Shown piece by piece: positions 1 through 64,000 of a DNA stretch of 64,000 nucleotides. Source of the stretch: Tubulanus polymorphus (taxonomy: Eukaryota > Nemertea > Palaeonemertea > Tubulaniformes > Tubulanidae); contig NC_134034.1 of the NCBI RefSeq assembly GCF_964204645.1, forward strand, positions 11,341,414 through 11,405,413, read 5' to 3'. Every line of letters begins with the position of its first letter. Within the stretch, counting starts at the first letter, position 1. The notes beneath the pieces were generated by a model. That model ran no database searches and was not told the origin of the DNA. It was given only the letters and a program-made list of their open reading frames with translations. Position numbers and translations under genes: made by a program.

Positions 1-386
1 AACGAGTTTTTTTATAGTAAAAAATGAAGAAACCTAGCCGAAAAAGGGGGTTCGTTCGCACCCCCCGAACCCCCCTGGCGACGCCTATGCTCTCTGCTGC
101 GACCAGACTTCTGCACCACTCATAGACCAGATATTTATCACAAATCAAACATTTATTTGCTAAACAAACAAGCCCAATCCTGGGCTTCCACACAATTTGT
201 CAAAGAAAATATTTTTTATGAAAATGTAATACAAAATTAATTATTTATTTACAAATACTGGTAGGGATCAGCAGTATGGCAGCCTCAGATTGTCACGAAG
301 AGAGACAAATTATTGTATTGAAATCTTTACATAATATACTAATACATAAGAAACTATTTTATATATTTTGATAATACAGCAGTTAT

Positions 387-553
387 GAAGAGTGAGACTA
401 AAACGATTATTGCAGTATCTATATACGGGGTGCAGCAGTTTATAGTAACTAAAACTAACAGATTTGTCATAAAGAGTGAGACTTAAATGATTATTCCAGT
501 ATCTATATACGGGGTGCAGCAGTTTAGTAACAAAAACTAACAGATTTGTCATA
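387..553. repeat. Two-copy tandem duplication, about 85 bp unit
   Basis: Two direct copies begin with AAGAGTGAGACT (387 and 472) and run through the same ATATACGGGGTGCAGCAG block to AACAGATTTGTCAT. They differ by a few substitutions and a short indel. The open frame that spans them on the minus strand is a product of the repetition and is not a gene. Confidence 0.85.
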
Positions 554-1962
554 ATTTGTCTGAATTTGGTGTACATATTTCTAACCGATCATCCGCTCCG
601 CTAGCCACGAGGCTTGCGTGAGGGTGAAAGTATTAATATTCTGACACTCAATACACTTTTTTCCTTACACTTTCTAAAACTTCCTTCCGCGAAGACCCGC
701 CTAAAGCTGGATTCATGTCGACGCCTAGACCAACGCAACCGGCCGGATAATCGATCAGCACCACATAACCTCAGCGTTTTCAAACTTCAAAAGAAAAGAT
801 GCCATTGACCGCCATTCAAGAATGGCCAGTGACCTACCTGCAAAACCTTTTGAAATCATTCCCCGAAGCTTTTGGTATTGGTGATGCAACCAATCACCGG
901 TTACGAATTCTAAAGGGGTCAGTTAAAAACTGGTGGGCGCTCCTACAAGTTGTCATTACACATGGAAATTCTACACGGCGAAGAAGTCTCTGTCGCTGGA
1001 TATTTGCTCAGATAGGACACGTTTTAGAAAAAGAGAATTTTCATTAGAATGTAACAAACGCAGCTGAGCTGATAAACTATTTGTTATTAATACAACTGGA
1101 TTTTGGCAACAGGACACGGAATTTAAAAATGACTTTAAGATTGACTCTTAAATAAAAGGATTATATTTTCAAATTGCTGCTTCATCCGCGTTACAAGGTT
1201 GCTGTAAGGTAGGTGGAACATTTATTTAACATTAGCGGTCGAAATTATGTTTTATAGATTTAGATTTAGGAAAAAATAGTTGAACTTTATGTTAGGGTTA
1301 GGTTAGGTTTAATCAACAGGTACCGGTACCCAGTGTTACAGCTTCATGGAAGATACAACAGACTCGCCTACTGATGAAAAACAAGAGCGGTCCGAATTGA
1401 ATAAGGTAGGACATATTTCAGCGTGGACTTATCAACTAGAGTTGATACGTCCATGATTTCAGTGAGAAGAAAAAGACCCCCGGGCCACAGAAGATCGAAC
1501 CCGAAGTTGAATGATGATGACAGAGTGGCTTGAAAAACTTCAGGTGCGACTTGTATGACATGTCTAATAGTTCTTGTAGATAAATAGAATTGATAGAATT
1601 TGTGTTAGTTCTAACTAGTTATTTGACCCCCCAATTAAAGCATAATTTCAACCGTTAATTCTTAGGTATTTTGAATATATTTCACAATTATCCTACGCTC
1701 CCCACCCTCACCCCTCCCCTTAAAACGAAGCTTCTACGATTTTGTGGGTTAAGCCTGACTATGGTAGGATGAGGAATTGACGATTTGGACTTGACAACTT
1801 TTTTCTACATAATAGAAACTACATAAACGTTAACACGTGTAGAGCTAGGGGGTTGGACTATTAACCCCCAAAAGACATACAGATAACAGTGATACAAATA
1901 TAAAACAATAGACAAATATACACTTATATAATATTACACATTAAAAAATGATAGAATTAAAT

Positions 1963-2150
1963 TTTTCACGCGCCATTTTATTTTGAAGTCTCATCTCGCG
2001 TCATTTCATTTTGAAGTCTCATCTCGCGCCATTTTATTTTTCATCTCGCGCCATTTTATTTGGATGTAATCTCGCGCAGTTTTATTTGGAGGTAATCTTG
2101 CGCAATTTTATTTGGAGGTAATCTCGCGCCATTTTATTTGTCTTTTTGCG
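1963..2150. repeat. Minisatellite, about 27 bp unit
   Basis: Six or seven imperfect copies of a unit built on CTCGCGCCATTTTATTT plus GGAGGTAAT lie head to tail. Copy-to-copy differences are substitutions and small indels. No coding potential is seen. Confidence 0.8.
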
Positions 2151-2214
2151 CATCCCAGATACATCACTTATCTTGTTGTTCGGTAATTTATCATATTATA
2201 TCAACTCACTCAGT

Positions 2215-2372
2215 TATATATTGTAATATATATATATGTATTGTAATATATGTATTGTAATATGTATTTTATTATGTATTGTACCATGTGTTATATTATG
2301 TATTGTATTATATATTGTACCATATATTGTAATATGATATGTATTGTACCATGTATTGTATTATGTATTTGT
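2215..2372. repeat. AT-rich minisatellite (TATTGTAATATGTAT-like)
   Basis: Short variants of TATGTATTGTAATA and TATGTATTGTACCATG repeat irregularly over about 150 bases. It is low-complexity sequence. Confidence 0.75.
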
Positions 2373-2425
2373 AATTACTCTTCTCACCCGGTTCTCTCTA
2401 ATTATTGTCAGTCTGCCTATAAATA

Positions 2426-2545
2426 CTGATTATTAGCGAAAGCTTGTGCGTCAAATAAACCTATATTGTATACTTATACTTGTCTCGTTAAAATTATTCT
2501 AAACCCGGTTTATACCCCAGGCTCCTCTACGGAATAAGGGAACAT
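2426..2545 (+). mobile_element. Relict of hammerhead-bearing repeat
   Basis: CTGAT at 2426, GAAA at 2438-2441, a two-pair stem III GC-TTGT-GC (2442-2449) and GTC at 2450-2452 follow the order of a hammerhead core, but stem II has collapsed and the CTGATGA box is changed to CTGATTA. The following bases (AAATAAACC, then ACTTGTCTCGTT and CTAAACCCGGTT) match the tail of the palindromic element at 31390-31955. This is seen in the sequence; assignment to a Penelope-like or retrozyme-type element is inference. Confidence 0.45.
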
Positions 2546-3528
2546 CGTGTTTTAATTCCCGATTCGGACCCGCTGTTGCAGCCTTCGTCAGTGGACACAG
2601 GACAACTCGGGCTGGATTCGAACCCTTGAAAGCAGCACGCCCATTTCTCTTGGACATTGAGGAAAACTTCTAAGACTAAGATTCGATTTCCAGCCTTCTT
2701 TGACGAAGAGAACTTCAGCGGGACAATACTCAGAATTCGAATTTGTGGAATTAACCTGTTTTGGAATTTTCTGCGAAAGCTTCATTTTCTAGAGGAAAAT
2801 AAATCAATTTCATATCGGTAACTATTACGACGAGTAATAGGAAAAATTTTGCCGAAATTGAGAGTATTGAAACAAACACAGCTAACCTACACGGCTGTCT
2901 GGAATCAGTTCTTTCGGGATGAAAAATTTGCAGAAAATTCCGAAACATTTTCATTCCATCACGAAGAGACTGAAATTGACTGGTGACCCACGTACGCTGG
3001 GCGAACTTTGGTTATCGGAGTTAGTCGCGACTATAGTCGAACTAAGTGAAACCGAATGTCAGTTAGTCGGAACCAGTCTGGAAATAGTTCGGAAATAAAG
3101 CGCATTCGGTTATTAGTTCCGACCACTCGTCGACTAGATACGAGAACTGAATTTGGCCCCTACTGAGGAACTAGGATTCTGACCCGGCGAACACGACCAT
3201 CAGCCAGGAACAAGATAGTCCCGACCAGTGTGTGGTCGGCGGATGAGAGAGGATTAATGTACAAGGCAAGCAACATCGGAGCCTCGCTTGGAAGGTCTCC
3301 ACTGAAGGCGCTGCGATAGAATCCCGGTAATTGGACTTTATTAGAATAACATGGCACTAAACGCAGTAGGACAGAGAGCGAATGTCCGCTCCATGAGTCC
3401 GACCGGCTCACATTTCCAGTCCGCTCCATCAATCCATTCGGTGAAACTTCTCTGGACATTCAAGGTCGTCGCGTTTGCAAAATAAATTCTAAACGTGTTT
3501 CGCTCAAAAATTCACGTAAAGACGAAAA

Positions 3529-6500
3529 ATGGGCAAATCAAAAGACAAGAAGAAAGCAAAACGAAATAGAATCAAAGGTAAATCATGAAGAATTGTGTTT
3601 CAATTTACTGAAGGTTTATTTAGTTCCGTTTTGAAAGCATTTTTGGCTTTCACCTATCGTGTACTGTATCCGACCCCTCCCGTTCCTGACCCCTCTGGCC
3701 TCTGTCTTTCCGTTAATATCTACTAAACTGGCATGGTCTGTGGTGTTGTCATTATCTCGTGAAATTTGCACCTCATAGAGAAACAGAAAATAGAGGCTTC
3801 GTGTTTAGACGCGTCGACTCCGACCGAAGAGACGCCATCTTCAAGTTCAAGCAGAGATAGATATACCGTAGATCAAATTCTTGAAAAGGTTAGTGAGTCG
3901 GGGTCTATTTAATCGGGGTAGCTTGATTAGGAAATCGTCTTGTCGAGTGTCTAGCCGTCATTCCTTATGATAGACATCTGGTTTTCAGACTCTGTGTAGC
4001 CTGATGCAGCTGTGGTGTCAGGTTCCGATTAACTCATTTTCTCTCTATTTCAGGTTCAGGAATACATGGACACGTTTAATTATGAATTAGCTCAGAAGTT
4101 TTGTCAACGAGCTTTAGAAATCGACGCCGACAATTTAAAAGTTCTCGAAACTTCGGGAATTCTGTTATTAGAACTCGGCAATCCAGAGGGCGCCAAACAA
4201 GTATCCTTTATAATACTAGTTTATCCCCACTTGCCACAGTCATTATGACTGTACACTAGTGACACCTGGTGGATCCTCACTTGCTACGAAAGAAATCCAT
4301 TATTCCCACAGTAGTTGATGTTTTACTGGATCCTCGCTTGCCGCAGCAGCAATCCTCTTTGTTTACATTACATTAGTTTATGTCCTACTGCACACTAGCG
4401 ACACCTGGTAGGTCCTCACATGCTACATGTGACACCCTCTTGCGGCAGTAGTTGATATCCTATTGAATACTAGTGACACCTGTTGAACTCTCGTGTGATC
4501 CTCGATTATATTGATAGAGGGAATCGGTAAAATTTTAAGGATTATTATTCCTTAAATTGATTGTCAGTGTTTTGGTCGAGCTGTCGAGCTATCACCTCAC
4601 GATGGTTACCGCAAGTATATGTATTTAGGTCAGTTGTTTGACGGCGTTCAAGCCGTTCAGTGCTTCCAGAAAGGCATCGAACTAATGACGAAAACTCAAG
4701 CGGAACAGGTAAAATCATCCACATCACAACCCAATGTTTAAATTCCGTATCAATCAAGGTTTAGAATAATGATGGAACAAACTCTGTTATAAGGAACCTA
4801 GAATTTTGTCCCAAATACGAAAAGTTTGATAATTTCATACCAGATATAATGAACTATCAGTTTTAACAAACTGGGGCGGCAGTTGCTCAAAAGTCGGTTT
4901 GAGTTAACCAGTGGATAGTTGACATAGTGACAATTAAAAGTTCATTGTTAACATGGTATCCACTGGTTTTATTTTACCAACTTTGAGCCACTGGGTACAG
5001 ATTTTCGGGTTGCCTAAAGTTCCACAAGGATCCGCTGTAGTTTATTTCCGATAATTTGACCCTAGACACAAATTTTTGTTTTATTGTTTTTCAGGTAGCT
5101 GCAGCATGTGCTAGTCCAGTAGAGGGCAGCACTGTAACTAATCGAGATATATCCAGCGCTCATTGTACGATAGCTGAACTCTATATGACCGATCTGTGGT
5201 TAGTTTCACTTCTCATTTGGGATCATTCATTTATTACGTACGCATTAGGGGAGGGGGAGGGGTAAGTGCAATTGTGTACTCCAATGCTTAATGTATATGA
5301 TAAAATGGCCGGTTTTTGCATACAGGGGGGGGGGTCTGGAAAAGTCAAATTTTATGCGTACGTAATAAATGAATAATCCCACTGTAGATGGCGCCAATAT
5401 TTCGCTCATTTTTTTTCTTTCGTTTCAAGCTTCGAAGAAAATGCGGAAGATGTTTGCAAAATGAATATCGCTCGAGCGATCGAGAAGGATGCCGAAAATC
5501 CGGAGGCGTTTCAAGCGATGGCGAGCTTTCAACTAGTCAAACAAAACCAAGAGGTAAATTCTCGTAGACGTTCCGTGCCAATGGGATGCTGCACCTGTTC
5601 GCCATCTATTGGAATTCGAATACAACACAGCCACGTCGGCACAAGTCCCAGTCTGAGACATGGAAAGGGTTTTTATGTCCAGGGACCAGTTGCACAGTCG
5701 TGACTTAAGTCCAAAAGTGGTCTTAAATCTTAAGACTGGTCTCAGGTTGTTAGATTGGCTATAGAACTAAGTTGGTCTTAGACTGGTCTTAAGTCTAAGC
5801 CATGACTGTGTAACCGGCCCCAGGATTCAGTCATGACTTAAAGTCCAATTTATCCAATAACTACACTATATTCAATATTTTATGAGGACTGCTTTAGTAA
5901 ATTTTTTTTTTAACACCCTCAATCGCTAAGTGCGAGGCAGGGCATTATAAGCAGGTTCGATGTTTCTTTTTCCCAGTCGGGGAGAGACCAGAGAAGAACC
6001 TTCGACCAAGAAACTCTGTCGCCACAAGGGTTTGGACCCATAAACCCTGGATTGACGAGACCAGTGACCGGCGGCTTAAACCACTCGGCCTCTCAACTGC
6101 TTTTGTAATACTTCTAAATGTTATATATTTCAGGAAGCGAAAGCTATGATTCAGAAAAGTGTTTCGTTGTGGCTACCGAAATTAGAAAATTTAGATAAAG
6201 AAGGAAATACAGAAGAATTCGATCCTATCGAGGTCGGTTGTACTGAATATCGGAACGTTCTCAAAATACCAATGTATCGTCTAGATTTTCAATTTATTTA
6301 ATTTGTAAATATTTTCGCAGCCGTGTTCGGTGTCGTATCAGCAGAGAACGCAAGCAGCTCAGATTCTGATCGAAGTCGAAGATTATGAGGTATGAAATGC
6401 TGATCTAGAATCTAGGACCAAGGGGCTGGGTGCGCAGTCAAAAGCTTTAGATTTTGTACCTAAGTCTAGGAACAACTAAGTTCTATAGCCGATCTAACAA

Positions 6501-7690
6501 CTTAAGACTAGTCTAAAGATTTAAGAATGCTTTTGAATTCAAGTCACAACTGCGCAACCGAACCTAGTTCAACAGTTAAAATGGGTTAATTTTCAATAAG
6601 TTAGCTCATCGAAAATTAACTTATTTTAACTCGGGGTCAACTGTAACCCACAACTGTGGAGCTGGATCCCTGATTTTTCCACGAAATGGAGGTTTAAAGT
6701 TTGATAATGTTTTGTTTGTTTCCTGCCACAGACGTGTATAAAAGTATTAGACAGTTTACTAGAAGAAGATGATGAAATTGTTCAGGTAAAGTTCACCGAT
6801 GTTACATGTTGTTACATGCGCATGTTTATTTAGTTCACATGAACCGGTATGGTAAACATGTACATGTTGTTTATTTGCAGACGTGGTATTTATTGGGTTG
6901 GGCGAATTATTTACAAGGAGACGATTATAAAGGAAATGCTCGATTTTATCTGAACAAAGCAGATGAGGTGAGTTGGATTGAGTATGAACGCGGGGCCCCA
7001 AGGGATTATTCATTTATCACAAATGCATAAAATCCGTAATTTACAACCCCCTCCTTGTAGCATGCTAAATCAGTAATTTTTTATCTATACTTAAAGAATC
7101 GTATAGTATGTAATTGCACTAACCCCCCTCTCCATCCACTGTATGTAATAAATGACCCCATGCATTAAGTTATCAATAGATAGGGTATGGTAGGATCCAT
7201 AGTCATCATGGCTCAGATTTAATGCATGTCTAAGCTCATCTTGGTTCCATATTTAATCTTACAACTAACCGGTAACCCCAGACTCGGCTCATTTGGGTTC
7301 TCAACTCTAGATCAGTTTTAAGACTTATGGCCAATTCAAGTCTTGACAATTGAACTGACCCCTGAAGATTTGTAGATCCTTTCAGTAGTGCGTATTTGAT
7401 GATGTCATAGGGGGATTTGTGGACGGAGCTTTCTGCTTTGATAGAATGTCTACTAAGTACAAGACGTGTAGAAAGAACTAATGAATGCTTTCATGTGTTT
7501 GGTACAGGTGGCTAAAAAAGTGAAATGTGACGATGAACCGATGTTGAACCACATCTCAGAGTTACTAACTGAACTCGGTCCAGCGGAAGAGGATGAGGAT
7601 GCTGAAGAGGAGACCGCCGTTGGCCAGGGTAACGGTGATAACGAAGATGAAGATGTTAGTAGTAGTTCGGACGAAGAGATGGATGAATAA
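3529..7690 (+). CDS. ACL4: TPR protein, probable assembly chaperone of RPL4
   Basis: Eleven coding exons: 3529-3577, 3779-3888, 4054-4200, 4568-4708, 5095-5198, 5430-5553, 6134-6232, 6321-6389, 6732-6785, 6881-6967, 7508-7690. All joins are GT-AG and in phase, giving 388 aa. It starts with a lysine-rich MGKSKDKKKAKRNR segment, continues with TPR helices (ELAQKFCQRALEIDADN at about 60-76; further repeats up to about 325) and ends in an acidic tail (EEDEDAEEETA, SSSSDEEMDE). Length and layout match the Acl4 family, which binds newly made ribosomal protein L4 and keeps it soluble until it joins the pre-60S particle. The family call comes from overall layout, not an alignment. Introns hold several MITEs. 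The gene is tail to tail with PHGDH. The start at 3529 is the first ATG giving the basic N terminus. Confidence 0.83.
4873..4996. mobile_element. MITE, GGGGC-AGTTGCTCAAAAG family
   Basis: The copy begins CAGTTGCTCAAAAGTCGGTT and ends with the imperfect complement CCAACTTTGAGCCACTG, so it folds as a hairpin of about 125 bases. Internal arms GTGGATAGTTGACATAGTGAC and GGTATCCACTGG also pair in part. Other copies are at 22226-22353, 40384-40475 (partial) and 42782-42909. It lies in intron 4 of the ACL4-like gene. Confidence 0.75.
5219..5380. mobile_element. MITE, GATCATTCATTTATTACGTA family
   Basis: Ends GATCATTCATTTATTACG and CGTAATAAATGAATAATC are inverted copies. The element fills most of ACL4 intron 5 and starts about 20 bases after the exon 5 donor. 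Related copies lie at 7001-7159 and 41233-41392, the last nested inside another element. Confidence 0.8.
5681..5823. mobile_element. Short repeat, CCAGTTGCACAGTC family
   Basis: Starts ACCAGTTGCACAGTCGTGAC and ends ACTGTGTAACCGGCCC, an imperfect inverted pair. The interior repeats GGTCTTAAGTTGTTAGAT and GGCTATAGAACTAAG blocks. Other copies are at 6421-6567, 32723-33062, 42752-43128, 44873-45030 and 54955-55260. Confidence 0.7.
5925..6100 (-). mobile_element. tRNA-derived SINE (minus strand)
   Basis: Read on the minus strand it begins GAGAGGCCGAGTGGTTTAAG, a good pol III A box of tRNA-Leu/Ser type, followed by a B-box-like GGGTCCAAACCC, then a non-tRNA body ending near GCACTTAGCG. It lies in ACL4 intron 6. 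A functional tRNA is unlikely because the anticodon and acceptor arms do not form. Confidence 0.55.
6421..6567. mobile_element. Short repeat, CCAGTTGCACAGTC family (degenerate)
   Basis: GGGCTGGGTGCGCAGTC at the left and ACTGCGCAACCGAACC at the right are imperfect inverted ends. The same TCTAACAACTTAAGACTAG blocks as in the other copies fill the middle. It lies in ACL4 intron 8. A copy of the AACTGTGGAGCTGGATCC family adjoins it at about 6568-6671. Confidence 0.6.
7001..7159. mobile_element. MITE, ATTCATTTATTACGTA family (degenerate)
   Basis: AGGGATTATTCATTTAT at the left and GTAATAAATGACCCC at the right are inverted ends. The body shares TAATTGCAC and the C-rich block with the copies at 5219 and 41233, in the opposite orientation. 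It lies in the last intron of the ACL4-like gene. Confidence 0.65.
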
Positions 7691-7984
7691 ATTGTTATTT
7701 GAATTGATTATTGGTGTTTATATATTTTAAAAGAATGAGAAAATGTACAGATATTAAATGTCTCAGAAATATCAATCAACAGCCTCAGTTTTACACAAGT
7801 GATATCATTTTTATCGTTCAAAGATGGGAAATCACAATTTTAATGTATGGCACGCTCTTAATGAGATGACTATCCCAATGTATCGCTATGAAATACTAGG
7901 AATAGCAGTCATTGAGAGCCAAGACCCTTGTATCTAACTCTTGGTCAAACATCTTCATATTTATCTGAAAATGCCTTGTCCTGG

Positions 7985-8605
7985 ATCAAACACCCTCATA
8001 TCTGTATGGAATAGACCTGTGTTGTGGGTCAGATGTCCTCATATCTGTATGGAATAGGCCTGTGCTGGGTCAGATGTCCTCATATCTGTATGGAATAGAC
8101 CTGTGCTGGGTCAGATGTCCTCATATCTGTATGAAATAGGCCTGTGTTGGGTCAGATGTCCTTATATCTGTATGGAATAGGCCTGTGCTGGGTCAGATGT
8201 CCTCATATCTGTATGGAATAGGCCTGTGCTGGGTCAGATGTCCTCATCTCTGTATGGAATAGGCCTGTCTTGGGTCAGATATCCTCCGATCTGTATGGAA
8301 TAGGCCTGTGCTGGGTCAGATGTCCTCATATCTGTATGGAATAGACCTGTGCTGGGTCAGATGTCCTCATATCTGTATGAAATAGGCCTGTGTTGGGTCA
8401 GATGTCCTTATATCTGTATGGAATAGGCCTGTGCTGGGTCAGATGTCCTCATATCTGTATGGAATAGGCCTGTCTTGGGTCAGATATCCTCAGATCTGTA
8501 TGGAATAGGCCTGTGCTGGGTCAGATGTCCTCATATCTGTATGGAATAGACCTGTGCTGGGTCAGATGTCCTCAGATCTGTATGGATTAGACGTATCTTG
8601 GGTAA
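7985..8605. repeat. Minisatellite, 41 bp unit, about 15 copies
   Basis: The unit contains CAGATGTCCTCATATCTGTA followed by TGGAATAGGCCTGTGCTGGGT. Copies differ mostly by AGACC versus AGGCC and by single substitutions. It lies just after the ACL4 stop codon (7690), at the tail-to-tail junction with PHGDH. No frame runs through it. Confidence 0.95.
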
Positions 8606-8645
8606 AAAATGATTAAAACTCGCATCTTAGTGAAATATAGCAATA

Positions 8646-8651
8646 TTTATT
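8646..8651 (-). terminator. Polyadenylation signal, probable PHGDH 3' end
   Basis: TTTATT on the plus strand reads AATAAA on the minus strand. It is the first such signal seen about 1 kb past the PHGDH stop at 9649. If used, the PHGDH 3' UTR contains the 47-bp minisatellite. Confidence 0.45.
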
Positions 8652-8887
8652 GAGAAATTGCTCGAAACTTACAGTAAAATATCACACAGAAAAATAATCA
8701 AAACTTATAACTCGCATACATACGTACATTACGACATTCTTCTCAGCTGACAACGATTCAATATAAATCATTGCGTTTAAAAATCATCATAGAAATCGAT
8801 TTAAAATCTAAACACATCTTAAAAACGGGTCAAATTTCACGAATGAATCAACGGTTCAGCTATAGTTTAAACACATTCGCTGCTGAC

Positions 8888-9510
8888 TACGAGATATCTT
8901 GTAGTTCTGGTTCTACCACTACGGCCACTTTCCAGTTCTACCACTAGAGCCACTACGAGATATCTCTTAGTTCCAGTTCCAGTTCTACCACTAGAGCCAC
9001 TACGAGATATCTCTTAGTTCCAGTTCCAGTTCTACCACTAGAGCCACTACGAGATATCTCTTAGTTCCAGTTCCAGTTCTACCACTACAGCCACTTTCCA
9101 GTTCTACCACTACAGCCACTACGAGATATCTCTTAGTTCCAGTTCCAGTTCTACCACTACAGCCACTACGAGATATCTCTTAGTTTCAGTTCCAGTTCTA
9201 CCACTAGAGCCACTACGAGATATCTCTTAGTTCCAGTTCTACCACTAGGGCCACTTTCCAGTTCTACCACTACAGCCACTACGAGATATCTCTTAGTTCC
9301 AGTTCCAGTTCTACCACTACAGCCACTACGAGATATCTCTTAGTTCCAGTTCCAGTTCTACCACTAGAGCCACTACGAGATATCTCTTAGTTCCAGTTCC
9401 AGTTCTACCACTAGAGCCACTACAAGATATCTCTTAGTTCCAGTTCCAGTTCTACCACTAGGGCCACTACGAGATATCTCTTAGTTCCAGTTCTACCACT
9501 AGGGCCACTA
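8888..9510. repeat. Minisatellite, about 47 bp unit
   Basis: Units combine TACGAGATATCTCTTAGTT, CCAGTTCCAGTTCTACCAC and TAGAGCCAC. Some units lack one half and give 24-bp steps, so the array mixes two lengths. About 13 copies lie 140 bp downstream of the PHGDH stop codon. Confidence 0.95.
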
Positions 9511-9648
9511 TTGAATAGCTCTAATTGCATAGTTCTAAATAGTGGCAACAAGGGGCAGCACCGTTCTACCACGGTGGCAGCGAACGCGTTCTAAAGAGTC
9601 TGAGTTGATGTACTAAATCAACTGTCGAAACTGAGTTGATGTACTAAA

Positions 9649-12600
9649 TTAACTGCTGAAACTGAGTTGATGTACTGAATTAACACGCAGTTTCAGAATG
9701 TCCGTATCGCGCAGTTTCCTCGAAAGCGTCATCGCGTTCCACATCTCTCCGTTGTCGTCGATCGGTAAACTGGCCGCGTACGTCAACGCATTCACATCCT
9801 CGCCTGCCAGGGCACCTGAAAGCATTGCACGTTAACGATTAACAAAAGGCTTAATTCTCGCCCCAAAATGCTGGAGATCATATATACACCCGCAGCAGAC
9901 ACGCGATCGCACTTCGTTGGAGGGGATTACGATATTTTAACCCTTTCAGTGCGTCTTCACCGCAGTGGGGTGTATAAATCAGTGATGGATTTTGCTAGTA
10001 CACCGCAGTGCGGTGTATTGATGTAATTAGTAATTATCTCTCTTGAAAAATGGCAGCATCTGTCAAACAGTGAAATATCAGTAACTAACGATACACCGCG
10101 CCGCGGTGTAGACGCACTATAGTGGTATTCCCGTTATTCAACACACTACAGTGAAATTTATCAAAATTATCTTCAGCACTATAGGGTATTATTAAGTCAG
10201 CACTGACAGGGTTAATATTCGAATAAAAACTCGTTAAAAATAAACTGAATTTCATTTCAGGTTTGACTAGAACATCTGTCCCTGTAAAAATCAAACCGGT
10301 TTTCCATATCATAAAACTCTTGAAAATCGATTTCGAAGTGAAATCAATATCGCAATCGACACGATATACATAATATACTCACTCGCCACAGCTGGCATCA
10401 CTTTCGGGTCGGACGCACTTTTATAGACGAGTAGGTCGCCGACGAGTGGAACGCCGTTCGGGAATTTCGCGCCGTTGACTTCGACTAACAAAGCGTTATC
10501 GCCGGCTGCGCAGCCGCTCAATTTACAGCTAGCGGCGCCCCCTTTATTCACGACGACCGTAACGTAGTTACTGCGCCCGTTTTCTGGTTGACTGTTGTGA
10601 TGCATTGTCAGCTGAAACGACGATTTTACTACAATTAAACACATGAAATATTTTATCAAATGTAATTTCGAGTTTCAGGACCCCCCGCAGTTGGGTCGCA
10701 TAGTTGTCACTTAGCTCCATACATCGCCTCAAGGTTGGATCAAGCATTAGGGTTATAAGCGCGAAACGTTGGGGAAGGGGCGTTTCTGACGTGGAGCTCT
10801 CTCAGAAAATCCAGGACAAAAACTGGTTTTTGGGCTGTTTTCTTCGCGAAAGTAGTTTCTCAGAATATTTGGAGGGCACGTAAGAATCTGAAGTAGGTGG
10901 ACTCGTACAAATCATGATATTATCTTCATTTGTAGAGTAGAGGTTTTTTGATAGTAACCACAGACGACTTTAACGTTGAACATGTCAGTGTTGTTTGATC
11001 AGCAGCAGACACCGCCGGCTGTGTGCGTGGCACATCTGTGATCAATGAACCACTTACATGTTTCCGTTAGACCAGCTAAGTCAACAGTGACATAAGAACG
11101 TAATAGATTCAACTGCCTGATGTGTGTATCACTTATTGCGGTAGTTTTCACCACAAAATGGCAGTAATTTGACATCGGAAAAAGTATTTTACCGAAATTG
11201 GAAATGAGTTAGAAATTTTTCAGATTTTTCGAGTGTTTTGATGATTTTGGAAGTAGTTTAGCTCTAATAAAGAGTAGTTGTTCTCTGAAATAGTAGTTAC
11301 ACGGTACAATCAATTAATACAGTCAAATACCGTAAGACATAGACAGAAACTGTTTGATTTTCCGTCCGTTCTTGCACAATCTCAACAAATTTCCCTGATT
11401 TTTAGCTTTTTTTTACGAAATTCCCCAAATTCTTTATTAAGAAAAGAAAATTCTCCGACGTTTCCCCGATATTCAGGTAATTGGTGCCAGCCTGGTTCTT
11501 GGTACAAACTGTATTAACTCAACTGTCGTAACGAATTTCATTCGGTTCAATCGTTGACAGGTTTAATCGTTGACCGGTTTAGGTGTTGACAGGTTTGATT
11601 GCTGACAGGTTTAGTTGTTGACAGGTTTAATCGGTGACAGGTTTAATTGTAGACAGGTTTAATCGTAGACAGGTTTATACGTAGACAGGCGGACACATAT
11701 TTCATTAAAAATATCGAAATGACATCAACACGTGTGGCGTGCGAAAAATGTTGAAATATGTAACACATGTTTAAACAATTGTCTGATAGAAATACATGTA
11801 TTGTACTCAGTATTATACATTGTAAGAGCGCCAAAAAATATAATCCTATTTATATACTATTGCTATTTCTACTTCTGGTAAGGATCAATGGGTTTGAATC
11901 GAAATTTAATTATCTGGAGATAACGTGGCTCGTTGAGTCGAGTCAGCGTGAGATCAAGTGCTCGATATCAGCAGGAATCATTAGCGGCCTATTCATCGTG
12001 GTAATAATCTTATTAATTCCGATCAAAAGTCTGTTAAAGATCGTGTCCGATAAATACTTGTAGCAAGAATGGGCTTTGAATTGTTGCTATGTCAACAGTT
12101 GCCACTTTACTTAAACTGGTTAACTCTAGGACTCTTAAAAATTCAGCCGTAATTAACTTCTGAGCGACCGACCGACCGACCGTCGATCAGGCCAAACTTG
12201 AACTCGATTTGACAATCAATTCCATGCAGTCTATTAAAGCTCATTTTGTACATAGATAAATTCAAGCGGTTTTATTTTTAGCTTGATCCGAGCTAACTTT
12301 TATTCTAGAACAAAGTCAAGTTTGGCCTGGTCTATTAAGGTCTAACCGAGAAGAGTTGTAAGAGATTAGAACCAGTTTGACAATTAAGTTTAGCACGTCT
12401 AAGCTCTAACTAGTGACTATTGTTAAGAAGGGTTGCAATAAGTCAAGAAATTAAAGCCTATTTATTGTCTTGTATCTCGGCGACGGGACCCGAGGCTCTA
12501 AACAGCGATTCTGAGAAATATCTCGATTATTCTTATTATTTCATTATCAGTTCGAAAGCTTGTTTGCCTCAACGCTATCAATCAATAAACATTCATTTGA

Positions 12601-15600
12601 AGTGCGTCCGCCCTTCAAAACAGGTACAAAGATCACCCGGTGTCGAAACCATGTCAATTGATTACTGTTACGCGCAAAACTTTCCGCGCAAAGTCGACTC
12701 GAAATTCTGATCGATCGATTTTATGTCGTCGATACCCGGTAAAAACTACCACGAGTCACGGTACAAAGGGGCAAACCATGGCGTCAAGTCTGAAGAATTT
12801 CAAGAAACTGTTCTTATCGATTCGTATTAGTGACCCCGACCAGACTCGACTACCACTTAGGAATGTAGAACTACTTTATCGTGTTACGACTGATTTCGAC
12901 ACCGACAACTTGACCTTGAATCTAGGGGTGTTTTTTTTCGTGGCGAAAAGATATCGCAATAAATATCCGGACGTACAATGAAAGTTTGTTGCAAGTTGAA
13001 AGTTTTACGCTGCCATTAATGCTCAGTTAACGCGAAAACAGTTTTCAGGAGAATAGATTTGCTTAATCTAACTCAAATTCAATAACTTCTTAATATCGCT
13101 GCCAAATTCGTTTTAATGCCATGTTTTTCACTGGTCCCGACCAAGTTTTTCGAGGTTTCAAATTCGTTTTACCTTAACTCCTAACTCTTTAGCGAACACG
13201 GGGGCATTGATGAGATTCATTTCACAGCCGCTAGTTTTCAGTAACCCGGCACAAACTGCTGCTCCTAAATACGAGTTGGCTTTCACTAATTCGGGACCTA
13301 CGAATAAGAAATTAGAAAAACGCTTAGAATATCGGACAGTCCTTTCTGTAATTCAACGTTGTTGTAAATAGATTCAGAGACCATTTCCAGTCCTGGGCCC
13401 AGTTCCACAGTTCTGAGTTAAGATTTGACTCTGGGTTAACTCATTGAAAATGAACTAAATTTAACTCGGGGTTAACCCTAACTCACGACCGCGGAACTGG
13501 GTCCATTTCGATCCATTTCGTACGGCGTTCTAGTCACCCTTTTTAAATCGGCAGATTTTGCGTAAGTACTTAAAATGGATGGTCCCTGTTTTCTTACGTT
13601 TCGGGAGGAACCCGTTTTCAGAGCTCATTTAACAAAGGGTTTCTCCAATACAGCTCTGTCGCGGGACTCGATATTAGGAAAATCTTACCGAATGATTTAA
13701 TCGTCACCTCCGTCGTATTGTCGGCCGCTCCGACCATAGCCGTAGCTAGAACACCCAAACCGTTGCCTACGGCTACCCACGGTTTACTGGCAGGACTGAG
13801 CGCGTTCGACATCGCCGGCGCGTTGATCTTCATAGACAAATAGAAAAACAATTTCTTAATTCAACAAGAAGTTTTTTAGAGCTTCATGGAGAAGGGTAGG
13901 GTTCGAGGTGAGGTGGGGTGAGTTGAGGTGTGGTGAGGGGTGGGTTGAGGCGTGGTGAGGGGTGAGTTGAGTTGAGTGAGTTGAGGTGGTGAGTTGAGGT
14001 GTGGTGAGGGGTGAATTGAGGTGGGGTGAATTGAGGTAGGGTGAGTTGAGGTGGGGGTGAGTTGAGATGGGGTGAATTGAGGTACAGTGAGGGGGGGTTG
14101 TAGTGGGGAGAGAGCTTGTGGTGGGGGTACATTGAGGTGGGGTGAGGGGGTTATATTGCTCACCGCTCCGAATAAACTCTTCCCGTTGACCGTGTCAACG
14201 AATTGTTGCGCGATCTCCTCGGCAACGCGACTCTGGGCCTCCGCCGTACTCGCCCCCAGGTGCGGCGTACTCACGACCAGCGGGTGCTGCACCAGCTTCT
14301 GATTGGTCGGTGGTTCCTAAATTCAAATATGCGATCAGTAAAATACACCTTTTAAAATCCAACTTTTTTGCACATAAAAATTTCCTAAGATTCGATTCTT
14401 TTTTAAACTTACTAAAATTCAGATTTTTTTTTTTCACGAAAAAAACTTCCTAAAATTCGATTTATTTTTTCAAATTAGATTTTCAAATGAATTTTTTTCC
14501 AAAAGGCTCACCTCGATGAAGACGTCCAATGCAGCCCCTCCGCACTGTCCGGCATCCAGGGCGGGGATGAGAGCATCCTCGTCAATAATTCCACCTCGTG
14601 CCACGTTCACAACCCGTAAACCTTTCTTACATTTGGAGAAAACCTCTTTACCGATTAAATCTGTGCGAAATTGAAACATTTCAAATCAGTTCCCTTCAAT
14701 CGCTTACAGGGTGGCGCTACTTTTATTAGACTCGCTTTTCTTCCGACTATTCCCTGTAATGCACGTTGTTTACCCTGACTGGATCTGCTAAGAATCCGAT
14801 CAATTAACCCTTTCAGGGCGTCTACACCGCAGTGCGGTGTATAAATCAGTGATGGATTTTGCCAGTACACCGCACTGCGGTGTATTGATGTAATTAGTAA
14901 TTTGTAATTATCTCTATTGAAAAATGGCAGAAAGTGTCAAACATAGTGAAATACTAGTAACTAACGATACACCGCACTGCGGTGTAGACGCACTATAGTG
15001 GTATTCCCATTGTTCAACACACTAGGGTGGAATTTTCTAGAATTTTCAAATTTTCTCCAGCACTATAGGGTATTAATTAGTCAGCACTGAAAGGGTTAAC
15101 ACAGTCAAATACGTAGGACATAGATAGAAACTGTTTTTTTAAGCACGATCCAGCAATCTCAACATTTATCGCTGAACTTTCCCCAATTTTAAGCTTTTTT
15201 AAAAAATCCCTGACTTTTTTAAGGAAAGAAATCCCCGACTTCCAGTTAAACGGCCACACTAGTGTCATAACTCATTTCAAAAAGAAATGTTTCAAGTTCA
15301 CGCGATAGTATTCTTACTGCGGGTTTGCGGTATCAACGGGGTATGGACGGTCACGTAGTCGGCCTGGGGCCAGATCTCTTCCAGAGGGAGCCACTGTACG
15401 CCGAATTCGGCGCTTACTTCGCCGGGAATGATCGGGTCGAAACCAATCGTCTGAAACGCAGAACGAAAAACCGTTTCGAAAAAAAACTTACGAAAACCTT
15501 TCTGTAAATCGAATGCAAAAAATATTTCTCAAAAATTCCGGAAAAGGGTCATAACAAAAAATGACTTCGCCAGAATATGCTTTCATTCTTATGAATCATA

Positions 15601-17876
15601 GAAAATTTGTTAAGATCCTCGGCAGACCTTGCCCCGTCCTCCCTAGCCTCGCCCCGCAATAACTTACCCTCATTCCGAACGACTGCATTCGTAGCGCCAC
15701 CTCTTTTCCGATTCGCCCGAGTCCGATAATCGCGAGCGTTTTACCCTGAACCTCGTTGCCCATGTATTTCTTGCGATCCCATTTTCCGGCTTGCATCGAC
15801 GTGTGACCTTGGGGAATATGCCGACTCAAGGCGAGTATCATCGCACACGTGTGTTCAGCTGCACTGATAGTATTACCACCCGGAGTACTTGACATTGAAA
15901 TTGAAGAAAAAATTTTTTTTTTTTCAAAAATGTCTCTCACAAAGTTAAACTCAAGATTTTTATTCAAAGGATTTAAACTCGATTTAGTTTTCTGCAATTA
16001 GTTCGCACGGGGTGATGACCACTTGTTAAAGAAACACGTCCCAAATTTCTTCCTTTTATAACAGACAATTTCCCGAGTGGATCTAAGGAATTTCTAGATT
16101 TAAAATGTTACAATTCATTCATTTTTTATTGAATCACGTATTTGTAAAGAAACGCGTGGTCAATAGCGAATTATTCGAATTCCAAGAGTTCTTCCAGATT
16201 TTTTTCTGATTCCCTGAGTTTTCCAGATCATTATCCACCAAAAAGGTGACCTTTTGTAAAGGGCATGTAAAGCCAATGAGCATATTACATAAGGATTTGA
16301 AGCTGAATGAATTATTACGGTATTAAAAATGTTTATTCGAAGATAAATGAGTTGGTAAAGTGAAAAGCAGATGAGAGCCCCTTGTAATCCAATAAATGAA
16401 TGGTTTCTTTTTCAACTTACTTCATGACGATGACGCCTTTTTTCGTGGCTGTTTTCGTATCGATATTATCGACTCCGGTTCCCGCTCGTCCGATAATCTT
16501 TAGATTCGTCGCCGCGTCGAGAATTTCGCTCGTTACTTTCGTCGCCGACCGCACGATCAGACCATCGTAATTCTGCGCGCAGACGGACGGAAAGATTTAG
16601 AAATTTACGATAAGTTCTTTTTTCAAACAAGAATTGATTAGGCCCTATTATTTTCATGCAGGGTTAGTTTAACAAGGTTGATTCAGAGCTAGAATCAAAA
16701 TTCTTTCATTTCTAAATCACATGAGCATTTTTGGCCCGGAATAATTGGTCACACGGGTGCCAAATGGGCCTAAGCCTGTTAGGCCTGGGCCAAATTCGGT
16801 CCGACCAAAAACGTCAGACCAGGCCCGAGCCAAATTTTAGCACCAGACAAATGATTGTTTGAATTGCAACTGGCACCGAAAATGATCCACTTAGCTTTGT
16901 TTGAGCATTGTTGAGTATTGAGTGAATGGTTTGCGTGTGAACGCGCTCTCTAATTAGGCACTGGCCAAATTTGGCCCAAGCCTGATCCGAGCCAATTTGG
17001 CCCGGGCCAAATCGTGTCCGTGCGATTTTACGCGCGCTAGCAATCCCAACACCTTGTTCCCTGACTATATAGTTTTTTACATATTCCCTGAATTTTTTAA
17101 AGGAAAAAAATTCCACGACTTTTACCTGATTCCCAGGTAGCCTCTCTTTCTGTATACAAATATACTCCATTAAACTATCTTAATTTTAAATTGGCGGAAA
17201 TATTTTTGTACAAAAACTGAAGAGTTGCTTATCAATTTATATTGCCGAGTTGGTATAAAAAGATTTAGATATAGATTTTTTTACATTTTACTAATACAAC
17301 TTAATAAATATTTGGTCAGTAAATTTTATGGAATTAATCGGGACAAATAGTTTCGCTGAATTGATAATCAAAATGTCTCGATAACCAGGCATTTTGATCG
17401 ATTTAAAAATTGATAAGGCCTTACATGTTCGCTAGTTCGCTAAATGATGACAGCTTGGGATAGTTTACAATTTTACACCATAAGTTAGCTATCTGAATAA
17501 TTAGCTATTTTATAAGTTAAGTTTTTAGGAAAACCAAAAAATGTTTGGGTAGGTGCATTTGAACTTCTTTTAAATTAATAATTACTGAAATTTATAAATA
17601 AGTTGATTATCAACTGATCACGGACACTTTTTTAATTCGAAGAATTTAATCATGCACTGCAGACATGCATAGTTAGTTGATAACTACCTTAATTTCGTCG
17701 ATCAATTGCTGTTTTGACAATTTCGTATTTTTCACGACGTCGATTCCGTTTTGTTTTAGAATGTCCACGCATTTCGGGTCGACTTCGTCGCTAATTAACA
17801 CGTTCTTAATTAAAACAGGCATCGCGTATTGAGTTTGTAGAGAGCGGGTGTGAATTCTGACGACACGCGTTAACAT
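9649..17876 (-). CDS. PHGDH: D-3-phosphoglycerate dehydrogenase
   Basis: Ten exons on the minus strand: 17688-17876, 16421-16572, 15668-15887, 15318-15450, 14512-14660, 14164-14316, 13689-13827, 13173-13297, 10383-10611, 9649-9815. All phases agree; 551 aa. The enzyme oxidises 3-phosphoglycerate with NAD+ in the first step of serine synthesis in the cytosol. Visible motifs: VLISDEVD near the N terminus; NAD-binding GLGRIG at 169-174; catalytic Arg253 in ARGGIIDE, Glu282 in EEPP and His300 in TPHLGAS, with the 18-residue Glu-His spacing of human PHGDH. Residues about 330-551 form the extra C-terminal domain of animal-type enzymes. The N terminus is about 18 residues longer than usual; a second Met at 19 ([12 protein letters not shown]) matches the usual start. 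Several introns hold MITEs or minisatellites. It is head to head with ICE2. Confidence 0.95.
9937..10215 (+). mobile_element. piggyBac-type MITE, copy 1
   Basis: TTAA-CCCTTTCAGTGCGTC at the left and GACAGGG-TTAA at the right. Inside are three copies of the palindrome ACACCGC-(A/C)-GCGGTGT or close variants. It lies in the last PHGDH intron. TTAA target duplication and CCCTTT ends are the signature of piggyBac-superfamily elements; no transposase is present. Confidence 0.85.
11540..11690. repeat. Minisatellite, 18 bp unit
   Basis: About eight copies of GACAGGTTTAATCGTTGA-like units in a PHGDH intron (between exons 8 and 9). The same intron, 10612-13172, otherwise holds a TTCCCTGA-type repeat near 11300-11510 and the inverted repeat at 12186-12340. 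Confidence 0.85.
12186..12340. repeat. Inverted-repeat element, TCAGGCCAAACTTGA ends
   Basis: TCAGGCCAAACTTGAAC at the left pairs with GTCAAGTTTGGCCTGGTC at the right, about 150 bp apart. A short GACC microsatellite precedes it at about 12165-12182. It is probably another non-autonomous DNA element. Confidence 0.55.
13394..13503. mobile_element. MITE, GGACCCAGTTCCACAG family
   Basis: Ends GGGCCCAGTTCCACAG and GCGGAACTGGGTCC are inverted copies. The interior pairs TTAACTCATTGAAAATGAAC with ACTCGGGGTTAACCC. Further copies lie at 19994-20102, 27614-27900, 43557-43668, 54397-54605 and about 55815-55916. Confidence 0.75.
13890..14155. repeat. GT/GA-rich short tandem repeat
   Basis: Irregular copies of GGTGAGTTGAGGTGTG and close variants fill PHGDH intron 6 right after the exon 6 donor at 14163. 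The minus-strand frames rich in Pro, Thr, His and Ser are read from this repeat and are not genes. Confidence 0.9.
14720..15255. mobile_element. TTCCCTGACTTTT-type repeat, interrupted by a MITE
   Basis: The flanks 14720-14803 and 15100-15255 together match the uninterrupted copies at 33405-33620 and 33985-34235 (CTGACTTGATCTGCTAAGAA then CACAGTCAAATGTG and TTCCCTGACTTTT). The piggyBac-type MITE at 14804-15099 sits exactly at the TTAA shared by those copies. Related partial copies are at about 11300-11510 and 17040-17150. Confidence 0.75.
14804..15099 (+). mobile_element. piggyBac-type MITE, copy 2
   Basis: TTAA-CCCTTTCAGGGCG at the left, CAGCACTGAAAGGG-TTAA at the right, 296 bp including both TTAA copies. 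The left segment GTGCGTCTACACCGC recurs inverted near 14970-14995, giving a large subterminal inverted repeat. It lies in PHGDH intron 4, inserted into another repeat. Confidence 0.92.
16735..17010. repeat. Dispersed-type repeat with GGCC-rich inverted ends
   Basis: GGCCCGG, GGGCCAAATTCGG, GCCAAATTTGGCCCAAGCC and GGCCCGGGCCAAAT blocks recur in both orientations in PHGDH intron 1. Its boundaries are uncertain and no other copy is seen in the window. Confidence 0.4.
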
Positions 17877-18379
17877 AGGCTGTCACCGCTTGAATAGACC
17901 ACGAACACCGTCGACTACTGTGTTTGTACTGACAGCGCGGTGTGGCGGCGCTTTCAGCTGATTCACAAGCCCTGGCAGTCGAGGAAATTCAAATCTTTAT
18001 TGGTCCGTTCCTTACATTGCGAATCAGATTTATAGGATTTCGAAGTGTAGTTTTTTTTGAAATAACACAATAAAAGTGTCTGAACTTTAAAGGAGTATTT
18101 ATACCAGTTGTAGTTGAAGCGGGATTCGAATCCAACTTCGAAAGTTGGAGCTTACTGCGGCAGCGGACTCAAGGTCGCGTGGTCGTCAATTCAATTCAAG
18201 TTTAATTTATTTGGTACAATTTTTTCTGATTTTTTTATTATTTTGAAGTGCCCGTAAAGGTTTCTGCTGTAAGAATATCCATTTTAGAAACTGACAGTGG
18301 TCCGGTTGATTAATTGACCATCAGCGCAGGCTGTCAAAAAGCAGCTGCTGTCAAAAATTTGTCCGATGTGGAGTCAGTC
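17877..18379. promoter_or_regulatory. Shared head-to-head upstream region PHGDH/ICE2
   Basis: Only 503 bp separate the two start codons, so both promoters and 5' UTRs must be packed here. ATTGG at 17999-18003 is a CCAAT box on the PHGDH strand, about 125 bp before its ATG. The stretch next to PHGDH is GC-rich (GCGGTGTGGCGGCG). A tRNA-like B box on the minus strand (GGATTCGAATCC, about 18131-18142) hints at an old SINE fragment. Confidence 0.6.
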
Positions 18380-21300
18380 ATGACTGAGATGAATTCAGAA
18401 GCCGTAGTAGTAGTAGAAACAGCGGCGGCGGCTCCCGTCGCCACTCCAGTGATGACTACAACAGATCAGAGGAATTTCGCCGGTAGCAACGGCGAGCAAT
18501 TTATTTCGCCGGGAATCTTCGAAACTTTTTCACAAACTCGAAACTTCGCGCAACTTTTACAACTGAAAATCTGGGAATTAGAAGGCGTCTCGTCGCAAAG
18601 GTTATGCGAAGAAGAACCTACACCGCACCAGGTTAGTATATAATTAGTATTGCTTATGAAAGAAGAGGTTGTCTTTTTTCCAACAAGGAAATCTTTTGAG
18701 AAAATATGAATGAATTGTATAGGCCCTAACATTAAAGTTAGTCAGTAACCTGTCTGTGGTTTAGTTTCATGATCAGATATTTTCACAAACCACAACTAAT
18801 GTTGGTATAAGCCCATCCGATTATAAAAAGCTTACCACCAACGATTAGGTAACTAACTACATTAAAGTGAGTCCTGTACTTGGAAATTTCAGGCGTCACA
18901 TAGATTTTTTATGTCTTTCTCATAATTTCAGGAGCAACCAAATATTGAAAAGAAAGAAGTAAAGAAGTGTATGTAAGTATTATACCAGTGTGTTTACTGA
19001 GATGTAGAAAAATATAACAAAAAAGTTAAAACTTTTGTTTTTCCCTTGCCTGCATGCCCAAGTGACAATATAACCCCTCCTGATCATGATAATTACACAG
19101 ATGCTTGTATTTGAAATTTGGAGGTGAACTGTAGCTTAGATCAACCATCCATTATCCTACCAGGGATACTGGATGAACTAAGCTACAGTTCACCCCGAAA
19201 CCATCTTCACCCGTCAAGGGATTTGAACCCACTACGCTAAAGCTGTTCCCCGAACCCCTTGACCTCACGAGTCGTTGGAGTCGTTACTAGCCGACCAGAA
19301 TCCGGTCATACCAATCACAGCGCTTGTAACAAACCGTCAGTAGACTTCTGTTGGTTTTCCCGTTAAATTAACCAATCAGCGAACGTTTTACCGAACAAGG
19401 AAGTATTTCGCAAATCGATATATGACGTCACGCGCAACAGCGCCAGTAATGAAATCACGCTTCGTGAGGCCAAGGGGCTGGTGGAAGCGAGTTCGGGAGT
19501 GATACCGGACCCCTGGCAAGCGAGGATGCCCCGAAACTTCAAATATGAGCCCCTGACCCATCCCTGCTCCCATTGCCCCAAATTGAAACGTAAAATGTTT
19601 TGCTATTCTAATTTGTAGGCCTCCGCAGCATCAGCACAATCCGAAGCAAAGATTTCCGTTTCCGCGACTGTCGAAGATCAGCCTCGCCGAACAGCAAGAG
19701 TACCTGCATCTATTCCAGAAATACTCGCATTTCAATCCGGTACAACCGATGAAAAACGATCTCGCCGAAATAAAAAAACTACAGGTATCAAAATAACTAG
19801 TAGAATAGCCGGTACACTCAGACTGAAATAGTTTCATTTTTTGTTGCTTTTTATCATATTATCAAAATTAATTCAGAAACAATTTAGGCATATTCACTTT
19901 TTTCTGAGAAAATATTTTAAGTTAAAGTACCTTTTTTGGTAAACTATGGGTTAAAAAGGAAAAATCTCCCTCGTGGGTTTAGTGTTTCCAGCTGGACCCA
20001 GATCCACAGTTCACAGTTAGATTTGATTTTAGAGTTAAGATCCGTTGATTTCGAATGTTTTAACCGATATCTAAATCTTACCGGAGAAGTGTGGAACTGA
20101 ATACTGACAATACTGACAAAGAAAGAATATTGCTGTAGGGTTATCTCTACAATTGTCCTTTTTGACACTTTTTGTTTAAATTAGTTAATGTTTTAGCCCT
20201 ACAGTCACGGTCAATCTGTATTTTGAAACCCCCTCCCTTCCCCTGCCCCCAGCTTAGTGATGTTTAACTATTTTTGTAGGAACTTCAAGTAAAGATTGAT
20301 GCGGAACGAGAAGATTTTCTGATATATTTAGAATACGTCGCCTACCATTCGGTTTCCGATTACAAATACATGCATCCCGACGCCAGCAGATACATAGAGG
20401 TAAAAAATCAAACCCGAATACCTTCATAGTCAAATACCTTCATTGTCAAATGTGGAGCAGTGTGGCTTAGTGGTAGAGTGCTCGCCCCCCAATCGGGAGG
20501 TTGTGTGTTCGAACCCCGGCTGTGCTGTAGTGTCCTTAGGCAAGTCATTAATTCACAATTGCTACTGGCTGACGACGCCTTGATCGCTCTGCAGCGTATC
20601 GGTGTTGCATCTCCCCAGGGAGAGTAAGAATGTACTGGATTGGTAACAGAAGCTGGGTAATAATTGAGTGACAGCGCTTTGAGCATTCATTGGAAAGGCG
20701 CTATATAAGCACTAATTATTATTATATTATTACCTTCCCAGTAAAATACCTTGAGATAAAAAATCAAATACATGTACAAGCACTAATTATTATAATATTA
20801 TTACCTTCCCAGTAAAATACCTTGAGATAAAAATTCAAATACATGTACCTTCATTATCAAATACAGAGGTAAAAAATCAGATAGGCCTACATGTAACTTC
20901 ACAGTCTGTTACTGAGAGTTTTACTCTTAGTCCTCTTGATTACTGACTAATTTGAGGCATTTTCAGTGAAACATTTCAACTCGTAACCAAGAGTGCTTTC
21001 CAGAATTTTCCAAAAAGTTGAATTTTACCCTTAGAATTCTTTCCCATGAATTCAGCTTAATTGAAAATCGAAGGTCTGAAAATGAAATAACCAGTACCGG
21101 TATTTTAAAACGTGAAATAAAGATGTTCTTTTCTTCTTAACGACAGGAATTGTTAGAATTTAAAGCATCATTAGTGAATCATTATCCGCAGTTGTATAGT
21201 TACTATGAGACTATACCGCTAGGAGTGTGCAGCGCGAAGGCTGCTCCGGTCATGAGTTACCTAGGCACATTGTTAGAAATTGTGAGTATCTCAGGACACA

Positions 21301-24300
21301 GTTTTTACATTCAAATATTTGGTTTAATTGCTTTTATCATCTTCATGTTATCAATGAAAACAATTGAAACTTAACTGTTTTAAGCTTTAAACCGGCTTTA
21401 AACCACTCCCTAAATCCCCCCAGGTCTCGGGGCCCTTTTCTTTAAGAGATAGTTAAAACCTGTACATTTGCCACTCAACCTCTCGATGATTGCAACCTTT
21501 CACATGTATTTCTTCATATCTAAAACCAAGGGTAGAACCCCATTGGAGGCCTTAAATTTGGCTGCTTTATCTGAGAAATGCCTTTTCTGTCCTACTGGGC
21601 CCAGTTTCACAAAAAAGTTTAACTCTTAAATCGATTTAATTCCTTCGTTAATTCAGTTTATCTTAAATCGTTGAGGCCTTAATCCTTATTGTGAAACTGG
21701 GCCCTGGAGCCCCGGCCTTCAATTTTTCCTAGATCAGCCCTGCACTTGGATTCTGAACTCGGGAAAAAATTTCAATTTTCTCGCTGTTATTTCTAGGGTT
21801 CGACGCGGAGAGTGAATTTACCGAATTTACGCTCGTTCACACAGCGACCGAAAGCGATTATTAAATACAGTCAACTCGCCGGCCGATTCCCGATTAAACG
21901 AAAACCGACCGATCAGAAAAACCCCAAGTGGAACAAACCGGTAAAAATATCTCACGGGGAATTAGGGAACCACATGAAAAAATGTGTCGATTGCAAAGAA
22001 AATTAGTGAATTATTTGGCTTAGATAAAACCGATATCAACTAAAAAAGAACTCCACGCGAATTTGACAAATTTTACCAAAAACCTGGAAAACTTAGGGAA
22101 TTCGGATAATGCTATTGACCACATGTTTCTTGATCAGTGCATGATTCAATGAAAAATGAATTGTAACATTTTAAACCTAGGACTTTCTCTGATTCACTCA
22201 GGGGGAGCCTGTGTATTCACTGGGAGGGGCCAGTTGCTCAAAAGATGGTTAAAGATAACCGGCCGTTAAATACCATAGTAACACTGAAATTTTAATTGTC
22301 ACCATATCAACTATCCACTGGTTAACTCTAACCAACTTTTGAGCAACCGGCCACAGGGGATTTGTAAATTGGCTGAAAGTGGCGCCACCTCGAATACGTT
22401 TTGCCTCGTATTTGCTTCAGGTTTGTAGCGACGATCAGAACGCGGAACGATTGGCGATAAAATACGACGCTCAAATCGTCGTCAGTTCGAGTACGTTGAA
22501 ATGTTTAGTCGATAATCACAGTTCGATGAAGGACAATCACAACTGGGAAATACCTGTCGTCGTTAAAACATACGACGTTTACAGTGAGTTCTATTTCACT
22601 CAAACCTTCGTTCCCATATTAACTAGCTCCATATGGTCAGCCGTTGTTTAAGAACCGATTAGGACACAGTTTGTTACCCTTTCAGTGGTGACTTATCAAT
22701 ATCCTGAAGTGCTGGAGATGATTTGAAAATTTTGAAAAATTTCACCCCCAGTGCAGTGTATAACGGGCACATCGCTACAGTGCATCTACTATTACTATGT
22801 TTGACAGGTGCTGCCATCTTAATCTATAGTTATAAACTAATTACTAATTATACCAATACATTGCAATGCGGTGTACTAGCAAAATCCATCACTACTAAAT
22901 TATACACCGCACTGCGATGTAGAGGCACTGAAACGGTCAAGTTGAGCTCATTGTTTATCTACAGTCCATAAAGTATGTGTAAGATATGATTTTGAATGTA
23001 GATTTCTTATGAACGGGATGAATTTCATCGATGTCCCCAAATCATCAAGATTAAGCATGCTCTACTGTCGCCTAAGCTATCATCGCTAATGAGGTTGTTT
23101 TTATGTTTTCGGTTCAGTTGAAGGCAAAACGGTTAAAAAGAAAGTCGTTTATCTCGATAAACCGTTCTATTACGACGAATTGACGGCGAAACGTAAAAAT
23201 ACGAAATTCTTCAAGAAATCCGCGAGATATTTCATGACTCAAACGACGCCGGCGTCGAAAACCGGCAACAACAAAGGCAAATCACCACCGATGAAAGCGG
23301 GCTTCAAATCATCAGTTAACCAGCAGACGACACTAATCAAGTTCGAGAAGGCAACTACATATCGTTATAAAGATTTCGATAGCGTTGAAGCTACTCCGGT
23401 GTCGAGTCCGGCGCCCGCTGCGGCGGATATCGTCAAGGTTAGAGACGAAACCGAGGCGAAGTCCGCAGCCATATTCGCTATTTCCGGTGAAGATATCGAT
23501 AATCTGGAAACGTTCGGTAATATCGACGATAAAACGATCGAACTATCAAAATCTAAATATCTACATCATCGCGAAGTCGATGTTATTGGTTTGGATGAAA
23601 GGTCGGTCGGGAAGCTGGAAAATGTTGATGAAGCTGTTGATTCAAGAGATGATGCCTGGCTCGACGAGATGAAAGAGATGGGCGCTAAGCAGACGGGCGG
23701 AGGTCGTAAGAAGATCGTTGCCGCGGTTGAGAATACGCCGTCTGCGGTCAAGGAAGGTATTCGAGTAACGAGACGTTCAATGCAGATGAAGAATGACGTC
23801 GATGAAGGGAAGAGAATTACGACGAGACAATCAAGGAAAGTTGATGAGCAGGTGGAAGAGGGCCCCGTTGCTGGAGTTGCGTCTGTGAATATTGAAGGTG
23901 GCGGTAAAAGGAAAAGAGGCCGTCCGAGGAAAAGCGATGTTTTGCTTGCTGTGAAGAAGGAAGTGCTGCAGGTAAATACTGAGGACGTTCCAGAAACAGC
24001 TGCTCATAAAAATGTGAATTTGGATGATTTAGAAGAAGCTAAGGATGAAGTGATTGAAGATTCGATTGAAAGTAAAAAGACTGGAAGTGATAAGAAAAGG
24101 CGTTTGAAAGGTCCTGCTGGAAATTCGGAAACGGAGCTCGGTGGAGCGGAGATGAAAGTTGATGGCGGTGAATGTCGAATGACTCGAGCTCGGAAATCTT
24201 TGGCTGACGAGAAAGACGTGCAGCGCACTCGTTCCGGGCGACGTCTGCCGCTGCTGCCGTCGGGGACGAGTCCGTCTGCAACGACGATGGTTAAAACACG

Positions 24301-27300
24301 AGGAGGAAAACGCTCGATCGAAGATGAGAATATCGTCGAAACCGACGCGAATAAACCGAAAATAACGAAGAAGGATATTGATGGTGATGATGAGAGTGAA
24401 GAGAAAAGACAAGAGAAAGAAGCGCATTCAGTTGAAAAGAGGGAGAATGTCGGTGACGATGATAAGATTGAAGAGAAAAGACTAGAGGAAGAAGCGAATT
24501 CAGTTAGAAATGAGGATATTGGTGATGGTGATGATGATGAAGATGAGAGTGAAGAGAAAACACAGGAGGAAGAAGCTAATTCACTTCAAAAGGAGGAGGA
24601 TTTGATCGAGCAGATAACTGGAAAGGAGCAAAAAGGAGCTGAAAGTGTTGTAGAGGAGCTTCCTGAAATTGAAGAAACACCTAATGAAATGAGTCAAGAA
24701 GCTGTAGTCGCAAATCAGGACGTGTCTGAACAAAAGTCGGTTGAAAACAGGGAGGAACCAGCGATGAAAACTACCGAATCGGAAAACGCCTCAAAACACA
24801 ATGATATTCCTTTGAAAGAGGTGAAAATTACCAAAAAGAAGGACACAAAATCGTTGATGAGTAATTTATTCGGCGATGATGATGAAAGCGAAGATGAAGT
24901 CGGGATGGAGATCGTTGCGAATGTTGACGACGCCGCAGCGATACCGCGACGTCGGATATCCCCGAGCAGACGTAAAGTCGTAACCGCGAGCACCTCCGCG
25001 CCGTCGGAGACCATCCCCGACCCGGTCGTTAAAAAAGCGAAGAAGAACAAGAGTAGTTTTAATATATCGGAAGCTCTCGGCGCAGTGAAACAGCCGCTGC
25101 CCGCGGGTAAACGAGAAGAGATGAAGAAGACAGAGGGATCGACGTTTGATGATATAATGAACATGCAAACACAGTTCTTAAAGTCGAATACGCCGAAAAC
25201 AAAACCTCACCAAACAGGTCGGTAGTATCTATACAGGATGGCCACTGACCTGGAAAACTCAGGGAATCATTGAAATCTAAAAAGATTCAAGGAAACTCTG
25301 ACAAATACTACCAAAAACCCGGAAGATTTGGCAAAAAACCTTTAAAACCCAGGGGATTTGAATAATGTAGTTGACCACACGTTTCTTGTTTCCTATCAAT
25401 ACTTGATTGATAAAAATGAAAAGTTATAACATTTTAAATCAAGAAATTCCTCAGATTCATTCAGGTAAAACTAAATGGGTGGAAAGTGGCCAGCCTGAAC
25501 ATATATGAGATTGTTTCATGATTGAAATCCGTCCTGGTCTGAGTCTGAGTGAACATTCTATTGCAATATTCGTTGTAGGCAGCGGTGCTCGTAAAGAAGA
25601 CCCATCACAGTTCCTCGACACCGATCAGTTCAACGTAACGTACGGATTGTGGAGTTTTGGAGAACATCGTTTAATCGTACGCTGTCAGCTTCACGGCTGC
25701 TTACACGATAGCAATAATACACTTATTGTACGTATCCCCCTATGACATCATCGCATTGTTTAGAACACCTCCATAAATCCCCCTGTGACGTCATTAAATT
25801 GATCTATAGACACTACCCCCCCCAAAAAAGTGATCTTTAGACACTTCCAGAAAAGACGTCTGCCTCCATAAATCGCCCTATGATGTCATCAAATTGATCT
25901 ATAGAAACTTCTAGAAATATGGCTACCTCCATAAATCCCCTTATGACATCATCATTGATTCTATTTTTAGAATGTTCCAGTGTATATAATTCCTAAGATG
26001 GAATACCAGCCGATGTTCGGGATGGAAGTTTTATCAGTCGGTGACGTGGCAAGAACTTGGATGTCTTCGTTCATACGACAAAACTGTCAAATTATCAGAC
26101 GTGAGTGAAACTGATGCAGATCTAGGAGTCCTTGAAGAGGGCTTGAAATTGGAATGGGCACTTCATGTGAAAATGGCAGATTTGGAAATGCTAGGGCTAC
26201 AAGGGGGAAAAGTTGGTAGGGGGTTCTGGGGTCCCTTCCACAGAAAATTTAGGACAAAGAGGGGCCTTTTTGGATTTTCTTTGCGCAAACAATTCCAGAC
26301 TCAAAATCCATTTTTGAGTTAATTCAGCTCAAGTCATGTCTATACATGTTGGAATGTTTGTATTTTCAGCTCGCGTGAATGCATTCAATCACGATATCAT
26401 GACAGTTGAACAAGTCGACCCTGCTAGAATTATTCCACCTCAATCAAATTTCAAGTACGTAGCCTGCTTTTCAGATGTCATTGTCAGGTCGATTGGGTTT
26501 GAAACTGAATTGTCCAGTTTACAGCAAACGTTCCACTATTCATGGAATCTGTTCTATTTCAGGCCGGATAAATACATGAACGTCATTCATCATATTTTGG
26601 AATCAGTTTCCAGGTAAATCATTTAAGAAAAAACACTGAAATTGTTGTCTCAAGTGGTAATAATATTTCTGTGGTCTAAATCGAGCATTTTTCGCTCTGT
26701 TAACCGACAGTTTTAACCAGAAATAATAGAGTTGTGCAGTAACGGATTGGTACATAGTTGGTAAAAAAATTGTTCTCAATTTATTTTTCAGATTGTCCGA
26801 AGGTTATTATCTGTTGAAACACGATAAAGGTGACATCAACTGTCGTCTGCTGGCGCATTCCACGCATGAACAATCCAGGTAAATACTCACCTACCAGTGC
26901 AGGATTCGGTTTCGTGAAAATATTTGAGCTTAAAACGGTTGAGTTGGAATCGTTGCTCGCGTTGAACAAATATTGGGAAGCAATTAAATCAAAAGTTTTA
27001 GGTTTTCCATGGAACTGGGCCCAGGCCTTGATTTTGGCGATATCCCGGAAACTCTTTTGATTTGAGCAAACAACTCCTTCAATTTTGAGAAATAGGAATG
27101 TTTGTCTTGTTTCTAGTTGTACAATAAACTATGCCTAAATCAGTACGGTTGTAGTTTTTTATCGCCCGATTAGGCGGATGCCAAATTAGAATCAGAGTTT
27201 AGGTAGTGTCAAGGATAAAAGTTTGCTTACAAACCACCAATTAATGGTTTTACCAAGATAAGCAGTAGCGATTTAGTAGGAGTCTTACAGTACCGGTAAT

Positions 27301-28217
27301 TGGGATATGTTAGTGATGCAGACGTTTCCTTGTAAACTGCTTATATCCAGGAACGACCGATCTGTAGGGACCCTGAATTCTGTAGGGCTCATGTTTTACT
27401 GTTAATCGTATGACTTTTCAGGAACACGTACGATTTCCACAAGAACATTTCGACGTCGGCGAATAAATTATCTGAGAAATACGTCGAGTGGCTCCCGATC
27501 GACGTGAACTTCGTGACGTGTTATCATCGGAAGTTTAATCGCGTTCCGGCGACGTTCGATCCAGAAGGTGCGTTACATTCAACCCTCGATTATCTGCGGA
27601 AATTCCCAATTTCAGAAATACAGTCGATTAGATAATAGATTTAGTTCCACGGTTGTCAGTTAGCTCACTGTGAACTCAGGATCCAGTTCCACAGTTGTGA
27701 GTTACAGTTTACTGGAAACTCAAGATCCTGTTCCACAGTTGCCAGCTAGTTAGGATCCACAGTTCCACAGTTGTTAGTTAGCTAGCTCACTGTAAACTCA
27801 GGATCCAATTCCACAGTGTGAGCCAGAGTAAACATTGAGTGAATTAGAGTTCAAACTTAGTTCATTTTCAATGACTTAAGTCTCTCAACTGACACCGAAA
27901 CTACTCAGGGCATTGAATTTCTGAACGTTTTTATAAAGCCCTTTTAGATTACATGAACTATGTAATTTATGGGGTACCGGTACGGTGGTGGCAGATCTTG
28001 AGCCCTAATCCCGCTAAGAGGGGACTTCGATTAGAAATCATGAACCCAGATTATTGGCTATGGGATCCTGTAATGGAAAGTTCTGCTACATTTTGTTGCA
28101 GGTTTCACAACTCATGGGAAAAGTGGATTCCACTCTTATCAACCGCAGCAACAGCAACAAGTGGGCAAAAATAAAAAGAAGAAAAACAAAAAGAAGAACA
28201 AGAAGAAATCCAATTGA
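18380..28217 (+). CDS. ICE2: Little elongation complex subunit 2 (NARG2)
   Basis: Fifteen exons: 18380-18631, 18932-18972, 19619-19784, 20280-20399, 21147-21281, 21797-21940, 22421-22583, 23118-25217, 25579-25727, 25971-26100, 26370-26454, 26563-26613, 26792-26878, 27422-27567, 28102-28217; 1294 aa, all in phase. ICE2 belongs to the little elongation complex with ICE1 and ELL, which promotes RNA polymerase II transcription of snRNA genes. The N-terminal region matches human ICE2 (PFPRLSKISLAEQQEYLHL, YDAQIVVSSSTLKCLVDNH, NWEIPVVV), as does the NARG2-type C-terminal domain (YGLWSFGEHRLIVRCQLH, IPKMEYQPMFGMEVLS, ESVSRLSEGYYLLKH, about 1041-1260). The 2.1-kb exon 8 encodes a disordered acidic/basic linker with an AT-hook-like RGRPRK at 607-612 and about three acidic repeats near 760-836. 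The tail is Gln- then Lys-rich. The animal protein is about 300 aa longer than human. The ATG at 18380 is chosen over an upstream in-frame TTG. Confidence 0.9.
19123..19194. repeat. Hairpin repeat, GGTGAACTGTAGCTTAG arms
   Basis: GGTGAACTGTAGCTTAG and CTAAGCTACAGTTCACC are perfect inverted arms of 17 bp about 40 bp apart in ICE2 intron 2. A B-box-like TGGGTTCAAATCCC lies on the minus strand just downstream (about 19207-19220). Confidence 0.7.
19994..20102. mobile_element. MITE, GGACCCAGTTCCACAG family (degenerate)
   Basis: GGACCCAGATCCACAGTTCAC at the left and GTGTGGAACTGAATAC at the right are imperfect inverted ends, with the GTTAAGATT block in between. It lies in ICE2 intron 3. Confidence 0.55.
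20453..20725 (+). mobile_element. tRNA-derived SINE (plus strand)
   Basis: The head has a pol III A box TGGCTTAGTGG (20463-20473) followed by GTAGAGTG, and a B box GTTCGAACCCC (20507-20517). The body runs to GGAAAGGCGCTATATAAG and an ATT-repeat tail, as in many animal SINEs. It lies in ICE2 intron 4. A duplicated stretch ATTATTACCTTCCCAGTAAA follows at about 20720-20852. Confidence 0.85.
21596..21704. mobile_element. MITE, GGGCCCAGTTTCAC family
   Basis: GGGCCCAGTTTCACAA and TTGTGAAACTGGGCCC are near-perfect inverted ends of a 109-bp element in ICE2 intron 5. The interior (ACTCTTAAATCGATTTAA and TTAAATCGTTGAGG) also pairs. Confidence 0.85.
22226..22353. mobile_element. MITE, CAGTTGCTCAAAAG family
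   Basis: GGGGCCAGTTGCTCAAAAG and CTTTTGAGCAACCGGCC are inverted ends. The whole 128 bp can fold, with GGTTAACTCTAACC-type arms inside. It lies in ICE2 intron 6. Confidence 0.88.
22673..22940 (-). mobile_element. piggyBac-type MITE, copy 3 (inverted, degenerate)
   Basis: Compared with the other copies it lies in reverse. GTTA-CCCTTTCAGTG is at the left and GCACTGAAACGG-TCAA at the right, so both TTAA flanks have drifted. The TACACCGCACTGCG palindromes and CAGGTGCTGCCATCTT block are recognisable. It lies in ICE2 intron 7. Confidence 0.8.
25237..25497. mobile_element. CCTGGAAAACTCAGGGAAT-type repeat
   Basis: GGCCACTGACCTGGAAAACT at the left and GGTGGAAAGTGGCCAG at the right, with ACCAAAAACCCGGAA and TTGACCACACGTTTCTT inside. 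Related copies are at about 22040-22216, 31240-31390, 39298-39515 and, reversed, 16118-16262. It lies in ICE2 intron 8. Confidence 0.7.
27040..27376. mobile_element. hAT-like MITE copy (left end decayed)
   Basis: The right end TGTAGGGACCCTG and internal blocks (CCTAAATCAGTACGGTTGTAG, TTAATGGTTTTACC) match the complete element at 35165-35599 in the opposite sense. The left end cannot be placed. It lies in ICE2 intron 13. Confidence 0.6.
27614..27900. repeat. Tandem cluster of GGATCCAGTTCCACAG units
   Basis: Four diverged copies of CAGTTCCACAGTTGT plus GTTAGCTCACTGTAAACTCA follow each other in ICE2 intron 14. The end of the block carries the GAACTAAGTTTGAACTC-like second half of the GGACCCAGTTCCACAG MITE. 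Confidence 0.6.
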
Positions 28218-28324
28218 TCTGAGCCTGTCTGTTCCGGGGGAGTGAGGTGCGTCTGTTCACAGGGGTCTTTTTCTAGTCATATTTCAGTTTGCGATCTGCG
28301 TTTATATTTTTCTGTAAATTTCGT

Positions 28325-28350
28325 AATAAAACGTGATACGTTTAAATAAA
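28325..28350 (+). terminator. ICE2 polyadenylation signals
   Basis: AATAAA occurs at 28325-28330 and again at 28345-28350, about 110-130 bases after the ICE2 stop codon. Confidence 0.75.
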
Positions 28351-28612
28351 GACATCTCATACATTTCATTTCTGAAGAGAGATTCAATGGTAAATTTCCC
28401 GATATCCGCGGGTTTCAAAGTTACCCCTGGGGGTAAATAGTAAATCCTCAATCCGGGCCTGGATTATTAGACTGGGAATGAAAGTTACCCAGGAATTCCA
28501 CTGTCCACAGGAATCTCATTAAATATGCGCATATTTCTTTCTAATTACCCGCACATCTATGAACTCGGCCCCTATAAAGAAGAGTGACGCATGCAAATTG
28601 ACTACAAAAAAA

Positions 28613-28618
28613 TTTATT
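28613..28618 (-). terminator. Possible kelch-gene polyadenylation signal
   Basis: TTTATT on the plus strand is AATAAA on the minus strand. No closer minus-strand signal was noticed between the kelch stop (30944) and the satellite, so the kelch 3' UTR may run through the whole satellite to this point. This is inference. Confidence 0.3.
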
Positions 28619-28914
28619 CAAAAATGTATATCATATCCTATTTTTTGGTGAATAATAAAATATTCTACCCACCTGAAATTAATGAAGTTTTTCAACTTTT
28701 GCATAGAATCAATTATAAAATCTCATAAATGAGGGAAAAATGAGGTTGAACTAAAAATAATGCAACCTCAGTTTCTGCGATTTTTCCCCCAATAAAAAAG
28801 CACCAAGCGTAACAATAGATATCGTTTAGAGTCTACATCAGTCGAACAAACAAGGCTGGCTGCCAACCTCTGAAAAGTGTTATTAGCAACAATTCAGTAA
28901 CATTTGATTGAAAT

Positions 28915-30895
28915 ATGAAAGAAAATGTTCAAATTAATCAGTTATGAAGGAGGGTAGACCCTCGGTAACATGTTTAATATTTCTGTTCAAATTAATCGGT
29001 AATCAACAGTAAGACCCTCAGTAACATCTTTCATATTTCTGTTCAAATTAATCAGTAATCAACAGTAAGACTCTCAGCAACATCTTTCATATTTCTGTTC
29101 AAATTAATCAGTAATCAACAGTAAGACCCTAAGTAACATCTTTCATATTTCTGTTCAAATTAATCAGTTATGAAGGAGGGTAGACCCTCGGTAACATCTT
29201 TCATATTTCTGTTCAAATTAATCAGTAATCAACAGTAAGATTCTCAGTAACATCTTTCATATTTCTATTCAAATTAATCAGTAATCAACAGTAAGACCCT
29301 CAGTAACATCTTTCATATTTCTGTTCAAATTAATCAGTAATCAACAGTAAGACTCTCAGCAACATCTTTCATATTTCTGTTCAAATTAATCAGTAATCAA
29401 CAGTAAGACCCTCTGTAACATCTTTCATATTTCTGTTCAAATTAATCAGTTATGAAGGAGGGTAGACCTTCAGTAACATCTTTCATATTTCTGTTCAAAT
29501 TAATCAGTAATCAACAGTAAGACCCTCAGTAACATCTTTCATATTTCTGTTCAAATTAATCAGTAATCAACAGTAAGACCCTCGGTAACATCTTTCATAT
29601 TTCTGTTCAAATTAATCAGTTATGAAGGAGGGTAGACCCTCGGTAACATCTTTCATATTTCTGTTCAAATTAATCAGTAATCAACAATAAGACCCTAAGT
29701 AACATCTTTCATATTTCTGTTCAAATTAATCAGTTATGAAGGAGGGTAGACCCTCGGTAACATCTTTCATATTTCTGTTCAAATTAATCAGTAATCAACA
29801 GTAAGATTCTCAGTAACATCTTTCATATTTCTATTCAAATTAATCAGTAATCAACAGTAAGACCCTCAGTAACATCTTTCATATTTCTGTTCAAATTAAT
29901 CAGTAATCAACAATAAGACCCTAAGTAACATCTTTCATATTTCTGTTCAAATTAATCAGTTATGAAGGAGGGTAGACCCTCGGTAACATCTTTCATATTT
30001 CTGTTCAAATTAATCAGTAATCAACAATAAGACCCTAAGTAACATCTTTCATATTTCTGTTCAAATTAATCAGTTATGAAGGAGGGTAGACCCTCGGTAA
30101 CATCTTTCATATTTCTGTTCAAATTAATCAGTAATCAACAGTAAGACCCTCGGTAACATCTTTCATATTTCTGTTCAAATTAATCAGTAATCAACAATAA
30201 GACCCTAAGTAACATCTTTCATATTTCTGTTCAAATTAATCAGTTATGAAGGAGGGTAGACCCTCGGTAACATCTTTCATATTTCTGTTCAAATTAATCA
30301 GTAATCAACAGTAAGACCCTAAGTAACATCTTTCATATTTCTGTTCAAATTAATCAGTTATGAAGGAGGGTAGACCCTCGGTAACATCTTTCATATTTCT
30401 GTTCAAATTAATCAGTAATCAACAATAAGACCCTAAGTAACATCTTTCATATTTCTGTTCAAATTAATCAGTTATGAAGGAGGGTAGACCCTCGGTAACA
30501 TCTTTCATATTTCTGTTCAAATTAATCAGTAATCAACAGTAAGATTCTCAGTAACATCTTTCATATTTCTATTCAAATTATTCAGTAATCAACAGTAAGA
30601 CCCTCAGTAACATCTTTCATATTTCTGTTCAAATTAATCAGTAATCAACAATAAGACCCTAAGTAACATCTTTCATATTTCTGTTCAAATTAATCAGTTA
30701 TGAAGGAGGGTAGACCCTCGGTAACATCTTTCATATTTCTGTTCAAATTAATCAGTAATCAACAGTAAGACTCTCAGCAACATCTTTCATATTTCTGTTC
30801 AAATTAATCAGTAATCCTCAGTAAGACCCTCAGTAACGTCCTTTATATTTCAGTTCAAATTAATCAGTAATCAACAGTAAGACCCTCAGTAACAT
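28915..30895. repeat. Two-type satellite array, 56 and 58 bp units
   Basis: About 35 head-to-tail units share TTTCATATTTCTGTTCAAAT and TAATCAGT. Type A (56 bp) continues AATCAACAGTAAGACCCTCAG. Type B (58 bp) continues TATGAAGGAGGGTAGACCCTC. I count about 11 B units; they recur at distances of two to five units, with strict A-B alternation in parts of the right half. The array ends about 50 bp before the kelch stop codon. Confidence 0.97.
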
Positions 30896-30943
30896 CAGTA
30901 GCAAATACTGAAAATCAGGAACAGTTGGCAGCTCTAAGTTCAG

Positions 30944-33900
30944 TTACGTACAGCAACCGAAGCGCCACCTATTAATCTCCATATAACCGCAGATCGACCA
31001 TTCGTCTTTTTCTGGGTCGTATTTCTCGACGGAATTCATGTGACTGATGTCGTTATAACCGGCGAGGGCGTACAGACACCCGCGAACCGTTACGAGTCCG
31101 AGTCCGCTACGCTGCAGTTCCATACACGCTATCAGAGTCCATTGATCGGTCGTCGGGCAATAACGCTCAGCAGACGTAACACTATAAAACAACAAATATC
31201 ATCCTTAATCATCAGATCTAGCACGGGGCTGCACCACTGATCTGGAAAACCAGGAAACTCGGAGGAATTTGACCAATTTTACCAAAAACCTGGAAAACTC
31301 AGGGGAATTCAGATAACGCAATTGACCACGTGGTTCTTTATCAGAACACGATTCAATGAAAAGTGAATGAATTGTAACATTTTAAACCTATGAATAAAGA
31401 GACAAGTACTATATTATATAGGTTAACTAGTTTATTTGACGCACGAGCTTTCGCTACAAATGTATGGTAGCTTCGTCATTCACCTGATGAAGCTTCTTAG
31501 CAGCGAAAGCTTGTGCATCAAATAAATAATTAACCTTTAAGCCTAGCGCACATCGACACTGCGATTGGAGACAACTAGTTGCTACCGAACGATTACCCCG
31601 CGCACATCGAAATCTAGTTACAACCGGTCAGTTGCAGCAACTGCGTGGCGCGTGTCGATCGTCGAGATCCAGAGCGCGCACATCGACAGATATGACTGCG
31701 ATTGAGTACAACCAGTTGCTCAAAAGTAGAACATGGGCAACTGGCTGGAACTGGAGATAGATCGACGCTTACCAATCGTAAGCTCGCTCACATCGACACA
31801 TTCAAGCAACTGATCGTATCCAGCCAGTTCCTCTCATGCGCCGAAAACTGCCTTGCAACTAGTTGTCTCCAATCGCAGTGTCGATGTGCGCTAGGCTTTA
31901 TATTACTACTTGTCTCGTTATTCATTCTAAAACCCGGTTACTCTACGAATTTTAAACCTGGAAATTTTCTAATCAGATTTTCACTTCTACTCGAAGCCTT
32001 TCAACTGCTTCGTAAGCCGACTGTCCGCGTCTTACCTGATGTCATTATCCATCCCGCCGACCGCGTAGATGTAATTCTTACACACAGTAACACTTAACAT
32101 ACAACGCCGTACGTGCATATCACTGATTAAACTCCATTTCTCGTCCTGAAAAATATCAACGAAAAAATACAATAAACCTCGCCTTATTCGGGGGTAAGAC
32201 GACCAACTCGGAACATAAAAATGCCATTTTCTGATTTCTCGACGTATTTTTCCGGTCTAACTTTTGAACGATTGTCAAGTGTTTGGTTGTAGTATTAATC
32301 GCTAACCTTTAAATCATATTTTTCAGCCGATTTTAAATCGGTTATTCCGTCGTAGCCACCGATCACGTAGATATAATTATCCAAACAAGTAGCGTCTGCC
32401 ATACTCCTCGAAATTAACATATCTGCGAAAATAACAGACGACTTAGACCAATAGATCAGCTTTCTGACTTTCCCTGCTATAGCGGGATTTGAACTCTTTA
32501 CCTGAAACTTTTTTCCACGTGTTTTCATCGGGGTCGTAACGTTCGACCGAACGAACCGAACTGTAGTCGTTATAACCGCCGAACGCGTAGACGCCGTCTT
32601 CTGCTGCAACCACGGCAACGCTACTACGACATTCCGACATCGGAGACTTCTGCTTCCAAACTTTCGTCTGAAATAATTGAGGAGTACAATAGATGTTGGG
32701 ACAATGGTTTTCTGGTCTCATAGGGCCAGTTGCACAGTCATCGCTTAGATGTAAGACCAGTCTTAGCTCATTTTGGGTTCTATAGCTTATCTAACAACTT
32801 AAAACCAGTCTAAGCTCAATTTAGCTCCAAAGCCAATCTAACAACTTAAGACCAGTCTAAGCTGATTTTAGCTCTAAAGCCAATCTAACAACTTAAAACC
32901 AGTCTAAGCTAATTTTAGCTCTAAAGCCAATCTAACAACTTAAGACCAGTCTAAGCTGATTTTGGTTCTATAGACAATCTAACAATTTAAGACCGGTCTA
33001 AGCTCTGTCTTGCTTCTATAGACAATAACAACTTAAGGCTAGCCTTAAGATTAAAGACAATATCTACGAATTGAGGGTAGACCTTCAACATGTTCATCTG
33101 ACCGCGGTCCAGAACTGCATCCGTATTTTACCTTTAAGTTGAGGACGTGAAGAGTATTCAAAGCGTGCGACGACCAACCACCGACTATGTATAAATCATC
33201 GCCGATAGTAGTAATACCCGGTCCGCGGCACGGCGCTGGAAGACTCGGCATTTTACTCCATTCACCTGTGCCCGGTTTATACACCTCAATACTGTCTAAA
33301 AACTGTCGCCCCGGGGAGCGCTCTCCACCTGAAATAAATAAATTCTTTAAATGATTCGTTACTTTATCCGGTTATAAGTGAGCAGCGAAAGGGTTGTTTT
33401 ACAGGACTCAAACAGGGCGTTTCCCTGACATGGGCGTTGTTTTCCCTGACTTGATCTGCTAAGAATTAACACAGTCAAATGTGTAAAACATTGACGGAAA
33501 ACATTGACGGAAACTGTTTGATTTTAGGCGCGATCAACAAATTTCCCTGAATTATCCCTGATTTTTAGCTTTTTTTATAAAATTCCCTGACTTTTCCCTG
33601 ATTTCCAGGTAATGGGCCACCCATTTCATCCAGAGTGGGCAGTGAAAGGATTGTTTTACGGGATTCATTTTCGATGAGAGTTAAATCCTCACTCACTGCA
33701 GAACTCGATCCACACTTGATGTCTTACCGACTATGTAAATATATTCCTTCTCCATGAATGATTGTCTGGGACGTGACCTCAGAACGGACGGGTTACACTG
33801 ATGAGGCAGTAAATCGGGATGAAACTCTTTCGACTGATACTGATAGGCCTCCTAAAAAAAAAAACAGAACAGATACAGACAAGCGGCCTCAGAAACTCTC

Positions 33901-35104
33901 AGTGGGATAAGGCGTGACACTGATGCATTCACTAGATCGAGTCCTGCTGGCGGTTTGCAGTGTGTCGGCAGCACTCCGGGGAGCCACTTTGATATGACTT
34001 GCTTTTCCGGGACTATTCCCTGACATGTGAGTATTTTCCCTTGACTTGATTAGCTTAGCTTAGAATCCAATCAATTAACACAGTCAAATATATGGAAACT
34101 GTTTGATTTTATGCGCAATCTAGCAATCGCAACAAATTTCCCTGTACTGACTATTCCCTAACTTTTAGAATGAAATTTCCCTGACTCAAGGAAGAAAATT
34201 CCCAGACTTTCCCTCCTTGACAGGTTAGTGGCCAGCCTGGCACTTCAAAGATGGCAAAATGAAATTCAGATGGCAAAAAGATCTGATCAGATTCAGATGT
34301 TTGAAACTTGATCTGTTGGTCATGAGTTAACTGTAAGTAAAAAGTTACCTTGACAAATGACAGACAATCCTCTCTTGATTTCAGTAATTCATGCTGCGCG
34401 ACCGTCTGCTTCAGAAACGACCAGCTGACGAGCGGCAGACGTATATACTCGAGAATCTTCACCAGACGATCTCCGCGCGACGCCTCGTCGAACGCGACCC
34501 ATTTCACGACCGCGTTGAACACCGATTCCTCGCGACGCACGTTCAAACGATCGCTGCCGATCAACTCGATCAGTTCGTCGTCCGTCTGCTCGTCGAACTC
34601 GTCGTGACGGACGACGTCGCCGAAGTTAACGAGCGCGTATGTCGTCGCCGCCGCTCGCAACTCGTCGAGGTGGTACGCGTCGGCGAACCGACGAATACCG
34701 ATGCAATTCTCCGCGTTCAGATACGTCGCGAGCGCGCGCGTGCACATCTCGGTCAACGCCGTTATCTGCAGCATCGACGCCGCCGATAACAAACTCTGGA
34801 TATTCTCGGGCGTGATGCTCGCGCGTGCCGTGTACGCGTATTCGACGATCTCGTACATCGCGTCGTCTTCGATGCCACGTATTCGCACGACGTCGCGTTG
34901 ACTCTCCGACAGACCGCCAGCGAACATTCCCTCGAAGTACGCGCTCGACGCGCACAGAACCGTGCGATGAGCTTCGTACCGCTGGCCGGAGTCGGTTTCG
35001 AGCGCGACGTCACAGAACAGACCGCTCCTTCGGAACTGGTGACACTTTTCGAGTAAACGAACTCCGTGATTCGAGCGGCGTGTCTCCAATGTGTCGTCAT
35101 CCAT
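30944..35104 (-). CDS. Kelch-like BTB-BACK-kelch protein
   Basis: Seven exons on the minus strand: 34349-35104, 33728-33851, 33132-33328, 32502-32667, 32307-32422, 32036-32145, 30944-31181; 568 aa, all in phase. Proteins of this type bind cullin 3 through BTB/BACK and recruit substrates through the kelch propeller for ubiquitination. Exon 1 carries BTB (LFCDVALE at 29-36, AHRTVLCASSAYF at 45-57, about 20-128) and BACK (about 133-235). Exons 3 to 7 encode six kelch blades with YIVGGW, YAFGGYND, YVIGGYDG, YAVGGMD and YALAGYND. The stop follows RFGCCT. The exon layout, with BTB-BACK in one exon, is common for the KLHL family. The exact KLHL paralogue is not clear. An acceptor (TTTTTTTCAG) lies 2 nt before the ATG, so a 5' UTR exon lies further right. 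The BTB exon is CpG-rich. Confidence 0.94.
31431..31483 (-). ncRNA. Hammerhead-ribozyme-like core (minus strand)
   Basis: On the minus strand: ATGACGA (31479-31473, one change from CUGANGA), stem II GCTA...TAGC, GAAA (31452-31449), stem III GC-TCGT-GC and GTC at 31440-31438. Order and spacing match a type I hammerhead with minimal stem III, as in Penelope-like elements and retrozymes. A good stem I is not seen locally, so activity is doubtful. Confidence 0.4.
31481..31530 (+). ncRNA. Hammerhead-ribozyme-like core (plus strand)
   Basis: CTGATGA (31484-31490, perfect), stem II GCT...AGC, GAAA (31505-31508), stem III GC-TTGT-GC (31509-31516) and cleavage triplet ATC (31517-31519). The stem I partner for AAATAAATAA is not adjacent; GTTTATTT at 31430-31437 could pair only by looping out the opposite-strand core. 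Confidence 0.45.
31540..31897. mobile_element. MITE with 43 bp perfect TIRs, TTA duplication
   Basis: The first 43 bases (AGCCTAGCGCACATCGACAC to ACAACTAGTTGC) recur exactly inverted at 31855-31897. TTA flanks both ends (31537-31539, 31898-31900). CGCACATCGA recurs inside the body near 31600 and 31677. A 3-bp TTA duplication suggests the PIF/Harbinger group; this is inference. Confidence 0.9.
32723..33062. mobile_element. CCAGTTGCACAGTC element with expanded core
   Basis: It starts GGGCCAGTTGCACAGTCATC. The interior block AACAACTTAAGACCAGTC plus TAAGCT...CTCTAAAGCCAATCT is repeated about six times in tandem (about 52 bp steps), more than in the other copies. It lies in the kelch-gene intron between exons 3 and 4. 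Confidence 0.7.
33405..33620. mobile_element. TTCCCTGACTTTT-type repeat, intact at TTAA
   Basis: It carries CCCTGACTTGATCTGCTAAG, then a single TTAA before CACAGTCAAATGTG, then TTTCCCTGATTTCCAGGTAA. It is the uninterrupted counterpart of the copy split at 14804. It lies in the kelch-gene intron between exons 2 and 3. Confidence 0.75.
33985..34235. mobile_element. TTCCCTGACTTTT-type repeat, intact at TTAA
   Basis: It carries AGAATCCAATCAATTAACAC followed by AGTCAAATATATGG with one TTAA, matching base for base the junction context of the MITE at 14804-15099. The end GACAGGTTAGTGGCCAGCC is diverged. It lies in kelch-gene intron 1. Confidence 0.75.
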
Positions 35105-35164
35105 GACTGAAAAAAATTCTAAATATTTACATATTGCAAAATGGATGAAATAATAACATCATAA

Positions 35165-35599
35165 CAGGGTCCCCTACAGATCAGTCATTGTTGGATTAAA
35201 GGAGTTTTAAAACAGAAAATTTCATATTTCAAAGAAGCGTCTGCATCACTTTTATATCCCAATTACAGCAGACTCCACTTAAATCAGTACTGTTTATTTC
35301 GGTAAACCATTAATTCAGCGGTTTTGTCAGCAAAATATATATCCTACTACATGAATTTGGTTTCTAAGTCGGCAAACACAAATCCAGGTCCCAACTGCAC
35401 CGATTTAGGCGTAGTTTTACGCTACAATACAAACAAGACAAAAATTTCTAATTGCCTTTTTCTCAAAATTGAAGTAGTTTTAAAGGAGATTTGGGCATTT
35501 TGTTCGAATTAAATGAGTAATTAGCACCTTCAAAAGCATTTTCTGTTTGGAAGGAGTTTCTTTAAGGATTGAATCAAGGAGTCGACGTAGGGACCCTGT
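35165..35599. mobile_element. hAT-like MITE with 8 bp target duplication
   Basis: CAGGGTCCCCTACAGATC at the left and ACGTAGGGACCCTGT at the right are terminal inverted repeats. CATCATAA flanks both sides (35157-35164 and 35600-35607), an 8-bp duplication as made by hAT transposases. Diverged copies are at 27040-27376 and 41060-41623. Confidence 0.85.
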
Positions 35600-35776
35600 C
35601 ATCATAAGTCTACAGTCAAACATTGTTTCTTTATTCGTCTAACACTGTATTCAAGGATTGCTAAAAGAGCCTCAATTTTTCGTGGGATTAAATCAGGTTT
35701 AACAATATAAAATAGAATTTGAAAAGTAACTAACTTTTTTAGGAAAATTTTTAACTGCAATCAATCTTAGTCACCT

Positions 35777-35937
35777 GGGCCTGGTTTCATAGACTAAGCA
35801 TCAAAGTTATCCCTAGGGGTAAATCGTTGATCTGGGTGACAACCACCATAGTAACAATGAGAAACCATGGTTATAACTGACAAATTTCAAACTGTTCCCA
35901 GGGACTATTTTTCTTCCACCTCTATGAAACCCAGCCC
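35777..35937. mobile_element. MITE, GGGCCTGGTTTCATAG family
   Basis: GGGCCTGGTTTCATAG and CTATGAAACCCAGCCC are inverted ends of a 161-bp element. The interior shares TATCCCTAGGGGTAAAT with a fragment at about 28410-28450 (TTACCCCTGGGGGTAAATAG). Confidence 0.8.
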
Positions 35938-38270
35938 TGGAGATTTGAACTTGATATATATTCTCCAAGGGTTTTAAATAAACTATTTTTCAACTCATGT
36001 TTATCTTATAGGCTACTGATGTATCGGTCCCAACAAATGATCTGAGTTATCAAGATTAAAGAAAACGTCTTTACGATCTTAAATTAACATCAAACCCTTT
36101 TTTCAGCGACAATTTGTCTCAGAATTTAAGCTAAATATTTTTTTTTCTTTACCTGGCAGGACAGATGATTCTGATGTTGTCGTCCCAGTCAAAATCTTAC
36201 CGATTAAGAAAGACATACTTTCCATAGATCTTAGCTTTTATAACACGAGCTTTGGACTTTGAACCATCATTCACTGGAAAACAGTCGGATAACAACTAAT
36301 AAATACAATGTTACTAGTCTAGAGACATCATAATTCTTGCGAGTCTAAGGTGGTGGGGAGGGGAACTTCACGACAAACTAGGATAAAATATGATTTCATT
36401 ATGTATAATTTTCTCTAAAAATAAGAGGATATAGGTATCCTCGCGTCCAAAAAGTCAAACCTAACGACAGCTAGATCATGGTTCATCGGGGTCATCAATC
36501 AATATTCTTTTTGCAATTCAAAATTCTGTCATCTTTTTTAGATAAGATTGTATATAAACTAGGTCGAGGAGATCTAAGTTCGTGTGGGTTTAGACTAATT
36601 GAAATTGTCTGGGATTCTTTAAGGGGTCACAATGTTTGATATCCAGGGTCCGATCTAAGCACAAGTCCAATTGCCCGAGGTATATTTTTATTAAGGCAAG
36701 TAGGTTATCATTATCACTTGTCCACAGGGCTAGAGCATTTTTATGTCTCAAAGTTTTTTCCCAATCGATACATTGAATGATTGCGCAACCAATCAGACTG
36801 CTTGTGTAGCGAAATTTCACATGCTTCTTGACCCTGATATCGGATCAGAACTCATACCCTATTCACGTGTCCATACGTTACTACTTTATATAACATCTAT
36901 CTTTCTAGTTCAATTATTTCAATCAAAGCTTTATTTCCTCCCGTCTGAGATTGAAGATTTTGCAGCATGAATTAGATATCAAAATATGCAATATAGAATC
37001 ACAATACGAACATCTTTACTTTTAATGAAAAGAAAAAACCAACGTTTGGTTTTTCGAATTTTTTTCTTAGCAATATGTTGAGAAACTGAGGGTACAAGCA
37101 AGTTACCCCCCCCCCTCCCCCAGTGAAACTTCATATGGGGTACAACTTGACCAGGTTGTTGACTATCATTAATTGATGATCTGATCAGACAGATTAGATT
37201 TGATTTAGTTCACTAGGCCTAAAAGATCTAGATAACCCATACTTATTATGCATATTATTATGTAATAATAATTATTATTATGTAATTCTCATAGCAAATT
37301 TATCATAATATCACGTGTTATCATTATTTACTATCACAAAAGGCTTGAAGCCTCTCAGTAAATTGATATTCCTTATGAAGAAGGTACTTTAAGAGAGGCC
37401 TAGGCGTAGGCTACCTCTCTTATATTCGATTAACAAAATTCTAGACTTAACATTCAAAAGCCAAGATTACAGTGACCAATATTAGACTTTCCCACGGAGT
37501 CCTATGCATTGCACATGTTCCAGAGAAAATCTGACACTGAGAACTCCTTGGCCTAGTGAAGCAGAAGGTCTTAGCTAGCCTTTAGGAGCTAATTTAAATC
37601 CATCCATCACTTGGCATCACAATGATTCTCAAATAAGCATTGAGTTCACTCAAATGCGTCTACCTCTTAGGCTCCCGAGTCTGACAGAGAACTTGACTTT
37701 TTGGACTTGACTTCTTCGATTTCCTCCGGACTCGTCCTTGGCGAACAACAAAAATTAATTCGTTCTTCAACTTCTTTAATCTTCCTCCTTATCAATCAAT
37801 AGTCTGAACATCGATCGCTAATACTCGAGCGACCCTGGGCATACCTTATTTTTTTCCCTGGCTGGGACATGACCATTACTGACAATGACCGGCGTATGAC
37901 AGGGCCGCGGGCGATCATTTCTGGCACCGTTACTCGAGCCGCATGATGGGCGCTGACATGTTTTGGTCATGTGACCTGGCCAGATGATCATGTGATCAAA
38001 TTTAAAGCATCTTTCCATTTGCAGTAAATTGGGGAAAATGGATTGAGAGAAGGGGAAGCCGAGAAGGTGAAAGTGAAAGCAAGCAAGTGCTTGCGGGAAT
38101 TTGAGAGGGCTAAGACTGGTTGCCTGTCCAATTCTGTGTCACAGAGACCGCCAACCAGTCCACACTGGGCGCTGACATGTTTTGATCATGTGATCTGCGT
38201 TGGAAGTAGGGGTGTCGTGTATTGTCAATTGTCGATATCCCTGATGTCTAATGAAATGACGTGGCCGGTG

Positions 38271-38298
38271 TGACGTCACTTCTATGTCGGCCATTTTG
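38271..38298 (+). promoter_or_regulatory. ARF-a promoter: CRE and YY1-like sites
   Basis: TGACGTCA at 38271-38278 is a perfect CREB/ATF palindrome, followed at 38290-38298 by GCCATTTTG, a YY1-type initiator motif. A CAG-GTCAGT donor at about 38331 would end a short 5' UTR exon that splices to 39886. The arrangement suits a housekeeping TATA-less promoter. Confidence 0.6.
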
Positions 38299-39297
38299 TT
38301 TCTCAGTACAGAGCGGTTTACTCAGTTTGCAGGTCAGTATCGGAAGCTTTTTCTCGATTTTATGCTCGAAAACGGCGTCGAATTCGGCTTTAAATACGTT
38401 CAACCAGAGCCGTAGACTCCGGTTTTATTCACACCGTCGACATTCAACCGTTAATCGTCGAGATTTCGACGTTTAAAGAGAAATTCCGAGAATTTCGGGT
38501 GGTGGTTTTTCAAATCGGTCACTTCCGCGTTCTGTGAGTGACTCGACTGTGTCTGTTCGAACGGGTTTATTTTTTGGGAGTTTTGGTTCTTCGCCGCTTC
38601 CCGAGTTCCTACCTAGATAATCGTAGGATCTGGGCAGTGTAATTAAGATTTCTCCAGTAGGTTTTCTCGTTCATAGATTTGCGATTTAGTAGAAAATAGG
38701 CCTAACCAGAAACCCGAAAAATTAAAAAATCCGAATTTTGTCAATTTCATTCTGTTGGGTGTATGTGCTGTTTTAACCTTTTTATGGGTTGATCCCCATT
38801 TAAGATGAGTTATTCAAACTACACTACCATATTTAAAAAAATGATTATTTATATTCATATTTACCTCCTGTCTATAAAGTGCCAGTGGTGGTGGGATGGT
38901 GACTCATGTATTAGCAGGATTGGCCACTTTTAGGTCATTTACATTTTTCGGCCACTTGACCAGCAGCAGGCTGAATAATAACCGTTTCATGGAAATATAT
39001 TCAATATTTAATTTAAGAGAGATCTGTTGTGTATGGTGTAGGCCTAGAATAGATAACCTCTTGTTAACTGGCATCCACTGAATGATGAATATTTATTTCA
39101 AAAAATAGTATATCAAACTTAAACGGGCTATGGGCCATATTTAGGTGCACAGACTGTAGGTATATTTTCCACGGGCAATTTGAGTGTCAAGGCTTAAAAA
39201 TGTACGTGATCATCAAGACAAATTCTATTCTCGAACAAAGCTGGAACACAAGTTTTTATGAGTTTGGAGCAGTATTGTACCTCTCAGTAATAGGTTA

Positions 39298-39515
39298 ACT
39301 ACTCACCTGGAAAAACTTAAAGAATCACAAAACATCTGGGAATTCGGATGATGCTATTGACCAACTGTTTCATTCATATTAATCAGTTCATGATTCAATG
39401 AAATATGAATGAATAGTTACATATTTTTTAACTTAGAAATTTCTCTGATTCACTCGGGGAATATTGCGTAATCTCGTGGGATTTGTAAATTGGCGGAGAG
39501 TGGCGCCACTCTGAG
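39298..39515. mobile_element. CCTGGAAAAACTTAAAGAAT-type repeat
   Basis: It shares CACCTGGAAAAACTT, TTGACCAACTGTTTC, ATGATTCAATGAAATATGAA and TCTCTGATTCACTCGGG with the copies at 22040 and 25237, and ends in GGCGGAGAGTGGCGCCAC. It lies in the presumed 5' intron of ARF-a. Confidence 0.6.
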
Positions 39516-39819
39516 TAAACTAACAACTGTGGACATGGGCCCAGTCTCATCTTAGGCAAGGCCTCGGAATCTATTGAAACTTTAAGTTGGATCGCACGTG
39601 CCAACTAGTCTCGGTTCTTTTTCCAAATCGGTACGTACGTTTCCGTCGACCCAAGCGCCCTCTATTTTCGAATTAAGATTTTTCATATCGCGAATAATTT
39701 TTTAACTCGAGCCAATTTTGGGAAGCTTTTTTTCTTCTAAAAAAAAGTGTCGAAAACGTCACCATCTCTGTCACCACTGAGTACAGTAGTTGAAAGAGTA
39801 AGTAAAAAGCTCAGTCTAG

Positions 39820-42087
<2,268 letters not shown>

Positions 42088-42751
42088 ACGAGCCTGTAGA
42101 CGGCGTTAGTCGTAGAACTCGTCTCTCGGCTCTCAACGACGCGCTTTCGGCGTTACGAAAAAATATTGTAAAAAGCGAACGTAAAAAAAAAAAGAAAAAA
42201 ATTGGTCTAATTTTGAATGTACAGTCAGTCAGCGAGAACATCGTTTATTATTGAAAAGAGATTCGGAAAGGTCGGGTCTCTTTATTTGGAGAATTTTGTT
42301 TTATTGAGAATTTTCGAGAATTTGACAACAGCTCTATCGAGGATCTCTTGTGAAGTACTGTACGGGAAGGGAGAGTTAGGGAGTGGGGCGGCCGGGAGGG
42401 GGTGAATCGGTGTATACTTGTTTTGAGTCCGGTCGGAAGTAATGAATATTTTCTACCTAAACTCGACGTTTTAATAGATTGATATAGATTTAGTTCGAAC
42501 TATTTCACAAAAGCACGGAACAAAACGTTTTTTTTTTTTTTCATCCCCAAGTTATGGTCGCGATATTTTTTTTAAGTGCACTGTTTTGAGTGGATAAAAA
42601 TGTCTATAAATTCGGGGGTTTGATATAAATGGATTTTGCGCGTTCGATTGTAGATTTGTGATTATTTCTTCTGAAGATTTGCGTTCATTTCGAACAAACG
42701 ACATTCATTCCTACAGCAAGTTAGAATGCACGTATATTTTCCTGGGTTCGG

Positions 42752-43128
42752 TTGCACAGTCGCTGTTTTAGATTATCGAACTGGGGCTGCAGTTGCTCAA
42801 AAGCCAGTTAACAGTTAACCAGTTGATACTTGACACGGCGACAATTACAAGTTCATTGTTACTATGGTATTTATCCGCCGGTTATCTTAAACCAACTTTT
42901 AAGCAACGTGGTCTTTGTTAAATTGGCCATCAAACCCAAATGACCTAAGGCAGTTTTGAGTCGTAAGATCGGTTATTATAGAACAAGAATGACCTAGGAC
43001 GGGTCTTAAGTTGTTAGATCGGTTTCAGAACCAAGATGAACTTTACTTTGACCGGTCTAAAGTTGTTTAGATTAACACTGGTCTAAGACCAGTCTTAATC
43101 TAAGGATCTTATTCCGTGTAACTGGCCG
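42752..43128. mobile_element. CCAGTTGCACAGTC element with nested MITE
   Basis: GGTTCGGTTGCACAGTCGCT at the left and GTGTAACTGGCCGC at the right bound the outer element, with TCTTAAGTTGTTAGATCGG blocks inside. A complete CAGTTGCTCAAAAG MITE is inserted at 42782-42909, so the second family was active after the first. Confidence 0.7.
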
Positions 43129-43263
43129 CTCTAATATCCGCTGTTGTGAAATGATTATTTATTTATTCGTAAACGTGGTTCTTAATTCTCTATTTAATGT
43201 TGTGTATGATCACATGTTACTCAAATAATAATTGTAATGATAATAATATTAATATTAACTATG

Positions 43264-43269
43264 AATAAA
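43264..43269 (+). terminator. ARF-a polyadenylation signal
   Basis: AATAAA in TATGAATAAAAGAT, about 1.2 kb after the ARF-a stop codon. It is the clearest signal in the interval. Confidence 0.5.
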
Positions 43270-43556
43270 AGATAATTCCTTGAAGTGAAATATTCATCGA
43301 GAAATGTTTTGGTTATTGATTCGTCATAAAAGTTTCTATTTTGTTCACGTGTTTAGTCGGGATCCGGTTCCAGTCAGATTCCCAAAATGTTCACCCTGTA
43401 GTGGTTAATCCCGAACTGTGGAACCGGATCCTGCAGGTACGATCTGTCCTGATTCCTTCATCCGTTTGTGGAAAAATACCTGCTTTTTAAATCGCTTTCA
43501 CGTCACGGTTTATACTTGATATTTTGAGGTGTATCTTCGATATGTCGTGGTATATC

Positions 43557-43668
43557 AGGACCCAGTTCCACAGTTGTGAGTTGAGATTTGACTATGGAGT
43601 TAACTCATTGAAAATGAACTAATTTTGACTCGAAGAGTTAACTCTACTTAGGACTGTGGAACTGGATC
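43557..43668. mobile_element. MITE, GGACCCAGTTCCACAG family
   Basis: GGACCCAGTTCCACAGTTGT at the left and GGACTGTGGAACTGGATC at the right are inverted ends. The interior pairs as in the copy at 13394. It lies in the ARF-a/ARF-b intergenic region. Confidence 0.8.
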
Positions 43669-43946
43669 ATGATATTTTGTGTCGTCAAAAGAGAACCTTT
43701 AATAAATAACCTTTATTATGATAATCTTCGTTTTGTACTTGTAAAAAAAGTTATGATTCTCTAGGTCCGGTTACACAGTTAGTGGGCGAGGGAGGGGGTC
43801 TCGAACTACAGCAATCTTTGACCCGTCAACTGTCAAACCGATTCCTAATTATAATCTAAGTTTGTATAAATGGTTAGAGTGATTATTGATATTAGTTATA
43901 GTTACGTAATTAGACGCAGCACTTTTCGATCGCTTATCGTCATTGT

Positions 43947-44145
43947 GAACACCACTAGGGGGCGTTGTACATTGCATTCACTGTTAGGGTGTATTGTCCA
44001 TCGTGTTAACACCACTAGGGGGCGTTGTACACTGCATTCACCGCTAGGGGTATTGTTCAGTGTTAACACCACTAGGGGGCGTTGTACACTCCATTCACTG
44101 CTAGGGGGTATTGTTCATCGTGTTCACCACTAGGAGGCGTTGTAC
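43947..44145 (+). promoter_or_regulatory. Tandem array of four CTCF-like motifs
   Basis: CCACTAGGGGGCG occurs exactly at 43952-43964, 44012-44024 and 44069-44081, and as CCACTAGGAGGCG at 44127-44139, all in the same orientation with 57-60 bp spacing. Each fits the CTCF core consensus CCASYAGRKGGCR. The units also share GTTGTACACTGCATTCACTG. The array lies between the two ARF genes. Binding is inference; it could also be a plain 58-bp minisatellite. Confidence 0.6.
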
Positions 44146-44872
44146 ACCGATCTGTTTGAATTGTATTTAATTTATTGTTAACTCGCTGTACTCGAAGAAT
44201 ACAATACAATGATATGTAATTTATGTAATGGAAAAAAAAAGGAAAAATAGAAAATATTTCAAGAAAAAAAGTTCTATTTTTATTTCTGGTATTTTTTCTC
44301 TCGAGGAAAGAGTCAGACTGTATGGACTCCCTCAACAGGGTGCCCGGAGGCAGTTCCAGCCTGCTGGTTGGCTTGAAGGTTTTTTATTGGAAATCATGTA
44401 CCTGAATTGCATAACTTCAAATTGAAGATGTGCTGGGTGTCGGGGGGTGACAGCTTGTTCGAAATAGTTGATATCGATTTGAATTGTAATGATAATTGAC
44501 TGGGTTATCACAGAGCGTTTAAATGCACACTGTATGTTATAATTCATACTGATTTGAATATTCCGCAGTGATTGTGTGTGTATGTATAGTAACACATGGT
44601 CGTTATATCCCGATGTGAAACATGCATACACCCAGTACATGTACCGCACTCGCAGACTAGTGGTGGCTTGGCCAGGTAACGAATGCCTAGATTCCGGATA
44701 TTTTACCTACATTGAGAGTTTTTCTGGATATTTGAAGTGAGTTTGCCTACTCTGAAGTTAAAGTTTTCAGCCGAGGATGATAAGGGCTCCTATTTCCTCC
44801 GCGTTATAGTTAGGGTAGTTCGCAGCTAGTGTCTGCTGATCCTTGACACTGATTGGTCGTGTAGTTCCTGAA
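44146..44872. other. Intergenic between ARF copies, no feature
   Basis: AT-rich sequence with an A-run near 44228-44270 and a few chance frames. No splice-consistent exon or repeat family is seen. A 5' UTR exon and promoter for ARF-b must lie somewhere between here and 45484 but cannot be placed. Confidence 0.5.
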
Positions 44873-45030
44873 CCCAGTTGCGCAGTCTTAATGTGGTCTG
44901 AACTCTAGAAACTGGATTAGAACCTAATTGTTAGTAATTAACTGGTCTTAAGTTGTTAGATCGGCTATAGAAACCAAGATGAACTTAAACTGGTTTTATA
45001 TGTAAGATTGGTTATAGAAAAAAAAATATG
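44873..45030. mobile_element. CCAGTTGCACAGTC element, partial
   Basis: CCCAGTTGCGCAGTCTTAAT at the left, then GTCTTAAGTTGTTAGATCGG and CTATAGAAACCAAGATGA blocks. No matching right end is seen. Confidence 0.55.
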
Positions 45031-45081
45031 AGACTACAGTCAAGCCCCGATATGCCGCCAACATTGGTGCAGAACGCTTTT

Positions 45082-45424
45082 GGTGGTATATCGGGGATGT
45101 TTTACTATGTATTTGTATAGAGATTTTCATTTAGAAAACCTGGCAGTAGGCGGGGTGGCGGTATATGGCAGGGTGGTATATCGGAGGTGTTTTACTATGT
45201 ATTTGTACAGAGATGTACATTGAGAAAACCTGGCGGTAGGCGGGGGTGGCGGTATATGGCAGGGTGGTATATCGGGGGTGTTTTACTATGTATTTGTATA
45301 GAGACATACATTGAGAAAACCTGGCGGGAGGCGGGGGTGGTGGTGTATGGCAGGATGGTATATCGGGGGTGTTTTACTATGTATTTGTATAGAGACATAC
45401 ATTGAGAAAACCTGGCGGTAGGCG
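45082..45424. repeat. Minisatellite, about 91 bp unit, four copies
   Basis: Units run GGTGGTATATCGGGGGTGTT, then TTTTACTATGTATTTGTATA, then GAGAAAACCTGGCGGTAGGC and GGGGTGGCGGTATATGGCAG. The element just left (GATATGCCGCC ... GGTGGTATATCGGGG) suggests an expanded inverted-repeat element. It ends about 60 bp before the acceptor of the ARF-b start exon. Long open frames on both strands come from the repetition. Confidence 0.92.
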
Positions 45425-45510
45425 AAGATGACCGGGTCTGTCGTGTTTGATAATGTCTCGATGATTATTTGTATGTCGTTACAGTTAAAACCAACCCCGT
45501 CATCCACTGA

Positions 45511-47341
<1,831 letters not shown>

Positions 47342-49082
47342 TCAGCAGCAGCAGCAACAACAACAGCAGCCGGGTCAGATGAAGAACTATCTCTTTCTCT
47401 CTTATACCGTCTTTAAGAAAATTAGAAGAAAAAAAAAACGGAAAAAAAACTCGACGCAAAGATTAAAGTATACATGTATTTGATTATGTTGTAAAATGCA
47501 GTTTGCTCCGCGTTTCGCGTACTCGCTGTTTGTACCATGCGAAAAAACTACAGTAAATTCTTTTGCCTGCGCTCGGAAGAGAACGGTGTCTGGCTAGATT
47601 AGTATTGGTGCGAGTTAAAACAATCATCAAAATTAGATACGAAATTTTCATTCTTGTCCAAGTACGGCGAGGTTTACTGTATTTATCGAAATTTTGGAGC
47701 ATTTTGAAATAATGATATATCACCCCCTCCCCCGGTCTTGTGTTGTGTAGAATTCACGTAGAATGTATTTCAGAATTTTTCTCGCGACAAGCTTTCTATT
47801 TTATTATTTATTTTCCGCCGCAACTGTTAATAACTTCGAACAAAATGTAAGATTAAAACGAACGAATTCTCGGTTTCAAGAATGCTCCAAAACTTCGAAT
47901 TAAAGTTTAAAAATGGAGAACAACATTCAGAGACCCCTAGTGGCTTCAATTTCAATTAATGCTTTATTCGCCTTCTGTAGTTTGTTCTGTAAAAACTCTG
48001 CTTTGATAAGAAACTGCCGAAAAGATGGATGAATTTGAAGCTGTTCTGTCAAGATTGTTACGTCTGCCCGGGGAGTGAATGTTACGTCTGCTCGGGGAGT
48101 GAATGTTACGTCTGCCCGGGGAGTGGATGTTACGTCTGCCCGGGAGTGAATGTCACATCTGTGCGGGGAGTGGATGTTACCTCTGCCCGGGGAGTGAATG
48201 TCACATCTGTGCGGGGAGTGGATGTTACCTCTGCCCGGGGAGTGAATGTCACATCTGCCCGGGCAGTGTGTGTTAAATCTGGCCTCTAGATCGTGCGCAA
48301 TCATTCCACAAAAAATAAACAAAGAAAGAATAAATGAAACGTCTAGAAATGTGTGTAAATATATTCACAAACAATTTGTTTACGGTTTCGTGTACCTATT
48401 AATAATATAAAATAATGTGTGTTTATCTTAAAATTTGAAAAAAATTCCGACAAGTTTGTCGGCAACTTTCTGATATTATCATCACCCTCACTCGCTCGCC
48501 GTCGCGAAGAGGATTTCGGGGTCGCTTTCATTGGAGAAAGATAAAATGGCCGCCGCCTACAAATATCGACTATTATTATTATTATTATCATTATAATAAT
48601 ATGAATATATGTTGAAGAAATATCGTACAATAAACAAAATATTTAAAAAGATGATTTTAGTTTTTCTGGTTCTCCTAAGACCCTCCTCATTTCTACTGCA
48701 TACTTGGCGTAATTGGAATTGGTTGGATAATTTCTGGAGCTCGCAGTTGATGCTTTGAATGTCACTCCTCCGCTGCTGGCTGACTAGATATATGATCTGG
48801 GACCAGTTTTGCAAAACGTTTCTTTGAAATAATCTGATTTTCAGTTCATTTTAAAAGAAGTTAAGAACTGTGCATTACTTTTTAGCAGAACCGACCATGA
48901 ATAGAAAATTAACATTTTCCACAAACAACCAACGCGGCAATGATAAATCTAATGGCTTGAGTTTTATTTATAGAAATTTGACAAAAATGACCTTTAAATA
49001 AACTACACGCTTACAAACCAAACATTACCAACGAAAGCGGAGTCGGGTTTATCGGTCTCAAACAATTCATAATAAAATCCGA
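47342..49082. other. ARF-b 3' region and intergenic, no gene
   Basis: It starts with an AGC/AAC microsatellite (47342-47375), then ARF-b 3' UTR-like sequence, the 24-bp minisatellite (48045-48285), AATAAA signals near 48315-48336 and an ATT/ATA-rich stretch near 48570-48610. Nothing coding is seen. Confidence 0.5.
48045..48285. repeat. Minisatellite, about 24 bp unit
   Basis: About ten copies of GGGGAGTGAATGTTACGTCT plus GCCC, with variants GTGGATGTTACCTCT and GTGAATGTCACATCT. Frames on both strands are open because the unit is a multiple of three. It lies between the convergent ARF-b and TMEM177 genes; AATAAA at 48315-48320 and 48331-48336 follows on the ARF-b strand. Confidence 0.93.
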
Positions 49083-49088
49083 TTTATT
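49083..49088 (-). terminator. TMEM177 polyadenylation signal
   Basis: TTTATT on the plus strand is AATAAA on the minus strand, about 40 bases after the TMEM177 stop codon. Confidence 0.6.
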
Positions 49089-49124
49089 TTTTGTCGTCGT
49101 TTAATTACCATCGTGGGCGGAGTC

Positions 49125-50827
49125 TCAAGTTCGTTTGAAATCCGTCGCTGTTTCGGTTTGATCGACACCCGCCATCTCCAAAGACTCGTTCTTTTTCTGT
49201 TCAATGTTTCTAACGATTTCTCGTAGATGGTCGAGACGCGACGTGATCGTCATCGCCGGCAGTCTCCACGATTGAGTCGTATTACCGTACGGCGTGTACG
49301 ACTTCTCGCCGTCTGCTCCCAAGAGTTCGCGTAGCGCCGCGTTCCGCATCAGCAATTTCTCGTAATACTCGACTCCGCCGCGCGCGTACCCCTCGCCCAG
49401 TTCGGCGGCGCGTCGGTCCACGCGCCGGTCGCGTCGCACCGACACGGCGTCTTTCATCGATACGAATACGCCGTACCCGACGGCGAGGATCGTGCCGTAC
49501 ATGCAGAGTCGTAGCGCGAGCGAGCTGCGTTGAGGTAACGCCAAGAGCTGATTCAGAGCGTGTCCGCACCAGTACGTCGTTATTCCGAACAAACTTAGGA
49601 AAAACGTATTCGCGTAAACGTACAAACTCTCGAGATAACGAATCTCGCGCGCGATCGCGAATCGTTTCGCGTCGTCGCTGAATATGAGCGATTCGGCGAA
49701 TCGACCGCCGGCCGACGTGTCCCATTTGACGGCGGTTCGTTCGCGACCGAGGCGGATGTTCTTGCGGTCGATTTGGTCGACGCTTGTGTACGCGAAATTC
49801 AACGGTAATCCTAACAACGATCCGGACTTGAAACCGATGGCACCCGCGTGGATCGGATCCTGCCCGTAGCAGACGTAAACTTTCATCAACGCCTCGCGTT
49901 CCGGTTTCAATAGGATTTTATCGTGAACCTGGAACGAAATTCGAAATTAAAAACCGAATCTGTATCGGAAAAAATTCATCTTAATGAAATCAGAATTATC
50001 GAATGGAGCCCTAGCACAAAACTGGGGGCATATGACTGAAATGGGGCCTGGGATCATACAATAAAACTGACAGGCCATGGGAAAAACTGGACCTCTACAG
50101 GGCTATGGGGCAAAACGGCCTGGAGCTTAACCCTTTCAGTGCGTCTACACCGCAGTGCGGTGTATAAATCGGTGATGGACATTGCTAGTACACCGCAACG
50201 CGGTGTATTGACGTAATTAGTAATTAGTTTAATTTCTAATGAAAGATGGCAGCACCTGTCAAACATAGTGAAATATTAGTAACTAACGATACACCGCTCT
50301 GCAGTGTAGACGCATTATAGCGGTATACCCATTATTCGACACACTGGGGCGCAATTTCTAGAAAATTTCAAATTATCTCCAGCACTTTGGGTGTTACTTA
50401 GTCAGCACTGAAAGGGTTAACAAGAGGTTGAGCCAGATCCAGGGGCACACTGGGACTTGGGCATCAAGGCCTTGGTTTGTTACGATAGGGTCAAACAGAG
50501 CCTGAACTGGGCCAGGGGGATAATTCGGGCTGGGTCCTGGGGCCAAAATATCAAGTTTTGAACACCGCTTACGACGTGCCTCCCCCTAATCTGAACCCTA
50601 CATCTGGATATTCCCCCCCAACCCAACCAAATTACCTGTTGGACTAAATCCTTCGTATGATCGTCGAGTTTCGCCTCGAAACCGTTTGGATAAAGTTGAG
50701 AGAACGATTTGTAACGTTCGATCAATGCCGTGTGGGGTAAACAGTAAGCACAGCAGATACCGCACACACCGGCCCCGGCAAATAGCTGGATATACTTCTT
50801 ATAGAATCTCACCGCCGCTGAATTCAT
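49125..50827 (-). CDS. TMEM177: Transmembrane protein 177
   Basis: Two exons on the minus strand, 50636-50827 and 49125-49928; 331 aa (human 311). TMEM177 is an inner-mitochondrial-membrane protein that stabilises COX20 and newly made COX2 during cytochrome c oxidase assembly. Family signatures are clear: RFAIAREIRYLES (about 153-165), YARGGVEYYEKLL (245-257), ALRELLGADGEKSYTPYGN (about 262-280). Predicted membrane segments lie near 12-32, 168-190 and 203-222. The N-terminal segment (MNSAAVRFYKKYIQLFAGAG) is basic and hydrophobic, fitting mitochondrial import. Exon 2 is very CpG-rich, so antisense and shifted frames stay open by chance. The single intron contains a piggyBac-type MITE. A possible acceptor about 27 nt upstream of the ATG (TTACAACAG) suggests a 5' UTR intron. 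Confidence 0.93.
50127..50420 (+). mobile_element. piggyBac-type MITE, copy 6
   Basis: TTAA-CCCTTTCAGTGCGTC at the left, GCACTGAAAGGG-TTAA at the right, 294 bp, well preserved, in the TMEM177 intron. All three palindromes (ACACCGCAGTGCGGTGT first) are readable. Confidence 0.93.
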
Positions 50828-53199
50828 CTTTTTCGAAAATTCTTCCCGAGTTGAACCTGTTGTAAGAATCGAGAACAGATTAGTAAAAAGCTACCTTTTA
50901 TGTATTGTAAAGGATTTAGAGGGCGATAGGAATAAGACAGATGTTTTGGTCACCATTTTTGCTAAATTTTACTTTTGTTTGCTTTACTTAAACAAAAGAT
51001 ACTTTGCCATTTAAGAGTCACTTAAACTGGATTCGCTAACATGATTTAGATTTTGTGTCTGAAATTGGGCGAAACATCAATTTTCATTGAATCCTATTTT
51101 CCGTATTGAATAAAATTAGATTGAATTTATCTTGGTTGTCATATCTTACACGTCTATTTATCGAGAAAAGTGAGGTTTTCTGCTCACAAAATTATTAAAG
51201 AATCGTCTTACAATCAGGAGTAAAATTCGACAGTTTTCAGCAGATATGATCGCTTTTAAACAGCAAATAAACCGTAATATATCGATGCCTTCCCACCCGA
51301 GCCGGCGTACGGGACTGTTGATACCGTCAAGTGCTGCCATCCAACTACGGGTTCCTACTGCGGCACGCGAGTAATGGCATCTACTCGCGTGCCACAGTAG
51401 GAATAGTGCTCGTGTTAGATCTTGACTGTCATGTGCTGCTCCTAGAAATAACATCGACGGTGATTTTGTGAACTAACTTCGATGATAGAAGTGACTCAGG
51501 ATTTTGGGATTCTGCGGCCCCAAGAAATACATCCAGTACTCAGAAAAACGATATTGGAGAGGAATGATATAGACACCCACTTCCAATTAGAAATAAAATG
51601 ACCGTTCGCCCTCGAGGAAGGACACTTTCTCCCGATCTGACAAAATGAAATTGGACTTAAATATTCTATCTATTACATTGCGGCGGCAATCTAACTCGCT
51701 GAAGGTGTTATTTCGGCATCGAATCTTGATGTAGAATCTTGATGTCCATCTAATGTGGTGGCCGTCATGCTCTATTCACTTGATAAACTTTTATACGATT
51801 TTCCTTATCAAGAAAATATCTCCCTTTCATCGAAAATAACACAATTTCCCACGCATGTGCCCTCGACGAGACGACATTCACGAAGATCTTTAAAACTCTT
51901 AGTCGATTTAATTTCTTCGATCAATTCAGTCAGTGTTCTTTAACCGACTCCGATCAATGAAATTCGAATCCTTTCTTTGAAACCAAAAGGAATCTCTCTT
52001 TTGTAGCCCGGTTTTTTACAATGGGCTGGGGATTGAGACCGGATTTTAATGTTGCCCTACGCTGAGGCTAATTATGTATCTCTATTTTGTGGAAGTTATA
52101 TCATTGTTACTCTGACAATATTGATTGCGTTTGATGCATTCACATCGATGTGCCAAACACAATCATGTTGTTGTTCATTGATAATTTTCGGTCGACGGTG
52201 GCAGATGATGTCAACGATCCGATAATAATTTCGAATGATCAAATTGATTTCGTTCATATGGCTCCGCCAGTGTGAGACATTACATTTCGTCCAAGAAACA
52301 GTACAAAAAGTGCCAGAATGGCGATTACCAACAATGGTTTATTCAGAGCAGCAAAAGTTGATTTGTGTTGAATCCACGTATACCAATTTTTAGATACACC
52401 TTTGAATTTGTCTCAATACTCATTTAAAAGGCTTAATAGACAAATATTGGGGTCCCTCTACGTGACACAATTAGCCTATACTTTATTAAGATGTTTTAGA
52501 ACTAAGATTGTTTCAAAAAGTATTAGACTTCTGATAAATCTAAGGAAGAATTGAAAATAATCAAACTTGAATTGTCCCAGATTTTTCAACTTCTGCAACC
52601 CGAATCAATTGGGAATGTTATATATGATTATGTTGATGATATTTTAAGTTCAAAAAATCTAATTGATACGTATTCTATGATACAACGATTTTAAGATTTT
52701 TTGTTCGAATTTTAAAAGTGATGATACGAATTGGGATTCGAGTTCGTTGTATCATATAAGCTTATACATATCGTTCGTTTTCTGATTTTGAATGCGGGCA
52801 CCTGACTGTGGGTGGAATCCTGAGAGCACGACGTGGGCAGGCCGTACGCATCGGAGAACTTTAAAAACTTGACTCTGACGACATTAGTTGGCCTGATGAT
52901 GAACTTATCGCTTTTAGGTTGTAGAATATTCGTAAATCTACCCCGTATATAACTTGAATACAAACGAATTTTACAGCTAAATGTTGATCGATACCATTTC
53001 CGCCGGAGTGTAAGATCTCTATCGCCGGCCCAATTCACAAACTGTTTGACGGAATTGTTGTTGTCCTATACCCACCAGCGAGACAGCTGTTTTAATTTTC
53101 GACGATTCATCGGATAGCTCCAGATGAGGCGTTCGTCGTTCGAGTCGGTATAGTCTGGTTGGAAACTTTATCATACGAAACACGGTACAAAAACGGCGC
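50828..53199. other. Intergenic TMEM177 to sushi gene
   Basis: Divergent spacer of about 2.4 kb. It contains the perfect-looking hairpin at 51352-51403 and otherwise AT-rich unique sequence. Chance frames (for example near 51158-51454 and 52712-53038) show no family features and no consistent splice sites. Confidence 0.5.
51352..51403. repeat. 22-bp hairpin with 8-base loop
   Basis: TTCCTACTGCGGCACGCGAG-TA and TACTCGCGTGCCACAGTAGG-AA are inverted arms with a single mismatch around the loop ATGGCATC. It is isolated: no second copy is seen in the window. Confidence 0.75.
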
Positions 53200-53310
53200 G
53201 CTAAACGTAGGGCCAGATATATATGTTTAAGTAACTTATCGAATCGAAGCGAGCTGGACCCGCGCCGATATATATACAGACACGAAAACGTTAACTGGTT
53301 ATCGTGAAAG
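53200..53310 (+). promoter_or_regulatory. Promoter and 5' UTR exon of sushi-domain gene
   Basis: Two TATA-like runs (GATATATATG at 53216-53225, GATATATATAC at 53267-53277) precede a consensus donor GTGAAAG-GTAGGT at 53310/53311. The matching acceptor TTTCTCAACAG at about 54261 leads to the ATG at 54291. This is the probable untranslated first exon. Confidence 0.45.
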
Positions 53311-53394
53311 GTAGGTGTTTTTTATCAATCGGTTTTAGAAGTAGGATTTATTACACAATGAAGAACGATTATACAATTTTGAGTTTATTATTCT

Positions 53395-53561
53395 GGGGCG
53401 GCCGCAGGAAAAGCCTACTGTGGTTAGGCATGAGTGCTGGAAAACGCTGTTAGCTAACAATATTGTCTTCGTGCGGCCTCTTGTTTTAAGCTGGTTAGCC
53501 TAGCCACGGAAAAGCCACTAACCACGGTTAGGCTAACAGGGTTTTCCGACGTCCGCCCCTG
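53395..53561. mobile_element. MITE, GGGGCGG ends
   Basis: GGGGCGGCCGCAGGAAAAGC at the left and GTTTTCCGACGTCCGCCCC at the right are imperfect inverted ends. GTTAGCCTAGCCACGG and CCACGGTTAGGCTAAC pair inside. It lies in the 5' UTR intron of the sushi gene. Confidence 0.65.
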
Positions 53562-53775
53562 AAGTTTTAGAAGATATCATCAGATTTACATTAACCTGTT
53601 CAATGCCGTTGTAATTTTTCAATTAACTAATTATCATTGCTTATAAAGTCTTTAGGACTTGTAGCATGTATCTGTAATGTATATGCATTGATGTTGATTA
53701 ATATAGAATTGAATTGAAACTTTGTGGCTTCAGATAAATAAATCTTCAAATTCACATAATTCTAGTAAAATATTG

Positions 53776-53920
53776 TGGCTGGGTTGATTAGGGACATAAA
53801 ATTCACCATCAAGATATGATTGTTATTTCGTGCCGTAAAAAATGATCGTCACAATTTTCTTTTGGTCACTTACCGGCGGCTACAAATGAAAATTATGTTC
53901 GATGTCCCTAATCAGCTACC
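53776..53920. mobile_element. MITE, GGTTGATTAGGGACAT ends
   Basis: GGTTGATTAGGGACATAAAA at the left and ATGTCCCTAATCAGCTACC at the right are inverted ends about 145 bp apart. Only one copy is seen in the window. Confidence 0.65.
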
Positions 53921-54290
53921 TTACGCAAACTAATTAATAAATGACACTTCGAAACTTTTTTAAATCAAATATGAAAACATATGTTTTTAACGAACCTATT
54001 TGTCTTAATGGTTTTAACAAATTGATATCATTCGTACTGTTAATTAATGTCGAGTATTTCACCAATGATTGCACATTTTTTATCTATTTTCTATAAATGT
54101 TATATAAAGTTCAGAGATTACCCTCTAGATATTGCGCTACTCAAGAAAATAAATCATTATCAAATTATCATCATTATTATCATCAAAATTGATTTAACGG
54201 GTCATTATTACGTATTTATGTAAATGATTGTTTTCTCTCTTTTTTCTCTCTTTCTCAACAGAGGAATAACAAGAAAAAAAACAGTAACAA

Positions 54291-56876
54291 ATGAAGAAAG
54301 GTGTTTTACTGGCGTTCATTGCCTGCGCATTGGTCGCTACTGTTATCTACCAAAGCGTCCGGTAAGAAGAATTTAATACTGATTCTAGCCAGTTCCACAT
54401 TTGTCTGTGGATCTTACAGTTGCGCGGGTTTCATTCGATTATGGATCCAGTTCCACTGTTGTGTGGGTTTAAGTTGACTCTGGGCCCAGTTCCACATGCG
54501 TGTCAGTTTGACTGTGGATCCAGTTCCACAGTTGTGTGGATTTAATTTGACACTGGGTCCAGTTCCACAGTTGCGTGGCTTTAATTTGTCTCTGAACCCA
54601 GTTCTAACGATTTTGTTTGAAATCAAAAATTTCAAGACAGCTGATACAAGAAGTATATATACAATATACTTTATAAACAATTCATTTGTATGCCTAGTGT
54701 TTTTTTAATGAAAGTTTCAAAACTATTTCTAAAACATATTTACAAAATATTATATTCAAGAACTGGAATATCTACTTATTTCAGAAAGTCTTCCACGTCA
54801 GATGAGTCGGTACCAATACGTGAGCAGCATGTACTCGCCAGACGAGCAATGATAAATCGTACGTATTTGAATATTCAAATAGCTCATTTGAATATGGAAA
54901 TTATGTTTACGTGAACATCTGTACCATTTTTGTTTCTGATTGATTCGTAGTATTCCTTGGCTATAGAACTTAGACCGGTCTTAGACTGGTCTTCAGTTGT
55001 TAGATTGGCTATAGAACTAAAACGAGCTTAGATTGGTCTTAAGTTTTTAGATTGGCTTCAAAATCAAATAGAGTTTAGACTGGTTTTAAGTCGTTAGATT
55101 GGCTATATAACCGAAATGACCTTGACTGGTATTAACTTATTAGACTGGCTATCGAACTAAGATGGTCTTAGATATAACAAGCTTCGGTATTAATATGTAG
55201 GTTTGACTATAGAACCAAAATTGTCTTAGTCTGGTCTTTAATCTAAATAAACTTTTATAGTGTCCAGCTAGGCCCTGGTTATCATAAAACCTAAACAATA
55301 CATAGGCCTACATTTCCGCTAATGCTATCAGGAAATGTAACTTAAAGATTTTTACACAAAAACTATAATCTGAATACAAATTTCGGCTGTTTTCTGTTTG
55401 TTTTTAGAGGTTGATTGTTCGGCTATTGATCCGCCTGAAAATGGTGAAATAAACTGTGATGGTGATTCCAGTTTTGGGTACGTATCGACGAAACGCAAGG
55501 TGACAATTATTGTGATGACAATCATGAGTATTATGATAATAACACGCGGAATTTACAAAGAAAACTTGACACGATATTTCGGTCGGTGGAAGTATGTAGT
55601 GAGAAGTAGAAAGTGTCTCTGAAATGTCTGAAAAGCTATGATTGTTTTTCGCAACACTGAGTTTCGGTGACCGAGCAATTAATACGCATCAAAGCGGACC
55701 TTTCACTAAAACCAGCCTGGTGATGCTACAGTCTGCGAGGCTGGTCGCAGTAATGATTTGACTGGAATCTGAACTTTGAACTGACCACCTATTGGTCATC
55801 AGTTCACCACCTATTGATCCACAGTTCCACAGTTGTGAATTAAGATTTGACACGGGGTTGAGTCATTGAAAATGAATTAGAACAAATTTTAGCTCAGAGC
55901 TTAATCCACCTCGCAACAGTTACAAAAACAACAGCAACAAGTGGATACTTGACATTGTGATGATTACAGGGGCGGAGGGGTGCACCCCCCAAAATACCAG
56001 GGCATATCCTATAATCAAAAGGGCACTCCGAAAAAAACTCATCGGAAAAAATAAAATCATTTGTGGAAATACGGAGAATATGTTTATTTATTTAAACGTT
56101 TTTTTTTGTATCAGTTAAATGTATTTCATTTTGCTTTTAAATTCTGGGCAAGTTGATACCTTTAGGGCAGTCGCACTCCCAGCACCCTGCCATTGAATTC
56201 GTCCCTGAGTTAAAAGTCTATTGTGACCGCGGAATTCGTCGGACAGTTATCTTTAACCGAATTTTCTACAACTGATCCCTGTTTGATAAAGCCATTTATG
56301 GATGCATTAAAGCTTGGTATTTTTTTTAACACATTTTATCGAATTTGAATTTTTCATTAACAATCGGACTTTTAAATCGAAAATTTACTGATATGATATT
56401 TTTGTAAGTCTAGATTAAAGCGCTGGAATGCTGTTATTTATACTTACCGCTTAGATATAATTTCTACCGTAAAGGAAAGAAAAACATATTTTTCAATTTC
56501 AATTTGATTGTGATTTTCTCTCGTTTTCAGGACCTGCACAATTTCGTGTTTAGCAAATTATCAATTCGCCGACGGAAGTCGTACCGTGACAGAAACTTGT
56601 TCTTCCGGTTTGGAATTCGCCGTTCCTGAATGCCAAAGTAAATACTTTTTTTAGAATAACTATTGTTTTTGTCGGCCATAGAGTTCGTGGTTCGAATCCC
56701 TAAAACAGTGTCGTCTGGGGAATAAACGATACCGGCTCTAGTGCGTTATCAGTTCCATCAATTCTACAAGAATGATGTTGTATTTTTTTCAGGCATTTTC
56801 AAGGATAATCCGGAAATCGAAGCCGGTTCATCACAAGCCATTTTGGCCAGTTGGTCGAACCCAACATTTGCAGCAG
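54291..56876 (+). CDS. Sushi/HYR-like secreted or membrane protein (5' part)
   Basis: Five coding exons: 54291-54361, 54785-54858, 55408-55477, 56531-56637, 56793-56876, all in phase; 135 residues and one base before a CAG-GTAGGG donor. The protein starts with a hydrophobic segment (VLLAFIACALVATVIY, residues 5-20) that is a signal peptide or signal anchor, then a charged linker, then one six-cysteine sushi (CCP) domain: DC, INC, GTC, ISC, ETC, PEC at about 50-108. The last exon (SSQAILASWSNPTFAA) resembles the W-x-x-P start of a hyalin repeat (HYR). No next exon is found before the GPCR genes; reading through the donor meets a stop at 56929 (152 aa). So the gene is either short, truncated by the GPCR expansion, or continues beyond the window. 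Function is not assigned. Confidence 0.68.
54397..54605. repeat. Tandem GGACCCAGTTCCACAG units
   Basis: Four or five copies of CCAGTTCCACAGTTGTGTGG plus TTTAATTTGACTCTGG-type sequence, about 55 bp apart, in intron 1 of the sushi coding region. Confidence 0.75.
54955..55260. mobile_element. CCAGTTGCACAGTC element core, expanded
   Basis: Five tandem blocks of GGTCTTAAGTTGTTAGATTG plus GCTATAGAACTAAGATG without clear terminal repeats, in the intron before the sushi exon 55408. Confidence 0.6.
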
Positions 56877-56929
56877 GTAGGGCCGCACCTCCAACCCCCC
56901 CCCCCCCTAACGCATACACACACATGTAG

Positions 56930-57796
56930 TACGTCCTTTAACTTAAACGACTGAAAACCGTCAGGCAGTTTTCATAACGGAAAAGGTTCGATATAGATTG
57001 TTCTGGATAAAGCGATAGGTTAATTCTAATCATAAGATAAGATTTTAGAAAATTAATACCTCACTAATCCGCGCTCAAATTCACAAGACCAAAACACCCA
57101 TGTCGCATACGAATATAGTCATCCCCACTCGATTGAAAATATATATATACATAAGTATAAAAGGTAGATTTTGATATGACGCATTTGCGATCGTGCAATT
57201 TTCGAAATATTTCGAAATATGTACTTTATATTCTACTTCTTTATACGTTTGGGTGTCATCAACTTGTGTAAAATCGGGTGATTACCGTCTAGTACCGAGC
57301 TGCAGAGTAACTACGGGGTGTGTTTGTATGACGCATTTGCGATCGTGCAATTTTAGAAATATTTCGAAATATATACTTTATATTCTACTTCTTCATACGT
57401 TTGGGCGTCACCAACTTGTGTAAAACCGGGTGATTACCGTCTAGTACCGAGCTGCAGAGTAACTACGGGGTGTGTTTATCCAGAGAACTGTGAATCGGTC
57501 GACAGGAGCTCCCCGAATAGTTTCAACTGATCTCTATCAACCTGGAGAGCTAGTGAATCGAGAATGTTTCATGAAGTTCTCCGATCTTCCAGTGAATTGA
57601 TTAAAACCACGCATACGACGAAAACCATTTGATGCACAAGAGCGGAATTTGTGACCTGTTGTCTCATCTTGCTGACAGTTCACGACTTAATTTGTCATTT
57701 TGACACCGTTTACTAAATCCCTCGACTGGACCTTGGATTATCATAGTAAGATTCTGCACATTATTTGGACTTGTGAGGTGTTTTAGTTCGGCAGAT
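56930..57796 (+). promoter_or_regulatory. 5' region of GPCR copy 1
   Basis: From about 57060 it is homologous to the regions before copies 2 and 3 (ATAGTCATCC, AAATATATATATA, ACGCATTTGCGATCGTGCAA, then ACAGGAGCTCCCC and ACCTGGAGAGCTA). The palindrome ATATTTCGAAATAT occurs at 57207-57220 and 57359-57372. The part 57178-57476 is a tandem duplication found only in copy 1. Confidence 0.6.
57178..57476. repeat. 148-bp tandem duplication
   Basis: Two nearly identical copies start GACGCATTTGCGATCGTGCA and end CAGAGTAACTACGGGGTGTG. Only copy 1 of the GPCR array has the doubled block; copies 2 and 3 have one. Confidence 0.92.
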
Positions 57797-58798
57797 ATGA
57801 ATACATCATCAATTACGTCGACGATCAATCCTCTGCGAGGTTGTAAGATAAATGTCTCAACAGAATCTAATATGATTTATGAGACAATCATAGGTTTTCC
57901 AATACAGTTTATCGGGTTCATTTTGAATGTTATTTGTTATTGTGTATTAAGGAAATTTCCGTTTAATTCTGGTTACTATGTTCTACAAATGCTCGCTGTC
58001 GCGGACGCTTTATTTCTTTTGATATCGATGCCGATGCTCAGCGTCGGGCTGCTATGGGGTTATCTACGTTTTGGGGAGTATTATAAGTATGAGGGAATGA
58101 ATCGATATCTTCCAGAAATCGACGTCATACTTATCCCGTTGAAAGATACTGTGATGATGATCAGGAATTGGTTGGTGGTAATGCTCAGTCTTGAGCGTCT
58201 CATCGCTATTTATTTCCCGTTAAAATCCGGACTCTGGCTCACCAAGACATACATACGTCGTCTTACTTTTGCGCTCTACGTCATCATTATCTGTGGCAAC
58301 TACCACCAATTTGTTGTGAAAAAAATTGAACAGAGGCCAACATGTCACTACATCTATTTACAGTGGCCCAGCAATTATACCTATGGTACCACGCTAATGT
58401 TGGGGACAGTTAAGATAATGTCATTAATAATATTCGTATTTCTATTTCCATTTTTGGCACTGGTTGCCATAAATCTGATCATCCTGGTTTTCATGATAAG
58501 GTATCTTAAAAGACAAAGTCGCTCAGACTCGGCAGATAGCAAAGACAGCTCCCAGTCTATAGTGAAAGCAACTAGAACAATCGGTTTGGTTGTTTTAGCT
58601 TTCTTCTTATTCGAGACGCCATCCGCCACATTGCAGGTACGTTACATTGTTTATTTGCTTCAAGGTTGGGACGCGGCACCCATATCTGACGAGCGTTTGT
58701 ACGGACTGTTACTGAGTCAAATCGACTCGTTCGTCAATTTCTTCATCTATTTCATCGTCAACAAAAAATTTCGAACAGCTTTAACAAAGTGTAAATAG
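57797..58798 (+). CDS. Class A GPCR, FMRFamide-receptor-like, copy 1
   Basis: Single exon, 333 aa, seven membrane segments. N-glycosylation sites NTS (2-4) and NVS (19-21). TM1 carries Asn44 (GFILNVICY), TM2 Asp70 (LAVAD), the DRY box is ERL (133-135), TM7 ends NFFIY (314-318) in place of NPxxY, then the short tail KKFRTALTKCK. The third loop is Ser/Asp-rich (SRSDSADSKDSSQS). This pattern is that of peptide receptors related to invertebrate FMRFamide receptors; the ligand cannot be told. No Cys is seen at the usual top-of-TM3 position (about residue 109), although Cys183 is present in loop 2, so the canonical disulfide seems absent. The ATG at 57797 aligns with the starts of copies 2 and 3; an upstream in-frame GTG is not used. 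GGCAG just before it could be a UTR acceptor. Confidence 0.93.
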   Translation: MNTSSITSTINPLRGCKINVSTESNMIYETIIGFPIQFIGFILNVICYCVLRKFPFNSGYYVLQMLAVADALFLLISMPMLSVGLLWGYLRFGEYYKYEGMNRYLPEIDVILIPLKDTVMMIRNWLVVMLSLERLIAIYFPLKSGLWLTKTYIRRLTFALYVIIICGNYHQFVVKKIEQRPTCHYIYLQWPSNYTYGTTLMLGTVKIMSLIIFVFLFPFLALVAINLIILVFMIRYLKRQSRSDSADSKDSSQSIVKATRTIGLVVLAFFLFETPSATLQVRYIVYLLQGWDAAPISDERLYGLLLSQIDSFVNFFIYFIVNKKFRTALTKCK

Positions 58799-60301
58799 AG
58801 TCTGGGACAGTGTTAGAATCATGATCCGCCGCATCAATCTGCAGGCTCTACAGAAACACCAGACATTCGATGACATTTTATAGGCAAACTTTCTAAAACT
58901 AAGCGTCCATACTTCGCATGTGTTCAGGACATCATATGAGACATTTTGAAAATGAACTACAAACACCAGACACTGGACATGAATATATACCTCATGCACA
59001 GCGAACTTCTTTCTTTTTTTCTGTTCAAATGTAGCCAAATAATAAAACTTTTCTAAAGAATAACAGAAACAAATCAGATACTAGATATTTTGATATACAG
59101 TGGCTTCATTCCGTATGTAGATTTTCAACGTAGTATTTTACAATCGACTTATTATGTATTTATGGAATGACATTGACATTAGTCGTGGAATCCAATAATG
59201 AAATAGGTTGTATCTTCATTATACAATACTGGAATGTGATGTCTTTAGTAGACGATCTCTTTTTGATGAATGCTTTAAAGATTGAATGTTTGCAGATGTC
59301 TGACTGAGGTTGCTTTTTGGAGCCGTAGATCGAGTGTTGCTAATGGACGAATTAGTAGGAACCATCGAACACCGATCTGGACACCAATAGAGTCTTTAGT
59401 GAATTTAATTTAGATGATTGCAAAGCGTCGGGCAATTTTCATAATGGGAAATGGTCGATATAGTGGAATAATGGTTGACCCGGCCGGCCACCTATCTACC
59501 CTGTACATTTTTAAATCATGACCAGGCTTTCGAAATCAGACCCGGTAGTTATAGAAATGAACTGATTATCAATTTTATTGAACTATAACCCAACAAGGTA
59601 TCATTTCTCTTCGGCCTAATGATTGATAATGATAATGGTAATTGATTTATTCATTTATATATTTATATTGCGTCGAACTGTGAACTAATCTGCGCGCGGT
59701 TTATTTCGCGAGAATAAGATACAGCACATACAGATATAGTCATCCGCACACGAGTGAAAATATATATATATATACGTCTTCAAAAGTAGATTTTGAGGTG
59801 ACGCATTTTCGATCGTGCAATTTTAGAAATATTTCGAAATATACGCTTGATTTTCTACTTGGTGAACGTTTGAATTTGTGGGCGTCGCCGACTTGTGTGA
59901 AATCAGGTGATTATCGTTTAGAATCTACAGAGTGACGACAGGGTGTGTCTATCCAGAGAACTGTGAGTCGGTCGACAGGAGCTCCCCGGATAGTTCCGGC
60001 TGATCTCTATCAACCTGGAGAGCTACAGAATCGAGAATGTTTCATGAAGTTCTCCGATCTTTCAGTGAATTGATTAAAACGACGCATACGTTAAACACTA
60101 TTTTGATGCACAAAGCGGAATTTGTGACCTGTTGTCTCATCACGCTGACAGTTCACGGGTGTCCAAGGCCTGAGCTAAAATCAGCCACGCTCGATTTATC
60201 ATTTTGACACCCTTTACTTACTCCCTCGACTGGACCCTGGAATATCATATATCAATATCTGCACACTATTTAGACTTCTGAGGTATTTCTGTTCGGCAGA
60301 T
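58799..60301 (+). other. 3' flank of GPCR copy 1 and leader of copy 2
   Basis: The 3' UTR carries AATAAA at 59041-59046. The flank to about 59690 and the leader from there to 60301 are repeated around copies 2 and 3. The palindrome ATATTTCGAAATAT lies at 59829-59842. Short frames such as the one starting MKMNYKH after copy 2 recur here only as flank sequence and are not genes. Confidence 0.65.
59041..59046 (+). terminator. GPCR copy 1 polyadenylation signal
   Basis: AATAAA in CCAAATAATAAAAC, about 245 bases after the stop codon and conserved in copy 2. Confidence 0.7.
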
Positions 60302-61315
60302 ATGAATACATCTTCAACTATGTCAGCTACCTCGACGACGATCGATCCTCTGCGAGGTTGTAAGATAAATGTCTCAACAGAATCTCGTATGTTTTATGAG
60401 ACAATCATAGGTTTTCCAATACAGTTTATCGGGTTCATTTTGAATGTTATTTGTTACTGTGTATTAAGGAAATTTCCGTTTAATTCTGGTTACTTTGTTC
60501 TACAAATGCTCGCTGTCACGGACGCTTTATATCTATTCATATCGATGCCACTGCACAGCATTGGGCTGCTTTGGGGTTATCTACGTTTTGGGAAGTTTTA
60601 CAAGTACGGAGTTTGGAAAGCATTTCTCCCGGAAATCGACCTCATACTTGTCCCGTTGACGGAATGCATGATGATAATCAGGAATTGGTTGGTGGTAATG
60701 CTCAGTCTTGAGCGTCTCATCGCCATTTATTTCCCGTTAAAATCCGGACTCTGGCTCACCAAGACATACATACGTCGTCTTACTATTGCGCTCTACGTCA
60801 TCGTTATCTGTGGCAACTACCACCAATTTGTTTTCGAAAAATACTATGGCTGGTCATCGTGTTACTACATCTATTCAAGATGGCGCTGGTACTATTATTA
60901 TGATCACAGAGAAATGTTGGGGACAATTAAGAGGTTTTCAGTAGTTATATTCGCATTCCTAATTCCATTTTTCGCACTGGTTGCCATAAATGTGATCATC
61001 TTGATCTTCATGATAAAGTATTTAGAAAGAAAAAGTCGCTCAGACTCGGCAGATAGTAAAGGCAGCTCCCAGTCTATAGCGAAAGCAACCAAAACAATAG
61101 CTTTGGTTGTCGTGGCTTTCTTCTTATTCGAGACGCCATCCGCCACATTGCAGGTACGTTACTGTGTTTATTTGCTTCAAGGTTGGGACGCGGCGCCCAT
61201 ATCTGACGAGCGTTTGTACGGACTGTTACTGAGTCAAATCGACTCTTTCGTCAATTTCTTCATCTATTTCATCGTCAACAAAAAATTTCGAACAGCTTTA
61301 ACGAAGTGTAAATAG
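60302..61315 (+). CDS. Class A GPCR, FMRFamide-receptor-like, copy 2
   Basis: Single exon, 337 aa. Same topology and motifs as copy 1 (GFILNVICY, LAVTD, SLERLIAIYFP, NFFIYFIV). It has four extra residues near the N terminus (MNTSSTMSATSTTIDPLRGC). The main differences from copy 1 lie in the extracellular loops: loop 1 GKFYKYGVWKAFLPE and loop 2 FEKYYGWSSCYYIYS followed by a tyrosine run WRWYYYYDHRE. TM6, TM7 and the tail are nearly identical to copy 1. The third loop has EKAT-side change SQSIAKATKT. It is a full-length, probably functional gene in a tandem array. Confidence 0.93.
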   Translation: MNTSSTMSATSTTIDPLRGCKINVSTESRMFYETIIGFPIQFIGFILNVICYCVLRKFPFNSGYFVLQMLAVTDALYLFISMPLHSIGLLWGYLRFGKFYKYGVWKAFLPEIDLILVPLTECMMIIRNWLVVMLSLERLIAIYFPLKSGLWLTKTYIRRLTIALYVIVICGNYHQFVFEKYYGWSSCYYIYSRWRWYYYYDHREMLGTIKRFSVVIFAFLIPFFALVAINVIILIFMIKYLERKSRSDSADSKGSSQSIAKATKTIALVVVAFFLFETPSATLQVRYCVYLLQGWDAAPISDERLYGLLLSQIDSFVNFFIYFIVNKKFRTALTKCK

Positions 61316-62802
61316 AGTCTGAGGCAGTGTTAGAATCACGATCCGCCGCATCAATCCACGGCTACAGAAACACAAGACATTCGACGGCATTTTATCGGCA
61401 AACTTTCAAAAACTGAGCGTCCACACTTCGCATGTGTTCAGGACATCATATGAGACATTTTGAAAATGAACTACAAACACCAGACACTGGACATGAATAT
61501 ATACCTCATGCACAGCGAACTTCTTTCTTTTTTTCTGTTCAAATGTAGCCAAATAATAAAAACCCTTTTAAGAATAACAGAAACAAATCAGATACTAGAT
61601 GTTTTGATATACAGTGGCTTCATTCCGTATGTAGATTTTCAACGTAGTATTTTACAATCGACTTATTATGTATTTATGGAATGACATTGACATTAGTCGT
61701 GGAATCCAATGAAATAGGTTGTATCTTCATTATACAATACTGGAATGTGATGTTTTTAGTAGACGATCTCTTTTTGATAAATGCTTTAAAGATTGAATGT
61801 TTGCAGATGTCTGACTGAGGTTGCTTTTTGGAGCCGTAGATCGAGTGTTGCTAATGGACGAATTAGTAGGAACCATCGAACACCGATCTGGACACCAATA
61901 GAGTCTTTAGTGAATTTAATTTAGATGATTGCAAAGCGTCGGGAAATTTTCATAATGGGAAATGGTCGATATAGTGGAATAATGGTTGACCCGGCCGGCC
62001 ACCTATCTACCCTGTACATTTTTAAATCATGACAAGGCTTTCGAAATCAGACCCGGTAGTTATAGAAATCAGATGATTATCAATTTTATTGAAAAATAAC
62101 CCAACAAGGTATCATTTCTCTTGGGCCTAATGATTGATAATGATAATGGTAATTGATTTATTCATTTATATTGCGTCGAACTGTGAACTAATCTGCGCGC
62201 GGTTTATTTCGCGAGAATAAAATACAGCACATACAGATATAGTCATCCGCACTCGAGTGAGAATATATATATATACGTCTTCAAAAGTAGATTTTGAGGT
62301 GACACATTTTCGATCGTGCAATTTTAGAAATATTTCGAAATATACGCTTGATTTTCTACTTGGTGAACGTTTGAATTTGTGGGCGTCGCCGACATGTGTG
62401 AAATCAGGTGATTATCGTTTAGAATCTACAGAGTGACGACAGGGTGTGTCTATACAGAGAACTGTGAATCGGTCGACAGGAGCTCCTCGGATAGTTCCGG
62501 CTGATCTCTATCAACCTGGAGAGCTACAGAATCGAGAATGTTACATGAAGTTCTTCGATCTTCCAGTGAATTGATTAAAACCACGCATACGTTAAACATC
62601 ATTTTGATGCACAAAGCGGAATTTGTGACCTGTTGTCTCATCACGCTGACAGTTCACGGGTGTCCAAGGCCTGAGCTAAAATCAGCCACGCTCGATTTAT
62701 CATTTTGACACCCTTTACTTACTCCATCGACTGGACCCTGGAATATCATATATCAATATCTGCACACTATTTGGACTTCTGAGGTATTTCTGTTCGGCAG
62801 AT
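61316..62802 (+). other. 3' flank of GPCR copy 2 and leader of copy 3
   Basis: Near-identical to 58799-60301. AATAAA at 61555-61560, palindrome ATATTTCGAAATAT at 62330-62343. No other gene is seen. Confidence 0.65.
61555..61560 (+). terminator. GPCR copy 2 polyadenylation signal
   Basis: AATAAA about 240 bases after the stop codon, at the same relative place as in copy 1. Confidence 0.7.
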
Positions 62803-63804
62803 ATGAAAACATCATCAATTACGTCGACGATCAATCCTCTGCGAGGTTGTAAGATAAATGTCTCAACAGAATCTCGTATGTTCTATGAGACAATCATAGG
62901 TTTTCCAATACAGTTTATCGGGTTCATTTTGAATGTTATTTGTTATTGTGTATTAAGGAAATTTCCGTTTAATTCTGGTTACTATGTTCTACAAATGCTC
63001 GCTGTCACGGACGCTTTATATCTATTCATATCGATGCCGATGCACAGCATTGGGCTGCTCTGGGGTTATCTACGTTTCGGGAAGTTTTACAAATACGGAA
63101 ATTGGAAAGCATTTCTCCCGGAAATCGACCTCATACTTTACCCGTTGATGGAATGCATGATGATAATCAGGAATTGGTTGGTGGTAATGCTCAGCCTTGA
63201 GCGTCTCATCGCTATTTATTTCCCGTTAAAATCCGGAATCTCGCTCACCAAGACATTCATACGTCGTCTTACTATTGCGCTCTACGTCATCATTATCTGC
63301 GGCAACTACCACCAATTTGCTTTCAAAAAATATTATGGCAGGTCATCGTGTTACTACATCTATTCAAGACGGCGCTGGTACTATTATTATGATCACAGTG
63401 AAATGTTGGGGACAATTAAGAAGTTTTCAGTAGTTATATTCGCATTCCTATTTCCATTTTTCGCACTGGTTGCCATAAATCTGATCATCCTGATTTTCAT
63501 GATAAGTTATCTAAAAAGACAAAGTCGCTCAGACTCGGCAGATAGTAAAGGCAGCTCCCAGACTATAGTGAAAGCAACTAGAACAATCGGTTTGATTGTC
63601 GTAGCTTTCTTCTTATTCGAGACGCCATCCGCCGCATTGCAGGTACGTTACTGTGTTTATTTGCTTCAAGGTTTGGACGCGGGACCCATATCTGGCGAGC
63701 GTTTGTACGGACTGTTACTGAGTCAAATCGACTCGTTCGTCAATTTCTTCATCTATTTCATCGTCAACAAAAAATTTCGAACAGCTTTAACGAAGTGTAA
63801 ATAG
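62803..63804 (+). CDS. Class A GPCR, FMRFamide-receptor-like, copy 3
   Basis: Single exon, 333 aa. N terminus MKTSSITSTINPLRGC is like copy 1 except that Lys2 removes the first glycosylation site, while loops 1 and 2 (GKFYKYGNWKAFLPE, FKKYYGRSSCYYIYSRRRW) are like copy 2. So the gene looks like a mosaic of the other two. The motifs LAVTD, SLERLIAIYFP and NFFIYFIV are intact. Small differences: ISLTKTF in loop 2 of the cytoplasmic side (LWLTKTY in the others) and LDAGPISGERL before TM7 (WDAAPISDERL in the others). The 3' flank continues to the window end. Confidence 0.93.
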   Translation: MKTSSITSTINPLRGCKINVSTESRMFYETIIGFPIQFIGFILNVICYCVLRKFPFNSGYYVLQMLAVTDALYLFISMPMHSIGLLWGYLRFGKFYKYGNWKAFLPEIDLILYPLMECMMIIRNWLVVMLSLERLIAIYFPLKSGISLTKTFIRRLTIALYVIIICGNYHQFAFKKYYGRSSCYYIYSRRRWYYYYDHSEMLGTIKKFSVVIFAFLFPFFALVAINLIILIFMISYLKRQSRSDSADSKGSSQTIVKATRTIGLIVVAFFLFETPSAALQVRYCVYLLQGLDAGPISGERLYGLLLSQIDSFVNFFIYFIVNKKFRTALTKCK

Positions 63805-64000
63805 AGTCTGAGGCAGTGTTAGAATCATGATCCGCCGCATCAATCTGCAGCTACAGAAACACCAGACATTCGACATTTTATCGGCAAACTTTCAAAAACT
63901 GATCGTCCATACTTCGCATGTGTTCAGGACATCGTGTGAGACATTTTGAAAATGAACTACAAACACGAGACACTGGACATGAATATATACCTCATGCACA
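63805..64000 (+). other. 3' flank of GPCR copy 3, cut by window end
   Basis: It matches the flanks of copies 1 and 2 up to the last base; the polyadenylation signal expected about 245 bases after the stop lies just outside. Confidence 0.7.

What the first reader, a model, noticed from the sequence alone, without database searches (positions are those of the whole stretch)
31390..31955. Hammerhead-like cores on both strands of an intronic palindrome
The plus strand has CTGATGA, a stem II, GAAA, GC-TTGT-GC and ATC in hammerhead order (31484-31519); the minus strand has ATGACGA, a GCTA/TAGC stem II, GAAA, GC-TCGT-GC and GTC (31479-31438). They are the two arms of one long palindrome in the kelch gene. 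A third, decayed copy with the GTC triplet is at 2426-2452 with the same tail. Hammerheads with very short stem III are known from Penelope-like elements and retrozymes. A local stem I is missing, so activity may need dimeric RNA or be lost.
Basis: partly seen in the sequence, partly recalled or inferred. Interest (0 to 1): 0.65.

Follow-up and report, generated by a model that had tools for sequence, protein, structure and literature searches.

The report
Inverted Penelope element ends, dead hammerhead
The palindrome is an old insertion of two end-fragments of a Penelope-type jumping gene joined head to head in a kelch-gene intron, and the 'ribozyme' on both strands is one hammerhead-like motif of that jumping gene copied twice and probably inactive here.

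Summary
The sequence blocks are real, but the two 'ribozymes' are one motif inserted twice. The 31389-31948 palindrome is a head-to-head pair of pseudo-LTR fragments of a Penelope-like element (PLE), flanked by an identical 10-bp target-site duplication (ATTTTAAACC) and split by an unrelated 358-bp MITE (31540-31897). The motif belongs to a genome-wide family: 118 strict copies, 0 in the reversed control. In 12 of 26 copies of the PLE's GIY-YIG end it lies 0.2-1 kb downstream on the same strand. In a near full-length copy (L094) it lies 5' of an RT/GIY-YIG coding region. PLE pseudo-LTRs are known to carry minimal hammerheads, and another PLE family in this genome has one with stems I and II (1156 copies). 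This family's version has an extra A before stem II, a bulged stem III and no stem I beside the core. In the window, the minus-strand core lacks C3 and the plus strand folds into the palindrome hairpin. No Rfam hammerhead match was found, but Rfam also misses the better PLE hammerhead, so that test is weak. The 2426-2452 copy is a subfamily with a shared deletion, not private decay. Verdict: ordinary PLE debris with a degenerate hammerhead relative; low interest.

The parts
31379..31388 (.). Left target-site duplication ATTTTAAACC
   Evidence: identical 10-mer on both sides of the palindrome
31389..31478 (-). Left arm: inverted PLE-B pseudo-LTR fragment (minus-strand reading)
   Evidence: inverted repeats; aligns to family reference positions 9-100 on the minus strand
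31438..31479 (-). Minus-strand hammerhead-like motif; C3 missing at the junction (AATGACGA-A-GCTACC...TGTAGC-GAAA-GCTCGTGC-GTC)
   Evidence: direct reading
31476..31539 (+). Right arm, first part: direct PLE-B pseudo-LTR fragment from CATTCAC to the MITE insertion point (overlaps the left arm by TCA)
31484..31519 (+). Plus-strand hammerhead-like motif CTGATGA-A-GCTTCTTAGCAGC-GAAA-GCTTGTGC-ATC
   Evidence: direct reading
31537..31539 (.). MITE target-site duplication TTA (left)
31540..31897 (.). PIF/Harbinger-like MITE, 358 bp, inverted ends AGCCTAGCGCAC/GTGCGCTAGGCT; secondary insertion, not part of the PLE
   Evidence: many copies at 97-99% identity; TTA/TAA flanks in the copies checked
31898..31900 (.). 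MITE target-site duplication TTA (right)
31901..31948 (+). Right arm, second part, with the PLE-B 'tail' ending CTCTACGA
   Evidence: matches the 3' end of family copies
31949..31958 (.). Right target-site duplication ATTTTAAACC
30947..31198 (-). Kelch-repeat exon of the host BTB-BACK-kelch gene, on the downstream side of the intron holding the insertion
   Evidence: Kelch_1 E=4e-19
32035..32256 (-). Kelch-repeat exon on the upstream side of the same intron
   Evidence: Kelch_1 E=5e-6
2418..2459 (+). TATA box plus motif remnant CTGATTATTAGCGAAAGCTTGTGCGTCAAATAAA inside a longer repeat (about 880-3366); about 20 copies share this deletion

Best explanation
The feature is a solo inverted pair of pseudo-LTR (pLTR) fragments of a Penelope-like retrotransposon family, here called PLE-B, in an intron of a BTB-kelch gene, later split by a MITE. 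Shown: PLE-B has RT and GIY-YIG coding regions; its pLTR carries TATA, an Inr-like TCATTC, the motif and a 3' tail, placed between the GIY-YIG end and the next ORF start; the palindromes are head-to-head with target-site duplications of about 9-13 bp. Inferred: the element endonuclease cuts both target strands, two cDNAs are primed just upstream of the ORF start, both run to the 5' end of the same RNA and are joined there, so the motif ends up on both strands. The motif sits where PLE hammerheads sit and shares their core, so it is most likely a hammerhead relative. Without stem I beside the core, and with an extra A before stem II, it probably does not self-cleave efficiently in this family, and almost certainly not in this copy.
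For: Motif 0.2-1 kb downstream of the PLE-B GIY-YIG end on the same strand in 12 of 26 copies, nine of them at 280-322 nt. GIY-YIG coding sequence upstream of the motif in L078. L094: motif at 192, then RT/GIY-YIG homology to a second PLE (E=3e-37), with the ORF start about 135 nt after the motif. Identical 10-bp duplication round the window copy. 11 of 48 insertions have flank matches of 9 nt or more against about 0.7% in controls. Arms end at about 93-95 and 116-123 and start at about 1 and 9, like the inverted, shorter pLTR, tail, head-to-head palindromes and 8-10 bp duplications published for Penelope (PMC3846280). Both-strand priming by a PLE protein in vitro (PMC11167929). A second PLE family here has a hammerhead with stems I and II at about the same distance from its ORF (L093).
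Against: Sequence similarity between the PLE-B and L093 pLTRs is not significant, so homology of the two motifs rests on position and core only. Stem II shows one pair with three states (T-A, T.T, A-T) and otherwise little covariation. No activity data. About half of the PLE-B ends had no motif within 1 kb under the strict patterns.
Confidence: 0.85

Rival explanations
1. The PLE-B motif is a working hammerhead that acts as a dimer or with a distal, interrupted stem I (UUGACUAU/AUAGUUAA, extended by AUACUGU/ACAGUAU) and processes read-through or tandem PLE RNA.
For: Core CUGAUGA...GAAA...RUC kept in many copies; distal stem folds in long copies (z -2.86 for the 76-nt form; z -1.0 for the longer L094 piece); one compensated stem II pair; PLE minimal hammerheads are reported to act as dimers (PMC7761336).
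Against: No pairing at positions 1.1/2.1 beside the core; extra A at the base of stem II; unpaired 16.2; the predicted fold puts the CUGAUGA in a hairpin; the distal strand lies upstream of the inferred start site and is absent from the window copy; a whole subfamily amplified without the CTGATGA half.
Confidence: 0.12
2. The resemblance to a hammerhead is chance: the motif is just a hairpin in the PLE-B 5' leader and GAAA is a tetraloop of AGC-GAAA-GCT.
For: CTGATGA-gap-GAAA occurs often by chance; no Rfam score; core not strongly more conserved than the rest.
Against: It sits about 135 nt before the ORF start, like the hammerhead of the other PLE here; PLEs are reported to carry hammerheads generally (PMC6155905).
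Confidence: 0.25
3. A fold-back DNA transposon or an LTR-retrotransposon R region rather than a PLE.
For: Long inverted repeats; TATA, Inr-like site and AATAAA as in an R region.
Against: The flanking coding region is RT plus GIY-YIG; duplications of about 9-13 bp, variable ends, single-arm copies such as L068 and L088.
Confidence: 0.02

Closest known systems
Penelope-like elements with inverted pseudo-LTRs (Adineta vaga Pen2a and others, PMC3846280)
   Same: GIY-YIG PLE, pLTR with TATA and Inr, inverted shorter pLTR overlapping the direct one, optional ~30-bp tail, head-to-head palindromes, 8-10 bp duplications
   Different: Here most copies are solo inverted pairs without an ORF; different host; this copy is split by a MITE
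Minimal type I hammerheads of PLEs (described in PMC7761336, PMC6155905; Cervera and De la Pena 2014 and Lunse et al. 2017 not readable here)
   Same: Position in the pLTR before the ORF, CUGANGA core, stem II, GAAA
   Different: Known ones have stem I and little or no stem III; this one has a short bulged stem III and no stem I beside the core
Hammerhead of a second PLE family in this genome (L093:698-738)
   Same: About 135-140 nt before its ORF start; one extra nucleotide before a 6-bp stem II; GAAA; AATAAA after the site
   Different: It has a 6-bp stem I (UUAUUC/GAAUAA) and a palindromic ACGU in place of stem III
Animal non-LTR retrozymes (PMC7229834)
   Same: Short non-coding repeats with hammerhead-like cores
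   Different: Retrozymes are direct tandem repeats with well-formed type I hammerheads; these are mostly inverted pairs

Membership tests
Penelope-like element (pLTR) | RT plus GIY-YIG coding region linked to the repeat | tested here: met
Penelope-like element (pLTR) | Inverted, shorter pLTR joined head-to-head to a direct pLTR, with a tail on one arm | tested here: met
   arm coordinates in most of 48 loci, compared with PMC3846280
Penelope-like element (pLTR) | Variable target-site duplications of about 8-14 bp | tested here: met
   window 10 bp; 11 of 48 loci with 9 nt or more against 0.7% in controls
Hammerhead ribozyme | Core CUGANGA...GAAA...NUH | tested here: met
   plus strand of the window and the family; the minus strand of the window fails, C3 missing
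Hammerhead ribozyme | Stem II starting directly after A9 | tested here: not met
   one extra A in the family and the window; the L093 hammerhead also has one extra nucleotide
Hammerhead ribozyme | Stem I paired beside the core | tested here: not met
   CAUUCAC against AAAUAAAUAG; no such pairing in folds
Hammerhead ribozyme | Stem III continuous with A15.1-U16.1 | tested here: not met
   GAAA-GC-NNNN-GC-RUC leaves 16.2 unpaired
Hammerhead ribozyme | Covariance-model match | tested here: inconclusive
   no match, but the better L093 hammerhead is also missed at E up to 1
Hammerhead ribozyme | Covariation in stems | tested here: inconclusive
   one compensated pair in stem II, with a T.T mismatch at that pair in 21 of 58 copies
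Hammerhead ribozyme | Self-cleavage | not testable with these tools
   needs an RNA assay
Retrozyme (animal) | Direct tandem repeats of ~150-450 bp bounded by hammerheads | tested here: not met
   copies are mostly inverted pairs or single arms
PIF/Harbinger MITE (31540-31897) | Terminal inverted repeats and 3-bp TTA/TAA duplication | tested here: met
   no transposase sought

The most novel reading that the evidence does not exclude
PLE-B carries a variant hammerhead class with a hairpin stem III, a one-nucleotide spacer before stem II and a stem I displaced away from the core, active only in tandem or read-through PLE RNA.
Probability: 0.1. Interest if true: 0.5.

Novelty: new member of a known kind. 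Interest (0 to 1): 0.25.

Why it matters
It shows how a PLE insertion can put a hammerhead-like core on both strands without any bidirectional ribozyme. It adds many examples of head-to-head PLE insertion with a measured duplication length. It also gives a control: Rfam models fail to score a well-formed PLE hammerhead, so a negative cmscan says little for PLE-type motifs.

Tried and rejected
Rfam at gathering and permissive thresholds on the window, a near-consensus copy, L093 and L094: no hammerhead. Genome-wide RF00163 and RF00008: nothing over cut-off, but only about 70 candidates each were scored. LTR-retrotransposon R region: considered because of TATA, Inr-like site and AATAAA; dropped when GIY-YIG coding sequence was found upstream. 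Fold-back DNA transposon: dropped for the same reason. Sequence homology of the PLE-B motif to the L093 pLTR: not significant. Core conservation in 59 distinct copies not selected on the core: 4.0% variable against 8-12% elsewhere, but much of the gap comes from three subfamily columns. Lunse 2017 and Cervera 2014 are not in the library.

Full report
What is there. The outermost is a 10-bp duplication, ATTTTAAACC, at 31379-31388 and 31949-31958. Inside it lie two inverted arms that overlap by TCA near 31476. The right arm is interrupted at 31540-31897 by a 358-bp MITE with ends AGCCTAGCGCAC/GTGCGCTAGGCT and TTA on both sides; at least 40 copies are 97-99% identical, and those checked are flanked by TTA or TAA. 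The insertion lies between two kelch-repeat exons of a minus-strand BTB-BACK-kelch gene.

The family. The strict pattern CTGATGA-N(8-24)-CGAAAGC-N4-GC-RTC-AAATAAA has 118 matches in the genome and none in the reversed control. A pattern anchored only on the flanks gives 114. Fuller copies read TATAAATA, about 34 nt, TCATTC (Inr-like), CAC, CTGATGA-A-GCTTCT-N7-AGAAGC-GAAA-GC-N4-GC-GTC, AAATAAATAGTTAACC, then a tail ending CTCTACGAAT. Most of the 48 loci examined are head-to-head inverted pairs. One arm ends near position 93-95 and the other at 116-123 of the family reference; one starts at 1 and the other at about 9. Flank matches of 9 nt or more occur in 11 of 48 loci against about 0.7% of shuffled pairings. 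The family is therefore an insertion product, with target duplications and recurrent arm ends.

What it belongs to. Upstream of the motif in L078 lies a GIY-YIG coding end whose stop codon is about 300 nt before the motif. A genome search with this end finds about 26 copies at 82% identity or more. Twelve of them have the motif within 1 kb downstream on the same strand, nine at 280-322 nt. L094 is a near full-length but broken copy: TATA at 148, motif at 192, ORF start about 135 nt further on, then RT and GIY-YIG homology to another PLE of this genome (E=3e-37), then the beginning of the next pLTR. This is a Penelope-like element, here called PLE-B, and the motif is in its pseudo-LTR. Inverted, shortened pLTRs, an optional ~30-bp tail, head-to-head palindromes, 8-10 bp duplications and TATA/Inr promoters are published for Penelope elements (PMC3846280). 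A PLE protein has been shown to cut and extend both target strands (PMC11167929). That explains how two cDNAs of one RNA end up head to head; applying it here is inference.

Is it a hammerhead? PLE pLTRs are reported to carry minimal type I hammerheads (PMC7761336, PMC6155905). A second PLE family in this genome (L093; ORF with RVT_1 and GIY-YIG) has one with a 6-bp stem I, a 6-bp stem II and ACGU in place of stem III, about 139 nt before its ORF; its pattern has 1156 matches and no control match. It folds with stems I and II. The PLE-B motif has nearly the same distance to its ORF and the same core, but no pairing beside the core where stem I should be, an extra A before stem II (the L093 one also has an extra nucleotide), and a two-pair stem III with 16.2 unpaired. 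A distal stem (UUGACUAU/AUAGUUAA) exists in long copies only. Stem II shows one pair in three states, T-A, T.T and A-T. A subfamily that amplified to about 20 copies has lost the CTGATGA half altogether. I judge it a degenerate hammerhead relative, probably inactive.

The window copy. The minus-strand core has lost C3 at the arm junction, and this is the strand that the kelch gene transcribes. The plus-strand core is complete but lies in a hairpin of -40.5 kcal/mol (z -5.6) formed with the other arm. Neither is likely to cleave.

Limits. Rfam found nothing, but it also misses the L093 hammerhead, so it cannot decide. Hammerhead numbering and the defining pairs (1.1/2.1, 10.1/11.1, 15.1/16.1) are from general knowledge of the ribozyme.

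Noticed in passing
G000:C4:9-70771, C10:7431-35624, C7:21564363-21570955, contigs C30, C34, C54, C63, C65, C66: A third GIY-YIG PLE family (uninterrupted ~830-aa frames) forms tandem arrays at chromosome and contig ends, with TTAGGG stretches right beside units: telomere-associated, endonuclease-bearing PLE arrays.
   Followed up: partly
G000:C1 about 31.20-31.40 Mb, C2 about 30.95-31.47 Mb, C6 about 22.99 Mb: The L093-type hammerhead also occurs in 69-bp-period tandem arrays near chromosome ends, possibly retrozyme-like satellites.
   Followed up: no
window 880-3366: Long repeat family, at least 20 copies at about 91-97%, nearly all within about 3 Mb of chromosome ends, carrying the PLE-B promoter with a shared ~50-nt deletion.
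   Followed up: partly
G000:C5:7313720-7320417, C4:16803231-16804172, C6:18271826-18275770: Full PLEs also sit as head-to-head inverted pairs and as tandems of 2856-bp period, the same architecture as the short palindromes.
   Followed up: partly
window 31540-31897: 358-bp PIF/Harbinger-like MITE, at least 40 copies at 97-99% identity, so recently active.
   Followed up: partly
L047 (C1:8110-8113 kb): Palindrome whose inverted symmetry continues into the host flank (TATCCATAAGATATCTTGAGAAGATTCG on both sides, inverted), unlike an ordinary direct duplication.
   Followed up: no
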